Source: Clostridia bacterium (GTDB lineage: Bacteria > Bacillota > Clostridia > Oscillospirales > Acutalibacteraceae). Taken from it: a stretch of 64,000 bases of DNA. The stretch is taken from the NCBI GenBank assembly GCA_017466365.1, contig JAFTUG010000012.1, positions 1 to 64,000 on the forward strand. Direction: 5' to 3'. A model generated the notes under the pieces. The model saw only the letters and a list, made by a program, of their open reading frames with translations. It did not search any database and was not told the origin of the DNA. Positions 1 to 64,000 of the stretch are shown here, piece after piece. The first letter of the stretch is position 1. Each line of letters starts with the position of its first letter. A program made the translations under genes and the position numbers.

Positions 1-7
1 CAAAATA

Positions 8-137
8 AAACAGCCGCTCGGGAGCGGCTGCCAGTGACAGTAATGCGCTGCTAAACCTTCAAAGCCCCTTTCAGGGGCAAAGCCAGTAATCGCCCCTTGA
101 AGGGGCAGTGCAAACCCCCGGCTCAGCCGGGGGTTTT
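8..137. repeat. Run of four GC-rich hairpins
   Basis: Four short inverted repeats follow one another: CAGCCGCT/AGCGGCTG (11-30), GCCCC/GGGGC near 64-79, GCCCC/GGGGC near 93-107, and CCCCCGGCT/AGCCGGGGG (115-134) followed by TTTT. AGTAAT occurs twice between them. Such strings of nested palindromes are common intergenic repeats in gut Clostridia. The last hairpin could also end a plus-strand transcript coming from left of the window. No ORF with a credible start lies here. Confidence 0.6.
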
Positions 138-322
138 GATTGCAAGGGATTTGAAAGCCTGTTAAAATGGAAAAAAATAAGGGGTTTTTATAAACCCCAA
201 CAGTTTAATGATAACACACGGATAATTCAATGTCAATATAAAAATTCAAAACTGATCGGCATAATAACCAAATTCTCTGTTTTAAATAATTGAAATAAGA
301 TAAATTTGTACAAAATTCCGTC

Positions 323-351
323 TTGAAAACTGATGGAATTCATGCTATATT
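323..351 (+). promoter_or_regulatory. Sigma-A promoter for a non-coding RNA
   Basis: TTGAAA (323-328), a 17-base spacer, then TATATT (346-351) with a TG two bases upstream (extended -10). The predicted start is near 358. No ORF with a ribosome site follows, so the transcript is probably non-coding. Confidence 0.65.
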
Positions 352-357
352 ATAGTC

Positions 358-659
358 AAGGAAAGGGTGATACCAATGAGAAGGTAAAAACCTTAAGACG
401 TGAAGATTTCAGATAAACAAAAATATAAAGAAATCAGAAAGTCTTAACCTACAGTCTTAAAGGAAGCGGAAATCAATAATCGCAAAATTTAAGATTGGAC
501 AATACCGCAGAAAGAGAGGTTAACCAAAGATGTTAGATAACAAGAATTCACAGAAATAACCCTTGGCTGAATGTGTAAAGAAACATCAGTCAAGGGTTAT
601 TTCCATTTTATGAATGGATTTGGTGCGTTGAAACCTTTTTGGGTTCGGCGCTTTTTTTT
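358..659 (+). ncRNA. Candidate structured non-coding RNA, about 300 nt
   Basis: Between a good promoter and a good terminator, paired segments nest without coding potential. AAGGT/ACCTT (381-385 with 390-394) closes an AAAA loop. AAGAC/GTCTT (395-399 with 441-445) encloses GATTTC/GAAATC (405-410 with 430-435). TTAACCT/AGGTTAA (444-450 with 517-523) encloses GCGG/CCGC (466-469 with 505-508) and AATC/GATT. A long arm GAAATAACCCTTG/CAAGGGTTATTTC (553-565 with 591-603) follows, then the terminator at 625-659. I could not assign it to a family with confidence; raiA-type or another clostridial RNA is possible. Confidence 0.55.
625..659 (+). terminator. Rho-independent terminator of the ncRNA
   Basis: Arms 625-635 and 641-651 pair with two G-U wobbles and one mismatch around a TTTTT loop, followed by eight T residues (652-659). 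Confidence 0.75.
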
Positions 660-690
660 AGGAGAATATGTTGCTCCGCAAAAGCTTATA

Positions 691-758
691 TCTCTCCTTC
701 AGTCCTACGGACAGCTTCCTCTGATGAGGAAGCCGGGTCATGAACCTTGAAGGAGAGA
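691..758. repeat. Cruciform palindromic intergenic repeat
   Basis: Outer arms CTCTCCTTCA (692-701) and TGAAGGAGAG (748-757) enclose two hairpins, GTCC-TAC-GGAC (702-712) and GCTTCCTC-TGAT-GAGGAAGC (714-733). The three-way shape and the CTCTCCTTCAGTC opening match short palindromic repeats scattered between genes in Ruminococcaceae. It carries no ORF. Confidence 0.65.
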
Positions 759-760
759 AA

Positions 761-1482
761 TTATAGCCCTAAAATTTGTTTTTTCTTTGAATCAAATTCT
801 TCTTGCGTGATGACATTCATGTCAAGAAGTTTTTTTAGTTTTATCAAATCGTTCGATGTGTCGGTTTTATCTGAAGATATATTAGAAGGTGCTTCTTTTT
901 TCTGCCTTTCGATTAAAAGTTTGTTTATTTCACTATACATTTCGTTGGCATTTTTGATAAGCAAAAATTTGATTTTTCCCGAAGCAGAAGAAACAGAAAC
1001 ACCTTTAAACATACGCAGTGTCGAGGTAGCTGAAATTGAGTCAAAAGGCAGGTCTACTCTTTTTCCCCATGCAACTCTGCCGTATATTCTTTTATCGGTT
1101 ACAACCATTTCGTATGATGACAGCCATAACTTAATTAAAAAAGCCAAAAGAGTTAATAGCGCAAAAGGACAAAAACCTACAACAAAAAATTCTAAAAAAT
1201 TAAATCTTGGTGGATTCATGTACATACAATCAAGTTTTTCAAATGAATCTACTATCTTTCTTGTAATATATCCGTTTTCTATCGGATAATCATATATATA
1301 TATTCAGTTTCATAACAGTATGAGCTATGTGTGTGTTCTTCATAAACATTGTATCTTCTGTTTAAATCTGATATTTCGTAAATAAAAACTATCAATAGAA
1401 ATATTAAACCTACAGCAACCAAAGATATTAATAGTTTTTTTACGCGGTACTGTTCACTTTTGATTATAATGTTTTCTTCCAC
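761..1482 (-). pseudogene. Membrane protein with bPH-like and SHOCT domains, frameshifted at an (AT)6 tract
   Basis: Two minus-strand reading frames form one gene. The first starts at GTG 1482 with AAGGAGG upstream, has a membrane segment (about residues 15-35), and hits a stop at 1279. The second resumes in another frame and ends at 761; it has a second hydrophobic stretch, a PH-like strand region (VVTDKRIYGR) and a C-terminal SHOCT helix pair with the pattern LKKLLDMNVITQEEFDSKK. The frames are joined by a run of six AT units at 1292-1303: removing one unit merges them into about 240 residues. This may be phase variation, recent decay or a sequencing slip. SHOCT proteins are often oligomeric membrane or nucleic-acid associated proteins; the role here is unknown. 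Confidence 0.7.
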
Positions 1483-1501
1483 AAATAAGCCTCCTTATTT
1501 T

Positions 1502-1518
1502 GACATTCACTGAATGTC
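1502..1518. promoter_or_regulatory. Operator copy 1 (17-bp palindrome)
   Basis: GACATTCACTGAATGTC is a perfect 8-bp inverted repeat around one central base. It lies just downstream of the predicted start of the leftward SHOCT gene, a repressor-like position. A near copy is at 1555-1571. Confidence 0.7.
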
Positions 1519-1530
1519 GATGTTGCTACG

Positions 1531-1559
1531 ATTATAACATATAATTTTCTTGTTGACAA
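1531..1559 (-). promoter_or_regulatory. Promoter of the SHOCT membrane gene
   Basis: Read on the minus strand: TTGTCA (1559-1554), 17-base spacer, TATAAT (1536-1531). Operator copy 2 overlaps its -35 and copy 1 covers the early transcribed region. A TATAAT at 1540-1545 on the plus strand could serve the XRE gene, with a weak -35. Confidence 0.65.
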
Positions 1560-1571
1560 GCACTAAATGTC
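1555..1571. promoter_or_regulatory. Operator copy 2
   Basis: GACAAGCACTAAATGTC matches copy 1 at 14 of 17 positions and keeps the GACA...CACT...AATGTC frame. It lies between the divergent promoters and the XRE gene, so autoregulation by that protein is likely. Confidence 0.65.
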
Positions 1572-1591
1572 AAAAAGAAAGAGGAAAATTT

Positions 1592-1834
1592 ATGTTTATA
1601 AATAAAACAGAAGAAGGTCTTAACAATATTTGCGGAAAAAACATCGCAAGACTTCGCATGGAAATGAAAATTTCTCAAAGAGAGCTTGCAGATATGATGC
1701 AGCTTGTGGGGATTGATATTGACAAAAATGCTGTGCAGAGAATTGAATGCGGTAAAAGATTTGTTACCGATATTGAGATTATTGCTTTTGCAGAGATTTT
1801 CAAGGTATCATATGATGAACTTTTATCAAAATGA
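1592..1834 (+). CDS. XRE-family transcriptional regulator, small
   Basis: This 80-residue protein is one helix-turn-helix domain of the lambda-repressor/HTH_3 type. The core runs from the IARLRMEMKISQRELADMM segment through the AVQRIECGKR recognition region to the FKVSYDELL tail. ATG 1592 has AGAGGAAA upstream; an in-frame TTG at 1550 lies inside the promoter and is not credible. It is divergent from the frameshifted SHOCT membrane gene and two copies of one palindrome separate them, so it probably represses that gene and itself. There is no effector domain. A hairpin terminator follows immediately. Confidence 0.85.
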   Translation: MFINKTEEGLNNICGKNIARLRMEMKISQRELADMMQLVGIDIDKNAVQRIECGKRFVTDIEIIAFAEIFKVSYDELLSK

Positions 1835-1838
1835 AAAC

Positions 1839-1878
1839 CGGAGTGATTCACTTTTGTGAGTCACTCCGTTGATTTTTT
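1839..1878 (+). terminator. Terminator after the XRE gene
   Basis: CGGAGTGATTCAC (1839-1851) pairs with GTGAGTCACTCCG (1856-1868), with one G-T pair, followed by TTGATTTTTT. It may also end the minus-strand operon whose last stop is at 1877. Confidence 0.75.
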
Positions 1879-2734
1879 AAAATCCGCCGCCGACGGTTAT
1901 TATGTAATCAATTTCCGCATCTGCGGTATGAACATTGATTCCGCTGATATTAACATTGCTTATGTCGGGGTCACAGGTATATTTCCATGTGCCTTTTTCG
2001 ATAATGCCGTTTTTGTTGATTTTAACCTTTACGGTTGCATTGACATAGTGAATGTCTATTTTTGCGTTGCTCAGGTCAACATCAAACTGCGGAAATTGCT
2101 CAATAACCTTTGAAATATCACCAAGAACGGATATTGCATGACCAACCGTGCCTTCGTGTTCATTGGCATGAATATCGTCAGTCTGGTCTTTCATTGACAT
2201 TTCAATAACGGTATATTCGCCGCTTTTATAGGCTTTCACACTCTTTGCATCATTTGCCGTGAGATTGCGGAAACCGCCCGTGATACCTTCAAATTCAAGG
2301 GCGTTCTTTTTGACAACCGATCTGATTGCAGGTTCAAGAATTTTGGTGAAAAATCCGAGCGCACCCTCGCCGTTATTGATAATCAGTTTGTTGAGTACCA
2401 TAATCTGACTTGATTTTGCGGTGGGGTTGGATTTTTCGGCAGCTTTCTTATAGAAATCAATTATTTCCTCGTTTGACCATTTAGAAGGGTCAACTGCAGC
2501 CTGAACGGCAGTGGCAGTTTCCGTGGCCGTTTCGATTAATGTATGCGACGTTACGATTTCTGCGTTTTCGGGGATTACGGTTTGGGTTATTTCTTCGGAA
2601 AAGTTTGTTTCGGGGATATGTGAATATGAAGGTGAATTGGGAACTGCTGTTGTTTCTTCTTCAGTGTTTTTACCGCATGCCGTGAATGAAACCAGCAATG
2701 TTAATGCGGTGAGCAACACAAGTGCCTTTTTCAT
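1877..2734 (-). CDS. Predicted lipoprotein of unknown function
   Basis: 285 residues. The N-terminus has a lysine pair, a hydrophobic core and the lipobox LVSFTAC, so it is probably anchored to the outer face of the membrane. A Thr/Glu-rich linker (about 25-80) follows. The rest is a soluble domain with a helical first half and a beta-rich end (KVKINKNGIIEKGTWKYTC, then an alternating Val/Ile/Asp tail). No catalytic motif was recognised. It is the last gene of the minus-strand run after the GH130 gene (16-bp gap), so it may act in the same sugar or envelope process, but this is inference. Confidence 0.75.
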   Translation of the reverse strand: MKKALVLLTALTLLVSFTACGKNTEEETTAVPNSPSYSHIPETNFSEEITQTVIPENAEIVTSHTLIETATETATAVQAAVDPSKWSNEEIIDFYKKAAEKSNPTAKSSQIMVLNKLIINNGEGALGFFTKILEPAIRSVVKKNALEFEGITGGFRNLTANDAKSVKAYKSGEYTVIEMSMKDQTDDIHANEHEGTVGHAISVLGDISKVIEQFPQFDVDLSNAKIDIHYVNATVKVKINKNGIIEKGTWKYTCDPDISNVNISGINVHTADAEIDYIITVGGGF

Positions 2735-2750
2735 AATAACACCCCTTGTT

Positions 2751-3701
2751 TTATTTAATTAAATCGTTCTTTTTTATGAAATCGATTGTTTCATCAACGG
2801 TTGTAAATGCCATTGCAACGCTTGTATCCGCAGCACCGTAATAGATTGCAATTCTGCCCGTTTCGCTGTCTGCAAGAGCTGCGCAGGGGAAAACAACATT
2901 CGGAACATCACCTACGCACTCATAAAGCTCGTGCGGAGCAAGAAGAAAGCAGTCTGCTCTGTGGAGAACCTTCCAAGGCTCGTCTTTGTCAAGAATTGCC
3001 GCACCCATTGCATAAGTGAAGCCGTTGCAGCTGGTGAGAACGCCGTGGTAGAACATCAGCCAGCCTTCGTCGGTTTCAATGGGGGTAGGTCCTGCGCCGA
3101 CCTTTGTCATTTCCCAATTTTTAACGGGGGACATAACAAATCTGTGCTTGCCCCAATAGGTCAAGTCCTTGCTGTGGCTGAGGAAAATATCGCCGTAGGG
3201 AGTGTGTCCTCTGTCGCAGGGACGGATAAGAAGCAAGTATTCATCATTGATTTTTCGGGGAAAGAGAACACCGTTTCTTGCAACGGGATAGCAGGCATCC
3301 TCAAGCTGCACCCACTCCTTGAAATCGGTTGTATAAGCAATGCCGATTGTTGTGCCGTGAGGAGTAAGGTTAACCCATGAGAGATAATATTTGCCGTCAA
3401 TGAGGCAGAGTCGGGGGTCATAGCCTCTGAAAATAACTTTTTCTTCAAGCTCCCAGTTGATTGCATCCTTGCTGTAGCCTACAACAAGGGTATGGTCACG
3501 GCTCATGACATCTACTCTGAAAACACCTGCAAAGCCGTCACCGTAGGGGACAACTGCGGAATTAAAAATGCTGTTTGCCATATAGAGATTGTCACGGGTT
3601 ATAACGGGATTGCCGCTGTAACGCCATACGGGATATTTATATCCTTCGGGTTTATCCTGCCAGGGGATATTGGGGATTTTATCACCGATAATTTTTGCCA
3701 T
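2751..3701 (-). CDS. GH130 family beta-mannoside phosphorylase or mannosidase-like protein
   Basis: 316 residues, the usual size for glycoside hydrolase family 130, five-bladed beta-propeller enzymes that phosphorolyse or hydrolyse beta-mannosides. The GYDPRL segment places the conserved general-acid Asp near residue 95. KVGAGPTPIETDEGWL followed by FYHGV, and YGAADT near the end, are family hallmarks. There is no signal peptide, which suggests cytosolic oligosaccharide phosphorolysis. GAGGTT precedes ATG 3701. It lies 15 bp downstream of the TetM-like gene and upstream of a lipoprotein; no mannan transporter is adjacent. The substrate cannot be set from sequence alone. Confidence 0.85.
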   Translation of the reverse strand: MAKIIGDKIPNIPWQDKPEGYKYPVWRYSGNPVITRDNLYMANSIFNSAVVPYGDGFAGVFRVDVMSRDHTLVVGYSKDAINWELEEKVIFRGYDPRLCLIDGKYYLSWVNLTPHGTTIGIAYTTDFKEWVQLEDACYPVARNGVLFPRKINDEYLLLIRPCDRGHTPYGDIFLSHSKDLTYWGKHRFVMSPVKNWEMTKVGAGPTPIETDEGWLMFYHGVLTSCNGFTYAMGAAILDKDEPWKVLHRADCFLLAPHELYECVGDVPNVVFPCAALADSETGRIAIYYGAADTSVAMAFTTVDETIDFIKKNDLIK

Positions 3702-3716
3702 AATTTAACCTCATTT

Positions 3717-5648
3717 CTATTTGATATGGCGCATTTGGTCAACATCCTGCCATTTAATCTCAAAGCCTGCTCCGTGAGAGCAGAAAACCGAGGATGAGGG
3801 GTTATCCAAATCACGCTCTTTTTCGTAGCCGATTTGTGCGATTATTTCGTCTGCGTTGTGGCACGGTCTGTAGCCGTTTTCGCGCATTGAAATAATGCCT
3901 TTGCCCGAGGTGTAATAAATAACCTCTTCGGGGTAATTCATAAACTCGGAAACAGGACCTGTTCCTTTTATTATTGCTTGGGTTTCCGTCATTTCGGGCG
4001 GCTCAAATTCACCGCATAGCCTTTGTATATCGGATATTGCTCTGCCCATGGAGGTTACGGGAATACGCAGAGTGAATGCATAATAAGGTTCAAGCAGAAG
4101 GTTATCAGCTTTTTCGAGACCCTGCCTTATCGCTCTGTAGGTTGCCTCCCTGAAATCACCGCCTTCTGTATGCTTGAGATGTGAACGGCCTGCGGTAAGA
4201 ATAATTTTAACATCGGTAAGCGGTGAACCCGTCAGAATTCCGAGATGCTCTTTTTCTGCGATATGAGTAAGAATAAGATGCTGAAAATTCGAGTCAAGAA
4301 CTTCAAGACTGCATTCATTTTCAATTATAATACCGCTGCCTCTCGGTGCGGGCTCAATGCGAAGCTGCGTTTCAGCATAGTGCCTCAAAGGCTCATAATG
4401 ACCGTAGCCCATGACAGGGGAGGTAACTGTTTCTTTGTAGAGAATCCTGCACGGACCGAATTCTATCTGCATACCGAAACGCTCTTTGACTAGAGATTGC
4501 AGGATTTCAAGCTGAATTCTGCCCATGACTCTTATTTGTATTTGCTCTTCATTTGAATATGAAGATATTTTAACTGAAAGCTCGGGTAATTCCTGACCGA
4601 TAAGCTTTAAATTTCTGTATGCCGTATGTATATCGGTTGAATCGGAAATGATAACCTGCGCCGAAAGAAGAGGGTTGAGCTTCGGCGGTTTATCGCTTTT
4701 TTCTCCGCAGGAACTCATTTTTTCGCCTGCCATAACAGAGGAAAGCCCCGTTACCGCACAAACGCTTCCTGCTGCAATCTCTTTTACGGTTTCAAACTTA
4801 TCGCCCGAATAAATTCTGATTTGGTCGATTTTCTCATCCCCAAGAGACTGCTTGACCGAAAGCTTGCCACCGGTTATTTTCATAAAGCTTAATCTGTTGC
4901 CCTGATTATCGTGGAGAATTTTATAAACCTTTGCACCGAATTCATCGGGATATTTCTTGAAAACCGTATATTTTTCAACAGCATCAAGCAAAGCATCTAC
5001 TCCTATATCCTGCAAGGCAGAGCCAAAAAAGCAGGGGAAAGCATCTCTTTGCGCAATTGCTTTTGATATTTCCGCCATGATGAATTTTTTATCACGATTT
5101 CCTTCGAGAAAAGCTTCAAGGAGCTCTTCGCTTATCATAGATAATTCTTCGTCAAGATTTTCTTCTTCCTGCGTAAAATCAATGCATTGAGAGTCGAGAC
5201 GTGACTTTAATTCTGCCATGAGAGCAGCTCTGTCAACGCCTTCACGGTCGGTTTTATTAATAAAAATAAAAACGGGGATTTGGTATTCTTCAAGCAGCTG
5301 CCAAATTGTTTCAGTATGGCTCTGTATACCGCTTGCGCCGTCAATTACAAGCACCGCATAGTCAAGAATGCCGAGGGTACGCTCCATTTCTGCCGAAAAA
5401 TCAACGTGACCGGGAGTATCGACAAGGGTGAAGTGCTTTTCTCCGAGCATAAACGGATTTTGCTTTGAAAAGATTGTTATTCCGCGGCTTCTTTCAAGCT
5501 CATGCGAGTCAAACCACGAGTCTTTTTTGTCAACACGACCCAACCGACGGATTGCACCTGCTCTGTAAAGAACGGCTTCCGTCAGCGTAGTTTTGCCTGC
5601 ATCAACATGGGCAAGTATTCCAATTATGCTCTCGTTTGAACGGCTCAT
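3717..5648 (-). CDS. TetM/TetW-like translation-factor GTPase (probably housekeeping)
   Basis: 643 residues, the length of tetracycline ribosomal-protection proteins, with an EF-G-like layout. G motifs are clear: AHVDAGKT (13-20), RGIT, DTPGH and NKTD. Domains II, III and the C-terminal EF-G-like domains follow. The sequence differs widely from what I recall of TetM, TetO and TetW, and the C-terminal VFCSHGAGFEIKW tail marks the chromosomal branch often labelled translation factor GTPase. I therefore expect a ribosome-associated GTPase rather than a resistance determinant. A promoter (TTGCCT-N17-TATAAT) overlaps the end of pnuC upstream. TGAGGT precedes ATG 5648. Confidence 0.85.
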   Translation of the reverse strand: MSRSNESIIGILAHVDAGKTTLTEAVLYRAGAIRRLGRVDKKDSWFDSHELERSRGITIFSKQNPFMLGEKHFTLVDTPGHVDFSAEMERTLGILDYAVLVIDGASGIQSHTETIWQLLEEYQIPVFIFINKTDREGVDRAALMAELKSRLDSQCIDFTQEEENLDEELSMISEELLEAFLEGNRDKKFIMAEISKAIAQRDAFPCFFGSALQDIGVDALLDAVEKYTVFKKYPDEFGAKVYKILHDNQGNRLSFMKITGGKLSVKQSLGDEKIDQIRIYSGDKFETVKEIAAGSVCAVTGLSSVMAGEKMSSCGEKSDKPPKLNPLLSAQVIISDSTDIHTAYRNLKLIGQELPELSVKISSYSNEEQIQIRVMGRIQLEILQSLVKERFGMQIEFGPCRILYKETVTSPVMGYGHYEPLRHYAETQLRIEPAPRGSGIIIENECSLEVLDSNFQHLILTHIAEKEHLGILTGSPLTDVKIILTAGRSHLKHTEGGDFREATYRAIRQGLEKADNLLLEPYYAFTLRIPVTSMGRAISDIQRLCGEFEPPEMTETQAIIKGTGPVSEFMNYPEEVIYYTSGKGIISMRENGYRPCHNADEIIAQIGYEKERDLDNPSSSVFCSHGAGFEIKWQDVDQMRHIK

Positions 5649-5677
5649 ATTACCTCATTAATAATATTATATAAAAC

Positions 5678-5706
5678 ATTATATCAAAGCCTTTACGATA
5701 AGGCAA
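5678..5706 (-). promoter_or_regulatory. Internal promoter before the TetM-like gene
   Basis: Minus strand: TTGCCT (5706-5701), 17-base spacer, TATAAT (5683-5678). It lies at the pnuC stop, so the GTPase gene can be transcribed apart from the pnuC leader control. Confidence 0.55.
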
Positions 5707-6391
5707 TATCGGATTTTTGTCTTTCGGATATTCTTTTCCAATTTATGAAGCCGTAAATGTCGTTAACGAGAAAAACAGCAAAGCAGATTATAACGGAAAG
5801 ATAGGAGATATCCGTCATTGCCGCCATTATCCAGAGAATAATCAGAATTATATCGTTTGCTGCATATGCAATCGCAAAGTATGCACTTCTGCGGAAGGTG
5901 AGATAAACCGCAATGAAACTGGTTGTAACGGACAGTGTGCTGAAAAAGAGATTTACCGTATTGAAGTATTTGAGGATGTAATAGAAAATAACGGTAATAA
6001 CAGCGGACAGAATAAACATAAAAACGGTTTCTTTTTTGCTTATGTGATTAACTTTAACCTCGGATTTTTTGCCTTTATACGGATTTTTAAGCCACGAAAT
6101 CAGCGAAAAAGCCGCCATGGGACCCGTCATGCCGACATAGGTTATCATTTCTCCGTAATATGCAAACGAAAATGAAATGATGCCGTATAAAATGCTGAAA
6201 ATTACCATAAGCAGCTGACCGAGGGGGTTGCCTTTTGCGTTAAAAATTAGCGAGGTTACTCCTATCAGCGAGGCAGAAAGAGTGAGATAATTCTCTCTGT
6301 CAAAAATAACAAATGAAACAATAATCAGCAAAACAGAGCAAACCCACAATGCGATTTCACCTTTTGAGAAATAATTTATAAGTTTTTTAAT
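5693..6391 (-). CDS. pnuC: PnuC-family nicotinamide riboside/vitamin transporter
   Basis: 232 residues with about seven membrane segments. Family signatures are the early SLIGVTSLIFNAKGNPLGQ segment and the late pair ANDIILIILW and VNDIYGFINWKR, which carries the substrate-site Asn/Trp residues. PnuC proteins equilibrate nicotinamide riboside or related vitamins across the membrane for intracellular phosphorylation. TTG 6349 is too far inside: the conserved N-terminus KKLINYFSKGEIALW extends upstream without any ATG, GTG or TTG. The only start with good spacing to GGAGGG (6403-6398) is ATT at 6391-6389. The leader carries a terminator-like hairpin. Substrate choice (nicotinamide riboside or another vitamin) is inferred. 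Confidence 0.85.
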   Translation of the reverse strand: MKKLINYFSKGEIALWVCSVLLIIVSFVIFDRENYLTLSASLIGVTSLIFNAKGNPLGQLLMVIFSILYGIISFSFAYYGEMITYVGMTGPMAAFSLISWLKNPYKGKKSEVKVNHISKKETVFMFILSAVITVIFYYILKYFNTVNLFFSTLSVTTSFIAVYLTFRRSAYFAIAYAANDIILIILWIMAAMTDISYLSVIICFAVFLVNDIYGFINWKRISERQKSDIALS

Positions 6392-6406
6392 AATAATCCC
6401 TCCAAT

Positions 6407-6459
6407 AAAAAAACATCCGCAAACATATCTTCAAAGACCTAACGATATGTTAACGAATG
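6407..6459 (-). terminator. Leader terminator/attenuator upstream of pnuC
   Basis: On the minus strand CATTCGTTAACATATC (6459-6444) pairs with GATATGTTTGCGGATG (6429-6414), followed by seven U and then, within a few bases, the pnuC GGAGGG ribosome site. Placing an intrinsic terminator directly before the start site is typical of riboswitch or attenuator control. Upstream CTGCC/GGGTAG and ATGC/GCAT pairings could form a competing structure. I could not name an aptamer class. Confidence 0.65.
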
Positions 6460-6503
6460 CTTATGCATCTTACTACCCGGTGGCAGCTCCATATTTGTTT
6501 TCT

Positions 6504-6535
6504 ATTATATTACCTTATATGAATAATAAAGTCAA
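6504..6535 (-). promoter_or_regulatory. pnuC promoter
   Basis: Minus strand TTGACT (6535-6530) with TAATAT (6512-6507) at 17 bases, or the better TATAAT (6509-6504) at 20 bases. This gives a leader of roughly 110 nt ahead of pnuC. Confidence 0.5.
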
Positions 6536-6574
6536 GGAGAGATTTCTCATAACGTCAAAAAATACTATCTCGTT

Positions 6575-6590
6575 GTTAGTATCAACTAAT
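6575..6590. promoter_or_regulatory. GTTAG-N6-CTAAC-like element 1
   Basis: GTTAG-TATCAA-CTAAT. It lies upstream of the feo promoter, between feoA and the divergent pnuC promoter. It matches two further copies at 6684 and 6988 except for the last base. Confidence 0.5.
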
Positions 6591-6647
6591 CTTTTTGTGA
6601 AAACTGACGAAATTAAAATCTGACGGAATTTTTATCCTTAAAAGCTG

Positions 6648-6676
6648 TTGACAAAGGGTGAAAAAAGATTTAATAT
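6648..6676 (+). promoter_or_regulatory. feoA promoter
   Basis: TTGACA (6648-6653), 17-base spacer, TAATAT (6671-6676). Predicted start near 6683, directly at operator copy 2. Confidence 0.75.
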
Positions 6677-6683
6677 AAAGACG

Positions 6684-6699
6684 GTTAGAAAGAGCTAAC
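6684..6699. promoter_or_regulatory. GTTAG-N6-CTAAC element 2 at the feo start site
   Basis: GTTAG-AAAGAG-CTAAC is a perfect inverted repeat at the predicted feo transcription start, a classic repressor site. An iron-responsive DtxR/IdeR-type or Fur-type regulator is the obvious candidate, but no regulator gene is in the window. Confidence 0.6.
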
Positions 6700-6733
6700 T
6701 TGCGAGATTATTTTATGGAATCAGGTGAATTTT

Positions 6734-6946
6734 ATGACTTTGCTTGACGCACAGGAAGGTAAAGAATATATAATTCAGAGCATTGAAACTGATGATGAAG
6801 AATTGGATGCTTTCCTTTTCTCTCTCGGCTGCTACAGCGGCGAGCCTATTACCGTTGTTTCCCATATTAAGGGCGGCTGCGTAGTGTCAATCAAAGACGG
6901 CAGATACACCATCGATAATCAGCTTGCGGAAGCAATTGCAATCTGA
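6734..6946 (+). CDS. feoA: FeoA ferrous iron transport accessory protein
   Basis: 70 residues, an SH3-like FeoA domain that works with the FeoB permease at the membrane. The recognisable core is FLFSLGCYSGEPITVVSHIKG, then the short strand pair VVSIKDGRYTID and the tail NQLAEAIAI. ATG 6734 has AGGTG upstream; a GTG three codons earlier sits on that ribosome site and is rejected. The feo promoter and an operator-like palindrome lie directly upstream. feoB follows after 132 bp containing a small hairpin (AAAAGTA 6956-6962 with TACTTTT 6973-6979) and a third palindrome. Confidence 0.9.
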   Translation: MTLLDAQEGKEYIIQSIETDDEELDAFLFSLGCYSGEPITVVSHIKGGCVVSIKDGRYTIDNQLAEAIAI

Positions 6947-6987
6947 TGCGATATAAAAAGTAGTCTGCCGATTACTTTTCACCTGTG

Positions 6988-7003
6988 GTTAGCCAATACT
7001 AAC
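6988..7003. promoter_or_regulatory. GTTAG-N6-CTAAC element 3 between feoA and feoB
   Basis: GTTAG-CCAATA-CTAAC, a perfect copy of element 2 but for the spacer. No clear internal promoter was recognised. It may act as a second operator or in mRNA structure. Confidence 0.55.
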
Positions 7004-7078
7004 TCGGCTTCGTTAATCAAGTATTTTAACAGTCTGAATCTGTCAAAATAAAATCCTAAATCAGAGGAGGAAACAAAA

Positions 7079-9097
7079 ATGAGAATTGCTTTAGCGGGCA
7101 ATCCCAACAGCGGTAAAACAACCATGTACAATGCGCTTACCGGTAAAAACGAAAAGGTAGGCAACTGGGCGGGTGTTACCGTTGAGAAAAAAGAACATCC
7201 GATTAAAAAGAGCTATTACAGCGGTGCAGAGCTTGTTGCCGTAGACCTTCCCGGTGCGTATTCAATGTCACCGTTCACATCGGAAGAGAGCATCACAAGC
7301 TCGTTCGTAAAGAACGAAAAACCTGATGCGATTATTAATATTGTTGATGCAACAAACCTCAGCAGAAGCCTTTTCTTTACAACGCAGCTTCTTGAACTTG
7401 GTATTCCCGTTGTTGTTGCTCTCAACAAGACAGATATCAACAAGAAAAAGGATACCAAAATTAACACGGCAAAACTTTCCGAAAAGCTCGGATGCCCCGT
7501 TATTGAAACAGTTTCCACCTCAGCTGACGGTCTTGCAGCGGTTGTTAAGGCTGCGGCAGAGTCAAAAGGTAAGGGTCAGACAGCTCCCTATGTTCAGGGT
7601 GACATAGACCTTACCGATAAGAAGGTTGTTACAGAGGCTGACAGAAAGCGCTTTGAATTCGTTAACAAGATTGTTAACGAAGTTGAAAGCCGCAAGGTTT
7701 TAACAAAAGATAAGAATTCCCAGGATAAAATCGATGCAGTTCTTACCAATAAGTGGCTTGGAATTCCCATTTTTGCGGTAGTTATGTTTGCAGTTTTCTG
7801 GATTTCACAGGCAGGCCCCGGCGTATGGATCGCAGATTGGCTTGTCGGCTTGCTTGAAGGCGGTCAGGCTGCAATCGGTGAGCTTCTTGCAGATGCAAAT
7901 CCGCTTCTTTCCGCACTCCTTGTTGACGGTGTTATCGGCGGTGTTATCGCAGTTATCGGTTTTCTTCCTCTCGTTATGGTTATGTATTTCCTCATTGCTC
8001 TTCTCGAGGACTGCGGTTATATGGCAAGAGTTTCCGTTGTTCTTGACCCCATATTCAAGAAGGTTGGATTGAGCGGTAAGTCCGTTATTCCTTTTGTTAT
8101 TGGTACAGGTTGCGCTATTCCCGGTGTTATGGCTTGCCGTACAATCCGTAATGAGCGTGAACGCAGAGCAACCGCAATGCTGACTCCTTTCATGCCCTGC
8201 GGCGCAAAGCTTCCCGTTATTGCTCTTTTTGCAGGCGCATTCTTTGAGGATGCATCATGGGTTGGCCCTCTTATGTACTTTTTAGGCATTGTCCTTATTT
8301 TCTTCGGTGCTCTTCTTATCAATAAAATCACCGGTCATAAGGCAAGAAAATCGTTCTTTATTATGGAGCTTCCCGAATATAAGGTTCCCAGTCTCTGGAG
8401 AGCAACAAAATCCATGTGCAGCCGTGGTTGGGCTTACATAGTTAAGGCTGCAACAATTATTCTTCTCTGCAACACGGCAGTTCAGATTATGCAGACATTT
8501 GACTGGAGCTTTAAGGTTGCTGAATCGGCAGATACTTCAATTCTCGCTTCAATTGCAGGTCCCTTTGCTTATGTTCTTGTTCCTATCGTTGGTGTTCTTT
8601 CATGGCAGCTTGCAGCAGCCGCAGTTACAGGCTTCATTGCAAAGGAAAATGTTGTAGGTACTCTTGCAGTTTGCTTTGTAGGACTTGAAAACCTTATCGA
8701 CACAGAAGAACTTGCCCTTATGGAAGGCGCGGGTGCAGAGGTTGCAGGTGTAATGGCAATTACCAAGGTTGCTGCTCTTGCTTACCTTATGTTTAACCTT
8801 TATACACCTCCCTGCTTTGCAGCTATCGGCGCAATGAACAGTGAAATGAAGAGCGCAAAATGGCTCTGGGGCGGTATCGCACTCCAGCTTGGAACAGGTT
8901 TCTCTGTCGGATATCTTGTATATCAGATTGGTACGCTTATCACAACAGGCACATTCGGTGCAGGATTTGTTCCCGGTCTTATCGCAGTTATTGCTTTTGC
9001 AGCAATTCTTGTTGCTCTTTGCATCAATTCAAAGAAAAAGCTTCAGAAAGAATATGCTCTTAACGGCAAAAAAGCTCCCGCAGTAAGCGCAAAATAA
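7079..9097 (+). CDS. feoB: FeoB ferrous iron permease
   Basis: 672 residues. The N-terminal G protein has GNPNSGKT (7-14), the DLPGAY switch region and NKTD near 120. A helical guanine-dissociation-inhibitor-like section leads to the membrane part with about 8-10 helices and two Gate repeats; CGAKLP and the later PCFAA segment carry the conserved cysteines. FeoB moves Fe2+ into the cytosol using nucleotide hydrolysis. AGAGGAGG precedes ATG 7079. It is co-oriented with feoA and with the small Cys-rich peptide 14 bp downstream. It is shorter than E. coli FeoB, as usual in Clostridia. Confidence 0.95.
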   Translation: MRIALAGNPNSGKTTMYNALTGKNEKVGNWAGVTVEKKEHPIKKSYYSGAELVAVDLPGAYSMSPFTSEESITSSFVKNEKPDAIINIVDATNLSRSLFFTTQLLELGIPVVVALNKTDINKKKDTKINTAKLSEKLGCPVIETVSTSADGLAAVVKAAAESKGKGQTAPYVQGDIDLTDKKVVTEADRKRFEFVNKIVNEVESRKVLTKDKNSQDKIDAVLTNKWLGIPIFAVVMFAVFWISQAGPGVWIADWLVGLLEGGQAAIGELLADANPLLSALLVDGVIGGVIAVIGFLPLVMVMYFLIALLEDCGYMARVSVVLDPIFKKVGLSGKSVIPFVIGTGCAIPGVMACRTIRNERERRATAMLTPFMPCGAKLPVIALFAGAFFEDASWVGPLMYFLGIVLIFFGALLINKITGHKARKSFFIMELPEYKVPSLWRATKSMCSRGWAYIVKAATIILLCNTAVQIMQTFDWSFKVAESADTSILASIAGPFAYVLVPIVGVLSWQLAAAAVTGFIAKENVVGTLAVCFVGLENLIDTEELALMEGAGAEVAGVMAITKVAALAYLMFNLYTPPCFAAIGAMNSEMKSAKWLWGGIALQLGTGFSVGYLVYQIGTLITTGTFGAGFVPGLIAVIAFAAILVALCINSKKKLQKEYALNGKKAPAVSAK

Positions 9098-9111
9098 TCA
9101 GGAGATAGAAT

Positions 9112-9288
9112 ATGGAAGATATTATCATTATTGCAGTTTTGGTTATAATTGTAGGCATTGCAGCTTTATATATTTACAGAGCAAAGAAAAAGGGGAAGAA
9201 ATGCATAGGCTGTCCTGACAGCGGCTCATGCGCCTATGCCAAAAACGGCGGCTGCACATGCGGCTGTTCGGATAAAACAGAAGAATAA
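9112..9288 (+). CDS. FeoB-associated Cys-rich membrane peptide
   Basis: A 58-residue ORF with ATG 9112 and AGGAGA upstream, 14 bp after feoB. One N-terminal membrane helix (residues about 3-23, an Ile/Val/Ala stretch) is followed by a basic KKKGKK run and a cysteine cluster: CIGCPDSGSC then CTCGC. This layout is the FeoB-associated Cys-rich family found after feoB in many Firmicutes. It may deliver or chelate iron at the permease or replace FeoC; the family's function is not firmly settled. The tail is acidic. Confidence 0.85.
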   Translation: MEDIIIIAVLVIIVGIAALYIYRAKKKGKKCIGCPDSGSCAYAKNGGCTCGCSDKTEE

Positions 9289-9314
9289 AAGGTATTTTTC
9301 CATACAAACAATTT

Positions 9315-9358
9315 CACCCTGCATTCCTCAACGGTTTGCAGGGTGTATTTTTATTTTA
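9315..9358 (+). terminator. Terminator of the feo operon
   Basis: CACCCTGCA (9315-9323) pairs with TGCAGGGTG (9337-9345), then TATTTTTATTTTA. It reaches into the stop codon of the convergent patatin gene. Confidence 0.8.
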
Positions 9359-10196
9359 TGAAGTTTCTTATGTTTTCAAGGTTCTTTTCTGCGGTTTTTC
9401 TTCCGATATCATAAATTCTCTGCATGTTTTCCGGATTATGCTCGATTCTGCCTATTTGAAGAGGGGTATCGGGTCTTATAACATAAACTGCGCCCTCTTG
9501 CTCTCTTTTTTCAATATATTCGAGCGTTTCGTTATATTCGATATGTCTGTTTTCCATTGTTTTAACAACATTCGGATATTCCTTGAGCGCATATTTCATA
9601 ACCTTTGCCGCAGAGCTCGGTTTTTTAATATATCCTTTCGGCTGCGTGAGAATAATAACATTCTTTTCAAATCCGATGCTTTCAAAATACTGAATGGGCA
9701 CTGAATCGGCAATTCCTCCGTCAAGATACTTTTTGCCCTTTATTTCAACGGGTCTTGAAACAAGCGGCATTGATGCTGATGCCCTGAAGCATTCAAGCGA
9801 ATCATCGCCTGCTTCATCGGAGTTTATATATACTGCTTTGCCCGTTTCAACATCAGTTACAACAACATAAAAATCCATAGGGTTATCAAGGTAAGCTTGG
9901 GTATCAAACAGATCGAGTGTATCGGGGATTGTATGGTAGCAGAATTCAGCGCCGAAAAGGTCGCCCGTTTTTATAAGTGAACGAAAGCTGCAAAATCTCG
10001 GATCTCTTGCAAAACGTTTGTTATATCTTATAACTCTGCCGATTTGCCTTGATTTATAGTTACAGCCGAATGCCGCACCTGCCGAAACACCGATTGTTGC
10101 ATCAAATTCAATCCCGTTTTCCATGAAAACATCTATAATGCCTGCGGTGAATAAACCTCGCATTGCACCGCCTTCAAGAATTAATCCTTTTTTCAT
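9351..10196 (-). CDS. Patatin-like phospholipase
   Basis: 281 residues of the bacterial patatin fold (YjjU/RssA-like). The oxyanion-hole loop is GGAMRG (9-14), the nucleophile elbow GVSAG places Ser at 38, and DGG places the catalytic Asp at 159, completing the Ser-Asp dyad. No signal peptide, so a cytosolic or membrane-surface lipid acyl hydrolase is expected; the substrate is unknown. Its ATG overlaps the stop of the upstream metallophosphoesterase by 4 bp (ATGA), indicating translational coupling in a CDF-phosphoesterase-patatin operon. Confidence 0.9.
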   Translation of the reverse strand: MKKGLILEGGAMRGLFTAGIIDVFMENGIEFDATIGVSAGAAFGCNYKSRQIGRVIRYNKRFARDPRFCSFRSLIKTGDLFGAEFCYHTIPDTLDLFDTQAYLDNPMDFYVVVTDVETGKAVYINSDEAGDDSLECFRASASMPLVSRPVEIKGKKYLDGGIADSVPIQYFESIGFEKNVIILTQPKGYIKKPSSAAKVMKYALKEYPNVVKTMENRHIEYNETLEYIEKREQEGAVYVIRPDTPLQIGRIEHNPENMQRIYDIGRKTAEKNLENIRNFIK

Positions 10197-11470
10197 TTTC
10201 CCAGCTCCTGCATGGTAACTTCCTCTTTTGAATAGTGAGAGGTATATTTATCCTGATAATAGTTTTCGGCACTGTATTCTATTTCGCCGTTTTCATCTAT
10301 GTTGATAAGCGTGCAGCCTCGCTGTGAGCCGAGCTTGTAAATTCCGACATAAGCAAGGTAGTCAACGCTGTAGGAATATGTAAGGTCAATTCCCTTGTAA
10401 TTTACGGAGAAGTTGTTGAGATGGTCGTGACCGCAGAAAACCGTGTCTGTGCTGTGAAGCTCCTGCATGGTTTCAAAGAAGTTATCCTCATAAATTCCGG
10501 GATAAACTACCTTGCCCGATTCGCCTGCTACACCGTAATTATGCTTAACATTCTCCGTGTCGGAATAGCCGTTTTCTACATATTCGTTCCATGCATCCTT
10601 GTATTCCGAGAGCGGAACATGAAGAAAAACGGAAGAACGGGGATTAAGCGTGACGAGTTTATCGCCGAGCGGGGTTGCGATGCTCGAAGAGTAAAGCTTC
10701 ATCATGTTGTGATTGCGGTTAGATTCAACCGTGTTTTTATACCACTCAATCTGGTTTTCGTGAATGTTATCATATTTCCACATAATGCCGAAATAGTCGT
10801 TATCAACATATGAATGTGAGTCAACGGTGAAAAGCGAACGGGTGATCATTCCGCTTGAATTAACAATGTTGAATACCTGATTGCCCCAACCGTCAACATT
10901 CTCTGCACCCTTACGCATAAGACAATGCGGATATGCTTCGTAAAACTCTGTTATCTCCTCACGTTCAAAAAAGCTGTAGGCCTCGGTATCGTGGTTGCCG
11001 TAAGATACTGTCCAGTATACTCCGAGAGTTTCCATAAGCTCAGCAAAGAGCTTTGCACCCGATTTATTGTTGAAGGTACCTGACTGAAAGGGTACGGGAT
11101 ATGCAACATCACCTGTAACAATAACAAAATCAGGCTTTTCTGCACTTATCATTGCAGCAACGGCATTGAGTGCCATTGAATCCTTCTTTATTGACATCCA
11201 GCCGCCGCCGAAATGAGTATCCGTAAGCTGAAGCACCTTAAGACCCGTGTCGGAGTAAATATTCCAAACACCGTCGGAAGTATTTTCAACCGTTATATCC
11301 CTGCTTCCTGCCTCGGGGAAAGAGTTAGCCTTCTTAATATTTGCGTTAAGTCCTATAACGGTTATAACCGTTGTTATTCCGATAAAAAGAACTATAACGG
11401 CGAAAATTACCGCCAAAACTCGGCGTGCGGTTTTTCTTTTTTTGATTTTTTGTTCATTTTTATTTCTCAT
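10193..11470 (-). CDS. Membrane-anchored calcineurin-like metallophosphoesterase
   Basis: 425 residues from ATG 11470 (GGAGGG upstream); a longer frame to 11569 would run 99 bp further upstream inside the CDF gene and is rejected. A basic N-terminus and one membrane helix (about 15-40) place the catalytic domain outside the cell. Metal-site motifs are complete: LTDTHFGG (DxH), VTGDVAY (GD), SYGNHDTEA (GNHD) and FCGHDHLNNF (GHDH). The domain resembles purple-acid-phosphatase or Icc-like enzymes; the substrate is unknown. It overlaps the CDF gene by 11 bp and the patatin gene by 4 bp. Confidence 0.88.
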   Translation of the reverse strand: MRNKNEQKIKKRKTARRVLAVIFAVIVLFIGITTVITVIGLNANIKKANSFPEAGSRDITVENTSDGVWNIYSDTGLKVLQLTDTHFGGGWMSIKKDSMALNAVAAMISAEKPDFVIVTGDVAYPVPFQSGTFNNKSGAKLFAELMETLGVYWTVSYGNHDTEAYSFFEREEITEFYEAYPHCLMRKGAENVDGWGNQVFNIVNSSGMITRSLFTVDSHSYVDNDYFGIMWKYDNIHENQIEWYKNTVESNRNHNMMKLYSSSIATPLGDKLVTLNPRSSVFLHVPLSEYKDAWNEYVENGYSDTENVKHNYGVAGESGKVVYPGIYEDNFFETMQELHSTDTVFCGHDHLNNFSVNYKGIDLTYSYSVDYLAYVGIYKLGSQRGCTLINIDENGEIEYSAENYYQDKYTSHYSKEEVTMQELGK

Positions 11471-12320
11471 TTGACCCTCCGAAAGATATGTAAATTTCAG
11501 CGTCAAGCTTGTTTTTAAAGGATAATTTAAGTCTGTCGTACATTTCTTTAATTTCATGTGATGTTGCACAGTCTGATTCTATTTCTGCCGTAAACACTTT
11601 GTTTTGTCCGTATTTGTGGCAGCTTACAAAGAATACTTTAAGCACTTTGGAATGCGATTCCAGAAGTTTTTTTGCTTCTTGGCAAAGCTCGGTTTCGTTT
11701 TTGCCGATTATTGCCGAGCATGATTGAATTGCTGATTTTATTCCCTGAACGGTCATTGTTATGCTGATTATTATTCCTGCAACGCCGTCAACCGAATAGC
11801 CTATACGGCTTGCGAGGGTGAAGGAAATAAGACTGCAAAGCGTTATAAAAAAATCCATAAGACTGTCGGCTGCGATTCCTTTGATAATTCCGCCTGTGTT
11901 TCTTTTTTGAGCCGTTTTAAGAAATACGGCAAGCAGCAGTTTAATAACTGCTGTTGCGGCGATTATAACCGCATACTGTGTTGAAAACCATATCGGCATA
12001 GGGTACATAATTCTTTCAAAGGAAGTATATCCGAAATATGCACCCGAAAAGATAATTGCAACAGAAATAATGAATTCAATCAAATTCTCTGCTTTTCCCA
12101 TTCCGAAGGGGTAGATGTCTGTTCTTTTTTTGTTGAGCATTGCAAGCCCGATTACGGCGGCGATGCATACACCTGAATCAAGAAGGTTATTCAGCGAATC
12201 GGCATATATAGCAACACTGTTCGATGAAAGCCCGATATAAAGCTTTATAAAAAACAGACCTATGTTAACAGCGGCGGCAACAATGACTGCGAAAAATGCT
12301 TTTTTGGATGATTTGTCCAT
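11460..12320 (-). CDS. Cation diffusion facilitator (CDF) metal exporter
   Basis: 286 residues, six predicted membrane helices plus a cytosolic C-terminal domain. The membrane metal site is seen in helix 2 (YADSLNNLLDSG, Asp 41, with Asn where many members have Asp) and helix 5 (AADSLMD). The C-terminal part (EAKKLLESHSKVLKVFFV onward) is the ferredoxin-like dimerisation domain, with HKYG and EIESD loops. CDF proteins export Zn, Mn or Fe against protons. Start ATG 12320 has AAGGAT upstream; the TTG at 12338 is not needed. It sits directly behind the upstream gene's terminator, so transcription may depend on read-through. Confidence 0.88.
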   Translation of the reverse strand: MDKSSKKAFFAVIVAAAVNIGLFFIKLYIGLSSNSVAIYADSLNNLLDSGVCIAAVIGLAMLNKKRTDIYPFGMGKAENLIEFIISVAIIFSGAYFGYTSFERIMYPMPIWFSTQYAVIIAATAVIKLLLAVFLKTAQKRNTGGIIKGIAADSLMDFFITLCSLISFTLASRIGYSVDGVAGIIISITMTVQGIKSAIQSCSAIIGKNETELCQEAKKLLESHSKVLKVFFVSCHKYGQNKVFTAEIESDCATSHEIKEMYDRLKLSFKNKLDAEIYISFGGSNEK

Positions 12321-12336
12321 AATAATGTTATCCTTC

Positions 12337-12363
12337 AAAAAAAGGTGCGGAAAAACCGCACCT
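12337..12363 (-). terminator. Terminator after the secreted phosphoesterase gene
   Basis: Minus strand GGTGCGG (12362-12356), TTTTT loop, CCGCACC (12350-12344), then seven U. The CDF ribosome site follows at once. Confidence 0.8.
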
Positions 12364-12375
12364 GTGGATTAATGA

Positions 12376-13569
12376 TTAAAGGCAGTAAAGAAATCTGTGA
12401 ACCTTTACAAATACATACTTGAAGAATGCTGCAACCTGGTCAATGAACTCAAATTCATTGCCGTTGAATTCAAAACGGTCAAGAGCAGCTTCGTCGTCTG
12501 AATAGAAATCTCTGTATTTTATAACTTCGGTTTCATATTCAGCAGTATCTTCTCTGATGTCAATAACACGAACGCCTCTGTTATGGTCACCGTAGGAGCT
12601 GAAGCCTACACCGGGAGTGTTAACAAGGTCAACACCCTGATATTCAACCTCATAAGAGTTCTTATGGTCGTGACCGAAGAACATTGCAACAACATCGCCC
12701 TGATTTTTAACAGCCTCAAACTGACCTGCGTTTACAGTGCCGGGGCAGGGCATTTCATTGAGTTCGCCTGTTCTGAGGTTTTCGGGGTTAATTGCATAGT
12801 ATTTTCCGTTATCCTCAACGTATTCATAGTTATCCTTTTCAGCCTCGGGAACTTCTGTGATAACGTCATAAATCTCGTTAACTACGATGTGCTGGAACAT
12901 CATTGAGGGAACGGCAACTCCGCCGTTCTGCTCTTTGAGAGCATTTGAAGTTTCAACATACCATTTAATCTGATCCTCGTGAACATAGTCATAACCGCCG
13001 TTTACATCGTCATACATGTTGGAGTCAATCATGTAAAGGTTATAAGCGATTTTGCTGATGTCATCCGATGCGTAAATGGGAACATTATATGTACCGCAGC
13101 CGTAAAGAGCATCGCCCTCATCAACAGCAATGCAGTTATCATATTTCTGATATATTGCCATCTGCTCTTCTTTTGAAACAAGCTCTTCAGCATCGTGATT
13201 GCCAAAAACAACAGCAACGGGGATATCGTATTTCTCAAAAATTGACATAAATCTGTCGATTGCAATTTCAACAAGAATAAGGTCGATTGCGTGAATACCT
13301 ACTGTTGCGGAGCCTGCGGAAATGTTATCGCCAGAAAGAACGATAAGGTCGGGGTCTGCAACGGGGATAACCTCGTTAAGAAAATCCTTTGTGATTTCAA
13401 GAAGGAAAGGACCGTCCTGGATATCGGCAACCTGCATAATGCGGAAGCCGCCGTCATCGTTGAACTGAAGTCTTTCGTTGCGGGGAAGCTCCGCTGTTGC
13501 AGCAAACGAAGGCATGAGCATACCGAATGCGAGAACAACAGCCAGAAGGATTGATACGATTTTTTTCAT
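12376..13569 (-). CDS. Secreted calcineurin-like metallophosphoesterase
   Basis: 397 residues with a signal peptide (KK, hydrophobic core, cleavage likely near SFAATA). Motifs: MQVADIQDGP (D-x-Q rather than DxH), LSGDNIS (GD), VFGNHDAEE (GNHD), FQHIVV (His) and FFGHDHKNS (GHDH). A C-terminal extension ends in a short aromatic/basic segment (FFKYVFVKVHRFLYCL), perhaps membrane-associating. Gene 56947-58131 is similar in plan. Extracellular phosphate release from organic phosphates or nucleotides is a fair guess. A strong promoter is upstream and a terminator downstream, so it is probably monocistronic. Confidence 0.85.
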   Translation of the reverse strand: MKKIVSILLAVVLAFGMLMPSFAATAELPRNERLQFNDDGGFRIMQVADIQDGPFLLEITKDFLNEVIPVADPDLIVLSGDNISAGSATVGIHAIDLILVEIAIDRFMSIFEKYDIPVAVVFGNHDAEELVSKEEQMAIYQKYDNCIAVDEGDALYGCGTYNVPIYASDDISKIAYNLYMIDSNMYDDVNGGYDYVHEDQIKWYVETSNALKEQNGGVAVPSMMFQHIVVNEIYDVITEVPEAEKDNYEYVEDNGKYYAINPENLRTGELNEMPCPGTVNAGQFEAVKNQGDVVAMFFGHDHKNSYEVEYQGVDLVNTPGVGFSSYGDHNRGVRVIDIREDTAEYETEVIKYRDFYSDDEAALDRFEFNGNEFEFIDQVAAFFKYVFVKVHRFLYCL

Positions 13570-13608
13570 GTTTATCTCTTCCTTTTCTGTAAAATTTTTT
13601 CGATAAAT

Positions 13609-13637
13609 ATTATAACAATTTATTAATATAATGTCAA
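13609..13637 (-). promoter_or_regulatory. Promoter of the secreted phosphoesterase gene
   Basis: Minus strand TTGACA (13637-13632), 17-base spacer, TATAAT (13614-13609): a consensus sigma-A promoter. Confidence 0.8.
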
Positions 13638-13639
13638 TG

Positions 13640-13674
13640 AAAAAACAAAAACAGACCGCATTTTCGGCGGTCTG
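13640..13674 (-). terminator. Terminator of the helical-bundle gene
   Basis: CAGACCGC (13652-13659) with GCGGTCTG (13667-13674); on the minus strand a U-rich tail follows (complement of 13640-13651). Confidence 0.8.
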
Positions 13675-13681
13675 CGTGGTA

Positions 13682-14119
13682 TCAGAGAAACGGTCTCATT
13701 TTGTCCTCAAGATTTTCTTCAAGTTCGCTTATTCTTGTTGCCAGATGTTTTACCTCGTTTGAGGCGGCCGGATATTGGTTAAGATATTTGTTGATTGATT
13801 TAATTCCCATTCCGCAGCCGTCGGTTATAAGGCTTGCCGCTTGTGTTGCGGTAGGCTTGAACGCCATTTCGGCATTTGCCTTGATTTTTGACATGCCCTT
13901 TGCCATGATATTCGGCTCTTTGCCTTCGCAGTTAAGCTTGTGCAGGGTGTCATCAATATCCTTTTCAAGGTCCTTATGCTCGGTCTTGCTTTCTTTCAGC
14001 ACCTGCGTAAGCTCACCTTCTTCAAGATAAGGAAGCACATCATCTATTGATGCAACCGCCATTCTGATTCCTGCACTGCATTCACGCAGCAGATATAATG
14101 TGTCTTTGTTATCGTTCAT
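13682..14119 (-). CDS. Small helical-bundle protein, ferritin-like/DUF2383-type
   Basis: 145 residues, nearly all helical, with no signal peptide or membrane segment. The pattern of long amphipathic helices (AGIRMAVASIDDVLPYLEEG, HKDLEKDIDDTLHKL, EVKHLATRISELEENLEDK) suggests a four-helix bundle. The third helix contains ITDGCGMGIKSINKYLNQ. I recall similar clostridial proteins grouped with ferritin-like or DUF2383 folds, but the acidic metal ligands of true ferritins are not obvious. Start ATG 14119 is 9 bases after GGGAG; ATG 14128 is too close to it. Function unknown. Confidence 0.7.
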   Translation of the reverse strand: MNDNKDTLYLLRECSAGIRMAVASIDDVLPYLEEGELTQVLKESKTEHKDLEKDIDDTLHKLNCEGKEPNIMAKGMSKIKANAEMAFKPTATQAASLITDGCGMGIKSINKYLNQYPAASNEVKHLATRISELEENLEDKMRPFL

Positions 14120-14168
14120 AATTATCATCTCCCGAATATATTATTGCCCGCAATAAGCGATAATTTTA

Positions 14169-14197
14169 TTGACAAATTTTTAAAATTGCATTATTTT
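14169..14197 (+). promoter_or_regulatory. Promoter of the amidohydrolase gene
   Basis: TTGACA (14169-14174), 17-base spacer, TATTTT (14192-14197). Confidence 0.5.
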
Positions 14198-14218
14198 TAA
14201 TACAAGGAAGTGATAAAA

Positions 14219-15016
14219 ATGATTTTTGCAAATCACGCACATGTTTTTCCAAAAGAATTAAGACCCGAGGGCTGTGTTGAGAAGCTTATGGAGTTTCTTG
14301 ATGAATGCGAAATTGATAAAGCAGTTGCGTTTGCGCCGTTTTCGGACAGATTCCATGAGGGCGGTTTTGAAGGCAGCCCCAACGACTGGCTTGCAAAGCA
14401 GATAAAAGGAAACGACAGACTTGTCGGTTTTGGTACAGTTGATTTTACGCAGAATCTTCGTGATGAGGTGGACAGAATTGCTGACCTCGGTTTTAAAGGA
14501 ATAAAGCTTCATCCACCGTATCAGGAATTTGTTATTGACGGCGAAGAAGCTTTTCAGGTATATGAAAGAGCGCAGGAGCTCGGACTTTTTCTTTCCTTCC
14601 ATTCGGGGATGCATTGGCACAGACTGCGTGATAACCGTGTTCTGCTTTTTGATGAGGTTGCATGGAATTTTCCGAAACTGAAATTCAGCATGGAGCATAT
14701 CGGCGGATATCATTTCTTCAAAGAAGCTCTTGCTGTTATGTGCAACAATTCAAGAGGCGAATTCGACAGAGTTTTTGCCGGTTGGACAAGTGTAGGAAAC
14801 CGCAAGGGTAAGGGCGATGAATGGGCGCTTACCGATGAAGAGCTTGAAATTGTTATTGCACAGACGGGCGAAGACAGAAGCATCTTCGGCCTTGATTTCC
14901 CGTATTCCAAACCCGAACATATAAAATCCGACATAGCAAGAATCAGAAGCCTTGATATTTCGGAAGAATGCAAGGAAAAGATACTCGGAAAGACACTTGA
15001 AAAAGTTTTGAAATGA
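14219..15016 (+). CDS. Amidohydrolase-2 family metal-dependent hydrolase
   Basis: 265 residues, a TIM-barrel of the amidohydrolase_2 type, which includes decarboxylases such as ACMSD and uncharacterised hydrolases. Visible metal or active-site elements are NHAHVFP near the start (HxH), GIKLHPPYQEF (the central Lys and His), SFHSGMHWH, MEHIGGYHF and IFGLDFPYSKP with the late Asp. Substrate unknown. Start ATG 14219 has AAGGAAG upstream; the in-frame GTG three codons before lies on the ribosome site. Its neighbours do not indicate a pathway. Confidence 0.82.
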   Translation: MIFANHAHVFPKELRPEGCVEKLMEFLDECEIDKAVAFAPFSDRFHEGGFEGSPNDWLAKQIKGNDRLVGFGTVDFTQNLRDEVDRIADLGFKGIKLHPPYQEFVIDGEEAFQVYERAQELGLFLSFHSGMHWHRLRDNRVLLFDEVAWNFPKLKFSMEHIGGYHFFKEALAVMCNNSRGEFDRVFAGWTSVGNRKGKGDEWALTDEELEIVIAQTGEDRSIFGLDFPYSKPEHIKSDIARIRSLDISEECKEKILGKTLEKVLK

Positions 15017-15045
15017 TTCAGGGGAATCTCTCACGGAGATGAAGA

Positions 15046-15102
15046 AGCCGTTTTTTTCCGATGTAAGGCGTATATGCGATACGTCAAATCGAAAAAACGG
15101 CT
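15046..15102. repeat. Nested inverted repeat with T/A-rich arms
   Basis: AGCCG plus a T run and CCGAT (15046-15062) pairs with ATCG, an A run and CGGCT (15088-15102), enclosing CGTAT/ATACG. It lies between the amidohydrolase stop and the terminator at 15151. Its role is unknown. Confidence 0.5.
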
Positions 15103-15150
15103 GAAAAGAAACATAAAACAACTTTCTTAAATATCAAACCAATATAAAAA

Positions 15151-15194
15151 TGGCTTGCAAAGGTTAATTTCCTTTGCAAGCCAAATTTTTATTT
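15151..15194. terminator. Bidirectional terminator between amidohydrolase and argH
   Basis: TGGCTTGCAAAGG (15151-15163) pairs with CCTTTGCAAGCCA (15171-15183). T-rich runs lie on both sides, so it can stop both converging transcripts. Confidence 0.85.
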
Positions 15195-15234
15195 GTTTAG
15201 TTTCTTTTGTTCTTCGCTTCGTGAGAACTTCCCA

Positions 15235-16542
15235 TTACATGCCTCTGCGTCTTACGCAGTTTTCAAGATTGATGGCTTCGTAAACGCCGTCATCAAACAA
15301 ATCGCAGATATTTTTATATTCATCAAGCGAAAGAGTCTCAAGAGTTTTGCCTTCTCTTATGCAGAGAGCAACAAGCTCGCCTGTTGCCTTATATGCATCA
15401 CGGAAGGGGAGACCCTTTGAAACAAGATAGTCGGCGCAGTCTGTTGCATTGATGAAGCCGCCTGCAGCAGCCTTTCTCATGTTTTCGGGAATTGCTTTCA
15501 TGGTTGCAATCATGGGCACAAGAGTTACAAGGCAGATTTTAACGGTATCGAATGCATCGAAAATCGCATCCTTATCTTCCTGCATATCCTTGTTATAAGC
15601 AAGGGGAAGTCCCTTCATAACGGTGAGAAGAGTCATAAGGTCGCCGAAAACTCTGCCGCTCTTGCCTCTTACAAGCTCTGCAATATCGGGATTCTTCTTC
15701 TGCGGCATAATGCTTGAACCTGTTGAGAATGCATCGTCAAGCTCAACAAACTTGAATTCCCATGAACACCAAAGAATGATCTCCTCGCAAAGTCTTGAAA
15801 GATGAACCATGCAGATTGAAAGTGCGCTTGCAAGTTCAATGCAGAAATCTCTGTCGGCAACACCGTCAAGAGTGCTTGCGGTATAAGAATCAAAACCGAG
15901 AAGAGAGGCTGTCATTGAGCGGTCAATGGGGTAGGTTGTGCCTGCAAGTGCGCCGCTGCCGAGCGGAGATGAATTCATTCTCTTTTTGGCATCCTCAACT
16001 CTGCCGAGGTCACGCTTAAGCATCTCGATATATGCGAGAAGATGCGCCTTAAAGGTGATGGGCTGTGCTCTCTGAAGATGTGTATATCCCGGCATGATTG
16101 CATCGCCGTATTCTTCGCCCTTTGCGGTAAGTGCATCAATAAGCTCATTTATAAGTTTTAATGTTTCTTCGCATTCGTCACGAAGATATAGTCTTACGTC
16201 AAGAGCAACCTGATCATTTCTGCTTCTGCCCGTGTGCAGGCGCTTACCCGGTGCGCCTATTCTTTCGGTTAATGTCTGTTCGATGAATGTATGGATATCT
16301 TCGGCATTGGGGTCGATAAGAAGACTGCCGTCTGCAATATCCGCCTTAATTTGAACAAGCTCTGCAACTATAGCAGCTGCATCATCGTTTGAAACAATAC
16401 CCTTTGCTGCAAGCATGGTAACATGTGCGATGCTGCCTTCAATATCCTGGGCATACATTCTTGAATCGGTTGATATTGATGAATTGAAATCGTTGGTTTT
16501 CTTATCCGCTTCCTTTGAAAAGCGGCCTGCCCAAAGTTTCAT
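15235..16542 (-). CDS. argH: Argininosuccinate lyase
   Basis: 435 residues. It cleaves argininosuccinate to arginine and fumarate, the last step of arginine synthesis. The N-terminal KLWAGRFSKE, the TGRSRNDQVA loop and the fumarase/lyase signature GSSIMPQKKNPD (catalytic Ser loop) are intact. Family members are usually near 455-465 residues and end in a Gly-rich tail plus helix; this one stops soon after the ENCVRRR segment, so it is about 20-25 residues short. The catalytic core is unaffected. AGGAGG precedes ATG 16542. It follows argG on the same strand. Confidence 0.95.
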   Translation of the reverse strand: MKLWAGRFSKEADKKTNDFNSSISTDSRMYAQDIEGSIAHVTMLAAKGIVSNDDAAAIVAELVQIKADIADGSLLIDPNAEDIHTFIEQTLTERIGAPGKRLHTGRSRNDQVALDVRLYLRDECEETLKLINELIDALTAKGEEYGDAIMPGYTHLQRAQPITFKAHLLAYIEMLKRDLGRVEDAKKRMNSSPLGSGALAGTTYPIDRSMTASLLGFDSYTASTLDGVADRDFCIELASALSICMVHLSRLCEEIILWCSWEFKFVELDDAFSTGSSIMPQKKNPDIAELVRGKSGRVFGDLMTLLTVMKGLPLAYNKDMQEDKDAIFDAFDTVKICLVTLVPMIATMKAIPENMRKAAAGGFINATDCADYLVSKGLPFRDAYKATGELVALCIREGKTLETLSLDEYKNICDLFDDGVYEAINLENCVRRRGM

Positions 16543-16565
16543 GTTATTTCCTCCTATACGGGAAA

Positions 16566-16589
16566 AGAGCCGCCCGAAATGACGGCTCT
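16566..16589 (-). terminator. Hairpin between argG and argH
   Basis: AGAGCCG (16566-16572) with CGGCTCT (16583-16589); on the minus strand only a short UUUU follows. Probably a weak terminator or processing hairpin within the argGH unit. The rest of 16543-16703 shows no gene. Confidence 0.5.
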
Positions 16590-16703
16590 GATTTTATTGC
16601 GTTTTAATAATCGAGAAGAATTGTGAAAGACAGGGCGCAGCGATGTAGGAATATACAGATATTTCAAATCGCTGCAACACAGTATTTCGCAATTATACGA
16701 AGA

Positions 16704-17930
16704 TTATTTTGCATTGCGTTCTGCTTCGAGAATAGCCTTTACCTTGATGGGAAGACCGAAGAGGTTGATGAAGCCTGCGGAATCCTTCTGGTCGTAAACT
16801 TCGTCAGCATCGAATGTTGCGAAATCTTCGCTGTAAAGTGTGTAGGGTGATGTTACGCCTGCGTTGATGATATTGCCCTTATAAAGCTTAAGCTTAACAT
16901 CGCCTGTAACTGTTTCCTGTGTCTTGTCAACGAAAGCTGAAAGGGATTCACGGAGAGGTGTGAACCACTGACCGAAATAAACAAGCTCTGCAAATCTGTG
17001 AGCAATGATTTCTTTGTAATGCATTGTATCTCTGTCAAGGCAAAGAGTTTCAAGAATATCGTGAGCCTTGAAGAGAATTGAACCTGCGGGATTTTCATAA
17101 ACTCCTCTTGACTTCATACCTACAAGACGGTTTTCAACGATATCGTTGAGACCGATGCCGTTCTTTCCGCCAACCTCGTTAAGGTATGTGATAAGCTCTA
17201 CGCCGCCCATTTCCTTGCCGTTGATTGCGGTGGGAACACCCTTTTCAAAGTGGATGGTGATATATGTGGGTTCATCGGGAGCCATTTCGGGTGAAACACC
17301 CATTTCAAGGAAGCCGGGCTTGTTATATTGAGGCTCGTTTGCGGGGTCTTCAAGGTCGAGGCCTTCATGTGAAAGATGCCAGAGGTTCTTATCCTTTGAA
17401 TAGTTTGTTTCTCTGTTTATCTTAAGAGGAATGTTGTGTGCCTCTGCGTATTCGATTTCTTCTTCTCTTGATTTAAGGTCCCAAATTCTCCAGGGAGCAA
17501 TGATTTCCATTTCGGGAGCGAAAGCCTTGATTGTAAGCTCAAATCTTACCTGGTCGTTACCCTTGCCTGTGCAGCCGTGGCAGATAGCGTCTGCGCCTTC
17601 AGCCTTTGCGATTTCAACGATTCTCTTTGCGATGATGGGACGTGCAAAGGATGTGCCGAGAAGATATTCCTTCTCATAAACTGCGCCTGCCTTGAGGGTG
17701 GGGAAGATGTAATCGCTTACAAATTCATCCTGAAGGTTTTCGATATAGAGCTTTGATGCGCCTGTCTTGATAGCTTTTTCTTCAAGACCGTCAAGCTCTG
17801 TGCCCTGACCAACGTCACCTGAAACAGCGATAACCTCGCAGTTGTTATAGTTTTCCTTAAGCCAGGGAATAATGATTGATGTATCAAGGCCGCCTGAATA
17901 GGCGAGAACTACTTTTTTGATTTCTTTCAT
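16704..17930 (-). CDS. argG: Argininosuccinate synthase
   Basis: 408 residues. It joins citrulline and aspartate using ATP. The PP-loop ATP site AYSGGLDTS is at 10-18; [11 protein letters not shown] and [15 protein letters not shown] are family blocks for aspartate and citrulline binding. Length matches the family. It is upstream of argH with a 160-bp gap. The promoter and ARG-box-like palindromes upstream suggest repression by an ArgR-type regulator when arginine is plentiful. No other arg genes are in the window, so citrulline is made or imported elsewhere. Confidence 0.97.
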
Positions 17931-17960
17931 AATAATTTCTCCGTTCTTTATGATTGATTA

Positions 17961-18019
17961 TGCATTAATTATACATCGAATATTCAAAAAATCAAGCAAT
18001 TTTTGAATATTTATGCATT
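17961..18019. promoter_or_regulatory. argG promoter with ARG-box-like operators
   Basis: Minus-strand promoter TTGATT (17995-17990), 16-base spacer, TATAAT (17973-17968). TGAATATTTATGCA (18004-18017) is one base from the Gram-positive ARG-box core TGAATWWWWATTCA; TGCATTAATTATACA (17961-17975) is a weaker copy over the -10. The pair, about 43 bp apart, fits two-site ArgR binding. Confidence 0.6.
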
Positions 18020-18057
18020 TTCGTCGTAATTAACAAAAATCTTGTTTTTATCGGTGA

Positions 18058-19068
18058 TTATCCGAGCAAAAGTCCGACTTTTTTCTTGGCTTTGGTAAGA
18101 GTTCTGTTTGCAAGGCGAGCTGCTTTTTCCGCACCTGCCGCCGCTGTATCAATAAGGTACTGCTTATCCGCAATCAGGTGTTTATATTCTTCCTGAACGG
18201 GGCGAAGCTCTTCGATTACTGCCTCTGCAACCTTAACCTTGAAGTCGCCATAGCCCTTGCCTTCAAATTCCTTTTCAATAGCGGCAAAATCAAGACCCGT
18301 GCAGCATGAATAAATAGCCATAAGGTTGTTGATGCCGTCTTTACCGTCCGCATATCTTACGCATGCCTCGCTGTCTGTAACAGCCGACTTGAATTTTTTA
18401 AGAATTACATTGGGTTCATCAAGAAGCGAAACGGATGCCTTGGGATTGGGGTCGCTCTTTGACATCTTCTGTGTGGGGTCCTGAAGGCTCATAACTCTTG
18501 CACCTACCTTGCCGATGAAGGGCTCGGGGAGGGTGAATGTGTTTCCGCGAAGAGAATTGAATCTTGTTGCAACGTCTCTTGCAAGCTCAAGATGCTGCTT
18601 CTGGTCTGCGCCGATAGGAACGTAGTTTGCCTGATAAAGAAGAATATCGGCAGCCATAAGTACGGGATAAGCAAAAAGACCAACGTTAACATTATCTGCG
18701 TGCTTTTGCGATTTTTCTTTAAACTGTGTCATTCTTGATGCTTCGCCGAACTGGGTGTAGCAGTCAAGAATCCATGCAAGCTCTGAATGTGCGGCAACCT
18801 GACTCTGAATGAAAACAATGCTCTTTTCGGGATCAAGACCGATTGAAAGAAGAATTGCGTACATTTCAAGAATCTGCTGGCGGAGCTTTGCTGGGTCTGG
18901 ATGAATTGTCAAAGCGTGAAGGTCTGCAACGGCAAAAAGGCAGTTGTAGTCATCACTCATTGCCTTCCAGTTTTTGAGTGCGCCGAGATAATTTCCGAGA
19001 GTGGGAATTGAGGTCGGCTGAATCATACTTAAAACTATAGGCTTTTTTTCGGGAGTTGTATTTTCCAT
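18058..19068 (-). CDS. trpS: Tryptophanyl-tRNA synthetase
   Basis: 336 residues, a class I synthetase of bacterial TrpRS size. The HIGH-equivalent is PTSIPTLGNYLGAL, the KMSKS loop is QKMSKSDPN, and the tryptophan-pocket segments ADILLYQANYVPIGADQKQHLELARD and DLHALT are present. It charges tRNA-Trp. ATG 19068 with GAGGTG upstream is chosen over the longer frame. It follows the aminotransferase gene after 14 bp, so they are probably cotranscribed. No tryptophan T-box was seen in the short gap. Confidence 0.96.
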   Translation of the reverse strand: MENTTPEKKPIVLSMIQPTSIPTLGNYLGALKNWKAMSDDYNCLFAVADLHALTIHPDPAKLRQQILEMYAILLSIGLDPEKSIVFIQSQVAAHSELAWILDCYTQFGEASRMTQFKEKSQKHADNVNVGLFAYPVLMAADILLYQANYVPIGADQKQHLELARDVATRFNSLRGNTFTLPEPFIGKVGARVMSLQDPTQKMSKSDPNPKASVSLLDEPNVILKKFKSAVTDSEACVRYADGKDGINNLMAIYSCCTGLDFAAIEKEFEGKGYGDFKVKVAEAVIEELRPVQEEYKHLIADKQYLIDTAAAGAEKAARLANRTLTKAKKKVGLLLG

Positions 19069-19082
19069 GAATAACACCTCTT

Positions 19083-20261
19083 TTAAAGTGATTTTGCGAC
19101 TTCTCCGAGAATTTTTATGCCTTTAACGATATCTTCATCGGAGGGAGTTGAAAAGTTGAGTCTTATATATTGACAGGGAGCGTCGCCGTCAACCATCATT
19201 GCATTGCCGGGAACAACCGATGCGCCTGCTGCGTTTGCTTTTTTAACAAAGTCAAGCATGTCAATTCCGTCATTGAGCTTTGCCCAGACGAAAAGACCGC
19301 CCTCCGGTCTGTGGTATGTAAGGAAATCGGAAAGCTCTTTGTCAACGCAGTCGCAGAGAAGGTTGAGCTTACGTTTATATATTTCTCTGATTTTATTGAT
19401 ATGACCTTCAAAATCATATTCGGTAAGCCACTTGTAAACAACAAGCTGTGAAATAAGAGGAGTGTGAACATCCTGAGTCTGCTTTGCAACGGTAAGCTTT
19501 GCGATAACCTCTTTCGGTGCAAGAACAAAGCCGACTCTTATACCGGGAGCAACAATCTTTGAGAATGAACCCGAATAGATAACAACTCCGTCGGTATCAA
19601 AGCTCTTGATTGCGGGCACATCTTCACCTGAAACACGAAGGTCGCCGTAGGGGTTATCTTCAAGAATCATAACGCCGTATTTCTTTGCAAGCTCATAAAC
19701 AGCCTTTCTCTTTTCAAGCGACATCGTTATGCCTGCGGGGTTCTGGAAATTGGGAATTGTATAGATAAACTTAACGTTTTCTTCTTCCTGAAGTTTCTTT
19801 TCAAGAGCTTCGATGTTGATGCCGTCGCTGTCAACAGGTACTCCCGAAAGTCTTGCACCGAAGCTTCTGAAGCAGTTGAGTGCACCGATGAAAGACGGCT
19901 CTTCGCAGAGAATGCAGTCACCGTAATTAATAAAGCACTGGCATGAGAGGCTCATTACCTGCTGTGCGCCGCTTGTGATGATGAGAGCATCGTTATCGCT
20001 GCCTACTCCGTAACGGGTTTTTGCAAGCTCGGTAAGCTTTGCAACGAGAGGACCGTAGCCCTCGCTTATGCCATATTGGAGAGCAAGAATCGGGTCGGAT
20101 TCAAAAACCTCCGCAACAATTTTCTTTATATCGTCAACAGGAAAAGCATCGGGTGCGGGATTTCCCGCTGCAAGGGGAATGGTGTTGCCCGAGCTTTTGA
20201 GAATTTCCCTGATAATTGAAGGTTTAAGGGATGCAACGCCTTTTGCAAAATTATATTCCAT
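19083..20261 (-). CDS. PLP-dependent aminotransferase, class I/II (LysN/aminoadipate-type)
   Basis: 392 residues, fold-type I. The PLP lysine is in SGSFSKIVAPGIRVGF. Other blocks are AAGNPAPDAFP, YGISEGYGPL, ITSGAQQVM, YTIPNFQNPAG and LEDNPYGDLR. This pattern is closest to 2-aminoadipate or broad aromatic/branched-chain aminotransferases related to the MocR catalytic domain, here without a DNA-binding domain. The true amino donor is unknown. AAGGA lies ahead of ATG 20261. Adjacent to trpS, which hints at aromatic amino-acid use without proving it. Confidence 0.9.
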   Translation of the reverse strand: MEYNFAKGVASLKPSIIREILKSSGNTIPLAAGNPAPDAFPVDDIKKIVAEVFESDPILALQYGISEGYGPLVAKLTELAKTRYGVGSDNDALIITSGAQQVMSLSCQCFINYGDCILCEEPSFIGALNCFRSFGARLSGVPVDSDGINIEALEKKLQEEENVKFIYTIPNFQNPAGITMSLEKRKAVYELAKKYGVMILEDNPYGDLRVSGEDVPAIKSFDTDGVVIYSGSFSKIVAPGIRVGFVLAPKEVIAKLTVAKQTQDVHTPLISQLVVYKWLTEYDFEGHINKIREIYKRKLNLLCDCVDKELSDFLTYHRPEGGLFVWAKLNDGIDMLDFVKKANAAGASVVPGNAMMVDGDAPCQYIRLNFSTPSDEDIVKGIKILGEVAKSL

Positions 20262-20340
20262 TTATTTCAGTCCTTTTTCACTAAAATTAAAATATATTAT
20301 AACATATAAAATTAATATTGTAAATGAAATTTAAAAAATA

Positions 20341-20369
20341 TTGATAGAACTTATCCCGTGTGATATAAT
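20341..20369 (+). promoter_or_regulatory. Promoter of the HAD gene
   Basis: TTGATA (20341-20346), 17-base spacer, TATAAT (20364-20369). Confidence 0.7.
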
Positions 20370-20399
20370 AATTAAGTAATAATAAACGGGGGAGATACC

Positions 20400-21074
20400 A
20401 TGATTTCAAAATACAGCGCCGTTCTTTTTGATTTTGACGGTACGATTGCGGATACGGGCAGGGGAATTTTTTCTTCCATTCAGTATGCCGTAGAGTGTCT
20501 CGGATTCGAGCCTCTTGATAACGCAACTCTGCGTACTTTTATCGGACCGCCCATATATGATTCATTTAAACGTGAGCTTGGTCTTGATGATGAAAAAAGT
20601 GATTTTGCCGTTAAAAAATACAGAGAAAAATACAGCGAAAGCGGTATATATGAGCTTGATTTGTATGACGGAATTCTGCCTCTTATGAAAAGCCTTAAAG
20701 AAAACGGAATAAAGCTCGGAATTGCAAGCTCAAAGCCGCAGAATTTTATTATAAGACTTGTTGGTTTTCTCGGTATAAGCGAGCTTATTGATTTTATTTC
20801 CGCTCCGTCTGCCGACGATACTCCGCAGAGCAAGGCTTCGCTTATAAATAATGCCGCCGAAGCATTGAATATAAGCAAGGATAAAATACTCATGGTAGGC
20901 GACAGATATTTTGATATAAACGGCGCAAACGGTGCGGGAGTGGAAAGCATCGGTGTAACCTTCGGTTACGGCAGCGAAGATGAATTAAAAAAATCAGGCG
21001 CAACCTATATTGCAGGCTGCGCCGAAGAAATATCCGATATTATATTCAGTCGCTGTCTTTATCCTCTCCGATAG
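20400..21074 (+). CDS. HAD-family phosphatase, phosphoglycolate-phosphatase-like
   Basis: 224 residues of HAD subfamily IA. Motif I is FDFDGTIADT (nucleophile Asp), a helical cap follows, motif II is IASSKP, the motif III Lys is near SKASLI, and motif IV is MVGDRYFDINGA. The family dephosphorylates small metabolites such as phosphoglycolate or pyrophosphate (PpaX); the exact substrate cannot be set. GGGGGAG precedes ATG 20400. Its last 29 bp overlap the 3' end of the convergent membrane-protein gene, so there is no room for a terminator between them. Confidence 0.9.
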   Translation: MISKYSAVLFDFDGTIADTGRGIFSSIQYAVECLGFEPLDNATLRTFIGPPIYDSFKRELGLDDEKSDFAVKKYREKYSESGIYELDLYDGILPLMKSLKENGIKLGIASSKPQNFIIRLVGFLGISELIDFISAPSADDTPQSKASLINNAAEALNISKDKILMVGDRYFDINGANGAGVESIGVTFGYGSEDELKKSGATYIAGCAEEISDIIFSRCLYPLR

Positions 21075-22530
21075 CCTTTTCCGCTGCCGAATAGAACAAA
21101 GCATGGAAAAACAGAACGCTTGCAATCATAAGCAAAACAAGAACAACACCTGCATCCCGTGTCACGTTGAGAACTGACATGGGATTTTTTATGAGCTGAA
21201 CAAAGCTTGCATCGTCTGTGAAGAAATAAATAATTGCCGTAACAAGAACATATTTTGTAACCGCATTGATGCAGAAATCCTCGGTTCTTTTCGGAACAGG
21301 CACGGGGAGAGCCTTTGTAACGATATTCTTTTTGACAATCGAAACACAGACTGCAAATCCGATTACTCCGAGAATAACCATAAGAATAATCTCATAAATT
21401 TCGTTATCTTCAAGTATTCCTCTGTCGATAAACATATCGGCAATTCTCATTCCGAGTGGTCTCACGATTGTTAAAACAAAGGTGAAGAAAAGGGTAAGCA
21501 CCGCACTGTATGTACCGTGAAGCCACTGCTTTTTAAACGGAGGTTCATACTCGAATTTACCTTCTCCCTTCGTGATTTTCTTGGGCAGGCAAACAAGAAG
21601 AAGCATAACTCCGAAGCCCATGAGAAAGCCCGTAAAGTATTCCCAAAGCGACCATGAACCCTGTGCAAGAAAGGCAGGGGGAGTAACCTTTGCAAGGAAG
21701 CCTTTATCCGAATCAATAATAAGGAAAACATCAGCTATTGTTATTGCAAGTGCCATAATAACATTGATTGCGGTTGAAAGAAAAGCAGTTATCTTATCAC
21801 GGAAAGCAACGAGTACTGCGAGCGAGCTTAAAAGTGCTGCCGCAGAATAGGAAATAACTCTTATGCTTGCATAGTAGTTTCTTCCGAAAGGAATTTTTTT
21901 GAACCATGCCTCCGAACCCATGTTTTTGATGAATGACATCATCGGACTCATCTCAATTCCTTTATCCGCAAGACCTTCCTTGAACATATCAACGGCAGTC
22001 GGGCTGATATAGGGGAGAATGAAGTGTGAAACGGTAAACATGAAAACCGCAACCAGTGCATAGAAAACTGCGATGATTGTTATGTAATTTGAAATTTTGT
22101 ATTCTCTTTTTGAGAAAAGCGAGCCTAAAAAGATTGAGAAAAGCGGCATCCAACCAAAGCCGAGAAGAAGCATGACCCATAAGCCGTACCACGGACTTAT
22201 TTCAACAGTAGCTGCAACCTCCTCGCCCGTGAAAGGTGCGGTGCTTCCGAGATAGCCGCCCATTTGGCTGTTGAGTGTACCCCAGCCGCCGTTGGTGATT
22301 CCCATAAGAATAACTGCAACGGGAATGGCCTCGTAGCTCATTTTTTTGCGGTTGCCGAAGAAAGCAAAAATGAAAAGAACCATTGCAACGCCAACTGCAA
22401 ACATGCCCCACATTGAGCCCCAGCCGTGAGAGCCTCTTACTCTCCACATAAAGCCCGTCATAATGGCAAAGGCAAGAACCATGAGAGTTTTTGTTTTGCC
22501 GTTTAATTCTCTTGTCGGTGTAAGTTCCAT
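21046..22530 (-). CDS. Polytopic membrane protein of unknown function
   Basis: 494 residues with about 12 hydrophobic segments. Conserved-looking glycine/tryptophan motifs cluster near the N-terminus (FMWRVRGSHGWGSMWGM and NGGWGTLN), followed by a cytosolic or external loop around 160-210 and several charged linkers. I recognise no transporter or enzyme family. AAGGAGG precedes ATG 22530. It is 10 bp downstream of yfcE on the same strand, and its 3' end overlaps the convergent HAD gene by 29 bp. It could be a transporter, flippase or membrane enzyme. Confidence 0.8.
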   Translation of the reverse strand: MELTPTRELNGKTKTLMVLAFAIMTGFMWRVRGSHGWGSMWGMFAVGVAMVLFIFAFFGNRKKMSYEAIPVAVILMGITNGGWGTLNSQMGGYLGSTAPFTGEEVAATVEISPWYGLWVMLLLGFGWMPLFSIFLGSLFSKREYKISNYITIIAVFYALVAVFMFTVSHFILPYISPTAVDMFKEGLADKGIEMSPMMSFIKNMGSEAWFKKIPFGRNYYASIRVISYSAAALLSSLAVLVAFRDKITAFLSTAINVIMALAITIADVFLIIDSDKGFLAKVTPPAFLAQGSWSLWEYFTGFLMGFGVMLLLVCLPKKITKGEGKFEYEPPFKKQWLHGTYSAVLTLFFTFVLTIVRPLGMRIADMFIDRGILEDNEIYEIILMVILGVIGFAVCVSIVKKNIVTKALPVPVPKRTEDFCINAVTKYVLVTAIIYFFTDDASFVQLIKNPMSVLNVTRDAGVVLVLLMIASVLFFHALFYSAAEKAIGEDKDSD

Positions 22531-22540
22531 ATTATCCTCC

Positions 22541-23086
22541 TTATTCAGCGATATATTTCATAATCACATTGCCGTCAAAATCTTTCCAGAGAAATTCGTT
22601 GCCGCAAAGGGTCATATAGCCGTGGTGACTGTTTTCCTTCGGGATTGAAACCGAACCCGGGTTCATATAAATATAATCCTTATGCTCCGTACATTTGGGA
22701 ACATGGGTGTGACCGTGAAGAAGAATATCGCCATTCATAAGCGGAGGAAGGCGGCTTTCGTTAAAGTTATGACCGTGTGTTGCATATAGAAGTCTTTCAC
22801 CTACGGGAATCACGGCGTATTCGCCGAGAATCGGAAAGTCAAGCACCATCTGGTCAACCTCGGTATCACAGTTGCCTCTTACGCAGAGAATTTCGTTTTT
22901 TATTGAGTTGAGAAGCTCGATAACCTTTTTCGGCGCATAGCCTTCGGGCAAATCATTTCTCGGACCGTGATATAGAATATCTCCCAAAAGCAGAAGTCTG
23001 TCCGCTTTTTCATTTTTATAGGCTTCAAGAAGCTTTTTACAGTAAAACTCCGAGCCGTGAATGTCAGAAGCAATTAAAAATTTCAT
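22541..23086 (-). CDS. yfcE: YfcE-type phosphodiesterase
   Basis: 181 residues, near-identical in plan to E. coli YfcE (184). Motifs: ASDIHGS (DxH), LLGDILYHGPRN (GD plus the YfcE-specific HGPRN), VRGNCDTEVDQM (GNCD), THGH and LHGHTH. The conserved LPEGYAP and NPGSVSIPK segments strongly support this subfamily. YfcE hydrolyses phosphodiesters in vitro; its natural substrate is not settled. ATG 23086 has GAGGA upstream; ATG 23092 is too close to it. Its promoter shares bases with the terminator of the upstream amino-acid importer operon. Confidence 0.92.
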   Translation of the reverse strand: MKFLIASDIHGSEFYCKKLLEAYKNEKADRLLLLGDILYHGPRNDLPEGYAPKKVIELLNSIKNEILCVRGNCDTEVDQMVLDFPILGEYAVIPVGERLLYATHGHNFNESRLPPLMNGDILLHGHTHVPKCTEHKDYIYMNPGSVSIPKENSHHGYMTLCGNEFLWKDFDGNVIMKYIAE

Positions 23087-23118
23087 AACCATTCCTCGAA
23101 AAATTTTTTTATAAAGCC

Positions 23119-23147
23119 ATTATAATATTAAAAGCCCTGAAATGCAA
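23119..23147 (-). promoter_or_regulatory. yfcE promoter
   Basis: Minus strand TTGCAT (23147-23142), 17-base spacer, TATAAT (23124-23119). It overlaps the upstream operon's terminator stem. Confidence 0.6.
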
Positions 23148-23162
23148 CACATTTCAAGGCTT
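23132..23162 (-). terminator. Terminator of the amino-acid ABC operon
   Basis: Minus strand AAGCCTTGAAATG (23162-23150) pairs with CATTTCAGGGCTT (23144-23132), with one G-T pair, followed by UUAAUAUU. Confidence 0.75.
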
Positions 23163-23169
23163 ATTTTGA

Positions 23170-23958
23170 TTAATTATTATCCTGAAAACGGCTCAAGAAA
23201 AGCTTTGTTCTTTCCTGCTGCGGATTGTTTATAACATCCTCGGGGTTGCCCTGTTCAACAATAATACCGCCGTCCATGAAAATAACATGGTCAGAAACAT
23301 CTCTTGCAAAAGCCATTTCGTGGGTAACGATTACCATTGTCATTTTTTCTGCCGCAAGACCCTTGATAACCTTAAGAATTTCGCCTGTAAGCTCAGGGTC
23401 GAGAGCTGAAGTCGGTTCATCAAAGAAAAGGATATCGGGATTCATTGCAAGCGCTCTTGCAATTGAAACTCGCTGCTGCTGACCTCCCGAAAGCTCGCAG
23501 GGATAAGAATTGAGCTTTTCCGAAAGACCCACCTTTGCAAGGATTTCCTTTGCATTTTTATTTATTTCTTCAAGAATCTGCTTTTTGTTCTTTCTGTAAT
23601 CCTCTCTTTTCTTTGCCTGCAATTCACAAGCGAGAGTAACATTTTTCAGAACCGTATATTGAGGGAAAAGGTTAAAGGACTGGAAAACAAGACCTACCGC
23701 AAGGCGGTTTTTTTTGATTTCTTCCTTTGTGAGCTTATGCTCGTTTTCGGAATCAAAAACAACGTTGCCGTTAACCTTGATTTTGCCCTTATCCGCTGTT
23801 TCGAGAGATGTTATGCAGCGAAGAAGTGTTGTTTTGCCGCTGCCCGAGGAACCGATTACGGAAAGAACCTTTCCTTCTTCAAGCTCAAAATCGATTCCCT
23901 TGAGAACATGGTTGCTCCCGAAGCTTTTATAAAGATCTTTTACTTCAAGTATTGCCAT
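23170..23958 (-). CDS. glnQ: Polar amino-acid ABC transporter ATPase
   Basis: 262 residues. Walker [13 protein letters not shown]-loop [10 protein letters not shown], signature [15 protein letters not shown], Walker [13 protein letters not shown] and the switch His in VTHEM are complete. A charged insertion ([13 protein letters not shown]) lies between the Q-loop and the signature, seen in some clostridial homologues. It powers import with the permease 14 bp upstream and the binding protein before that. ATG 23958 with GGGAG is preferred over the frame start at 23976. Glutamine, cystine or another polar amino acid is possible. Confidence 0.92.
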
Positions 23959-23972
23959 ATTTCTCACTCCCG

Positions 23973-24668
23973 TCAATTATGATAATAGTCAAGCTTCTTT
24001 TCTATCTTGCCGAAAGTAACGGTAAGCAAGCCGTTGAAGATAAGATAGAATGCGCCTGTGTAGAAAAGAGGCCAAATAAGACCATCGGACTTTATAAATG
24101 ACTGTGCGCTCCAGATAATTTCGTAAACAGCAATAATTCTTGCAAGTGAGGTATCCTTGACAAGAGTTATTATTTCGTTGCTCATGGGGGGGATGATGTG
24201 TTTTACAACCTGCATGAGAATAACCTTGAAGAAGGTCTGCGTTTTACTCATGCCGAGCACCTGGCAGGCTTCATACTGACCCTTGGGTATAGCTTCGATT
24301 CCACCTCTGTAAATTTCAGAAAAATAGCAGGCGTAATTAATGATAAATGCTATCATAACCGCAACAAAGCGTTCAAAAACTTCCCATGTGGCAATCCATT
24401 CAATTATAAAATTCGGATTGGGGATATCCTGCGCCCATGCGGCGATAAGTCCGGGACCGTAGAAAACAACAATGAGCTGAAGCATCAGCGGAGTACCTCT
24501 GATAACCCATACAAGAGTTTTCATTATCCATTTAAGCGGAGCAAATTTGCTCATTGAGCCGAAGCATATAAGCAGACCCAGCGGCAATGCGCCCAGAAGG
24601 GTCAGCAAAAAGACCTCAAGCGTAGTGCCGAAGCCTTTAAGCAAGTCAAGTGTTACTTCCCAAAACAT
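23973..24668 (-). CDS. Polar amino-acid ABC transporter permease
   Basis: 231 residues, five or so membrane helices of the HisM/GlnP type. The N-terminal [18 protein letters not shown] and RGTPLMLQL segments are typical. The EAA loop that contacts the ATPase is [22 protein letters not shown]-like (conserved EA...G...P). It probably forms a homodimer with the ATPase. It lies between the binding-protein and ATPase genes; a hairpin upstream likely lets the binding protein be made in excess. Confidence 0.92.
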
Positions 24669-24700
24669 AGTTTACCGTTACCTTTCATTAGTCACGAAAA

Positions 24701-24728
24701 GGCAGAGGGCTTTTTGTCACCCTCTGCC
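24701..24728 (-). terminator. Intercistronic hairpin after the binding-protein gene
   Basis: GGCAGAGGG (24701-24709) with CCCTCTGCC (24720-24728) and a short UUUU on the minus strand. Likely partial termination or 3'-end protection, giving more binding-protein mRNA than permease mRNA. Confidence 0.65.
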
Positions 24729-24748
24729 GAAGATTTCAAATTGATTAA

Positions 24749-25561
24749 TTATGCGAGTGTAAGCTCGTATTTATCGGCAAGCCCCTGAAGAGTGCCGTCT
24801 GCCTTAAGCTCTGCCATAATATCGTTGAGAGCTGCTGCAAGGTCTGAACCCTGACGGCAAGCGATGCCGTATTCTTCTGTTGTAAGCTCAAGTGAATAGC
24901 CGAGGTCAGCATAGCTTGTGCCTTCACCTGTCATGGCATTAGCCATTGTGATGTCGATAACGCATGCGTCTGCTGCACCGCTCTTAACCTCCTGAAGAGC
25001 ATCGGCCTGTGTGAGAACTGCTGTGCATTCAAGACCGTTTTCTGCAATTGCCTTTTCACCTGCCGAACCTGCTTCTGCTGCGAAGGTAAGGTCTGCAAGG
25101 CTTTCAACTGTTGCATATTCAGCGAGCTTATCTGCTGCCATAACAACAACCTGTGCATTCTTTACATAAGCATTTGAAACTGTTGCGTTTGCAAGAGCTT
25201 CGTCTGTAATTGTCATGCCGTTCCAAACACAGTCAATTGTTTTACCTCTGAGTTCAAGGAACTTGTTATCCCAGTCGATTTCGATGAATTCAACGGCAAC
25301 GCCGAGCTTTTCACCTGCAAGACGAGCGAATTCAGCGTCAAAGCCTGTCCATTCGCCGTTTTCATCGGGATAATCCATGGGAGCGTAGTTTGTGATACCT
25401 ACAACGAGTGTGCCCTTATCCTTTATGTAAGCAAGGTCGCTGTCTGCTGCAACGTTTTCATTGGGTGCTGCTGTGGTTGTTTCGCTGTCTGTGTTGCCGC
25501 CGCATGCAGCAAATGAGAACAGCATAAGTCCTGCGAGAATCAATGCAAAAATCTTTTTCAT
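24749..25561 (-). CDS. Polar amino-acid-binding lipoprotein
   Basis: 270 residues. Signal peptide with lipobox FSFAAC, then a Thr-rich linker, then a family 3 solute-binding domain. GTLVVGITNYAPMDYPDENGEWTGFDAEF-like opening (GFD contacts the ligand), IDWDNKFLEL, NGMTIT and DACVIDITMA are the usual blocks. It presents substrate to the permease outside the membrane. Upstream is a strong promoter whose -10 lies inside a 22-bp palindrome, so expression is probably controlled by a dedicated repressor. The exact ligand is not predictable. Confidence 0.93.
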   Translation of the reverse strand: MKKIFALILAGLMLFSFAACGGNTDSETTTAAPNENVAADSDLAYIKDKGTLVVGITNYAPMDYPDENGEWTGFDAEFARLAGEKLGVAVEFIEIDWDNKFLELRGKTIDCVWNGMTITDEALANATVSNAYVKNAQVVVMAADKLAEYATVESLADLTFAAEAGSAGEKAIAENGLECTAVLTQADALQEVKSGAADACVIDITMANAMTGEGTSYADLGYSLELTTEEYGIACRQGSDLAAALNDIMAELKADGTLQGLADKYELTLA

Positions 25562-25585
25562 GTTTTTTGCTCCTTTGTTTTATTA

Positions 25586-25607
25586 TTGTGTTATTACATT
25601 AACACAA
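25586..25607. promoter_or_regulatory. Operator palindrome over the binding-protein promoter
   Basis: Perfect arms TTGTGTTA (25586-25593) and TAACACAA (25600-25607) with a 6-base centre. They cover the -10 of the minus-strand promoter TTGACA (25624-25619), 17-base spacer, TAATGT (25601-25596). The regulator is not in the window. Confidence 0.7.
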
Positions 25608-25647
25608 TAAAGCGATTTTGTCAATATTAATTTGTTTAAAACAAAAA

Positions 25648-25676
25648 ACGGAGCCGATATATGCATCGGTTCCGTT
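25648..25676 (-). terminator. Terminator of the heterodimeric ABC exporter genes
   Basis: AACGGAGCCGAT (25648-25659) with ATCGGTTCCGTT (25665-25676), with a G-T pair; the minus-strand tail is U-rich. Confidence 0.8.
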
Positions 25677-25681
25677 TGAGT

Positions 25682-27433
25682 TTATGCGGTTGCATCCATA
25701 CGGCTGTTATAAAGCTCAAAATAGAAGCCTTGCTTTTTGATAAGCTCATCATGGCTGCCCTGCTCAATGATGTTGCCGTTTTTCATAACAAGAATCACGT
25801 CTGCATTCTTTATCGTTGAAAGCCTGTGGGCGACAATAAAGCTTGTTCTGCCCTGCATCATTGTTGAAAATGCTTTTTGAATGCGGATTTCCGTTCTTGT
25901 GTCGATTGAAGATGTTGCTTCGTCAAGAATCAGCATGGGCGGCAGGCAGAGCATCACTCTTGCGATGCAGAGAAGCTGCTTCTGACCCTGCGAAAGTCCT
26001 GATGCTTCATCGGATATAACGGTATCGTATCCGTCAGGAAGCCTTTTTATAAAACTGTGCGCATGGGATGCCTTTGCGGCGGCGATGATTTCATCGTCTG
26101 TTGCATCGGGCTTGCCCATTGCAATGTTTTCACGCACCGTGCCTTCTTTAAGCCAGGTATCCTGCAAAACCATGCCATAGCTTTTTCGGAGACTTTCTCT
26201 TGTTGCGGAATTTATTTCAACGCCGTCAACACTTATCTTACCTTCATCAACATCATAAAATCTCATAAGCAGATTAACAAGAGTTGTTTTGCCGCATCCC
26301 GTCGGACCGACTATTGCAACTCTGTTGCCTTTTTCAACTTCAAGATTGAGATTTTTGATGAGTTCTTTGTCTTTTGAATATGAAAATGCAACGTTTTCAA
26401 GAGAGACTTTGCCTTCAACATCGGTGAATACATGAGCATTTTCGCTGTCCGGAGTCTGCGGTTTTTGCTCAACCAATTCAAAAAGCCTTTCTGCACAGGC
26501 GAGTGCATTCTGTAATTCGGCGATAACGCCCGATATTTCGTTGAACGGTTTTGTATACTGGTTTGCATAACTCAAAAAGCAAGAAAGACCGCCGACTGTT
26601 ATTGCACCGTTTACCGCAGCCAAAGCACCCGTAAGACCAACCGCCGCATAAACAACGCTGTTTACAAAACGGGTTGACGGATTTGTGAGCGATGAAAAGA
26701 ATATTGCTCTGCGTGAATATTTTTCGTACCTTTCGTTAATTTCATCAAATTCTTCAAGAGTTTTTTCTTCTCTTGAAAATGCGGTAACAAGCTTTCCGTT
26801 ACCTACCGATTCTTCAATGAAAGCGGTTTGTTCACCCCTTGTTTTTGACTGAAGCTGAAACATGGAGAAGGTTCTTTTTGCAATGAATCTTGCAACAAAA
26901 AGCGAAAGGGGAGTGAGAATAACAACAACTATTGCTATCTTATAGTTTATCGACAGCATGAAGCCGAGAGTTCCGAGAATGGTGATAACACCCGTGAAAA
27001 GCTGCGTGAAGCCCATTAAAAGACCGTCTGCAAACTGGTCGGCGTCGGAAATGATGCGGCTTACGGTATCTCCTGTCGGCTTTGAGTCAATATAGCTCAA
27101 AGGCAAAACCTGAATTTTTTCCATTGCGGCATTGCGGATATCTCTTACAACCCTGAAGGTTATTCTGTTGTTGAGAGTGTTCATTATCCACTGTGCAAGA
27201 CCCGTTGCAAGAGCGAGAATTCCTATCTGATAAAGGAAGGGGAGAAGTGCATCAAAATTAACCTTACCCGGTGCGACGATTTCGTCTATTGCCTTGCCTG
27301 CAAGCACAGGAATATAAAGGCTTGATGCAACACTTGCGGCAGCAAGAATAATTGAAACAAAAAGATGTATTTTATATTTGCCTACATAGAGGAACACTTT
27401 CTGAAGAGTAGTTTTGTTTATTTTGCTTTTCAT
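25682..27433 (-). CDS. ABC exporter subunit with consensus ATP site (heterodimer partner B)
   Basis: 583 residues: six membrane helices (about 1-320) fused to an ATPase domain. Walker A GPTGCGKTTL, Walker B MLILDEATSSID with the catalytic Glu, and switch His in VAHRLSTI are canonical; the signature loop is LSQGQKQLL with Gln for the second Gly-adjacent Ser/Gly position. It overlaps its partner gene by 4 bp (ATGA), as in BmrCD/LmrCD-type multidrug or lipid exporters. Substrate unknown. Confidence 0.92.
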   Translation of the reverse strand: MKSKINKTTLQKVFLYVGKYKIHLFVSIILAAASVASSLYIPVLAGKAIDEIVAPGKVNFDALLPFLYQIGILALATGLAQWIMNTLNNRITFRVVRDIRNAAMEKIQVLPLSYIDSKPTGDTVSRIISDADQFADGLLMGFTQLFTGVITILGTLGFMLSINYKIAIVVVILTPLSLFVARFIAKRTFSMFQLQSKTRGEQTAFIEESVGNGKLVTAFSREEKTLEEFDEINERYEKYSRRAIFFSSLTNPSTRFVNSVVYAAVGLTGALAAVNGAITVGGLSCFLSYANQYTKPFNEISGVIAELQNALACAERLFELVEQKPQTPDSENAHVFTDVEGKVSLENVAFSYSKDKELIKNLNLEVEKGNRVAIVGPTGCGKTTLVNLLMRFYDVDEGKISVDGVEINSATRESLRKSYGMVLQDTWLKEGTVRENIAMGKPDATDDEIIAAAKASHAHSFIKRLPDGYDTVISDEASGLSQGQKQLLCIARVMLCLPPMLILDEATSSIDTRTEIRIQKAFSTMMQGRTSFIVAHRLSTIKNADVILVMKNGNIIEQGSHDELIKKQGFYFELYNSRMDATA

Positions 27434-29151
27434 GCGTTTTCCTCCTTATCAAACTGCGAGAAGTGAATTTCTCTGTAAACAGCATTATTTTCAAGGAGTT
27501 CTTTATGCGTGCCAACCGATGCAACACCGTCATCGAGAACAATTATTTTATCGGCATGCATAATGGAGGATGTTCTTTGAGAAACGATGAACACAGCCTT
27601 ATCGCCTTGATTTTCAGCTATTGCACGGCGCATTGCGGCATCGGTTGCGTAGTCGAGTGCGCTTGAGCTGTCGTCAAGAATAAGAATATCGGCTTTTTTC
27701 ATAAGAGCACGGGCAACGGAAAGCCTCTGTCTCTGACCGCCCGAAAAGTTTCTTCCGCCCTGTTCGACGGGAGTATCGAGACCCTGCTTTTCTCTGATGA
27801 AATCTTCTGCCCGGGCAAGTTTCAATGCATGATATATTTCTTCGTCGCTTGCCTCGGGATTGCCCCAAAGCATATTGCTTCTTACTGTTCCTTTAAAAAG
27901 CACGGATTTTTGAGGAACAACCGAAATTCTTTCTCTGATTTCTTCAAGAGGAATATTGTTCACATCCTCACCGCCCAAAAGAACTTTGCCGGAGGTGGCT
28001 CTGTAAAATGCGGGAATGAGATTGATGAGCGTCGTTTTGCCCGAGCCTGTTGAACCGATTATGCCTACGGTTTCGCCTTTTTTAATAGAAAAGCTGATGT
28101 TTTCAAGCGAATTTTCTCCTGCGCCTGCATATGCAAAAGAAACATTTTGAAATTCAACAATATTTTTGCTGTTTTCGTTGATGTGTGAGCTGCCCTTGTT
28201 GCCGTCTTCTGTCTCTGTGTCAAGAACAGAGCTTATTCTGCCTGCACAGGCAACGGATTTTGTGATGCTTATGATAAGATTTGCAAATTTTACAAGCTCA
28301 ACGAGAATTTGCGACATATAGTTATAAAGCGCAACAACCGCACCTTGTGTAATTATTCCCGTTTCAACACGGATTGCACCTGCATAAATCAAAACGGCAA
28401 TACCTATATTAATTATAACGCAGGTCAGGGGGTTCATCAAAGCTGAAATTCTGCCCGTATATTCCTGAACAGCGGTTAATGCATCGTTGCGTTCCTTGAA
28501 TTCCTCAATCTGCTCATTCTCTTTGCAAAATGCTCTTATAACCCTTGCACCCGTAAGGCTTTCTCTTGCCGTGCAAAGAACTTTATCGAGTGCAACACGA
28601 ACTTTTTTATAAAGCGGTATGCAGAAGAACATGATTCCGAAAACAACAACAGAGAGTGCGGGGATGACAACAACGAAAGTGAGTGCCGATTTAGCATCAA
28701 CAGTAAAAGCCATAATCATTGCGCCGATAACAACAAAAGGTGAACGGAGAAGAAGGCGGAGAGTCAGATTTAGTCCGCTTTGTACGCTGTCCATGTCACT
28801 CGTCATTCGGGTTATAAGTGTTGATGTGCCGACCTTATCAAGCTTTTCGTGAGAAAGTCTGCCTATGTGTGCAAAAAGAGCATGCTTGAGTCTTTTTACA
28901 AAAGCGGTTGATGCCTTTGCTGAAAAATACTGTGCAGTAATTGAAAAAGCAAGCCCCACTGCACCCAGCAGAATAAGCACAGCACACATTTTTATGATGT
29001 AATTATTATCGGAATTGCCGATGCCTTTGTCGATGATTGATGCCACAACAAGAGGCACAAAAAGCTCGAGTATGGCTTCAAACATTTTAAACATGGGCGC
29101 AAGCACGCATTGCAGCCTGCTTCCTTTAAGATATACAAGAAGTTTTTTCAT
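27430..29151 (-). CDS. ABC exporter subunit with degenerate ATP site (heterodimer partner A)
   Basis: 573 residues, membrane domain plus ATPase. Walker A GSTGSGKTTL and signature FSGGQRQRLS are normal, but Walker B reads LILDDSSSALD, with Asp where the catalytic Glu belongs, and the switch His is replaced in VSQRTSS (Gln). Such asymmetry is the hallmark of heterodimeric exporters like TM287/288, where only one ATP site turns over. AAGGA is upstream of ATG 29151. Together with the 4-bp-overlapping partner it should pump drugs, lipids or peptides outward. Confidence 0.92.
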   Translation of the reverse strand: MKKLLVYLKGSRLQCVLAPMFKMFEAILELFVPLVVASIIDKGIGNSDNNYIIKMCAVLILLGAVGLAFSITAQYFSAKASTAFVKRLKHALFAHIGRLSHEKLDKVGTSTLITRMTSDMDSVQSGLNLTLRLLLRSPFVVIGAMIMAFTVDAKSALTFVVVIPALSVVVFGIMFFCIPLYKKVRVALDKVLCTARESLTGARVIRAFCKENEQIEEFKERNDALTAVQEYTGRISALMNPLTCVIINIGIAVLIYAGAIRVETGIITQGAVVALYNYMSQILVELVKFANLIISITKSVACAGRISSVLDTETEDGNKGSSHINENSKNIVEFQNVSFAYAGAGENSLENISFSIKKGETVGIIGSTGSGKTTLINLIPAFYRATSGKVLLGGEDVNNIPLEEIRERISVVPQKSVLFKGTVRSNMLWGNPEASDEEIYHALKLARAEDFIREKQGLDTPVEQGGRNFSGGQRQRLSVARALMKKADILILDDSSSALDYATDAAMRRAIAENQGDKAVFIVSQRTSSIMHADKIIVLDDGVASVGTHKELLENNAVYREIHFSQFDKEENA

Positions 29152-29184
29152 ATGTTCATTCCTTAATTTGAATATCCATATTAT

Positions 29185-29219
29185 TTTATCACATTAATTC
29201 TGCTTTGTGAAGTGATAAA
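29185..29219. promoter_or_regulatory. Inverted repeat at the ABC exporter promoter
   Basis: TTTATCAC (29185-29192) and GTGATAAA (29212-29219) are perfect arms 19 bases apart, within a minus-strand promoter-like pair TTCACA, 17-base spacer, TAAAAT. A possible operator for a MarR/TetR/GntR-type regulator located elsewhere. Confidence 0.45.
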
Positions 29220-29333
29220 GCCAAAAATTACAGATCTTATTAATTTTACATTAATTCTAATATGGAAAAATATTTTGTGCAGTATATGGTAATATTTCTT
29301 TGTATAATGTTGTACCCAAGGAGGACAAAGACA

Positions 29334-30248
29334 ATGAAAGTTACCAAAGAAACACATTTTGGCATACAGCGCAAAATCGTTGCCAACATGACCTCCGAAA
29401 GCTGGGAAACCATTCCTCATATTTCATATATATATGAGCCCGAGGTTTCGAGGTTTTTAGAGGTTGTAAAAGAGCTTAACGCTTCAGGCAAATTCCCCGT
29501 AAAAATCACCGTTAACACTATTATGCTCAAGGCACTTTCCGAGGCATTCAAAGCAGCCCCCTGCCTTAATGCACACATTGATTTCAACCGTAAGCTTGTA
29601 AGAGGAAAAATTACCGAGTTTGATGAAATCCATGTTTCGATGACTTGGATTCTTCCCAACGGTGAGATGATGACTCTTAATCTCCACGATATTGGCAACA
29701 AGAATCTTGTTGAGCTTACAGAATACATAGCAGACGTAGGCAGAAGAATCGGAAACACAGACCTCAATGAGGTTATGTTCTCCGTTTCAATGCACGATAC
29801 CATTAAGAAGCTCAAGAAGGGCAAGATTATTCAGGTTCTTCAGCGCCTTATCGGTTCAAAAACAGGAAAGCACAGAGTTAAGACTCTTTCGGGCAAGGCT
29901 AAAAAAGCTTATAAGGCAATTCCCGAAAAAGACAGACTCACAAAGTATGATATTGAGCAGGGTACCGTTACCGTTTCAAATATCGGTTCGGTTACAAGAG
30001 GAATCCCCGGCAGAGTTGCTTTGCTTTCAATCATTCCTCCCCAGGTTTTTGTTGCATGCATCGGTGCAGTAAACAAAAAGCCTGTTGTTAAGCAGGATGA
30101 AAACGGCAATGACATTATTGTTGTTGGCAACGAAATGCCCATCGATCTTGTTTTTGACCACAGAGCATGTGACTTCGGTGACCTTGTTCCTTTCATCAAT
30201 AAACTTGAGGATATTTTCAAGAATCCCGAGCAGATGTATAATTGGTAA
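29334..30248 (+). CDS. E2-type 2-oxoacid dehydrogenase acyltransferase, catalytic domain only
   Basis: 304 residues from ATG 29334 (AAGGAGG upstream). It is the CAT-like catalytic domain of dihydrolipoamide acyltransferases: the ITVNTIMLKALSEAF helix, the TVTVSNIGSV strand and the active-site DHRACD (Asp 275, His 276). The lipoyl and peripheral-subunit-binding domains of normal E2 proteins are missing, and no E1 or E3 gene is near. Stand-alone E2-like proteins occur in Clostridia with unknown acyl substrates. The preceding reading frame from 29262 has no ribosome site. A terminator follows. Confidence 0.85.
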   Translation: MKVTKETHFGIQRKIVANMTSESWETIPHISYIYEPEVSRFLEVVKELNASGKFPVKITVNTIMLKALSEAFKAAPCLNAHIDFNRKLVRGKITEFDEIHVSMTWILPNGEMMTLNLHDIGNKNLVELTEYIADVGRRIGNTDLNEVMFSVSMHDTIKKLKKGKIIQVLQRLIGSKTGKHRVKTLSGKAKKAYKAIPEKDRLTKYDIEQGTVTVSNIGSVTRGIPGRVALLSIIPPQVFVACIGAVNKKPVVKQDENGNDIIVVGNEMPIDLVFDHRACDFGDLVPFINKLEDIFKNPEQMYNW

Positions 30249-30255
30249 TTTATAT

Positions 30256-30286
30256 GGACTGTTTCTTTAAGAAGCAGTCCCTTTTT
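30256..30286 (+). terminator. Terminator of the E2-like gene
   Basis: GGACTGTTTC (30256-30265) with GAAGCAGTCC (30271-30280), then CTTTTT. Confidence 0.75.
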
Positions 30287-30287
30287 G

Positions 30288-30316
30288 TTGACAAAATCCG
30301 ATTTGAAAACTACAAT
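30288..30316 (+). promoter_or_regulatory. Promoter of the alpha-galactosidase gene
   Basis: TTGACA (30288-30293), 17-base spacer, TACAAT (30311-30316), starting right behind the previous terminator. Confidence 0.75.
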
Positions 30317-30347
30317 GGTTTTATCACGAATGAAAGGCGCTGAAATA

Positions 30348-32468
30348 ATGAGCGAATTTTTCAATGTATATTATCAAGCGGGTAAAAATCCCGTTTTCAG
30401 CTACAGAAGCGGTCTTGCTGTTTATGAAGAAACCTTTGCAAACGGCGTTCTGCTTGCATCGGGCAGCAATGCGGCGGGCTATCCGCTGAATGTTCTTTCA
30501 AACTTTCCAACAAGACTTAATCCTCTGCATTTCCATGAGCCGTCTGCATTCAATATTGAAGTTGACGGTCAGTGTATCGATTACGGCTTGAAATTTGTTG
30601 ATTTTCAGGCACTCGAAACCGAAAATTCACTTCAGGCTGTGTTAACTCTTGAAAGTGAAATAAAGCCCGTAAGAATTATTGTTCACACAAATCTTGACGG
30701 CACGGCGATGTTTACCCGTTTCATTGAAATCGAGAACCTTTCCGATAAGTCACTGAATTTAAACAGACTTTCACTTATATCGGGCGGACTTGAAACAATG
30801 GAAAGAGCGCAGCTTACCGCCCTGAATGATGCAGACAAGCTATATTCGGCAGGTTATTTTGATAACGATAACTGGGGCAGGGAGGGCGAATTTGCATGGC
30901 ATGACGTAACTCCCGGTGTGCATTCGGTTAATTACTGCTTCGGACGGGACAGATTCGGTCATCCTTTGTACTTTCTTCGCAACAATGTAACGGGTAAAAT
31001 GTATTTTTATCAGATAGGCTGGAGCGGAGGCTGTTGCTTTACCGCAGACCTCAATGCTGCAACTGAAAGGAATTTCAGCACTCTTGCCTTTAAAGCCGAA
31101 ATTACCTCACACAGTCCGATGACGGTTATTAAACCCAAAGAAACCTTTGTTTCTCCCGAGGTTCATGTGGGAATTATATCGGGCGGTCCGGATGAAGCCG
31201 TTAACGAAATGCATTCACATATCAGAAAATCCGTTTTGAATTCTCCTGCCGCTGACCCGTCACAGTGCTATGTGGGTGCAGGAATGGGTGCAGAGCATGA
31301 TATGTCTGTTGAAACCTCAAAGGCGTTCATTGATCAATTCGCTGAAATGGGTGCGGAAATATTTATTGTTGATGCAGGCTGGGAATGTCCTCCGAACGAA
31401 GAAACACGTTGGGGCGAATATAACGGAATTAATATTCCGAATTCCGACAGATACCCGAACGGTATAGGAGAAGTGAGGGATTACTGCCATGCAAAAGGCA
31501 TGAAATTCGGCTTATGGGTTGATATCGAATCTCTCGGTCACAGAACGGAGATATACGAAAAGCATCCTGAATGGCGTTCTGAAACAATAATCGGCAATAA
31601 AAGCGGAAACCTTATTGATTTCAGTATCCCCGAAGCTGCAGAATGGGCAGAAAATGAGCTCGCAAGAATTATATCGGAAAATAAGCTTGATTTGCTCCGT
31701 GTTGACCATAACGTTTCCTTCAGAGATTATTTCACCATGCGAAACGGTGAATGCACGTCAATCCGCCATATTCAGGCGGTTTACGCAATGTATCAAAGAC
31801 TTAAACGCCGTTTTCCCGAGGTTATATTTGAAAACTGTGCAGGCGGAGGCGCGCGCACAGACCTTGGCATGATGAAAAACTTCAACCATACATGGGTTTC
31901 CGACTGGCAGAAGCCGCCACGTTCCGTTACGGTTACAAACGGCATGACAATGGCGCTGCCTCCCGAAAGGGTTGACCGACTCTTTGCAGGTATGGGATGC
32001 CATGAGAACGGGTCGCTTGATTTCCATATGAGAAACTGCATGCTCGGTCATATGTCACTTAATGTTGTTTCGCCTGCATCTGCACAAATCAATCCGATTC
32101 AGATGGATTTCATCCGTCACAGTGTTGATATCTATAAGAATTTTATAAGAAAATTCCTTCCCGATTCAAAAATATACCACCACACTCCCGAAGCGGCAAA
32201 GACACTTGAAAACGGTTTTTCCGCCCTTGAAATTTCTTCATCTGACGGAAAATGCGGTGCAATAGCGGCATTTGCCATGACAAATGCAAAATCGGATAAA
32301 TTCAATATTGTTCCCAAAGGACTCAATCCTGCTATGAATTACAAAATTACGCTTGATAACAGCGGTGCAAGCTTTACGGTTAGCGGATATGAGCTTATTA
32401 CAAGGGGAATTGATATATATATTCCTTCTTCGCTTTCATCGGAGCTTATTCTCATTGAAGCTGAATAA
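30348..32468 (+). CDS. GH36 alpha-galactosidase
   Basis: 706 residues, the size of tetrameric GH36 alpha-galactosidases that act on melibiose and raffinose-type sugars. No signal peptide, so cytosolic. The nucleophile Asp 453 is in LLRVDHN, the acid/base Asp 519 in WVSDWQ, and ENCAGGGARTDLGMM is the classic sugar-binding block between them. The N-terminal beta-supersandwich begins at FFNVYYQAG. ATG 30348 is preferred to the longer frame from 30285, which would overlap the promoter. A sugar symporter of the GPH type lies two genes downstream. Confidence 0.93.
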   Translation: MSEFFNVYYQAGKNPVFSYRSGLAVYEETFANGVLLASGSNAAGYPLNVLSNFPTRLNPLHFHEPSAFNIEVDGQCIDYGLKFVDFQALETENSLQAVLTLESEIKPVRIIVHTNLDGTAMFTRFIEIENLSDKSLNLNRLSLISGGLETMERAQLTALNDADKLYSAGYFDNDNWGREGEFAWHDVTPGVHSVNYCFGRDRFGHPLYFLRNNVTGKMYFYQIGWSGGCCFTADLNAATERNFSTLAFKAEITSHSPMTVIKPKETFVSPEVHVGIISGGPDEAVNEMHSHIRKSVLNSPAADPSQCYVGAGMGAEHDMSVETSKAFIDQFAEMGAEIFIVDAGWECPPNEETRWGEYNGINIPNSDRYPNGIGEVRDYCHAKGMKFGLWVDIESLGHRTEIYEKHPEWRSETIIGNKSGNLIDFSIPEAAEWAENELARIISENKLDLLRVDHNVSFRDYFTMRNGECTSIRHIQAVYAMYQRLKRRFPEVIFENCAGGGARTDLGMMKNFNHTWVSDWQKPPRSVTVTNGMTMALPPERVDRLFAGMGCHENGSLDFHMRNCMLGHMSLNVVSPASAQINPIQMDFIRHSVDIYKNFIRKFLPDSKIYHHTPEAAKTLENGFSALEISSSDGKCGAIAAFAMTNAKSDKFNIVPKGLNPAMNYKITLDNSGASFTVSGYELITRGIDIYIPSSLSSELILIEAE

Positions 32469-32549
32469 AACCGTGTCGAAAAAAGACTTTACAAACTGTT
32501 CATAATATGGTAGAGTTTTGTTGAAAATAAAATATCGGAGGTTAAAAAA

Positions 32550-33938
32550 ATGTCAAAGAAAAAATTTGATCTCGGCGAAGGCATCTATGATGCGAAACAG
32601 CTCGGTTATCCCAGAATGGGATTGCTCGGTGTACAGCATATGTTCGCCATGTTCGGCGCAACGGTGCTTGTTCCCGCACTTACGGGCTTGAGCGTTTCCG
32701 CAACTCTTCTCTTTGCAGGTCTCGGCACACTTCTTTTCCATCTTCTTTCAAAAGGCAAGGTTCCCGCATTTCTCGGCTCTTCATTTGCTTTCATCGGCGG
32801 ATATGCAGCAATAACAGCTATCACCGATGAAGCAGGAAACACCTCTAATGACTACAGCCTTCTTCCTTATGCTTGCTTCGGCGTTGCATGCGCAGGTCTC
32901 CTTTATCTTGTTCTTGCGGCTCTTATCAAAGCTTTCGGGGCAAAGAAGGTTATGAAGTTCTTCCCGCCCATCGTAACAGGTCCCATCATCATCGCAATCG
33001 GTCTTACTCTTTCTTCAAGTGCTATCGCAAACTGTCAGGCTAACTGGCTTGTAGCGGTTGTTGCAATTGCAATTATTATCGGCTGTAATATTTGGGGCAA
33101 GGGCATGATTAAGATTATCCCCATTATGCTCGGCGTTCTCGGTTCATCGCTCGTTGCAGTTATTCTTCACTTCACAGGCGCTATGGAAACTCTCGACCCC
33201 GCAAAGCTTGAAGCTTTCAAAGCTGCGGATTGGATTGGTCTTCCCTTCCAGATGAAGGATACTGTTTTCGGACTTCTCGCAGGTGACTTTGATAAGAACC
33301 TTCTTGTTTCCGCTGTTATTACAATTATGCCCATTTCGCTTGCAACAATGGTTGAGCATATCGGCGATATTTCCGCTATCAGCTCCACATGCAAGAAAAA
33401 TTACATTGCAGACCCCGGTCTCCACAGAACACTTCTCGGCGACGGCCTTGCAACAACAATTGCTTCCCTCTTTGGTGCACCTGCAAACACAACCTACGGT
33501 GAAAACACAGGTGTTCTTTCGCTTTCAAAAGTTTTTGATCCCAAGGTTGTAAGAATTGCTGCTTATCTTGCCATTCTTGTTTCATTCTCACCTAAGTTTG
33601 CAGCTCTCGTAAGCCTTATGCCCACAGCAACAATCGGCGGTGCATCACTTGTTCTTTACGGTATGATTTCCGCAGTAGGTGTAAGAAACGTTGTTGAAAA
33701 TAAGGTTAACTTTGAAAACACAAGAAACGTTATCATCGCAGCTCTTATTCTTGTTCTTTCAATCGGCGTTAACTATGCAGGAGCAATTCAGATTCCCGTT
33801 GGTTCAGTAACAATCAGCCTTTCGGGTCTTGCAGTAGGCGCTCTTGTAGGCATCATCCTCAATGCAATTCTTCCCGGTAAGGATTATGAATTCGGCTCGG
33901 ATGAAAAGGGCGATAAATCCGTTAATTTCAAAGTATAA
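32550..33938 (+). CDS. uraA: Uracil permease (NCS2 family)
   Basis: 462 residues with 14 expected membrane spans of the UraA fold. The substrate-contact acidic residues are in MVEHIGD and TYGENTGV; QHMFAMFGATVLVP near the N-terminus and FPPIVTGPIIIAIG are strongly conserved. It imports uracil with protons. GGAGG precedes ATG 32550. A promoter-like TTTACA, 17-base spacer, TAGAGT is at 32488-32516. No PyrR-type leader was recognised in the short upstream gap. A terminator follows, so it is probably transcribed alone. Confidence 0.93.
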   Translation: MSKKKFDLGEGIYDAKQLGYPRMGLLGVQHMFAMFGATVLVPALTGLSVSATLLFAGLGTLLFHLLSKGKVPAFLGSSFAFIGGYAAITAITDEAGNTSNDYSLLPYACFGVACAGLLYLVLAALIKAFGAKKVMKFFPPIVTGPIIIAIGLTLSSSAIANCQANWLVAVVAIAIIIGCNIWGKGMIKIIPIMLGVLGSSLVAVILHFTGAMETLDPAKLEAFKAADWIGLPFQMKDTVFGLLAGDFDKNLLVSAVITIMPISLATMVEHIGDISAISSTCKKNYIADPGLHRTLLGDGLATTIASLFGAPANTTYGENTGVLSLSKVFDPKVVRIAAYLAILVSFSPKFAALVSLMPTATIGGASLVLYGMISAVGVRNVVENKVNFENTRNVIIAALILVLSIGVNYAGAIQIPVGSVTISLSGLAVGALVGIILNAILPGKDYEFGSDEKGDKSVNFKV

Positions 33939-33959
33939 TTCCAATTTAACCAATTCACG

Positions 33960-33991
33960 GGGCAGGTTTTGATATCTGCCCTATTTTTTAT
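33960..33991 (+). terminator. Terminator of uraA
   Basis: GGGCAG (33960-33965) with CTGCCC (33976-33981), then TATTTTTTAT. Confidence 0.8.
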
Positions 33992-34054
33992 CGGCTTTAT
34001 CACCAAAAAACAAGATGCTTTACTGTGTAGAATTCATAAAAAAATATTGCAGTA

Positions 34055-34083
34055 TTGAAAAAGTATTAATCATATGTTAATAT
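34055..34083 (+). promoter_or_regulatory. Promoter of the GPH symporter gene
   Basis: TTGAAA (34055-34060), 17-base spacer, TAATAT (34078-34083). Confidence 0.65.
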
Positions 34084-34118
34084 ATTAAAGATAATTTATA
34101 AAGGTAAGGAGAGATTAT

Positions 34119-35672
34119 ATGGCATCTGAATCAACCGCCAAGGTTGTTGAAGAGAAGGCACCGAGCGCCGTACCTAAAGACAGGCGTTATGTCGGCTCCA
34201 AAGAAACCTTTGCATACATACTCGATGACATTGCTCAAAGCTTTAACATCGGTAAGTACGATGATGTTTTCAGAATGAACATCCTCAAAATCGACCTTGT
34301 TCTTCAGTCGATTACCAACGGTGTTATCTCCGTATGGGATATCATCAACGACCTTTTTCTTGCAGCTATTGTTGACAAAACCCGTACCAGATGGGGTAAG
34401 TTCAAGCCCTGGCTTGTAGTTTATGCAATTCCCGGAGTTTTTCTTACCGTTGTATATTGGGCTCTTCCCATGTTCATGGGTACCGAAGGTATCGGCAACA
34501 ATATTCCGAAATTTGCGATTTACCTGTTGCTTCAGATTTTCTCAAATCTTGCGACTTCTCTGATTTCGATTGTCCGTCAGGGTATGACCTCAACAATAAC
34601 CCCGAATATTATTGACCGAACAAGACTTATCACTTCGGCAAACCTTCTTTCGGGCTTTGTTGAAAAAGCACCCGAAATTCTTATGGGTCTTTTGATTGAT
34701 ATTTATATCAACAGCCCTGCAAATGATATTCTCCAGGTAACAAACCCCGATGCTTATCAGTCGGGTTATAACAGAATGTTCGTTCTCGGCGGTGTAATCA
34801 CAGCTGTTGTATCGGGTCTTTTCGCTCTCTTCTATGCATTCGTTGCAAAAGAAAGAGTTATGCAGACAGTTGACCGTCCCAGCGTTACCAGCGGTATCAA
34901 ATCGGTTATTACCAACAAGCCGCTTCTTCTTATTACTCTTTCCGAGTTCCTTGGCGCATTCAGCCTCAACTCGGGCACAAACCTTTACTACATCGAAGTT
35001 CTCAACCTTGCATCGATGGCAACAATCGTTGGTATTCCCGGTGCGGTTGTTTCACCCATTTCCTATTCATACGTTCCCTGGGCACGTTCCAAGTTCTCAA
35101 CAAAAGCACTGTGGATTGCAGGCTCCCATGTTGACAGCGTTCTGATGCTTGGTGTATATGCCGCAGGTAAGTTCATCAACATCGGCGGCAAGAAGGGCTA
35201 TGAAAGCCTTGCAGTTATGATTCCCGCATTTATGATTCGTGAAACCATCTGGATGTTCTTCTGGGGTATCAGAAAGGTTATTCCCGAAGAAATGAGAAAC
35301 GAAGCTATCGACTACGGCGAGTGGAAAAACGGCTTCCGTTCAGAAGGCATGACAGGCGTTGCAAAGGGTCTTGTTACCAAGATGGTTGATGGCGTTAAGA
35401 GAGTTATTCAGCCCCTTCTCTTCAAGGCGTTCGGATACGATAACACAAAGAATCAGGGCGCACAGACTCCCGAAGCACGCTATGCTCTCTTCTTTATGTG
35501 TACTCTTCTTCCCGTTGTTACAGGTATCCTCAGTATCGTTCCTCAGCTCTTCTATGACCTTCAGGGCGAAAAGAGAGACAGAATGTATATGGAACTTCGT
35601 GAAAGACGTAAGGCTATTGCGGCAGAAGTTAAGGATTTTAACGAGACAGCAAGTGAAGAAACAAACAAATAA
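34119..35672 (+). CDS. Major-facilitator transporter, glycoside-pentoside-hexuronide (GPH) type
   Basis: 517 residues with about 12 membrane helices. The cytosolic loop after helix 2 reads NDLFLAAIVDKTRTRWGKF followed by KPW, the GPH/melibiose-symporter signature. A charged loop sits mid-protein (FVAKERVMQT). The C-terminal half carries an unusual basic insertion (about 410-445), and the tail after the last helix is highly charged. It probably brings in a sugar with Na+ or H+; the nearby GH36 gene suggests an alpha-galactoside, but uraA lies between and each gene has its own promoter. AAGGAGAG precedes ATG 34119. Confidence 0.85.
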   Translation: MASESTAKVVEEKAPSAVPKDRRYVGSKETFAYILDDIAQSFNIGKYDDVFRMNILKIDLVLQSITNGVISVWDIINDLFLAAIVDKTRTRWGKFKPWLVVYAIPGVFLTVVYWALPMFMGTEGIGNNIPKFAIYLLLQIFSNLATSLISIVRQGMTSTITPNIIDRTRLITSANLLSGFVEKAPEILMGLLIDIYINSPANDILQVTNPDAYQSGYNRMFVLGGVITAVVSGLFALFYAFVAKERVMQTVDRPSVTSGIKSVITNKPLLLITLSEFLGAFSLNSGTNLYYIEVLNLASMATIVGIPGAVVSPISYSYVPWARSKFSTKALWIAGSHVDSVLMLGVYAAGKFINIGGKKGYESLAVMIPAFMIRETIWMFFWGIRKVIPEEMRNEAIDYGEWKNGFRSEGMTGVAKGLVTKMVDGVKRVIQPLLFKAFGYDNTKNQGAQTPEARYALFFMCTLLPVVTGILSIVPQLFYDLQGEKRDRMYMELRERRKAIAAEVKDFNETASEETNK

Positions 35673-35680
35673 CATCTACA

Positions 35681-35711
35681 AAACCCCGACCTCAACAGTC
35701 GGGGTTTTTGA
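35681..35711 (+). terminator. Terminator of the symporter gene
   Basis: AAACCCCGAC (35681-35690) with GTCGGGGTTT (35698-35707), then TT. Confidence 0.8.
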
Positions 35712-35722
35712 ATAGGATTAAT

Positions 35723-36277
35723 ATGGAAAATTTACTTAATGAAATTGAAAATTTGATAAGTCGGAAACCGAATGCTGTTATCGGAATTGACGGTTACTGC
35801 GCTTCGGGTAAAACAACTCTGGCCGTGCAGCTTGCGCAAAAAATCGGTGCACAGGTTATACATATGGATGACTTTTTTTTGCCGTATGAAATGCGAACAG
35901 AAGAAAGACTTTCAGAAACGGGAGGAAACGTTCATTATGAGCGGTTTAGTTCCGAGGTTATATCCGGACTCGAAAGCGGAACTGCATTCAGTTACGGTGT
36001 ATTCAACTGTAAGCAGGGGAGAATAACGGAAACAAAAGAAATTCTGCCCGATAAGTCCATTATAATTGAAGGCTCTTACGCATTTCATCCCAAAATAAAT
36101 GATGTGTATGATTTAAAGATATTTGTGAAAGCGGGTTATGAAACCAGACTCAAGCGTATCTTTGAAAGAAACGGCAAGGAAACACTTGAGATTTTTAAGG
36201 CAAAATGGATTCCGCTTGAAAACAGATATTTTGATGAATTTGAAATCGAAAACCAATGCGATGTAATCATCGGATAA
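35723..36277 (+). CDS. P-loop kinase, uridine-kinase-like
   Basis: 184 residues. Walker A is GYCASGKTTL near residue 25, followed by VIHMDDFFLP, where the DD pair binds nucleoside or Mg as in uridine/cytidine kinases. IIIEGSYAFHP is the second strand and the late ETRLKRIFERNG segment supplies lid arginines. This fits the small uridine-kinase/phosphoribulokinase-like group, whose substrates vary. ATG 35723 is used; the frame from 35708 starts in the terminator tail. Only a weak ribosome site (TAGGA) is seen. Confidence 0.82.
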   Translation: MENLLNEIENLISRKPNAVIGIDGYCASGKTTLAVQLAQKIGAQVIHMDDFFLPYEMRTEERLSETGGNVHYERFSSEVISGLESGTAFSYGVFNCKQGRITETKEILPDKSIIIEGSYAFHPKINDVYDLKIFVKAGYETRLKRIFERNGKETLEIFKAKWIPLENRYFDEFEIENQCDVIIG

Positions 36278-36281
36278 ACAA

Positions 36282-36315
36282 AACAGACCGAAAAGTTAAT
36301 TCTTTCCGGTCTGTT
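36282..36315. terminator. Bidirectional terminator between the kinase and HPr genes
   Basis: AACAGACCG (36282-36290) with CGGTCTGTT (36307-36315); T-rich on the plus side and A-rich before it. Confidence 0.75.
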
Positions 36316-36328
36316 ATTCTTTTTTGAA

Positions 36329-36592
36329 TTATTCTGCGAAGCCTGATTCAACGAGCTTTACAAGCTCATCAACAGCCTGCTCTTCATCGGGGCCGCCTGC
36401 GATAACGCGGATGTTGGTGCCGCCCATGATTCCGAGGGAAAGCACACCGAGAAGGCTCTTTGCATTAACTCTGCGTTCTTCCTTCTCAACCCAGATTGAA
36501 GACTTAAATTCGTTTGCTTTCTGAATGAAGAATGTTGCAGGACGGGCATGAAGTCCAACCTGATTCTGAACTGTTACGTCTTTTACATACAT
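36329..36592 (-). CDS. ptsH: HPr-family phosphocarrier protein
   Basis: 87 residues from ATG 36592 (GGGAG upstream). Both regulatory sites are kept: His 15 in GLHARPA, phosphorylated by enzyme I, and Ser 46 in AKSLLGVLSL, the HPr kinase site. The C-terminal helix is DEEQAVDELVKLVESG. It should carry phosphate in sugar uptake or, through Ser-46, signal catabolite repression. It stands alone without ptsI. Upstream 36593-37068 has no gene and holds a structured region with promoters on both strands. Confidence 0.93.
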   Translation of the reverse strand: MYVKDVTVQNQVGLHARPATFFIQKANEFKSSIWVEKEERRVNAKSLLGVLSLGIMGGTNIRVIAGGPDEEQAVDELVKLVESGFAE

Positions 36593-36754
36593 AGTTATAT
36601 ATCTCCCACGCTGAAAATTTCTTGTTAGCACATTACATATTATATCATAAAACTTTGCTTCGTCAACATTTTAAACTGCAGTTTTAGTGCTTTTCGGAAT
36701 AATTCGGCTTGTCGGCCAAAGTAAGGGCAGTCAAAAATTTTTGTTTTGGTTAAA

Positions 36755-36783
36755 TTGACTATAGACAAAATTGAATTTTTAAT
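36755..36783 (+). promoter_or_regulatory. Plus-strand promoter before the 36.8-kb structured element
   Basis: TTGACT (36755-36760), 17-base spacer, TTTAAT (36778-36783); predicted start at the GGG near 36790. Confidence 0.45.
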
Positions 36784-36792
36784 AAAATAGGG

Positions 36793-36869
36793 TAAGAGGA
36801 TAGCAGAAGAACCTTTAACTATTATCTGTAAAAGATAACAGTATATTCACGGTTCTTCCAGACCTCTTA
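36793..36869. ncRNA. Rod-like structured element, RNA candidate on either strand
   Basis: Nested arms TAAGAGG/CCTCTTA (36793-36799 with 36863-36869), GAAGAACC/GGTTCTTC (36806-36813 with 36851-36858), and TTATCT/AGATAA (36822-36827 with 36833-36838), with ACT/AGT extending the last across one mismatch. It is flanked by a promoter on each strand pointing inward. On the minus strand the tail is more U-rich (CCCUAUUUUAUU), so a minus-strand RNA or an HPr leader attenuator is somewhat favoured. Family unknown. Confidence 0.5.
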
Positions 36870-36903
36870 AAGGTAACTTAGCACAAGTTCTCTCATGCAA
36901 TAT

Positions 36904-36932
36904 ATTTTAATTATGAGAAGTTGAAAAGTCAA
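36904..36932 (-). promoter_or_regulatory. Minus-strand promoter upstream of ptsH
   Basis: Minus strand TTGACT (36932-36927), 17-base spacer, TAAAAT (36909-36904). It could drive a small RNA ending near 36775 or the ptsH gene with a leader of about 300 nt. The rest of 36933-37020 is AT-rich with nothing recognised. Confidence 0.55.
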
Positions 36933-37030
36933 TGTACAAAAGTAATATTGTTTATTTGGTTTATCGACATTTAGTTATCACTTTCAACAAAAAATGTTTT
37001 GCTTTTTCGTCATTGTGCTAAATAAGAAAA

Positions 37031-37060
37031 GAGAACAAGGTGTTGCAAGCCTTGTTCTCT
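37031..37060. terminator. Terminator of the G5/3D protein gene
   Basis: GAGAACAAGG (37031-37040) with CCTTGTTCTC (37050-37059); T-rich tails on both sides, with the minus-strand gene ending at 37069 as the likely user. Confidence 0.85.
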
Positions 37061-37068
37061 TTGTTTGA

Positions 37069-38328
37069 TTAGTTGAGAACGTAGATTTTTACGTTTCTGT
37101 TGCCCCAATCACAACACATATCTTCATTGTCCATGTAGAGGTCAATATCGGTATTACCCATTTCTACAAAGCCGCCGGTATCTGCCGCAATGCAGTAGCC
37201 GTATACATAGCTTCCGTCAGCGGAAACAACATAAAGCTCTGTTCCGTAAGGAATTTCCTTGGGGTCTACGGCAATGTGACCGGGCATGGGCTTTCTGCCT
37301 GTTGAGGTTGCAGGGTCACCTGTATATGCAGTTGCCTTGCCTGAAATGCAGTATTCGTAATCAACGGGAACTCCGTTTTCATCAAGCTTAAGATCTGAAG
37401 GAGCCTCGAGGTCGGAAATCGGTGCGCCGTTGTTTTTGAAAGCTGCAAGAGTTGTTCTCTGTTTTGTGCCAACCTTCTTAACCTCATTAACGGGTTCTGT
37501 TATAATCTTTTCTTTTGAGAAAACTGTTTCTTCAAGCTCACCGTCAACATATTTTTCGGAATAGAAAGCATACTTTTCGCCGTTAACGCCTTCTTTAATA
37601 ACCTTTTCTTCGCCGATAAACATGCTGCTGTCTTTGACTATTTCTGTTTCATAGGGGATTTCCTGAATTTCACTCTTGATATCGTACTTCACTCTGACAA
37701 TTCTGATTTTGGTGAAGCTGTTGAGCTTTGTGTCAAGTGAGGGATAAACGATGTCATCCTCATCAACGCTGATGCCTGCTTTTTCGATTGCATCGGCAAC
37801 GGTGCCTTTTGCAAGATAAACCTTTTGAGTTTCACCGTCAGACTCAACATCAATACCAAAAGCTCTCTTGATGAAAATTTTCATTCCGTCAAAAATGTTT
37901 TCGGAGGGGTTTGCGCCTATTTCGTCATCGCTGCCGAAAACGAAGCCCTTGTTTGTGAGCATGCTGCCGAGTGTTTCGTCGTGTCCGAGGAAATATGAAA
38001 CAACGCCGTTATCCTCAACTCTTACGAGCTTTGCTCTTTTGATAACGATTGTTCCGCCATCCTCTGAATTGTAATCCTTTGTGTTAATTTCATCGTTGAT
38101 TTCAATGTCAAAGCCTGCAGCTTTAACGATTGAATAGGGGTCTGTTTCTGCGGTAGATATGCTTACTGATTTTTCTCCGTCTGTTACGGTAACCTTATTA
38201 ACGGAATTTGTTGTAGCAAAAGCCGTGAAGGTTACGGAGCAAATGAACAAAACTGCGATAACAGCTGTCAAAAGCTTGAAGCTGCGTTTACGGGAAGCTT
38301 TGCTCTCGGATGATGAATTGGTAATCAT
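37069..38328 (-). CDS. Secreted G5 and 3D-domain cell-wall protein (YabE/RpfB-like)
   Basis: 419 residues from ATG 38328 (AAGGAG upstream); the frame back to 38502 overlaps the promoter. A signal anchor (about 18-40) is followed by DUF348-type beta repeats, a G5 domain (IPYETEIVKDSSMFIGEEKVIKEG region) and a C-terminal 3D domain with the three conserved Asp: TAYTGDPAT, HIAVDPKEIPYGT and AADTGG. 3D domains are double-psi barrels of MltA-like lytic enzymes. Such proteins remodel peptidoglycan during growth, resuscitation or sporulation. It has its own consensus promoter and a leader of about 80 nt. Confidence 0.9.
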   Translation of the reverse strand: MITNSSSESKASRKRSFKLLTAVIAVLFICSVTFTAFATTNSVNKVTVTDGEKSVSISTAETDPYSIVKAAGFDIEINDEINTKDYNSEDGGTIVIKRAKLVRVEDNGVVSYFLGHDETLGSMLTNKGFVFGSDDEIGANPSENIFDGMKIFIKRAFGIDVESDGETQKVYLAKGTVADAIEKAGISVDEDDIVYPSLDTKLNSFTKIRIVRVKYDIKSEIQEIPYETEIVKDSSMFIGEEKVIKEGVNGEKYAFYSEKYVDGELEETVFSKEKIITEPVNEVKKVGTKQRTTLAAFKNNGAPISDLEAPSDLKLDENGVPVDYEYCISGKATAYTGDPATSTGRKPMPGHIAVDPKEIPYGTELYVVSADGSYVYGYCIAADTGGFVEMGNTDIDLYMDNEDMCCDWGNRNVKIYVLN

Positions 38329-38415
38329 AAAATTCTCCTTATTTTGCGCATTAGTAGTTTTTTGGTTTGTCCCTTTCGGGGGTAAGCCTCGATTTCCTTT
38401 TGTGCAACGGCTGTC

Positions 38416-38444
38416 ATTATATTGGCAAAAGTTTAATTTGTCAA
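38416..38444 (-). promoter_or_regulatory. Promoter of the G5/3D gene
   Basis: Minus strand TTGACA (38444-38439), 17-base spacer, TATAAT (38421-38416). The leader contains CCCC/AGGG around a CGAA loop but matches no riboswitch I can name. Confidence 0.8.
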
Positions 38445-38578
38445 ATTTTTTTTGAAATGTTTTTTGTGCAGTTTGCACAAGCGAATTAACAAAAATTCCC
38501 AAAACGTAACATTTTAAAGTTTGTGAGGTTGTTTGTTTTTGTCAAAAAATGGAAATTTATTTGTGAAAAACAGAAAAA

Positions 38579-38615
38579 GTTACAAATGGTTACAAAAGTG
38601 TAAAAATCGGTTACA
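38579..38615. promoter_or_regulatory. Helically phased GTTACA repeats upstream of the G5/3D promoter
   Basis: GTTACA at 38579, 38589 and 38610 (10 and 21 bases apart), plus GTGTAA at 38598. On the minus strand these are TGTAAC units, similar to half-sites of WalR, a regulator of cell-wall hydrolases, but spaced 10 rather than the usual 11. About 140-180 bp upstream of the promoter. Confidence 0.35.
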
Positions 38616-38636
38616 TTTTTCCAAAACAGAAAAATA

Positions 38637-38678
38637 CAGGCATTAAATTCAAACGTAATATCAGGAATATAATGCCTG
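38637..38678. repeat. Inverted repeat in the non-coding stretch 38503-38865
   Basis: CAGGCATTA (38637-38645) with TAATGCCTG (38670-38678) around a 24-base loop; no strong T tail. Apart from this, the GTTACA repeats and the palindrome at 38836, the 38503-38865 stretch is AT-rich and shows no gene. Confidence 0.5.
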
Positions 38679-38835
38679 CAAATATAGTATTATCATAATT
38701 TTCCCAATTAATTCAACGTTTTTTACCTCCCGAATAATTCTATGATTTGTTTTTCTTTAATATTACAAACAAGCCGGCAGACACGGACAAAACACCGCAT
38801 TCACCGACTTGTTATTGATGCTATTATATAATATT

Positions 38836-38858
38836 AATGTATATTATTAATATACATT
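38836..38858. repeat. AT-rich perfect 23-bp palindrome
   Basis: AATGTATATTA and TAATATACATT are perfect 11-base arms around one T. It lies just past the stop of the peptidase E gene. It may be a protein site or help end the transcript. Confidence 0.55.
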
Positions 38859-38865
38859 ATATATG

Positions 38866-39546
38866 TTATTTCTTGGAGTTAAAAAGGATTTTTTCAAAGC
38901 CGTTTTTGCTGTCGAAAAAATAAACCTCTCCGCCGTCATTTCCGTTAATGCAGCTGTATTTTCCGTTGTCAAAAATCAATGCCGCACCATCGTCAATTGC
39001 TATTCCCGATAAATCCTGCTGCTTAACAGCTTGCGTGAAAACCTGCCAATAATCACTCTCAAAATGCGGGCAGTTGCAGTAGTCAAGAAGTCCGAGACAG
39101 TCAACAAACATGAACTCGTGATTTTCGCCGCAGTCGTCATAGCCTCTTGAAAACCAACACATCGAGCCTGAACTTACGCCCGAAAGAATGATTCCTTTTT
39201 CATAGGCTTTTTTGAAAACCTTGTCGGCGCCCGTTTTCTTCCAGGTATCCATAAGAAACTTAAGATTTCCGCCGCCTGCGTATACGATATCCGATGAAAG
39301 AATTTTGTTTTCGATTTCATCAACAGTGAGAGCTTCATCGGTCAGCATAAGTGCCGAAACACTGCAGCCGAGGCCGATAAACATTCTGAAAATATGCTCA
39401 TCGCCGTTGATATCATCAAAGCCTGCCGTAGGCACAAACAAAACGGAAGGATTTTTCTTTTCTGAGAGCTTTACAATATGCTCGAAAATCGGAAGAATTT
39501 CATTATCGTCGGTTCTTCCGCCGCCGACACCTACAATAATACCCAT
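38866..39546 (-). CDS. pepE: Peptidase E (family S51) / dipeptidase-like
   Basis: 226 residues with a class I glutamine-amidotransferase-like fold. The nucleophile elbow is GVSSGSMCW (Ser), preceded by YAGGGNLKFL and the N-terminal VGVGGGRTDD; the usual His-Glu partners are probably near CPHFESDY and IDDGAALI. PepE cleaves dipeptides with N-terminal Asp; this clostridial branch is also close to cyanophycinase-like peptidases. Cytosolic, no signal. It ends the pair with the broken phosphoesterase gene 4 bp upstream. Confidence 0.87.
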   Translation of the reverse strand: MGIIVGVGGGRTDDNEILPIFEHIVKLSEKKNPSVLFVPTAGFDDINGDEHIFRMFIGLGCSVSALMLTDEALTVDEIENKILSSDIVYAGGGNLKFLMDTWKKTGADKVFKKAYEKGIILSGVSSGSMCWFSRGYDDCGENHEFMFVDCLGLLDYCNCPHFESDYWQVFTQAVKQQDLSGIAIDDGAALIFDNGKYSCINGNDGGEVYFFDSKNGFEKILFNSKK

Positions 39547-39550
39547 AGCT

Positions 39551-40155
39551 TTATCCTTTATAATTAATTTTTACTGTTGCGGTGTAGTCGAGGTGTTTTT
39601 CGTCGCCTGTAAGTGAAGCAACGAAAGCAGGAATATCCGCAAACATTTTATTTTTGACTCCGAGTTTTTTCTCAAGAACGGAAATAACGGGGTTAAGCTG
39701 TTTCAGCAGCTTCATTATAGCTTCATACAGCGGAGTCCCCTTAACATATGGTTCATTGCTGACAAATACGTTTCTGATAAGCTCAACCGCAATATCCTTC
39801 AAAAGGAGCTTGCTGATTGATTTATCAACCTTAAAGAAAAATAATCTGCCGAGAATTGTTACGGGAATTTTAAGCTTTTTATTTTTTGGGTCATCCCATA
39901 AGCCCTTGAATTTACCGCAGTCACCGTCGCAGTTAATCGCAAGAAGTCTTATTTTGTCTGAAATCCATGCAACATAGGAAAGCAAGCTTCTGCGCTCTGA
40001 TATTGTGTTTCCGAAACCGAAATCCCTATAATAATTGCGAAGCTCTTCTCTTGGCATTCCTTCAACGGGAATTGTTTTATCACCTGCAAATCCGCAAGGG
40101 TTGCCCGAATAGTCATGGCGTGCGGTAACAACATAAATATTAAGAGAAATATCAT
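39551..40155 (-). pseudogene. Calcineurin-like phosphoesterase remnant, 5' deleted and frameshifted
   Basis: The 168-residue frame 40057-39551 begins at an internal ATG. Reading the same frame upstream without a start gives NIYVVTARHDYSGNPCGFAGDKT, which with the FGFGNT and SYVAWISDKIRLLAINCDGD segments resembles the middle of phosphoesterases (normally GNHD, here ARHD). The DxH/GD half and the GHDH end are absent. ATG 40155 opens the preceding codons in another frame; one extra base after it would join them. A promoter lies at 40198-40170. I read it as a decayed or very divergent gene, possibly still translated. Confidence 0.55.
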
Positions 40156-40169
40156 TTCTTTTTTTATTT

Positions 40170-40220
40170 ATTTTACCATATTAATTTTGCCTTGACAATA
40201 AGATAGTTTTGATTTAACAT
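40170..40220. promoter_or_regulatory. Back-to-back divergent promoters sharing one -35
   Basis: Plus strand: TTGACA (40192-40197), 17-base spacer, TAACAT (40215-40220) for the TIM-barrel gene. Minus strand: TTGTCA (40198-40193), 17-base spacer, TAAAAT (40175-40170) for the phosphoesterase remnant. The two -35 boxes overlap by five bases, so polymerase can occupy only one at a time. Confidence 0.6.
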
Positions 40221-40236
40221 AAAATCGGTGATAAAA

Positions 40237-41097
40237 ATGTATAAACAAAAGCTTTGTCTCGCACTAAATGCGGGATACGGAATAACCTATGAAGCGCAAA
40301 TCGGTCTGTTTAAGGCAACAGGCTTTGAAGGGACCGCTATTGATTTGAGCGACAGAAATGCGGATGCATTCAAAATTGCATCGGCAGCAAAGAAAGAAAA
40401 CATGCTTATTTCATATCTTCATGCGCCGTTTAATAAATCCGACGATATGTGGATGGAGGGCGAAATAGGCGATATAGCTCTCGCCGAGCTTCTCGATTGC
40501 GCTGAAACCTGCTCGAAACTTGAAATTCCCGCAATGGTTGCTCATACATTTATCGGATTTGACAGCGACAATATACCCACTCAAATCGGAATTGAGCGCT
40601 ATGGCGCACTTGCCGTCAGAGCGAATGAGCTTGGAATAAAGCTTGCTCTTGAAAATACGGAGGGTGAGGTATATCTTGCCGCACTTATGAAGAATCTTTC
40701 CGATATTCCGAGTGTAGCCTTCTGCTGGGATACGGGACACGAGCTTTGCTATAATTACGGAAAGGATATGACTGCTCTTTACGGTGACAGACTTGCCGTA
40801 ACCCACATCAACGATAATCTCGGAATCCGTGATTATGAAGGTAAAATCACATATATTGATGACCTTCATCTTTTGCCATTTGACGGAATCACCGACTGGA
40901 ATTCTGTTGCAAAAAGGCTTGTCGGCTGCGGGTTTAACGGCCCTCTTTCTTTTGAGCTGACAACCAAAAGCAAGCCCGGCAGACATGAAAATGATAAATA
41001 TGATGCAATGCCTATTGAACGATTTGTTGCAGAGGCTTATATAAGAGCCTGCCGCGTGGCAAATCTTGTAATTAAAGAAAGAGAGGAAACCAAATGA
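40237..41097 (+). CDS. Sugar phosphate isomerase/epimerase-like TIM-barrel protein
   Basis: 286 residues of the xylose-isomerase-like/AP-endonuclease-2 superfamily. Metal-ligand segments are visible: YLHAPFN, VAHTFIG, LALENTEGE (Glu), FCWDTGHELC (Asp-x-x-His), VTHINDN (His-x-x-Asp) and SFELTTKSKP (last Glu). Substrate unknown. ATG 40237 is chosen; the in-frame GTG at 40228 is part of the GGTGAT ribosome site. It overlaps the downstream gtrA-like gene by 4 bp, indicating coupling. Confidence 0.85.
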   Translation: MYKQKLCLALNAGYGITYEAQIGLFKATGFEGTAIDLSDRNADAFKIASAAKKENMLISYLHAPFNKSDDMWMEGEIGDIALAELLDCAETCSKLEIPAMVAHTFIGFDSDNIPTQIGIERYGALAVRANELGIKLALENTEGEVYLAALMKNLSDIPSVAFCWDTGHELCYNYGKDMTALYGDRLAVTHINDNLGIRDYEGKITYIDDLHLLPFDGITDWNSVAKRLVGCGFNGPLSFELTTKSKPGRHENDKYDAMPIERFVAEAYIRACRVANLVIKEREETK

Positions 41098-41510
41098 GTG
41101 AGCAGAAAATGACTAAAAAACAGAATATAATTCAGATTATAAAATTTGCTCTTTTTTCCGCATCCGCAGGAATTATCCAGATAGCATCTTTTACCTTGCT
41201 TTTTGAAGTTGCAAATCTGAATAACACGGTAAGCTACATAATTTCTCTTTCGCTTTCAGTCCTTTGGAATTTTACTTTTAACCGTAAATTTACATTTAAA
41301 TCCGCAGCAAACGTTCCCGTGGCAATGCTTAAGGTTGCTCTTTTCTACTGCGTTTTTGCTCCGCTTTCAACCTGGTGGACACACGAGCTTACGGATATGG
41401 GCATAAATGAATACCTGATTGAAGCCGGTACGATGCTTGTTAATCTTGTTACGGAGTATCTTTATTGCAGATTTGTCGTTTACAGGAATTCAATGAATAC
41501 AGCCGAATAA
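41094..41510 (+). CDS. GtrA-family membrane protein
   Basis: 138 residues with four membrane helices and a basic N-terminus. The GtrA pattern is seen in FALFSASAGIIQIASF, then SYIISLSLSVLWNFTFNR followed by KFTFKS (the conserved WNF..NR..F), and a C-terminal EYLYCRFVVYR. GtrA-like proteins move lipid-linked sugars across the membrane for glycosylation of wall polymers or O-antigen. It is translationally coupled to the TIM-barrel gene (ATGA). No glycosyltransferase is adjacent, so the carrier sugar is not known. Confidence 0.88.
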   Translation: MSEQKMTKKQNIIQIIKFALFSASAGIIQIASFTLLFEVANLNNTVSYIISLSLSVLWNFTFNRKFTFKSAANVPVAMLKVALFYCVFAPLSTWWTHELTDMGINEYLIEAGTMLVNLVTEYLYCRFVVYRNSMNTAE

Positions 41511-41513
41511 ATA

Positions 41514-41543
41514 AAAACCCGATGTTACAAAACATCGGGTTTT
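41514..41543. terminator. Bidirectional terminator
   Basis: AAAACCCGATGTT (41514-41526) with AACATCGGGTTTT (41531-41543), ACAA loop, between the gtrA-like gene (plus) and a lipoprotein gene (minus). Confidence 0.85.
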
Positions 41544-41557
41544 AAAAATTTTGCTGA

Positions 41558-42088
41558 TTATTCTTCTTCTACATAGTCAACGAATACGATTTTAACGGCT
41601 TCTCTGGGGAAGTCGAAGCGGCGGCCGCTTACGATTTCGCCTTCTTTAACACCCTTGAGGGGAACAAGAATATATGTGTTTCTTACGATCTTGCCGTTGG
41701 CATCATATGCAAGATAGCCGATTTTTATATCGTCTTTTCTTGATCCGATTGCCTGAACCTCAACCTCTGCGTAACCGTCTGCATTAACGGAGATGCCGTC
41801 ATCCTTAAGCTTAATGTTTTTAATTGAAGCAACGGAATTACCGTAAACATAGTAGTCGCTCAAAACGATTTCAACATCATTTACTGTTTCAACATATACA
41901 ACGGGGAAGGTCTGACCTTCGGAAGGTTCAACATTATCAGGGTTGGGAGCGGTCTGACCGTAGGGGTTGATATATGTATAGTTTGCACTGCCGGTTGTTG
42001 CGGGCTCTTCGGGAATATTTGATTTGCAGCCGAAGAAGCAAAGAGATATAACGGTAAGAACGAGAATTATGCTGATTAATGATTTCAT
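41558..42088 (-). CDS. Predicted lipoprotein of unknown function
   Basis: 176 residues. Signal peptide with lipobox CFFGC (Cys 21), a low-complexity Asn/Pro/Tyr/Thr linker to about residue 60, then a beta-rich domain. The domain has a FxxAM-like or DUF5067-like immunoglobulin flavour (VEIVLSDYYVYGNSVASIKN, VQAIGSRKDDIKIGYLAYD). No catalytic residues recognised. Upstream of it on the minus strand, 208 bp away across the terminator, nothing links it to a pathway; the ceramidase-like gene precedes it by 39 bp and may share its mRNA. Confidence 0.75.
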   Translation of the reverse strand: MKSLISIILVLTVISLCFFGCKSNIPEEPATTGSANYTYINPYGQTAPNPDNVEPSEGQTFPVVYVETVNDVEIVLSDYYVYGNSVASIKNIKLKDDGISVNADGYAEVEVQAIGSRKDDIKIGYLAYDANGKIVRNTYILVPLKGVKEGEIVSGRRFDFPREAVKIVFVDYVEEE

Positions 42089-42127
42089 AAAAACAAATCC
42101 TTTCGTGTTTCTATATCAAATATAATA

Positions 42128-43594
42128 TCACATATTTTTTGTTTTTTCAACCGTATTAATAATTTCCTTTACCGTTTCGGCAATAGTTACGGCTGTTTCG
42201 GGTCCGAGAGAATTGGTTTCCTCATAGTGGCGGCGGTCGTGTATATCACGTCCGTTTTCAAAATACGGAGTTTCAGGATGAAGAATAAAATCATTGGGCG
42301 GAAGAACATAGCCGAGTTCATCGTTTGCAAGACCTATAATCATAACATCATCTCCGATGATTTCCTGAAGAGGCACGGGATTGATTTCGCCGCCGCAGCC
42401 TGTTGCGGATTCCTCTGCGGGCAGATATCCGCCGTAAACAAGCTCGGGGAAAATCTCGCAGGGAAGCATCAGGATTTTAAGAGAACCTATTTCAAAGTAG
42501 CTGATTTCGGATTTCATTGCAAAACCAGATTTATCCGCCATTCTATATTCTTTTGCCTTAAGTATGCCTGCTTTTGCGGCAATTAAAAGCAAAAGATTTT
42601 CCGCTTTGAAATAAACCTCACTGCGGATAAAGCCGATTTTGGGTTTGAGCAATGTTTCATTTTCAATTGAAAGTGCATAATCGGCAAGCTTTCTGCCGAT
42701 ATCTGCCGTGGATTGTGAAAAATCGCTGCCGTTATCGCGGATTTCCTTTTCGTTCGGAATGTCCATGCTTATCATTCCGCCGATTGCACCTACGCAATAA
42801 AGAGTTTCGGCGCCCGTTTTCTCACGGATTTTCTCTCTGAAATAATGCGGAAAATCTGCGCTTACAAGCTCATTGCAGCCTTGGAGTGATTCAGAGTGAG
42901 AAGCGAAATTGATAATGTAAGTTTCTTTTGAACCGTCCTCGGGTACAAAACGCAGACGGGTGAGTGTTTTTGAATAAACAATTGGAGTTCTGATGTCCTC
43001 CTGCATATCGGGCACTTCAATTTTGCCGAGATAAAGTTTGCCGATTTTTCTTGAAGCATAGGCTTTTTCAACAGCTTTTACGGTCTGCGAAAAAACAAGC
43101 TCCATATATTTCGGGTCCTTGCCGCTTAACGGAAGGGGGCCCCATATTCCCATTGTATCAATTCCTGCATGGTTATGGGTGCAAACAATATTGATTGAAC
43201 GGCAGCCTGAAAGCTTTGAAAATTCGCCGAGTCTTGCACGCAGTTTATTTACATCGCTGTTGAGCAGACCTACACAGTCAAGCGAAACAAGAACTATTCC
43301 GCCGTGACCCGAAAGGTCGTCAAGCCAGACAGCATGTGTATGAGGTGCATCAAGAACGCCCTTTGCGGGTTTGTTTTCACCGTAACCGGCAATATAATAT
43401 TTCTTTTTGTCAACATCATCGGGAAGGATGCTTTCTTTTGAAAAACCAAGCGAAAAAAGCTCGCTTTTGGCTCTGGGAGTGCAGTCGAATTTTCCTTTTT
43501 CAAGCGGAGTTGTGCGTTTTTTTTCTGTCAAATGCTTTGATTGCGCCGAAAGAATAAATTCGAGAGCTTTATAAGCTGCGGTCAACGGTTTCAA
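42128..43594 (-). CDS. Neutral/alkaline ceramidase-like protein
   Basis: 488 residues resembling the N-terminal catalytic domain of neutral ceramidases (PF04734), zinc amidases. Supporting blocks are VSLDCVGL, VCTHNHAGIDTMG (His-x-His zinc ligands), FASHSESLQG, VSADFPHYF and the later YGGYLPAEESATGCGGE. There is no signal peptide and no C-terminal Ig-like domain, unlike secreted ceramidases, so a cytosolic hydrolase with a different amide substrate is likely. It ends 39 bp before the lipoprotein gene and begins 2 bp after trmL. Confidence 0.75.
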   Translation of the reverse strand: MKPLTAAYKALEFILSAQSKHLTEKKRTTPLEKGKFDCTPRAKSELFSLGFSKESILPDDVDKKKYYIAGYGENKPAKGVLDAPHTHAVWLDDLSGHGGIVLVSLDCVGLLNSDVNKLRARLGEFSKLSGCRSINIVCTHNHAGIDTMGIWGPLPLSGKDPKYMELVFSQTVKAVEKAYASRKIGKLYLGKIEVPDMQEDIRTPIVYSKTLTRLRFVPEDGSKETYIINFASHSESLQGCNELVSADFPHYFREKIREKTGAETLYCVGAIGGMISMDIPNEKEIRDNGSDFSQSTADIGRKLADYALSIENETLLKPKIGFIRSEVYFKAENLLLLIAAKAGILKAKEYRMADKSGFAMKSEISYFEIGSLKILMLPCEIFPELVYGGYLPAEESATGCGGEINPVPLQEIIGDDVMIIGLANDELGYVLPPNDFILHPETPYFENGRDIHDRRHYEETNSLGPETAVTIAETVKEIINTVEKTKNM

Positions 43595-43596
43595 TT

Positions 43597-44106
43597 TTAT
43601 TCACTCCAATCAAATTTGGTCAGCTTACCTTTGCACAGTAAATCAGGAAATTTCCATTGACGAAGAACCTCATAGGCACCAACGGCAACAGAATTAGAAA
43701 GATTGAGGCTTCTCGCAGAGCTGTTATTTATCATCGGAAGGCGAACGCAGTTTTTTGGATTTGCATGAAGAAGCTCTTCGGGCAAGCCTGCGGTTTCTTT
43801 TCCGAAAACGAGATAACAGTTATCGGGATATTCAATTTCGGAGTATATTTTTGTTGCCTTTGTGGAAAAATAAAAGAAATTTCCGCCCTTATTTTTCTCA
43901 AAAAAATCATCAAGATTTTCATAGTAAGTAATATCAAGCAGATGCCAGTAATCAAGCCCTGCTCTTTTGAGTTTTGCATCGTCAACACGAAAGCCCATAG
44001 GCTCAACAAGATGAAGTCTTGCACCGGTTGCTGCACAGGTTCTTGCAATATTGCCTGTATTCTGCGGAATTTGGGGCTCAACAAGAACAATATTTAAAGT
44101 TGACAT
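43597..44106 (-). CDS. trmL: tRNA (cytidine34/uridine34-2'-O)-methyltransferase TrmL
   Basis: 169 residues, a minimal SPOUT methyltransferase. The trefoil-knot segments are LVEPQIPQNTGNIARTCA, YLVFGKETAGLPEE and the final RLPMINNSSARSLNLSNSVAVGAYE, which builds the S-adenosylmethionine pocket. TrmL methylates the wobble nucleotide of tRNA-Leu isoacceptors. Size and motifs match the family closely. It lies 2 bp upstream of the ceramidase-like gene on the same strand, so both are likely read from one message. Confidence 0.94.
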   Translation of the reverse strand: MSTLNIVLVEPQIPQNTGNIARTCAATGARLHLVEPMGFRVDDAKLKRAGLDYWHLLDITYYENLDDFFEKNKGGNFFYFSTKATKIYSEIEYPDNCYLVFGKETAGLPEELLHANPKNCVRLPMINNSSARSLNLSNSVAVGAYEVLRQWKFPDLLCKGKLTKFDWSE

Positions 44107-44195
44107 TATATGACTTCCTTAAAAAATATTAACAATGTTTTTATCCCGTGCCAAGGTTAAAATATTAACGAATAACTGTGATTGGGGGGATAAAA

Positions 44196-44387
44196 TTGTT
44201 CACATCGTCAAAAAACATGACAATGGCGAAGGGCATCGGAATCGGTATTGCCGTTGGTACGGCTGCTGCTGTTGCAAGCACCAAAATGATGTCCAAAAGC
44301 GGCATGAAAACATGCAAAAAGAATGTTGCCAAATGCATGAAGAGCATGGAAAGCATGATGGACGGCATTGTGTCAATGACAAGATAA
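44196..44387 (+). CDS. Small Gly-rich membrane protein, TTG start
   Basis: 63 residues. The GGGGGG run at 44184-44189 is 6 bases before TTG 44196; a GTG at 44178 would place that run inside the gene. One membrane helix with Gly every second or fourth residue (AKGIGIGIAVGTAAAVA) looks like a glycine zipper; the C-terminal half is Met/Lys-rich with two Cys (MKTCKKNVAKC). Family unknown; small helical membrane proteins of this sort may oligomerise. It ends directly against the convergent pth stop codon. Confidence 0.7.
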   Translation: MFTSSKNMTMAKGIGIGIAVGTAAAVASTKMMSKSGMKTCKKNVAKCMKSMESMMDGIVSMTR

Positions 44388-44993
44388 TCAGCTGTTGAAA
44401 TTGCTCATTGCACCGTCAATGTTGCCCTGAACCATCATTTCTGCTGCCTTGCAGGCGTTTTCGGCTGCATCTCTCAATAAGTCAAGCTCAGGCTTTTTGA
44501 AGGAGGAAAGCACCCAGTCTGCAAGGTCATAATCAGGGTGAGGCTTTTCACCGACGCCAAGCTTGATTCTCGGGAATTTATCGGAATTAAGATGATAAAT
44601 AATGCTCTTTATTCCGTTGTGACCGCCGTCGCTTCCCTTGCGTCTTATTCGCATTTTTCCGCAGGGGAGAGATATATCATCGAAAACGACAATAATGTTT
44701 TCGGGCTGTATTTTATAAAAAGCCGCTGCCTGCTTTACTGCTTCGCCGCTGTTATTCATAAAGGTCTGCGGCTTCATAAGCAAGCACCTGTGACCGCCAA
44801 GAGTTAAATTGGCGGTCACTGATTTAAACTGAATTTTAGTTATTTTTTCGTTGTTCTTATCTGCCAGAAGGTCGGCAAACAAAAAGCCGGCATTGTGGCG
44901 CGTAAGTTCATATTTTTTTCCGGGATTTCCGAGACCGACTATTATATATTCGGGCGGTCCGGAAGGTGCGCTTCTTCTTGAAAACAGATTCAT
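44388..44993 (-). CDS. pth: Peptidyl-tRNA hydrolase
   Basis: 201 residues. It releases tRNA from dropped-off peptidyl-tRNA. Conserved pieces are IVGLGNPGKKYELTRHNAGF (catalytic His in RHNAGF), KPQTFMNNSGEAV, VVFDDISLPCGKMRIR (Asp partner) and GSDGGHNGIKSI. A short N-terminal extension (NLFSRRSAPSG) precedes the core. It follows the 195-residue unknown gene by one base and ends against the small plus-strand gene. Confidence 0.96.
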   Translation of the reverse strand: MNLFSRRSAPSGPPEYIIVGLGNPGKKYELTRHNAGFLFADLLADKNNEKITKIQFKSVTANLTLGGHRCLLMKPQTFMNNSGEAVKQAAAFYKIQPENIIVVFDDISLPCGKMRIRRKGSDGGHNGIKSIIYHLNSDKFPRIKLGVGEKPHPDYDLADWVLSSFKKPELDLLRDAAENACKAAEMMVQGNIDGAMSNFNS

Positions 44994-44994
44994 T

Positions 44995-45582
44995 TTATTC
45001 GGCGTCCTTTACAACAGCGGCAGTTTTGGTTTCTTCAACGCTTACGCTGCCGTCTGCATATTCTGTGGGGCTGTTTGTATATACAACGCTCACTTCCATT
45101 TCGTCAACAAGAGCTTTAACCTCGTCGCTTGAAAGCTCAATGTTTGAGCAGAGCACGCTGAAGCTTGTTGTAGCGGAGCTGCCGGGAGCAATTCCGATTT
45201 CGCCGCCTGCAGAGGTGTTGATATAAATGCCGTTTTTACCGTTATCCTTTACATCAAAGCCGTAAACGGTGTAATTTGTATCACCTACGTTTTCGATAAC
45301 GATAATCTGTTCAAATGTGAGCCATTCTTCAGGAGCTGCATAGAATTCTTCTGCCTTTTCTGCGCCGAGACCGTAGTTTTCTGCGAGATGGGTTTTGTAT
45401 CGGTCGGGATTTTTGATGAGTGCTTCAAGAAGAGAAATTCTTTCGCCGATGGAGTCTTTTGTTACAAGAAGCTCAGGAGCAGATTCATCAATATTGTTGT
45501 TGTTTCCTGTTGCAAAATAAATTCCTGCCGCTGCGGCTGCCGCAACCGCAATTATAACTATAGCGATAATAACTTTTTTCAT
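44995..45582 (-). CDS. Membrane-anchored extracytoplasmic protein, unknown
   Basis: 195 residues. An N-terminal helix of Ile/Val/Ala (residues about 3-22) followed by an Asn-rich spacer anchors a soluble domain. That domain has a helical section (RISLLEALIKNPDRYKTHLAENYG) then beta strands typical of an Ig-like or DUF-type fold (FEQIIVIENVGDTNYTVYGF, IAPGSSATTSFSVLC). No known family recognised. It sits one base upstream of pth. Confidence 0.7.
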   Translation of the reverse strand: MKKVIIAIVIIAVAAAAAAGIYFATGNNNNIDESAPELLVTKDSIGERISLLEALIKNPDRYKTHLAENYGLGAEKAEEFYAAPEEWLTFEQIIVIENVGDTNYTVYGFDVKDNGKNGIYINTSAGGEIGIAPGSSATTSFSVLCSNIELSSDEVKALVDEMEVSVVYTNSPTEYADGSVSVEETKTAAVVKDAE

Positions 45583-45711
45583 AATCTTTGTCCTCCGATA
45601 TATTTATTATATGTTTTTATCACATGTATGCATTATGACAGATTTTTGTAAAAAAAACAATAGAAATATGTTAATTTAATAAATATTTACATATTATTTA
45701 TAAATATATAA

Positions 45712-45742
45712 AAGGCAGGATACCTTCAACGTATCCTGCCTT
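45712..45742 (-). terminator. Terminator of the ctsR-clpC operon
   Basis: AAGGCAGGATAC (45712-45723) with GTATCCTGCCTT (45731-45742); the minus-strand tail is UUUUAUAUAUUU. The 45583-45711 gap is otherwise AT-rich with no gene. Confidence 0.85.
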
Positions 45743-45750
45743 CGCTGTTT

Positions 45751-48198
45751 TTATCGGGTTATTTCTTTGAAAGTGAATCCTGTTCCTTCAAGTGTGCAGA
45801 GATAATTTTTGCCTGCTGTCAGCTTGCCTTCAAGCAGCTCTTCCGAAAGCTTATCTTCGATTTGCTGCTGAATTGCTCTGCGAAGGGGTCTTGCACCGTA
45901 AATCGGGTCAAAGCCTGCCTTGCCGATTTGAGCAACAGCCTCATCGGAAAACTCGAGTTCAAAATCAAGCTCTTTAACCCGCTTTGAAAGAGAAGCAAGC
46001 ATTCTGCGTGCAATTTCATTTATATCGTTCTGACCAAGCTGACGGAAAACGATTATATCATCAACTCTGTTGAGAAATTCGGGTCTGAAAACGTTTTTAA
46101 GCTCACCCATGACCGCTTCACGGATTTTCTTTTCATCGGCGGTTTCCGATTTTTCGGGAGCAAATCCGAGAGTACCCTGACCACTCTGTGAAATCTTCTT
46201 TGCGCCGACATTCGATGTCATAATGATAATGCAGTTTTTGAAGTCAACCCTTCTTCCCTGCGAATCGGTAAGAATGCCGTCTTCAAGAATCTGCAGAAGC
46301 ATGTTGAAAACATCGGGATGAGCTTTTTCAATTTCATCAAAAAGAACAACGGAATATGGTCTGCGGCGTACCTTTTCGGTAAGCTGACCGCCTTCGTCAT
46401 AGCCTACATATCCGGGAGGGGAGCCTACAAGCCTTGAAACCGTGTGCTTTTCCATATATTCGGACATGTCGAGCCTTATCATGGCGTTTTCATCTCCGAA
46501 CATTGATGCTGCAAGAGTTTTGCAAAGCTCTGTTTTACCTACACCTGTAGGACCGAGGAAAATGAACGAACCCGTGGGTCGTTTCGGGTCTTTAAGACCG
46601 GCTCTGCCTCTGCGGATTGCTCTTGCAACTGCGCTGACAGCCTCTTCCTGACCTACTATTCTCTTGTGAAGCTCATCTTCCATGTGGAGAAGACGCTGGC
46701 TTTCTTCCTGCGTGAGCTGAACAACGGGTATTCCTGTCCACTGCGAAACTATTTCGGCAATTTCCTGCTCTCCGACCTCTCCTGTTGAGCGGCTGCTTTT
46801 TTCTTTCCAGAGCTGGCGTTCGTTTTCAAGCTCCTTTGCAATCTTGTTTTTCTCATCTCTTAAAGCGGCGGCATGCTCAAAATCCTGCGAATTAACCGCC
46901 GACTGCATCTCTTCGCCAAGTGATTTTACCTTATCTTCAAGCGCTTTTAAATCGGGAGGAGCGGTAAAGGCTCTTAAACGAACTCTTGATGCAGCTTCGT
47001 CAACAAGGTCAATGGCTTTATCGGGCAGGTATCTGTCACCGATATAGCGTGATGACATTTTTACCGCTGCATAAATTGCATTGTCGCTGATTCTCACCTT
47101 ATGATGCGCCTCGTATTTGTCACGCAGACCTTTAAGAATATCAACAGCCTCATCCTCCGACGGCTCACCGACGGTAACAGGCTGGAATCTTCTTTCAAGC
47201 GCCGAATCCTTTTCAATATGCTTTCTGTATTCTTCAAGCGTGGTTGCACCTATAACCTGAAGCTCGCCTCTTGCAAGGGAGGGCTTTAAGATGTTTGCGG
47301 CATCAACCGCACCCTCTGCCGAGCCTGCACCGATAAGGGTGTGCACCTCGTCAATGAAAAGAATGATATCGCCTGCTTTTTTAACTTCTTCAATTGCGTT
47401 TCTTATTCTTTCTTCAAAATCGCCTCTGTATTTTGTACCTGCAACCATTCCCGTAAGGTCAAGCGTGATTATGCGCTTGTTTCTTAAAAGCTCAGGTACT
47501 TCGCCCGTTGCAATTTTGAGGGCAAGACCTTCGGCAATAGCTGTTTTACCAACGCCGGGTTCACCTATAAGGCATGGATTGTTTTTTGTGCGTCGGCTTA
47601 AAATCTGTATAACTCTTTCGATTTCTTTCTGCCTGCCGATAACGGGGTCAATTCTGCCTTGTGTTGCAAGAACGGTCAAATCTCTGCCGAATTGAGCGAG
47701 CGTCGGTGTGTCCGATTTTTCTTTTGCCTCGCCTTTTTGATGGTTTGAGGACGAGGAATTGCTGCCGAGAGCATTTGTGAGATCACGCAGAAGCTCCTGC
47801 GGCTGAACACCCATGCTTGCGAGAATTTCAGTTGCTGCTCCCGTTCCTTCGCGGATTATTCCCATAAGAATATGCTCCGTTCCGATGTATGAGTGTCCCA
47901 TGCCTCTGCCCTGAAGAATAGCTGTGTCAATAATATTTTTGGCTCTCGGGGTAAAATCGTTTGGTGAAAGAACCGTGGGAGAGCCTATTCCCATACTGCT
48001 TTTGATTATCGTTTCAACCTCGCTGTAGCTTACCTTCTTTGCGGAAAGAGCTGTGTATGCCATGCCGCCGCTTTCTTTAAGAAGTCCGAGAAGAATGTGT
48101 TCGCTTCCGACATATGTGTGGCCGAGATTTTCGGCAGCGGTAATTGAATTGTTCAATGCTTCGTTGGCCTTCTGTGTAAAGCCCGTAAATCTGTACAT
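45751..48198 (-). CDS. clpC: ClpC ATPase
   Basis: 815 residues, full-length Hsp100 unfoldase that feeds ClpP. Two N-terminal Clp repeats (GHTYVGSEHILLGLL and GHSYIGTEHILMGI), first AAA+ domain with GEPGVGKTAIAEGLA, a middle section with a UVR motif (DFEHAAALRDEKNKI), and a second AAA+ domain with GPTGVGKTELCKTLA are all present, as is the C-terminal domain. It recognises arginine-phosphorylated proteins marked by McsB. It is the last gene of the ctsR operon, 26 bp after mcsB. Confidence 0.97.
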   Translation of the reverse strand: MYRFTGFTQKANEALNNSITAAENLGHTYVGSEHILLGLLKESGGMAYTALSAKKVSYSEVETIIKSSMGIGSPTVLSPNDFTPRAKNIIDTAILQGRGMGHSYIGTEHILMGIIREGTGAATEILASMGVQPQELLRDLTNALGSNSSSSNHQKGEAKEKSDTPTLAQFGRDLTVLATQGRIDPVIGRQKEIERVIQILSRRTKNNPCLIGEPGVGKTAIAEGLALKIATGEVPELLRNKRIITLDLTGMVAGTKYRGDFEERIRNAIEEVKKAGDIILFIDEVHTLIGAGSAEGAVDAANILKPSLARGELQVIGATTLEEYRKHIEKDSALERRFQPVTVGEPSEDEAVDILKGLRDKYEAHHKVRISDNAIYAAVKMSSRYIGDRYLPDKAIDLVDEAASRVRLRAFTAPPDLKALEDKVKSLGEEMQSAVNSQDFEHAAALRDEKNKIAKELENERQLWKEKSSRSTGEVGEQEIAEIVSQWTGIPVVQLTQEESQRLLHMEDELHKRIVGQEEAVSAVARAIRRGRAGLKDPKRPTGSFIFLGPTGVGKTELCKTLAASMFGDENAMIRLDMSEYMEKHTVSRLVGSPPGYVGYDEGGQLTEKVRRRPYSVVLFDEIEKAHPDVFNMLLQILEDGILTDSQGRRVDFKNCIIIMTSNVGAKKISQSGQGTLGFAPEKSETADEKKIREAVMGELKNVFRPEFLNRVDDIIVFRQLGQNDINEIARRMLASLSKRVKELDFELEFSDEAVAQIGKAGFDPIYGARPLRRAIQQQIEDKLSEELLEGKLTAGKNYLCTLEGTGFTFKEITR

Positions 48199-48224
48199 AT
48201 TTTCATCCCCCTATAATTCAGCTG

Positions 48225-49232
48225 TTATTCCAGCGCTTCCCGTACCGTCTTTGCTCTTAATGCATCCCTCAAAGCAGGTGTATTTACCTCGGGGTTTGCT
48301 GCGCTTATGGTTGCAGGCTGCATGCTGACTGTCAGCTCGTTAATTTTTTCAATAGGAACATCTATCAGCCCTTTTGCCGCACCGAGCCTTACAACAGAAA
48401 TCAGCTCCATGAATTCGTTGGTGCTCAAAAGTCTTGCGTTTTTAAGAACGCCGAATGCTCGGAAGATTTTATCTTCTTCCGCAGGCTTTTTAATAAGCTC
48501 CGCAGCGGCTGCTCTTTCCTGCGAAACAAGCTGCAAAACAATGGATTTGAGGTTTGCAATTGCTGTTTCTTCGGTTATTCCGAGCGTGATCTGATTGCTT
48601 ATCTGGTACATATCGCCGATTGGCTGCGAGCCTTCGCCGTTCGCGCCTCTTATGGTAAGCCCGAGCTTTGAAACGGTGTTTGCAAGGCGTGTCATCTGAC
48701 CGCAGCGTGTAAGTGCAGGCAGGTGAAGCATTACCGATGCTCTCATTGCCGTACCGAGGTTTGTGGGGCATTGAGTAAGATATCCTATTCTTTCGTCGAA
48801 TGCATATTTCACCTTGCCGTCAATCATTCGGTCAAGCTTATCGGCAATATCATATGCCTCTTCAAGTGCAAGACCCGATTTCATAACCTGCAAACGAATA
48901 TGGTCCTCCTCGCAGAGCATAATGCTGACACTTTCATCCGAAGAGAGAACAAGTGCGCTGCCGTCCTTTTTGGAGGCGAATTCAGGGCTGATAAGATGGC
49001 TTTCCGCAAGCGAAACTGCCTGAATTCTTGATAAATCCTTCATTTCGATATAGCTGAAATCCTTGCGGTCATTCTCAAAAAGAATACCCTTTATTAGCTC
49101 ATTTACCTTATTTTTTCCGCTGATATCAAGCTTTGCGGGGAACGGAAAATCGTAAAGATTTCTGGCAAGACGTATGCGTGTGCTTATAACAACATCGCCC
49201 TGGTCACCTTTTTCAAAATACCATTTTTTCAT
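48225..49232 (-). CDS. mcsB: Protein-arginine kinase McsB
   Basis: 335 residues, phosphagen-kinase fold. STRIRLARN, the CPTNLGTAMRASVMLHLP loop with the reactive Cys, and RGANGEGS are diagnostic. It phosphorylates arginines on damaged proteins and on CtsR so that ClpCP degrades them. Start ATG 49232 shares one base with the mcsA stop (TAATG), a tight coupling that fits the McsA-McsB complex. Confidence 0.96.
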   Translation of the reverse strand: MKKWYFEKGDQGDVVISTRIRLARNLYDFPFPAKLDISGKNKVNELIKGILFENDRKDFSYIEMKDLSRIQAVSLAESHLISPEFASKKDGSALVLSSDESVSIMLCEEDHIRLQVMKSGLALEEAYDIADKLDRMIDGKVKYAFDERIGYLTQCPTNLGTAMRASVMLHLPALTRCGQMTRLANTVSKLGLTIRGANGEGSQPIGDMYQISNQITLGITEETAIANLKSIVLQLVSQERAAAAELIKKPAEEDKIFRAFGVLKNARLLSTNEFMELISVVRLGAAKGLIDVPIEKINELTVSMQPATISAANPEVNTPALRDALRAKTVREALE

Positions 49233-49741
49233 TATGCTTCGCCTCCTTCAAGTGCCTTGATTTCGTCTCTGATTTTGGCGGCGTTTTCAAATTCCTGCTT
49301 TGCAACCGCCTCGTTCATTGCTGCCTTGAGCTTTTCAATTTTTTCTTCGGCGGTTTCAACCTTCGGTGTTTCGGCAGATGCGGTGCTTACTTTTCCGCTG
49401 TGCTTTATTTTGCCGTGAATTCTCTGGATTGAGGGCAGCAGGCGGTCATAGAAGGTTGCGTAGCAGTCTGCACAGCCTACTCTGCCGTCACGCACGATTT
49501 CCTCAAAGGATGTTCCGCATTTTGTGCATCTTTGAGTTTTTCCCGAGGATAATGACGGCATCATGTCGCCGAGAAATCCGCCGAAAAGCTCGGAAAGATT
49601 CAGACCGAAGCCTGAAAACATATCCGAATAACCGAGGTGTGCGGCACAGTCGGTGCAAAGATGGCTCTCTGCCATATCGCCGTTGATAATCTGTTTGATG
49701 TGGGTTGTCGCTTCATTCTTTCCGCAATTCTGACATAACAT
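49232..49741 (-). CDS. mcsA: McsA, zinc-finger activator of McsB
   Basis: 169 residues. Two pairs of CxxC fingers (LCQNCGKN with LCTDCAAH, then RCTKCGTS with GCADCYAT) and a C-terminal UVR helix pair (EKLKAAMNEAVAKQEFENA). It binds and activates McsB and CtsR. ATG 49741 comes 2 bp after the ctsR stop; AGGA lies 9 bases upstream. Confidence 0.95.
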   Translation of the reverse strand: MLCQNCGKNEATTHIKQIINGDMAESHLCTDCAAHLGYSDMFSGFGLNLSELFGGFLGDMMPSLSSGKTQRCTKCGTSFEEIVRDGRVGCADCYATFYDRLLPSIQRIHGKIKHSGKVSTASAETPKVETAEEKIEKLKAAMNEAVAKQEFENAAKIRDEIKALEGGEA

Positions 49742-49743
49742 AA

Positions 49744-50205
49744 TCAATCATCCTTTCCTGAATCTATGGTAATAAGCATTTGTTTGATTATTGAGGCTCT
49801 CACTCTGTCTCTGACGGGTGAGGGGAGAGCCTTAAGTGAATTTTCACCTGTTGCAGCAAGCAAAAGCTTTGTGCATTGGGTATTAACTGCACCGCTGTGA
49901 TGCAGATTCAAAATGTTTGCACGGCATGTTGCAAGGTCAATCGCCTCACCGATGTGATTTACCGTGTGCATAATCAGTGAGGGACGGTCAAGCTTTATTC
50001 TGGTTATCTTGATATAACCGCCGCCTCCTCTTCTGCTTTCTACAATATATCCCTGCTCCGGTGTGAATCTGGAGGATATAACATAGTTTATCTGGCTGGG
50101 CACACAGCCGAGGGTCTGCGCCAGCTCGTTGCGCTGAATTTCCGTTGTGCCGTCGTTTTCGAGCATTTCCATGAGGATTCTCGCTATATCGTTGCTTAAA
50201 CTCAT
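49744..50205 (-). CDS. ctsR: CtsR class III heat-shock repressor
   Basis: 153 residues. Winged helix with the Gly-rich wing ESRRGGGGYIKI that inserts in the minor groove, and helical dimer domain (NILNLHHSGAVNTQCTKLLLAATG). It represses clp genes by binding RGTCAAANANRGTCAAA and is inactivated by heat. The divergent upstream region is crowded with such heptads, including two full boxes around its own promoter, so autoregulation is certain in principle. The order ctsR-mcsA-mcsB-clpC is the standard Firmicute operon. Confidence 0.97.
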   Translation of the reverse strand: MSLSNDIARILMEMLENDGTTEIQRNELAQTLGCVPSQINYVISSRFTPEQGYIVESRRGGGGYIKITRIKLDRPSLIMHTVNHIGEAIDLATCRANILNLHHSGAVNTQCTKLLLAATGENSLKALPSPVRDRVRASIIKQMLITIDSGKDD

Positions 50206-50238
50206 AAAACCATCTCTTTCATTTATATCAAATTTGAC

Positions 50239-50255
50239 TTTGACTTTCTTTGACC
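50239..50255. promoter_or_regulatory. CtsR box 1 (minus orientation)
   Basis: TTTGACT-TTC-TTTGACC is the reverse of GGTCAAA-GAA-AGTCAAA, a full match to the CtsR consensus, between the ctsR start site and its start codon. Another half-site (TTTGACTT) abuts it at 50233. Confidence 0.88.
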
Positions 50256-50263
50256 TTGGTTAC

Positions 50264-50292
50264 ATTATAGTCAGGAAAGGTCAAAAGGTCAA
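50264..50292 (-). promoter_or_regulatory. ctsR operon promoter
   Basis: Minus strand TTGACC (about 50292-50287), 17-base spacer, TATAAT near 50269-50264. The -35 is itself part of a CtsR heptad. Confidence 0.75.
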
Positions 50293-50310
50293 AAGTCAAA
50301 AAAGGTCAAA
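50279..50310. promoter_or_regulatory. CtsR boxes 2, four heptads in tandem
   Basis: GGTCAAA at 50279, GGTCAAA at 50287, AGTCAAA at 50294 and GGTCAAA at 50304. The last two with the AAA between form a perfect consensus box (50294-50310); the first two add extra half-sites over the promoter. Confidence 0.85.
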
Positions 50311-50389
50311 TACAGTTGGTTATGCCCTGAAATCTTAAATTATCTTTAAATTTCGCTTATTATCTTCGATTTTCTTGATTTTTCAATTT

Positions 50390-50434
50390 TTTGACCTTTG
50401 AGTAAAGGTCAAAAGAATTATAGGTGGTTTGACC
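50390..50434. promoter_or_regulatory. Distal CtsR-like half-sites
   Basis: TTTGACC at 50390, GGTCAAA at 50407 and TTTGACC at 50428. Spacing does not give a consensus box. They lie toward the divergent DMT transporter gene. The remainder of 50311-50506 is AT-rich with no gene. Confidence 0.5.
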
Positions 50435-50506
50435 TTGGAATATGCCGAACCGTATTGATTTTATCGGTTAATTATGTTATCATTCCAAAGATTCAGAGGT
50501 GTTTTT

Positions 50507-51415
50507 ATGGTTAACAAATCAAAAAAGGCAGCAGGTGTTCTGCTTTCGCTTCTCGGAGGAATTTTCTGGGGTTTTTCAGGTTCATGCGGTCAATATCTTT
50601 TTGCATATCACGGAACAGATTCAAAGTGGATAGTAACCATAAGAATGATTGCGACGGGTATAATTCTGCTTGCGTTGAGTGCAGTAAAGCATAGGTCGAA
50701 AATCTTCGGTGTATGGAAAGGAAAGAAAAATCTTTTCTGTATGTCTGCATTTACGCTTTTCGGTCTTATTTTATGTCAGTATTCCTATTTTACGGCAATT
50801 GAGCATTCAAATGCGGGAACGGCAACGGTTTTGCAGTATCTTTCACCTGTTATGATTTTGGTGTTTGTCTGCATAAAAAATAAAAGACTTCCCGTTTTTT
50901 CGGAAATAATCGCAATTTTTCTTGCCGTAGGCGGAACATTTGTTATTGCAACGGGCGGAGATATCGGTTATCTTGCTGTATCAACCCCTGCACTTTTCTG
51001 GGGAATAGCTGCTGCGGTTTTTCTTGCCTGCTATTCTCTTATTCCCACACCGCTTTTAAAAGCTTACGATACGCCGACGGTTCTGGGATGGGGAATGCTT
51101 GCAGGCGGAATAATACTTTTCCCCGTATTTAAGCCGTGGAAAATAATGCCTGAAATCAGCTTTTCTCTTATTGCCGCACTTGGCGGAATAGTCGTTTTCG
51201 GAACCGTTATTGCTTACACCTTCTATCTTGAAGGAATACGCCTTATAGGAGCAACAAAGGCGAGCGTTATTTCAAGCATTGAGCCTGTTTCCGCAACCGT
51301 TATTTCAGCCGTATGGCTCGGGACGGAATTTTCAGGTACGGATATAATAGGATTTATAATGATTATATCAACCATATTCATCATTTCCTTTTGGTCAAAT
51401 AAAAGCAAAGCGTAA
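50507..51415 (+). CDS. EamA/DMT-family exporter
   Basis: 302 residues with ten membrane helices in two EamA repeats: GVLLSLLGGIFWGFSGSCGQ starts the first, and FWGIAAAVFLACYSLIPTPLL starts the second. EamA proteins mostly export amino acids or metabolites. ATG 50507 has AGAGGT upstream; the frame from 50474 is not needed. It is divergent from ctsR, and three CtsR-like half-sites lie between the two, so heat control is conceivable. A weak T-rich end follows. Confidence 0.88.
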   Translation: MVNKSKKAAGVLLSLLGGIFWGFSGSCGQYLFAYHGTDSKWIVTIRMIATGIILLALSAVKHRSKIFGVWKGKKNLFCMSAFTLFGLILCQYSYFTAIEHSNAGTATVLQYLSPVMILVFVCIKNKRLPVFSEIIAIFLAVGGTFVIATGGDIGYLAVSTPALFWGIAAAVFLACYSLIPTPLLKAYDTPTVLGWGMLAGGIILFPVFKPWKIMPEISFSLIAALGGIVVFGTVIAYTFYLEGIRLIGATKASVISSIEPVSATVISAVWLGTEFSGTDIIGFIMIISTIFIISFWSNKSKA

Positions 51416-51491
51416 AGAGCGGGATTTCCTGCTCTTTACTTTTTTCTTTAATAATGATATAATTATACGATAAATTTTTTGGAGAACTGCC

Positions 51492-52229
51492 ATGAACGAA
51501 TTCAGAAAGGAATATCTCGGCTCGGGTGTTACCGCCTTTGTTTCGGATGCTCATTCATTCGGAACCGATGCGGTATTGCTTGCGGATTTTGCGAATCCTA
51601 CCAAAAGAGCGGTGTGCTGTGACCTCGGCTCGGGCTGCGGAATAATTCCCCTTCTTTGGTGCAAAAAGGAAACGGGAAAAATAACAGCTGTTGAAATTCA
51701 GCCGCTCGGAGCAGAGCAGATTAATGCGGCGATTGAATATAATAATCTTTCCGAAAGACTAACGGCAGTCAATGCGGATTTAAAAGAACTCAAAGGGATT
51801 GTTCCCTTCGGCTGTTTTGATGTTGTAACCATGAATCCGCCCTATAAAGCAAGCGGTACAGGGATAGAAAGCAGGAGCGGTGCGGATAAAATCGCAAGGC
51901 ATGAAACGATGTGCCTTTTGACCGATATCTGCCAAACCGCAAAAAAGCTTCTCAATTTCGGAGGCAGACTTTGCATGTGCATCCGCCCTGAAAGAACGGC
52001 GGAGTTAATCTGCGAAATGCATTCGGCAGGCATTGAGCCTAAACGAATGAAGTTTGTTTCAAAATGTCCGGGCAAAGCTCCGTGGCTTGTGCTTATCGAG
52101 GGCAGGAGAGGCGGAAAAAACGGAATAACCGTTGAACCCGAGCTTTTTGTTCACGGTGCAGACGGCGGATATTCCGATGAAATGAAAAAAATTTACGGCG
52201 ATTATCTTTTGGAAAACAGAGGTGAATAG
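51492..52229 (+). CDS. trmN: TrmN6-like tRNA (adenine37-N6)-methyltransferase
   Basis: 245 residues, Rossmann methyltransferase. AHSFGTDAVLLADF, the SAM loop CDLGSGCGIIPLLW, ITAVEIQP and the catalytic NPPY (VVTMNPPYK) define the YfiC/TrmN group that methylates A37 of tRNA1-Val. GGAG lies upstream of ATG 51492. It is followed by rsmI after one base; pairing of these two RNA methyltransferase genes is a frequent Firmicute arrangement. Confidence 0.93.
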   Translation: MNEFRKEYLGSGVTAFVSDAHSFGTDAVLLADFANPTKRAVCCDLGSGCGIIPLLWCKKETGKITAVEIQPLGAEQINAAIEYNNLSERLTAVNADLKELKGIVPFGCFDVVTMNPPYKASGTGIESRSGADKIARHETMCLLTDICQTAKKLLNFGGRLCMCIRPERTAELICEMHSAGIEPKRMKFVSKCPGKAPWLVLIEGRRGGKNGITVEPELFVHGADGGYSDEMKKIYGDYLLENRGE

Positions 52230-52230
52230 C

Positions 52231-53058
52231 TTGAGCGGAACTTTATATGTAGTGGGTACACCGATAGGAAATCTCGGAGATATATCACCGAGAGCGCTTG
52301 AAACTCTTGAAAACTGCGATTTTATAGCTGCGGAAGATACGAGAGTCACTCTCAAGCTTCTTAACCGTTTTGAAATCAAAAAGCCCATGGTCAGTTATTT
52401 TGAGCATAACCGATTTGAACGAGGTCCAGTTATTGCCGAAAGAATTCTGTCTGGCGAAAGCTGTGCAATAGTAACCGATGCGGGTATGCCTGCCATTTCC
52501 GACCCGGGTGAGGATTTAGTCAGGCTTTGCATGGAAAAGGGAATAAAAATCGAGTCCGTACCCGGTCCGTGCGCATTTGCAACTGCTCTTGCCGTTTCGG
52601 GTATGCCGTCAAAAAGATTTACCTTTGAAGGCTTTCTTCCCGTTGAAAAATCGGAGAGAAAAGAGCATGTTTCATGGCTTGTCGGTGAAACAAGAACTAT
52701 GATTTTTTATGAAGCTCCTCACAAACTTGCGCAGACTCTTACCGATCTTTATAAAGCACTTGGTGACAGAGAAATTGCAATAGTCAGGGAGCTTACCAAA
52801 ATACATGAGCAGGTTATAAAAACCACTCTTTGCGAGGCTTCGGAGAGATATTCAAAAGAGCAGATAAAGGGAGAAATTGTTCTCATTATAAAAGGTGCCG
52901 ACCCCGAAAAAAAGGAGCAGATGACTCTTGAGCAGGCGGCGAAATATGCCATGAAGCTTGTTGAAAAGGGAGAGAGCAAAACTCAAGCGGCAAAGCTTGC
53001 CGCAAAGGAAAGCGGACTCAAAAAAGGTGATATCTATAAAATTCTTATTGAGGAGTAA
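52231..53058 (+). CDS. rsmI: 16S rRNA (cytidine1402-2'-O)-methyltransferase RsmI
   Basis: 275 residues, tetrapyrrole-methylase fold. TLYVVGTPIGNLGDISPRAL, AAEDTRVTLKLLNRF, VTDAGMPAISDPGEDLVR and VPGPCAFATALAVSG are the SAM and RNA-site blocks of RsmI. It methylates C1402 in the decoding centre. TTG 52231 follows AGAGGTG by six bases; the GTG at 52222 is inside that ribosome site and inside trmN. The next gene's ribosome site is in its stop region. Confidence 0.95.
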   Translation: MSGTLYVVGTPIGNLGDISPRALETLENCDFIAAEDTRVTLKLLNRFEIKKPMVSYFEHNRFERGPVIAERILSGESCAIVTDAGMPAISDPGEDLVRLCMEKGIKIESVPGPCAFATALAVSGMPSKRFTFEGFLPVEKSERKEHVSWLVGETRTMIFYEAPHKLAQTLTDLYKALGDREIAIVRELTKIHEQVIKTTLCEASERYSKEQIKGEIVLIIKGADPEKKEQMTLEQAAKYAMKLVEKGESKTQAAKLAAKESGLKKGDIYKILIEE

Positions 53059-53061
53059 ACT

Positions 53062-53691
53062 ATGATACAATATTTTCTTGAAAGACCTTATCTTATAGCG
53101 ATAATGGCTGCCGTTATTCTGCTTACGCTGTTTGTGTGCGTAAAAGCGGGTCAGGCAAGTGCGAAAAGGTCAAAGGCAAATGAAGCAATTATCAAAAGGC
53201 TCAAGGAAGAGAATGAGCTTCGCAATGAATTTTCGGTGCTTACGGAAAAGCTTGCAGCCGATGCAGATGCAATTCGTCTTTTCAAAGGGGTTGCTCTAAA
53301 TTTGCAGAAAAAGATTTCCGATGCCGAGGATATGATTTCTGAATTTGATGCCCTTAACGATGCACAGAGGGATATTTATGCTCTTTCGTTTGTTGTTGAG
53401 GACGGAGAGAAGGCTTTGAGTGACTTTTTCAGGGCAAACGGTCAGCCTCTTACGCGGACTTCTCTCGGTGCCGTAAAAAGGCTTTTCAACGGCAAGATAT
53501 ATGAGATATTTGAAAAAGAATACAACGCATTTGATTCCGAAAATGAAGATGCATCAATGATTCCGAGTGAGATCGATGCGCTTGATAAAGAGTTTGCGGA
53601 AATTATTTCCGCAGATGAAATCTGCCGTAAAGCAGGCGGCTTCATAAAGGATAATATCGATAAGTTTATATATAATTCAGCCTCATGTTAG
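53062..53691 (+). CDS. Membrane-anchored coiled-coil protein, unknown
   Basis: 209 residues. An N-terminal membrane helix (about 10-30) leads into a charged helix with coiled-coil character (ANEAIIKRLKEENELRNEFSVL) and then a mostly helical domain rich in Asp/Glu. No family recognised. Its ribosome site GAGGAG is formed by the last codons of rsmI, so the two are coupled. The final codons and stop lie inside the terminator stem. Confidence 0.72.
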   Translation: MIQYFLERPYLIAIMAAVILLTLFVCVKAGQASAKRSKANEAIIKRLKEENELRNEFSVLTEKLAADADAIRLFKGVALNLQKKISDAEDMISEFDALNDAQRDIYALSFVVEDGEKALSDFFRANGQPLTRTSLGAVKRLFNGKIYEIFEKEYNAFDSENEDASMIPSEIDALDKEFAEIISADEICRKAGGFIKDNIDKFIYNSASC

Positions 53692-53710
53692 AAAACGTGA
53701 GGCTGTTTTT
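53679..53710 (+). terminator. Terminator embedded in the gene end
   Basis: CAGCCTCA (53679-53686) with TGAGGCTG (53698-53705), then TTTTT. The stop codon at 53689-53691 is within the loop. Confidence 0.8.
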
Positions 53711-53825
53711 ATGCAAATCAACGAAATGTAAAAAAAATGAAAATTACTGTTGACTTATCGGTTTTTTGGACATAGAATGAAGTCAAAATTCCTTATAAAT
53801 TATAATTTAAAAGGAGTGAATAAAA

Positions 53826-56087
53826 ATGATACCAAAGGATTTGTTAATCAACAAGCCTGCAAGCAGTTCGATTGCCAAAATTGCCGAAAAGCAGTTCAAA
53901 GGTAATGAAAAACCGCTTTTTGCCGTTGTGGGCGACCTTGCGGTTGACAGCCGTTACGGTGAGGGGGCGGTGTATGTTACCGACAGCCGCATTGTTGCAG
54001 TCGGTGACGGCTTTGATGAGGGCTTCATCAGCCTTGATTTTGCCAATATTGCCGAAATTTCCGTTAAAAGAATGTACGGCAATGCTGTGCTTAAGGCAAA
54101 AACTACGGGCGGTTCAACCATTGATCTTATGAGATTTACCTTTGCAATTGCCGATATGTGCGATGCGGTTGCAGATTTTATCTCAAAGGTCAACGAAGGA
54201 GAAACCGTTGAAAACAGATTTGCTGCCGTTGAGTCAACGTTCAGAAATCTGCGTTCATTCTGCCCGAAATGCGGCAGAAAGCTTGCTTCGCCCAATGCCG
54301 AGTGCCTTAACTGTCAGGGCAAAAAGAAGATGGTTTCAACTCTGTATAAGTACATAAAGCCTTATACGGGCAAACTCCTTTTCTGTATTGTTCTTTCAAT
54401 TATCACAACGGGTGCGGCGCTTGTTCCGCCTTATGTTACAAGCATGATGGTTGATAACATAATTCCCAACAGAGATAAAAGAATGCTTGTTATCATTATT
54501 CTTTTCCTTCTCGGAGTTTATTTTGCGCAGTATGCAATCGGTGCTTTGCGTTCGTATATTCTCCGAGTTGCGGGTGACGGAATAATTGCTGACCTTAAAA
54601 AGGAAATCTACGCAAAGGCGCAGTATCTTCCCATGAAGTTTTACGATAAAACCTCAACAGGCTCGGTTATCAACAGAGTAAATTCCGACACAACCGTTCT
54701 TCAGCAGTTTATGCTGCGAATAACGCAGGAAGCAGTTGTTCAGCTCTTTATGATGATTGGTATTATCATTATAATGCTCAGCATGAACTGGCGCCTTACT
54801 CTTCTTTCGCTTATTCCCGTTCCCGTGGTTGTTGTGTGCAGCCGCTTTTTCGGCAGAAAAATCGGACCTCTTTACCGCAGAATATGGCGCAGAGGTGTTG
54901 CGATTTCAAGCATTCTTGCCGACACAATTCCCGGAATAAGAATAGTTAAATCCTTCTCAAAAGAAGAAAAAACAATCAAAAAGTTTTCCTATCAAGTTGA
55001 TGACTGGCTTGCCGAGGATAAAAAGGTTGCCAAGATTGCAGCGATTTTCCCTGCGGCAATAACCTTCCTTATCACCTGCGGCTCGGTAATTATCTGGTTT
55101 GTCGGCGGTAACATGGTTATCAACACTCCCGATAAGCTTTCTCTCGGTGTTCTTGTTTCGTTTATTTCTTATACCAGTATGTTTTATAATCCCGTAAACT
55201 TTTTCGCAAATTTAAGCGACTCATATCAGAATGCTCTCGCTTCAACAGAAAAGGTTATGGATATTATCAATGCTGAACCCGAACACGATTTCGGAAAAGG
55301 CTCCGAAATGGGAGTTATGCAGGGCAAGATTGAGTTCAGAAATGTCAATTTTTCCTTTGATCGTTCAAAGAAGGTTCTCAATGATATTAATTTTGTTATC
55401 GAACCGGGCGATGTTGTCGGTATAGTCGGCACAACCGGCTCGGGTAAATCAACACTCATAAATCTGCTCATGCGTTTCTATGATGATTATGAAGGCGAAA
55501 TTTTGGTTGACGGCGTTAATATCCGTGATATCGATATGTCTTATTACCGCTCGCAGATAGGCTATGTTCAGCAGGAACCCATGATGTTCCGCGATACCAT
55601 ATTTAATAATATTGCCTATTCTCTTCCCGGCGCACATCCGGAACAGGTGCTCAATGCTGCCGATATAGCGAATGCCCACGGCTTTATTTCCCGACTTCCC
55701 GATGCATATGATACAATGCTCGGTGAAAGGGGCGTAGGCCTTTCAGGCGGTGAAAAACAGCGTCTTTCAATCGCAAGAGCCGTTCTTAAAAATCCGGGTG
55801 TTCTTATTTTCGATGAAGCAACATCCGCGGTTGACTCCGAAACCGAAAAACTCATTCAGGATGCAATCAACCGACTTATCCGAGGCAGAACAACTCTTAT
55901 GATTGCTCACCGACTTTCAACTCTCCGCAAGGCAAACAAAATTATTGTTGTAGATAAGGGAAATATCATAGAATTCGGTTCACCCGAAGAGCTTATGGCG
56001 CTTAAGGGTAAGTATTATAAGCTCATTCAGATTCAGTCCATGAGTGAGCAGGTAGCGGCGGAAAAAGCTGCGGAAAATTTTGAATAA
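53826..56087 (+). CDS. ABC exporter with N-terminal PH-like domain and zinc ribbon
   Basis: 753 residues, about 170 longer than ordinary half-exporters. Residues 1-140 form a PH/bPH-like beta domain (GDLAVDSRYGEGAVYVTDSR, VKRMYGNAVLKAK) and a zinc ribbon follows with Cys 146, 149, 160 and 163 (CPKCGRK...CLNC). Six membrane helices come next (about 180-470), then an ATPase domain with GTTGSGKST (about 535), signature LSGGEKQ (about 639), Walker B LIFDEATSAVD and AHRLST, all catalytic residues present, so a homodimer can work. DUF1854 and darA genes follow within 12 and 18 bp. The arrangement of such an ABC protein with DUF1854 is known from other bacteria; the cargo is not. Confidence 0.9.
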   Translation: MIPKDLLINKPASSSIAKIAEKQFKGNEKPLFAVVGDLAVDSRYGEGAVYVTDSRIVAVGDGFDEGFISLDFANIAEISVKRMYGNAVLKAKTTGGSTIDLMRFTFAIADMCDAVADFISKVNEGETVENRFAAVESTFRNLRSFCPKCGRKLASPNAECLNCQGKKKMVSTLYKYIKPYTGKLLFCIVLSIITTGAALVPPYVTSMMVDNIIPNRDKRMLVIIILFLLGVYFAQYAIGALRSYILRVAGDGIIADLKKEIYAKAQYLPMKFYDKTSTGSVINRVNSDTTVLQQFMLRITQEAVVQLFMMIGIIIIMLSMNWRLTLLSLIPVPVVVVCSRFFGRKIGPLYRRIWRRGVAISSILADTIPGIRIVKSFSKEEKTIKKFSYQVDDWLAEDKKVAKIAAIFPAAITFLITCGSVIIWFVGGNMVINTPDKLSLGVLVSFISYTSMFYNPVNFFANLSDSYQNALASTEKVMDIINAEPEHDFGKGSEMGVMQGKIEFRNVNFSFDRSKKVLNDINFVIEPGDVVGIVGTTGSGKSTLINLLMRFYDDYEGEILVDGVNIRDIDMSYYRSQIGYVQQEPMMFRDTIFNNIAYSLPGAHPEQVLNAADIANAHGFISRLPDAYDTMLGERGVGLSGGEKQRLSIARAVLKNPGVLIFDEATSAVDSETEKLIQDAINRLIRGRTTLMIAHRLSTLRKANKIIVVDKGNIIEFGSPEELMALKGKYYKLIQIQSMSEQVAAEKAAENFE

Positions 56088-56099
56088 GGAGGGCTTCAT

Positions 56100-56588
56100 A
56101 TGTCAAGAAACTTTATAGACGGCAACGAAATACGCATAACCGTAAAAGATAAGATTTTCTGCGATGTGGAGTTCTTCACGGGCGAAAAGTTTGAAAATCT
56201 CGAGCCTCGCAGACTGTTTCCCGTCAGCGGTCTTTCGGAATATATAACCTTCCTCGATGAAAACGGTGAAGAACAGTTTATAATCCGAAAGCTCGATAAC
56301 ATGGAGCCAACGCAGAAAGAATTGCTTCTCGGCTGCCTTGAGGAATATTACAGAATTCCGAAGATAACAAGACTTATAAGCCGAAGTGAAAAGCATAAAA
56401 TCTGGCTCTGGAATGTTGAAACCGACAGAGGTGTATATACCTTTGAGATTATCAACCATATCCAGTCTATGAAAATGTTCTATGATAAACGTATTCTCAT
56501 AAAAGACGGCAACGATAACCGTTACGAGATACCAAATATTTATGAACTCGATAAACGCAGTCAGAAGCTTATTTTACCTGATATGTAA
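56100..56588 (+). CDS. DUF1854 family protein
   Basis: 162 residues, soluble, beta-rich. NEIRITVKDKIFCDVEFFTGEKFENLEPRRLFPVSG opens like the DUF1854 domain, with the YITFLDENGEEQF strand pair, then a helical EEYYRIPKITRL and the WNVETDRGVYTFEIINH strand region. DUF1854 proteins accompany a specific ABC exporter in many phyla, in some cases near cyanophycin genes, and are presumed subunits or chaperones of it. AAGGAGG lies before ATG 56100. There is no cyanophycin synthetase here. Confidence 0.85.
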   Translation: MSRNFIDGNEIRITVKDKIFCDVEFFTGEKFENLEPRRLFPVSGLSEYITFLDENGEEQFIIRKLDNMEPTQKELLLGCLEEYYRIPKITRLISRSEKHKIWLWNVETDRGVYTFEIINHIQSMKMFYDKRILIKDGNDNRYEIPNIYELDKRSQKLILPDM

Positions 56589-56606
56589 TGAAAGGAAAAT
56601 GATGAT

Positions 56607-56933
56607 ATGAAACTTATACTTGCAATTGTAAATAATGATGACAGCGCGGTTGTATCCGCAACTCTTACCAAAGAAAACTACAGCGTAACAAAGCTTTCCA
56701 CAACAGGCGGATTCCTTATGATAGGCAACACAACCCTCCTTATCGGTGCGGAGGACGACAGAGTTGCAAGAGCAAAGGAAATTATTCACGAATATTCAAG
56801 AACAAGAAACAAGGTTGCAATGACTACCGGCTCACTCGGCAGAGGACTCCAGAATAACAGCCTCGAAGAAGAAGTTACCGTCGGCGGTGCAACAGTGTTT
56901 GTGCTCGACGTTGAAAGCATGGATAAATATTAA
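56607..56933 (+). CDS. darA: DarA/PstA c-di-AMP receptor, PII-like
   Basis: 108 residues, the length of the PII-like receptor. The family blocks are MKLILAIVNNDDSAVVSATLTKENYSVTKLSTTGGF (with the T-loop-proximal TGGF), NTTLLIGAEDDRV, and the C-terminal GGATVFVLDVESMDKY. It binds cyclic di-AMP as a trimer in the cytosol; its output in most species is unknown. AAAGGA lies upstream of ATG 56607. It is placed between the DUF1854 gene (18 bp) and the secreted phosphoesterase gene (13 bp). Confidence 0.94.
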   Translation: MKLILAIVNNDDSAVVSATLTKENYSVTKLSTTGGFLMIGNTTLLIGAEDDRVARAKEIIHEYSRTRNKVAMTTGSLGRGLQNNSLEEEVTVGGATVFVLDVESMDKY

Positions 56934-56946
56934 TAAGGAGATAAAA

Positions 56947-58131
56947 ATGAAAAGAATAATCAGCATATTTCTTGCAATAGCATTTATGTTTTCTCTTTGC
57001 ATATGTGCAAATGCAGGAAATAACGAGCTTAAATTCGGCTCGGACGGCAAATTCACCGTTCTTCAGATAAGTGACCCACAGGATGACCATAATCCCGCAT
57101 ACGATATGGTAAATCTTATAAAAATTTCCATTGAACAGACTAATCCCGATCTTATAATTTTTACGGGGGATATCGTTGAGGACAGCCGTATAGGCGATAT
57201 CGGAATTGACGATGAACCTTTCCGCGAGGGCGTTGAGGTTGACAGCTATGAGCAGACACTTGCAAATGTTACCGCAACATGTGCTGCCGTTTTTGCCGAG
57301 GCTGAAAGCAGGGGAATACCCTTTGCGGTATGCCAGGGCAACAATGATTATAAAAGCGGGGTCACAACCGAGGATTGGCTTAAAATCTATGACAGCTATG
57401 AAAACAGCCTTACCGTTGACGAAAGTAACGATGAAAACGGCAGGATAGATTTTAACCTTGAAATTAAGTCGAGTGACGGAAAGGAAACCGTTTTCAATAT
57501 CTGGATGACAGATACGGGAACAAACTCCGTTACCGAGGAGCAAATCAATTGGTATAAATCCGAAAGTGCTGCTCTTAAAGCCGCCAACGGCGGTGAACCC
57601 GTGCCTTCAATTCTTTTTCAGCATATTCCGACCGATGATATCGGCAATCTTTTTGAGGAATGCAATTTCTGGGATGAGGGCGCAAGCATAGAAGGTTCAA
57701 AATGCTACCGCCTTAATCAGGAAATCGCAAGCGGCTATCATGCAGGTGCAATCGCTCCGGGTTCAACAAGCGAGCAGTTCAAGGCATGGAAGGAATGCGG
57801 AGATGTTCTCGGTGCATATTTCGGTCATTGGCATACCGAGGGTTATACAGGCACATGGGATGGTATTGAGCTTGGCTTTACCTACGGCTGCGAATTTGCA
57901 AAGCCCGGTCCCTACGGTGTAAGAGTATTTACTCTTTATGAGGATGATATAAAGAATTTCGATAATGAGCTTTATACCTACGAAGGCAGCGTAAAGAACG
58001 GCAATGCCCGCCTTGAGCTTCAGATTGATGAGCCTTATGAAGAGTATGATAATGCTGTTGAAGAGATTATAGGCGCAATCAAAAATGTGTTTATTCTTTT
58101 AAAAACAGAAATAGTAAGCTTGTTTGCTTAA
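56947..58131 (+). CDS. Secreted calcineurin-like metallophosphoesterase
   Basis: 394 residues with a signal peptide (KR, hydrophobic core, cleavage near CANAG). Motifs are ISDPQDDH (D-x-Q), FTGDIVED (GD), CQGNNDYKS (GNND instead of GNHD), FQHIPT (His) and YFGHWHTEG (GHWH). The same D-x-Q and FQHI pattern appears in 12376-13569, so the two are paralogues; here the GNND change may affect catalysis. Extracellular nucleotide or phosphoester hydrolysis is likely. AAGGAG precedes ATG 56947, 13 bp after darA. Confidence 0.86.
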   Translation: MKRIISIFLAIAFMFSLCICANAGNNELKFGSDGKFTVLQISDPQDDHNPAYDMVNLIKISIEQTNPDLIIFTGDIVEDSRIGDIGIDDEPFREGVEVDSYEQTLANVTATCAAVFAEAESRGIPFAVCQGNNDYKSGVTTEDWLKIYDSYENSLTVDESNDENGRIDFNLEIKSSDGKETVFNIWMTDTGTNSVTEEQINWYKSESAALKAANGGEPVPSILFQHIPTDDIGNLFEECNFWDEGASIEGSKCYRLNQEIASGYHAGAIAPGSTSEQFKAWKECGDVLGAYFGHWHTEGYTGTWDGIELGFTYGCEFAKPGPYGVRVFTLYEDDIKNFDNELYTYEGSVKNGNARLELQIDEPYEEYDNAVEEIIGAIKNVFILLKTEIVSLFA

Positions 58132-58136
58132 ATTTG

Positions 58137-58164
58137 TTGACAATCAATTATTTTTTGATATAAT
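58137..58164 (+). promoter_or_regulatory. fba promoter
   Basis: TTGACA (58137-58142), 16-base spacer, TATAAT (58159-58164). Confidence 0.8.
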
Positions 58165-58203
58165 ATATAAGGTTAGTTTTAATAAATATCAGGAGTGATA
58201 AAA

Positions 58204-59139
58204 ATGGCATTAGTAACAACCAAGAAAATGTTCGAGGATGCATACAAGGGCGGTTACGCTGTTGGTGCATTCAACGTAAACAACATGGAAATCATCCAGG
58301 GTATCGTTGAAGCAGGTAAGGCTCTCAATGCTCCCCTTATTCTTCAGGTTTCCAAGGGCGCAAGAGCTTATGCAAACCACACTTATCTTGTAAAGCTTGT
58401 TGAGGCTGCTGTTGAAACAACAGGTCTCCCCATCGCTCTTCACCTTGACCACGGCCCTGATTTCGAGACATGCAAAGCTTGCATCGACGGCGGCTTCACA
58501 TCAGTTATGATTGACGGTTCACACCTTCCCTATGAAGAGAACGTTGCTCTCACAAAGAAGGTTGTTGATTACGCACATGCACACGGCGTTGTTGTTGAAG
58601 GTGAGCTTGGTCAGCTCGCAGGCATCGAAGATGATGTTAACGTTTCAGCTGAAGATGCTTCCTACACAAACCCCGCTGAAGTTATCGATTTCGTAACAAG
58701 AACAGGCGTTGACTCACTTGCAATCGCTATCGGCACAAGCCACGGTGCATTCAAGTTCAAGCCCGGTCAGGATCCCAAAATCCGCATTGATATTCTTGAA
58801 GAAATCGAAAAGAAGCTTCCCGGTTTCCCCATCGTTCTTCACGGTGCATCATCAGTTATTCCCGAGTTTGTTGATCAGATCAACGAATTCGGCGGCAAGA
58901 TGGAAAATGCTATCGGTATTCCCGAAAGCGAGCTTCGCAAGGCTGCTGAACACGCAGTTTGCAAGATCAACATCGATTCCGACCTTCGTCTTGCAATGAC
59001 AGCTGCTATCAGAAAGTATATGGCAGAGAATCCCGGTCACTTTGACCCCAGACAGTATCTTGCTCCTGCTCGTACCGCTATCCAGGGCATGGTTGAGCAT
59101 AAGATTAAGAACGTTCTCGGCTGCGACAACAAAGCATAA
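58204..59139 (+). CDS. fba: Class II fructose-bisphosphate aldolase
   Basis: 311 residues, zinc-dependent glycolytic aldolase. Zinc and substrate blocks are LHLDHGPDFETC, VMIDGSHLPYEEN, VEGELGQLAGIED, AIAIGTSHGAFKF, VLHGASSV and KINIDSDLR. It splits fructose-1,6-bisphosphate into the two triose phosphates. ATG 58204 is preceded by AGGAGTGAT; the GTG nine bases earlier is part of the ribosome site. Codon use is visibly more biased than in neighbours, in keeping with high expression. Terminator follows. Confidence 0.96.
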   Translation: MALVTTKKMFEDAYKGGYAVGAFNVNNMEIIQGIVEAGKALNAPLILQVSKGARAYANHTYLVKLVEAAVETTGLPIALHLDHGPDFETCKACIDGGFTSVMIDGSHLPYEENVALTKKVVDYAHAHGVVVEGELGQLAGIEDDVNVSAEDASYTNPAEVIDFVTRTGVDSLAIAIGTSHGAFKFKPGQDPKIRIDILEEIEKKLPGFPIVLHGASSVIPEFVDQINEFGGKMENAIGIPESELRKAAEHAVCKINIDSDLRLAMTAAIRKYMAENPGHFDPRQYLAPARTAIQGMVEHKIKNVLGCDNKA

Positions 59140-59148
59140 GAAACAGTT

Positions 59149-59183
59149 AACTCCCGAAAGTGTGTTCTTTCGGGAGTTTTTAT
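59149..59183 (+). terminator. fba terminator
   Basis: AACTCCCGAAAG (59149-59160) with CTTTCGGGAGTT (59167-59178), then TTTAT. Confidence 0.85.
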
Positions 59184-59198
59184 GTTACAAAAAACGAA

Positions 59199-59223
59199 AA
59201 CGGGTGGTATAAAACCACCCGTT
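59199..59223 (-). terminator. gdhA terminator
   Basis: AACGGGTGGT (59199-59208) with ACCACCCGTT (59214-59223); on the minus strand a U-rich tail follows. Confidence 0.85.
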
Positions 59224-59239
59224 AAATTTATTGTTTTTA

Positions 59240-60583
59240 TCAGATGATACCCTGAGCCATCATTGCGTCTGCAACCTTAATGAAGCCTGCGATGTTTGCG
59301 CCTGCAACGAGGTCATAGCCGAGACCGTACTGCTCTGCTGCAGCAGCGGAGTTATCGTGGATGTTCTTCATAATCTGCTTGAGTTTTGCATCAACTTCTT
59401 CTGCTGTCCAGCTGTATCTCATTGAGTTCTGGCTCATTTCGAGAGCTGAAACTGCAACACCGCCTGCGTTAACTGCCTTTGAAGGAGCAACTGCCTTGCA
59501 GTTTTCCTTAAGGTATGCAAGAGCATCGTTTGTTGTTGGCATGTTAGCTACTTCAATATAGTAAGGAACACCGTTTGCAACAAGCTTCTGAGCCTGTTCC
59601 ATGTTGATTTCGTTCTGTGTTGCGCAGGGCATTGCAACGTCAACCTTAACGCCCCAGGGCTTTTCACCTGCATGGAATTCTGCGCCGAACTTGTCTGCGT
59701 AATCCTGAACCTTATCTCTGCCTGAAGCTCGCATTTCAAGCATATAGTCAATCTTTTCAGGTGTGTTGATGCCGTCTGCATCGTAAACATAACCGTCAGG
59801 ACCCGAGATTGTAACAACCTTGCCGCCGAGCTCTGTGATCTTCTTAACTGCACCCCATGCAACATTGCCGAAGCCTGAAATTGCAAAGGTTTTGCCTTTG
59901 ATTTCTTCACCGAAGTGCTTTAACATTTCAACTGCATAGTATGTTGCGCCGAAACCTGTTGCTTCGGGTCTGATAAGTGAACCGCCGTAGGGAATGCCCT
60001 TACCTGTAAGAACACCGTTTTCAAATGCACCCTTGATGCGTCTGTACTGACCGTAGAGATAACCGATTTCTCTGCCGCCAACGCCGATATCGCCTGCGGG
60101 AACGTCAACATCGGGACCGATGTGTCTGTAAAGCTCTGTCATAAATGCCTGACAGAAACGAAGAATTTCAGCATCGCTCTTGCCTCTGGGGTCGAAATCG
60201 GAGCCGCCCTTTGCGCCGCCGATGGGGAGACCTGTAAGGCTGTTTTTGAAGGTCTGCTCAAAGCCGAGGAACTTCATTATGCCGATATATACCGAAGGAT
60301 GGAAACGCAGACCGCCCTTATAAGGGCCGATAGCACCGTTGAACTGAACTCTGTAGCCTGTGTTAACGTTAACCTTGCCGTTATCATCAACCCATGTAAC
60401 TCTAAAAGTGATCTGTCTTTCGGGCTCTGCCATTCTTTCAAGCAAAGCGTTTGCTTCATATTCGGGATGCTGCTCGATAACGGGAGCGATTGACTCGAAA
60501 ACTTCTGTTACTGTCTGGACGAATTCGGGTTCGCTTGCGTGCTTTTTTGCAACCTGTTCAATAACTCTTTCTACATAACTCAA
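59240..60583 (-). CDS. gdhA: NADP-type glutamate dehydrogenase
   Basis: 447 residues, hexameric bacterial GDH. PYKGGLRFHPSVY, the catalytic PIGGAKGGSDFDPRGKS (Lys) and the PAGDIGVGGREIGYL (Asp) blocks are complete, with the nucleotide fold at ISGFGNVAWGAVKK. It aminates 2-oxoglutarate with ammonia. AAGGAG lies 8 bases ahead of TTG 60583; reading on to 60613 has no ribosome site. The gene is monocistronic with its own promoter and terminator. Confidence 0.96.
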   Translation of the reverse strand: MSYVERVIEQVAKKHASEPEFVQTVTEVFESIAPVIEQHPEYEANALLERMAEPERQITFRVTWVDDNGKVNVNTGYRVQFNGAIGPYKGGLRFHPSVYIGIMKFLGFEQTFKNSLTGLPIGGAKGGSDFDPRGKSDAEILRFCQAFMTELYRHIGPDVDVPAGDIGVGGREIGYLYGQYRRIKGAFENGVLTGKGIPYGGSLIRPEATGFGATYYAVEMLKHFGEEIKGKTFAISGFGNVAWGAVKKITELGGKVVTISGPDGYVYDADGINTPEKIDYMLEMRASGRDKVQDYADKFGAEFHAGEKPWGVKVDVAMPCATQNEINMEQAQKLVANGVPYYIEVANMPTTNDALAYLKENCKAVAPSKAVNAGGVAVSALEMSQNSMRYSWTAEEVDAKLKQIMKNIHDNSAAAAEQYGLGYDLVAGANIAGFIKVADAMMAQGII

Positions 60584-60666
60584 AAGAAACACTCCTTTTA
60601 AAAACTGCCGCAAAATATGACAGCCTTCTATAAACTCTTTAATGCAGAATAAACTGCTTGCATAAT

Positions 60667-60695
60667 ATTCTATACCTAAAGTGCTTAAAATGCAA
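60667..60695 (-). promoter_or_regulatory. gdhA promoter
   Basis: Minus strand TTGCAT (60695-60690), 17-base spacer, TAGAAT (60672-60667). Confidence 0.6.
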
Positions 60696-60741
60696 CAAAA
60701 AATATTTCAACTTTCATATTTTTGTTAAAAAAACCGAAAAT

Positions 60742-60760
60742 AGCTGTATATTATACAGCT
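60742..60760. promoter_or_regulatory. Palindrome between gdhA and rarA
   Basis: AGCTGTATA (60742-60750), one T, TATACAGCT (60752-60760): perfect 9-bp arms. About 50 bp upstream of the gdhA -35. TTTTGCA/TGCAAAA (about 60813-60834) is a second, shorter repeat. Either could be an operator. Nothing else was seen in 60584-60851. Confidence 0.5.
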
Positions 60761-60851
60761 TATTTGCAACATACAGTCAATAAACTTTCAAAAACCCTGC
60801 AAAAATATCAGTTTTGCAAGCGATTATGCAAAATTATATCGTTTTTGACTC

Positions 60852-60880
60852 TTGAATATACGTTATATATTTGTTATACT
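60852..60880 (+). promoter_or_regulatory. rarA promoter
   Basis: TTGAAT (60852-60857), 17-base spacer, TATACT (60875-60880). Confidence 0.7.
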
Positions 60881-60912
60881 TAACAAATAATCACAGAAAG
60901 GCAGGGCTTTTT

Positions 60913-62178
60913 ATGTCGGCACCGCTTGCGGACAGACTCCGTCCGAAAAAAATTGAAGATATAATCGGTCAGCCGCACCTTCTCGGTGAGGGTAAGCCTT
61001 TGCGCAATATTATACAGTCGGGCGAATTGCCTAATATGGTCTTTTACGGCCCTCCGGGAGTGGGAAAAACAACTCTTGCAAGCATTATAGCGAAAACAAC
61101 CGACCGTCACCTCGTAAAGCTCAACGGCACAACTGCAGGCACGGCGGATATAAAAGATGTTGTTGCAAAGCTTGATACTTTTATTGCTCCCAACGGTATC
61201 CTGCTTTATCTTGATGAAATTCAGTATTTCAATAAAAAACAGCAGCAGACCTTACTTGAATATATTGAAAACGGTGCAATAACTCTTATTGCATCAACAA
61301 CGGAGAATCCTTATTTTTATGTTTACAGTGCAATTTTAAGCCGTTCAACCGTGTTTGAATTCAAAAGTGTAACACCTTCGGAGGCGGAGAAGGCGGTAAG
61401 GCGTGCTTTTGATTTTATGGCAGAGGACAGGGGAGAAGAATACTCTGTTGAGGACGGTGTTTATCATCATATCGCAACCGCAAGTGCGGGTGATGTCAGA
61501 AAGGCGATAAACAGCGTTGAGCTTTGTGTTCTTTCGGCAAATTCCGAAGGCGGCAAAAAGATTATTTCTCTTGAAAATGCCAAATCTCTTACACAAAAAA
61601 GTGCAATGAGATATGATAAAGACGGCGATGAGCATTATGACATTATTTCCGCTTATCAGAAGTCCATGAGAGGCTCTGACCCTGATGCTGCCGTGCATTA
61701 TCTTGCAAGGCTTCTTGAAGCGGGGGATTTGCCCTCTGCATGCAGAAGGCTCATGGTTTGTGCGTGTGAGGATGTCGGACTTGCTTATCCGCAAATAATT
61801 CCAATAGTCAAATCGGCAATTGATGCGGCTATGATGCTCGGCTTGCCCGAGGCGAGAATACCTCTTGCCGATGCAGTGATACTTGTTGCGACAAGTCCGA
61901 AATCAAACAGTGCTTACGGTGCGATTAATTCCGCAATGGCTGATGTTTCGGCGGGCAGAACCGGTCCCGTGCCGCGTCAACTTCAAAACATGCATTATGA
62001 CGGCGAGGATAATCCGAATAAGGGTCAGTTCTATAAATATGCCCATGATTTTCCGGGTCATTGGGTTGAACAGCAGTATCTCCCTGATGCAATAAAGAAC
62101 AAAAAATATTATGAATTCGGCGATAACAAAATGGAGCAGGCATCGAAGGAGTATTGGTCAAGAATAAAGAAAAAATGA
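60913..62178 (+). CDS. rarA: Replication-associated recombination AAA+ ATPase RarA (MgsA)
   Basis: 421 residues. Clamp-loader-like AAA+ protein acting at stalled forks. PLADRLRPKKIEDIIGQ, Walker A GPPGVGKTTLA, Walker B LLYLDEIQYFNKKQQQTLL (DEIQ), sensor 1 STTENPYF and the C-terminal PKSNSAYGAI and YDGEDNPNKGQ blocks are typical of RarA/MgsA. ATG 60913 with AAAGGCAGGG upstream is chosen; the frame from 60871 begins in the promoter. Confidence 0.94.
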   Translation: MSAPLADRLRPKKIEDIIGQPHLLGEGKPLRNIIQSGELPNMVFYGPPGVGKTTLASIIAKTTDRHLVKLNGTTAGTADIKDVVAKLDTFIAPNGILLYLDEIQYFNKKQQQTLLEYIENGAITLIASTTENPYFYVYSAILSRSTVFEFKSVTPSEAEKAVRRAFDFMAEDRGEEYSVEDGVYHHIATASAGDVRKAINSVELCVLSANSEGGKKIISLENAKSLTQKSAMRYDKDGDEHYDIISAYQKSMRGSDPDAAVHYLARLLEAGDLPSACRRLMVCACEDVGLAYPQIIPIVKSAIDAAMMLGLPEARIPLADAVILVATSPKSNSAYGAINSAMADVSAGRTGPVPRQLQNMHYDGEDNPNKGQFYKYAHDFPGHWVEQQYLPDAIKNKKYYEFGDNKMEQASKEYWSRIKKK

Positions 62179-62190
62179 ATATAAAAGCTT

Positions 62191-62217
62191 CAAGGCAGCA
62201 CAATTTGTGCTGCCTTG
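62191..62217. terminator. Hairpin after rarA
   Basis: CAAGGCAGCAC (62191-62201) with GTGCTGCCTTG (62207-62217). There is no T tail on the plus strand and only a weak one on the minus strand, so it may be a structural end. Confidence 0.6.
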
Positions 62218-62276
62218 AGTCATATGGAGGATTTGAACGGACAAAGAAAAATTCTTTGCCGAGAAGATAAGCTGAA

Positions 62277-63323
62277 TTATTTGTTGAGAATTTTTGCTCT
62301 GATTTTGCGTGTGGATTTTGCAAGCTTCTGCGCTGCGTTTACTGCCGTGAAACCGAGCTTGTCAATTATCAGGTCTGCTTCGCCCATAAGCTCCATGTAG
62401 TCATTGCAGAAGCCTCTCTTGAATTTAAAAATACCGTGCAGAGGGTTATTTTCATCGGGATAACCGCCTCTGAAATCGTAATATTTGCAGCCACTTTCCA
62501 TTGCCCACTTAATCATTTCCCATTGAACAAGATAATTCGGCATTACGTTACGGTATTCGTTTGAGCTTGCACCGTAAACATACCACACTTTATCGCCGCA
62601 GAGGACATCAAGTGCGCCTGCAATGGGTTCCCCCTCGTAATATGCGAGATAAATCCGTGCATTCTCTCCGAATGCGTCCATTATTCGCTTAAAATATGAA
62701 ACATCTCTTATAACAAAATTGTCTCTTGTTCCCGTAACGAGCATGAGCTTGTGAAAATCCTCACATGCTTCTGCGCCCCTGACCTCAACCGTAACACCCT
62801 TTCTTGCTGCAAGGCGGATGTTATAACGGGTTTTCGGGTGGAAGGTCTGCATAAGCTCTTCTTCTGTTTTGCCGCTTATATCAAGGCGGAAAATGTATCT
62901 TGATTGAATTGTATCAAAGCCTGCGCTATGCTCCTTGAATTTGAAGCCCATACCTTCGAGAAGGGAGATATATTTTGAGTTTGATGCAAGAGTATCGGTA
63001 TCGATTTTAAAAGTATATGCCTTGTTTTTTATGCCGTATTCTTTGGCTGCCGTGAGAAGCTCTGTTACCGTTTCTGTATCGTTAAGGTCACATACGGGTC
63101 CTCTGGGTGAATACATCATTTTAAACGGTGTCATGGGTATCTGACGGAGCAATACAGAACAAACGCCCTTTATTTCTCCGCTTTCGTTGCGGGCGATGAA
63201 GCCTGTCCATTCCCATTCTTTTTTTACGTTTCCCCATGCAGATGACTGCTGCATATGCCCTTTGGGGTGGGAGCACAGAAATTTATCGAATTCCTGCGCA
63301 TTGTCAATTTTTACAATTTCCAT
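62277..63323 (-). CDS. FemAB/FemX-type peptidoglycan aminoacyltransferase
   Basis: 348 residues, two GNAT-like halves. PKGHMQQSSAWGNVKKEWEW and MYSPRGPVCD open the first; FHPKTRYNIRLAARKGVTVE, YYEGEPIAGALDVLCGDKVWYVYGASS and YDFRGGYPDENNPLHGIFKFKRGF are signature blocks of Fem transferases. These use aminoacyl-tRNA to build the cross-bridge on lipid II in the cytosol. A coiled-coil arm typical of FemA is short here. GAAAGGAG precedes ATG 63323; the frame from 63338 is not needed. It follows the CCA-adding gene after 11 bp. Confidence 0.92.
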   Translation of the reverse strand: MEIVKIDNAQEFDKFLCSHPKGHMQQSSAWGNVKKEWEWTGFIARNESGEIKGVCSVLLRQIPMTPFKMMYSPRGPVCDLNDTETVTELLTAAKEYGIKNKAYTFKIDTDTLASNSKYISLLEGMGFKFKEHSAGFDTIQSRYIFRLDISGKTEEELMQTFHPKTRYNIRLAARKGVTVEVRGAEACEDFHKLMLVTGTRDNFVIRDVSYFKRIMDAFGENARIYLAYYEGEPIAGALDVLCGDKVWYVYGASSNEYRNVMPNYLVQWEMIKWAMESGCKYYDFRGGYPDENNPLHGIFKFKRGFCNDYMELMGEADLIIDKLGFTAVNAAQKLAKSTRKIRAKILNK

Positions 63324-63334
63324 AATTGCTCCTT

Positions 63335-64000
63335 TCACAGCCCTGCAAGCTGTTTTGCCCGTTCGATTAATGCACTCTCATCGTTAGGCAGCTTTTCATC
63401 CATAACCTCATCGAGAAGCGTTTCCATTATCTTTCCCATGGCAGGGGAAGGGGATATTCCTATATTTGCAAGTTTTTTGCCGTCAACGGCAAGATCGCTT
63501 ATTTTTATGCATGAATTATCTTCTATGATATCTTGAAGAATTTTTTTGCCGATTTTATTTTGTTTCGCCGCTTCGTCATAAAAAACGGGATTCTGTGCTG
63601 AAATATCGGCTTCTCTTATGAGAAAAAGTTTTTCAACCGTTTCAAGTCCGAGCCTTGTGATATATTTCTTATAAGTTTTTTTGCTTATTTTATCGGGTAA
63701 AAAATCATGGTATTCAACAAGATTACAAACCGTATCTCTGAATTTGTTGGAGGTTTTAAGCCTTGATAATATTTCAAATGCGATATTCTTACTGATTTTT
63801 CCGTGAGAATAAAAATGGTCGGTTCCGCCTTGGTCCGTGGTTTTGCAATGGGGCTTTCCCGAGTCATGCAGAAGCATCGCAAAACGCAGAATCGGGTCGG
63901 GAGGTATTGCTTTAACAGCGGCAACGGTATGCCCCCAAACATCGTAAATGTGCCTTTCGTGATTTTGAACACAATTATCCATGGGCTCCAGTTCGGGTAA
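63335..64000 (-). CDS. cca: CCA tRNA nucleotidyltransferase / poly(A) polymerase family, C-terminal part (cut by window edge)
   Basis: About 221 codons of a gene that enters from the right edge: the frame runs on through LPELEP beyond ATG 63982, so that ATG is internal. The visible part is an HD domain: HIYDVWGHTVAAV, RFAMLLHDSGKP (HD pair), HFYSHGKISK and EYHDFLP, as in the CCA-adding enzymes with a C-terminal HD domain. The nucleotidyltransferase domain itself lies outside the window. It adds or repairs the tRNA 3' CCA end. Close to femX on the same strand. Confidence 0.88.
   Translation of the reverse strand, partial: LPELEPMDNCVQNHERHIYDVWGHTVAAVKAIPPDPILRFAMLLHDSGKPHCKTTDQGGTDHFYSHGKISKNIAFEILSRLKTSNKFRDTVCNLVEYHDFLPDKISKKTYKKYITRLGLETVEKLFLIREADISAQNPVFYDEAAKQNKIGKKILQDIIEDNSCIKISDLAVDGKKLANIGISPSPAMGKIMETLLDEVMDEKLPNDESALIERAKQLAGL

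Follow-up and report, generated by a model that had tools for sequence, protein, structure and literature searches.

Does a c-di-AMP receptor whose gene directly follows those of an ABC exporter control that exporter? The question is raised by a locus in a Clostridia bacterium, found within a window of 64,000 nucleotides (the whole stretch of DNA that was analysed), in which the third of four adjacent genes encodes a protein of the DarA/PstA family (PF06153), here called DarA2. Since about 2015, DarA/PstA has been recognized as a receptor for c-di-AMP, and GlnK-AmtB and SbtB-SbtA are examples of PII proteins controlling transporters. In the excerpted text of papers from 2021 and 2025, a function or target of DarA/PstA was still not given (PMC7857571, PMC12802241). 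In an excerpt that also names GlnK, Choi et al. (2015) judged the regulation of a membrane transporter by PstA to be feasible, and pstA was always found with tmk in the six species examined (PMC4475381).

Results

Organization of the locus

As an earlier sequence-only reading had described, four genes are located at 53826–58131, all on the + strand and separated by 12, 18 and 13 bp, and a GGAG or GGA stretch resembling a ribosome-binding site precedes each of the four starts. The first gene (53826–56087, +) encodes an ABC exporter protein of 753 aa, i.e., one half-transporter, and is followed by genes for a DUF1854 protein of 162 aa (56100–56588, +), for DarA2, an exporter-linked member of the c-di-AMP receptor family of 108 aa (56607–56933, +), and for a metallophosphoesterase (56947–58131, +, with its ATG at 56947). 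A terminator-like hairpin of 12 pairs followed by TTTTT (53678–53705, +), which would close the upstream gene, and a promoter-like site 5′ of the module (TTGACT-17-TAGAAT; 53750–53778, +; 10 of 12 consensus positions) are consensus matches only, and the 15 promoter-like matches in the whole scanned region were in no clear excess over shuffles (mean 10.8, sd 3.6).

The ABC protein scored above the Pfam cut-offs for both its membrane domain (PF00664, 172.6 bits; 54375–55196, +, residues 184–457) and its ATPase domain (PF00005, 111.8 bits; 55377–56036, +, approximately residues 518–737). GTTGSGKST, LSGGE and LIFDEA, which we take to be Walker A, the signature and Walker B, respectively, look intact, and the nearest PDB sequences were exporters, for instance ABCB types, TM288 and Sav1866. 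The N-terminal PH-like domain and zinc ribbon previously ascribed to this protein were both borne out. The former (53826–54194, +, approximately residues 1–123) was modelled with a pLDDT of 85.0, had a PH-like domain as its best PDB match (Foldseek E 8.2e-5) and contains a conserved KR-Y-GNA stretch at residues 81–87, while the latter (CPxCGR...CxxC; 54261–54314, +, residues 146–163) gave a weak Pfam double-zinc-ribbon match (14.2 bits), its cysteines C146, C149, C160 and C163 being invariant in the 21 aligned sequences. A PADLOC scan for anti-phage defence returned matches to the ABC protein in its ATPase domain only (mad3, mad8) and none for the other three genes, so that a defence role found no further backing.

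The DUF1854 protein, a core member of the module, exceeded the PF08909 cut-off (131.2 vs. 26.8 bits) and was modelled with a pLDDT of 93.9; no mention of DUF1854 or PF08909 was found in openly licensed PMC papers, and reports elsewhere are possible. With NCBIfam families NF052233 and NF052234, an ABC protein and a DUF1854 partner whose association with cyanophycin metabolism is the name given by NCBIfam, the module shares the DUF1854 partner and a full-length ABC layout (profile positions 17–753 of 766). It differs by having DarA as a third gene, and neither of its proteins belongs to these families, since both scored under the respective cut-offs (573.7 vs. 880 for the ABC protein and 73.4 vs. 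150 for the DUF1854 protein).

Recurrence of the ABC-DUF1854-DarA module

When the DUF1854 protein alone was used as the query, a DarA gene was found downstream in each of the best 80 of 244 loci with DUF1854 relatives, a set obtained with one peptide pattern, which includes many close kin and genomes that overlap with those of the genus and family counts. The distance between both genes was 11–73 bp in 79 of these 80 loci and 1584 bp in the remaining one. Within the genus, 25 of 45 DarA matches were situated directly after a DUF1854 gene, and the other 20 were not. Outside the genus, where linkage at class level was read from the fetched loci and the DarA matches listed, linked pairs occurred in 22 genomes, which carried 11 family codes including that of the window itself, and in 12 of these genomes the linked DarA was the sole one found among the matches listed. 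The ABC, DUF1854 and DarA genes are hence a recurrent module, far above chance. A recurrent DUF1854-DarA linkage had been named beforehand as the test of the sequence-only reading, with its absence as one half of what would speak against that reading; because the linkage recurs very strongly, this half of the objection no longer holds.

Stretches of up to 15 kb around the module were compared for 20 loci (one of them, L073, in part) in order to find neighbours indicative of the cargo; no gene family beyond these three recurred across bacterial families, and the genes downstream of the module varied. The constant gene partnership expected of a PII-type transporter regulator was seen in every one of the best 80 of 244 loci.

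The metallophosphoesterase scored above the PF00149 cut-off (36.8 vs. 21.5 bits), and its N terminus resembles a signal peptide as judged by eye. The earlier reading had counted it as a part of the system and had proposed, as a second idea, that the pump exports a phosphorylated or nucleotide product, which this enzyme then trims outside the cell. In favour of this, the gene starts 13 bp after DarA2 and adjoins 14 of the 25 modules in the genus, and downstream of two other modules from the same family lie genes for different phosphoesterases that are predicted to be secreted (PF01663 in L078; PF00149, 24.8 bits, in L071). However, it was a neighbour in only 12 of the best 80 of 244 loci, did not recur beside the module outside close relatives, and belongs to a family present in 2–10 copies in all 45 genus genomes, module-less ones included. 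As a lineage-specific neighbour from a many-copy family, it was therefore rejected as a core component; with such low counts and with paralogues everywhere, export followed by trimming finds no recurrent genomic support, and we regard it as highly improbable.

DarA2 and its ligand-binding residues

DarA2 agrees with DarA/PstA in family (PF06153, 109.2 bits vs. a curated cut-off of 27), in length and in the main c-di-AMP contact residues, as well as in D12 and R67. It differs in falling below the NCBIfam DarA equivalog cut-off (NF058593; 111.1 vs. 140 bits), in having a clade and a B′-loop signature of its own, and in its position within the exporter operon instead of the canonical site beside tmk or holB. 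The place beside holB and psp1 is taken by another DarA of the same genome; that the protein studied here is a second copy had escaped the earlier reading.

According to the excerpted description of Staphylococcus aureus PstA, mutation of T28, GGFL and N41 abolished or weakened c-di-AMP binding, and the positions kept in DarA2 match c-di-AMP contacts of that protein (PMC4316997). T28, GGFL (34–37) and N41 are all present in DarA2, and among 48 linked DarAs, T28, N41, G34, L37 and F98 were found in all 48, G35 and G47 in 47, and F36 in 46. These counts, and those for unlinked DarAs below, leave aside one partial DarA (L229), and the 38 unlinked sequences were chosen by hand, linked and unlinked DarAs having been thinned jointly at 85% identity. 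A c-di-AMP synthase domain was detected in the 26 genomes tested outside the genus and in 41 of 45 within it; the genome that contains the window, at 79.6% completeness, yielded none.

A change of ligand, by which DarA2 would inform the pump of some other nucleotide or metabolite, might be argued from the score below the NCBIfam cut-off and from two S. aureus PstA contacts that DarA2 lacks, Arg26 and Gln108, the latter correspondence being taken from our own alignment. Yet position 26 is variable in unlinked DarAs as well, the residues needed for binding in S. aureus PstA, as excerpted (PMC4316997), are almost invariant, and the tested genomes outside the genus all encode the synthase domain, so we consider a changed ligand very unlikely.

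The linked DarAs have a B′-loop signature in common, with F/L/Y77 and G78 in 48/48 (G78 in 21/38 unlinked) and G80 in 43/48 vs. 7/38 unlinked DarAs. The loop as a whole was not specially constrained, given an entropy of 2.11 in linked vs. 2.30 in unlinked DarAs, a gap smaller than that in the core. L148, with its DarA 1584 bp away, was treated as linked in the trees. In that of DarA, the linked proteins grouped with a single change, compared to a mean of 28.1 after shuffling (0 of 500 shuffles). With a clade support of only 90/70, these data give moderate support to the linked DarAs being one clade.

Joint inheritance and sister exporters

The distance matrices of ABC, DUF1854 and DarA agreed with one another (r 0.70–0.79; 0 of 2000 permutations), an agreement that includes shared ancestry. 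A separate case is that of genome G190, from the same family as the window, whose module was nearest to that of G268, from another order (90, 84 and 79% identity for ABC, DUF1854 and DarA, respectively), and distant from the modules of its own family (65–69, 43–49 and 53–60%), with the other DarAs of both genomes sharing 49%. In this genome pair, the three genes thus seem to have passed between orders as a set.

These observations bear on whether DarA2 is merely made alongside the pump and acts on another target without ever touching the exporter. Operon neighbours need not interact, and canonical DarA adjoins holB and psp1, or tmk in the species of the excerpted literature (PMC4475381), with no known contact to these partners. 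Against mere co-expression, ABC, DUF1854 and DarA stay together while the other neighbours change between families, the spacing is kept at 11–73 bp in 79 of the best 80 of 244 loci, the set was apparently transferred as a unit, and the B′-loop signature is common to the linked DarAs; we therefore judge it to be unlikely.

The exporter also occurs without DarA. Among loci fetched with 1500-base flanks, to which this typing applies and of which one (L124) fitted neither type, those of type A, i.e., ABC-DUF1854 as in the module, numbered 23 in the genus, 12 in the order and 12 in the class, with an adjacent DarA in 23, 10 and 9, respectively; one of the three class loci without it stops at a contig end. 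Type B sister exporters of Clostridia (ABC-DUF1854-ABC′; 6, 17 and 16 loci) share the ABC and DUF1854 families but have a second ABC gene where the module has DarA, and none of the 39 had an adjacent DarA. The N-terminal domain of ABC′ was similar to that of the module ABC in 6 of 7 loci inspected, most of them with the cysteine motif. Four exporters of the module type had no DarA next to them (L052/L081, L060/L080, L108/L238 and L110/L237), and thus the pump can exist without it. In the ABC tree, the DarA-less exporters of G281 and G497 branched below the linked ones, which suggests that the ABC-DUF1854 exporter is the older unit, to which DarA was added, with one loss afterwards.

The same exporters weigh on the idea that c-di-AMP is itself the cargo, with the pump expelling the excess and DarA2 opening it at high levels. 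A sensor of the exported molecule would provide simple feedback, and MDR-type proteins are reported to export c-di-AMP in Listeria and Lactococcus, according to the excerpted text of PMC6108528. However, those exporters are not of the ABC type of the module, no genomic pointer to any cargo was found here, and the existence of ABC-DUF1854 exporters without DarA means that c-di-AMP is not necessarily what the ancestral pump carried. We hold this alternative to be quite improbable.

Discussion

The direct succession of pump genes and a c-di-AMP sensor gene in many gut bacteria points to control of the pump by the signal, and the module is probably a c-di-AMP-controlled ABC exporter with DarA2 as its dedicated sensor. 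The earlier interpretation is thereby retained in so far as the DUF1854-DarA linkage fits c-di-AMP gating of the exporter, and abandoned with regard to the phosphoesterase.

In such a system, the ABC protein would form the pump, presumably as a homodimer, since there is a single ABC gene, and DUF1854 would be its constant cytosolic partner. DarA2, a PII-like protein predicted to bind c-di-AMP, would dock through its B′-loop on DUF1854 and/or on the N-terminal PH-zinc ribbon domain of the ABC protein, and a rise or fall in c-di-AMP could turn transport on or off, comparable to the action of GlnK on the ammonium channel. Contacts of PII proteins are typically inhibited by the ligand, as stated in the excerpted text of PMC12802241; by this analogy, DarA2 may hold the pump when free of ligand and let it go in the presence of c-di-AMP, the sign being a guess. 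Like GlnK-AmtB and SbtB-SbtA, the module has the gene for a small, here predicted, trimeric sensor of PII fold beside that of a transporter; it differs from them in the c-di-AMP ligand family, the ATP-driven ABC exporter and the additional DUF1854 partner.

Gene order, ancestry and an apparent joint transfer thus tie a DarA lineage to one exporter, and, as targets of DarA/PstA are not reported in the excerpts of the 2021 and 2025 papers, this linkage makes the target question testable and provides DarA2 with two concrete candidate partners, DUF1854 and the N-terminal domain of the ABC protein. If gating by DarA2 holds true, DUF1854 would gain a role.

A fusion in which DarA lies within an MFS transporter polypeptide also speaks for a role of DarA in transporter control, although it was present in one of 295 genomes, itself 7% contaminated. 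More tentatively, the DarA family might, at least in Clostridia, serve in GlnK-like transporter gating: one lineage would have become the permanent c-di-AMP regulator of an ABC exporter with a DUF1854 partner, while in another lineage DarA was joined to an MFS carrier. On this view, DarA/PstA would have its first direct target in the exporter of the module, c-di-AMP would switch an ABC exporter, and DUF1854 would be the adaptor on which the sensor docks. For YaaQ in connection with a transporter and c-di-AMP, no openly licensed PMC paper was found, and reports elsewhere are possible. MdrT, MdrM and Llmg1210 resemble the module in connecting membrane export with c-di-AMP, but are not ABC proteins and have no DarA partner described in the excerpted text (PMC6108528). 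The exporter AexB, which carries a PII-like cap, is a membrane protein different from the module ABC, according to the excerpt of PMC13170310.

Results

The four-gene run at 53826–58131 was confirmed where the sequence-only reading had placed it, with intergenic gaps of 12, 18 and 13 bp. It comprises genes for an ABC exporter (53826–56087; PF00664 and PF00005), a DUF1854 protein (56100–56588; PF08909), a DarA-family protein, hereafter DarA2 (56607–56933; PF06153), and a metallophosphoesterase (56947–58131; PF00149); the ABC gene is immediately preceded by a hairpin resembling a terminator and by a good promoter-like site. The predicted family assignments of the four proteins are sound. The nearest NCBIfam models for the first three are cyanophycin-associated ABC, cyanophycin-associated DUF1854 and DarA, and, since all three scores fell below the curated cut-offs, these proteins are relatives rather than certified members of those families. 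The genome carries two DarA genes, the other of which (contig C12) adjoins holB and psp1, the usual kind of place; the window's DarA is the exporter's own copy.

The recurrence of DUF1854-DarA linkage, which that reading had put forward for a gene-neighbourhood check, was borne out. In 45 genomes of the genus, we found 57 DUF1854 and 45 DarA matches, and 25 of these DarAs (in 24 genomes) lie directly 3´ of DUF1854 on the same strand (linked), while the remaining 20 do not (unlinked). Scores distinguish these sets as well (100–109 bits for linked versus 118–133 for unlinked DarAs). Among 197 genomes of the order (own included), DUF1854 was detected in 77 and DarA in 121, with an adjacent pair in 12 genomes besides the window's own; among 293 genomes of the class, the values were 46 and 149, with the pair in 10 further genomes, including one (G243) whose DUF1854 runs into the contig end. 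The adjacent pair spans 11 family codes, own family counted. When a named genome collection was scanned with the DUF1854 alignment alone and the best 80 of 244 relatives were kept, DarA lay downstream in all 80 loci, within 400 bp in 79 of them (exact gaps 11–73 bp) and at 1584 bp in the last, where a DUF6056 gene intervenes. Because many of these loci are close kin assembled from gut and rumen metagenomes, they do not amount to 80 independent events, and the better measure of linkage is the spread over families together with the 47 distinct linked DarAs (<85% identity). No further gene family recurred around the module across families among the neighbourhoods listed.

Linked DarA was the sole DarA found in 12 of the 22 pair-bearing genomes outside the genus (drafts, 83–98% complete). 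A c-di-AMP synthase domain was present in all 26 genomes scanned outside the genus (these 22 plus four with a DarA-less exporter) and in 41 of the 45 within it; none was found in the window's own genome, which is 79.6% complete.

Two layouts were distinguished: type A, with one ABC gene, a short DUF1854 and usually DarA, and type B, in which DUF1854 is followed by a second ABC gene in DarA's place. In the set of loci retrieved together with 1500 bases on either side, DarA was adjacent in 23/23 type A loci of the genus, 10/12 of the order and 9/12 of the class (one of the three exceptions in the class sits at a contig end), versus 0/6, 0/17 and 0/16 type B loci, respectively. In one genome (L231:3143-10456, G150:C98), a type B set directly follows darA-holB-psp1, with DarA about 2 kb upstream of its first ABC gene.

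With regard to ligand binding, PMC4316997 reports for S. aureus PstA that T28A and GGFL-to-AAAA exchanges abolish measurable c-di-AMP binding, that N41A weakens it, and that G47, F36 and F99 also contact the ligand. In 48 linked DarAs, T28, G34, L37, N41 and F98 were invariant, G35 and G47 were kept in 47, and F36 in 46. The S. aureus Arg26 and Gln108 contacts were not kept, position 26 being variable in unlinked DarAs too. This residue pattern makes c-di-AMP binding by DarA2 likely. In the B'-loop, proposed there as the effector-binding surface of PstA, position 77 was F, L or Y in all 48 linked DarAs, and G78 (48/48 versus 21/38) and G80 (43/48 versus 7/38) set linked apart from unlinked DarAs; this signature is local, since the loop overall is still variable (mean entropy 2.11 versus 2.30).

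In a tree of 85 DarAs, all 47 linked ones grouped together (support moderate, 90/70), and the linked/unlinked label required one change versus a shuffled mean of 28.1 (0/500 shuffles). In the ABC tree (40 sequences), there was strong support for the DarA-less type A exporters of G281 and G497 branching off below the linked exporters; two others, of G187 and G203, nested among the latter. In the simplest history, DarA was added to an ABC-DUF1854 exporter that already existed, with one subsequent loss of DarA. The distance matrices of ABC, DUF1854 and DarA agreed (r 0.70–0.79, 0/2000 permutations), for which shared descent alone could suffice. The modules of G190 (own family) and G268 (another order) were 90, 84 and 79% identical in ABC, DUF1854 and DarA, versus 65–69, 43–49 and 53–60% between G190 and other own-family modules, and the non-module DarAs of both genomes were only 49% identical; these three genes therefore seem to have moved as a set.

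The N-terminal domain had been correctly recognized as PH-like with a zinc ribbon: a model of ABC residues 1–190 (pLDDT 85.0) had PH-like domains as its PDB matches (best E 8.2e-5), the four cysteines of the subsequent CPxCGR...CxxC ribbon were invariant in 21/21 aligned sequences, and the KR-Y-GNA stretch (residues 81–87) was nearly constant too. A PH-like-looking start with a CPxC...CxxC ribbon was also seen in the second ABC of type B (L035, L109, L116, L131, L027), and hence this N terminus is a trait of the wider DUF1854 exporter group. The DUF1854 model (56100–56588; pLDDT 93.9) was beta-rich, with two helices and a two-halved look, and had no confident match in the PDB.

Discussion

DarA2 is most likely the exporter's c-di-AMP-responsive regulator; it would dock on DUF1854 or on the PH-ribbon domain, and export would be regulated in response to c-di-AMP, following the logic known for PII proteins on transporters. 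The module would represent a PII-type transporter regulator, a known kind, with an unusual ligand-pump pairing. Transporter regulation was suggested for PstA by Choi et al. 2015 (PMC4475381), and papers from 2021 and 2025 (PMC7857571, PMC12802241) describe the function and target of DarA/PstA as not known. No paper on DUF1854 was found among the openly licensed PMC papers searched.

Of the two proposals made initially, gating of the exporter by c-di-AMP is strengthened, and export of a product followed by trimming by the phosphoesterase is not. The phosphoesterase adjoins 14 of 25 genus modules (at 13 bp in the window and up to ~600 bp in G019) and 12 of the best 80 DUF1854 loci, with a homologue upstream in three more; each of the 45 genus genomes, module-less ones included, holds 2–10 homologues. 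The gene is therefore best regarded as a passenger within a single lineage, and its family is expanded across the genus. Two other own-family modules are followed by different phosphoesterases predicted to be secreted, of PF00149 (L071:4183-7080) and PF01663 (L078:4567-5670). In L144–L149, varied predicted secreted proteins follow DarA, that of L144 being a 530-aa protein without Pfam match.

DarA was also encountered in other contexts. In G089 (L233:288-1877, G089:C257), an MFS carrier (196.4 bits) ends in a DarA domain (102.9 bits), both within one 530-aa open frame; as a single full-length case in 295 genomes searched, from a genome with 7% contamination, this fusion is a hint, not proof, that DarA can act on transporters. 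A thymidylate kinase-DarA fusion (L234:1911-2924, G499:C4; one 338-aa frame) is followed by holB-like and psp1-like genes. In G342, which has four DarA matches, a divergent DarA has as its neighbours a GntR regulator carrying a TrkA_C domain on one side and a B12-binding protein on the other (L228:3830-6480, G342:C39). Tandem DarA pairs were seen at L235:3220 and 3542 (G397:C2) and at L229:3867 and 4288 (G497:C24).
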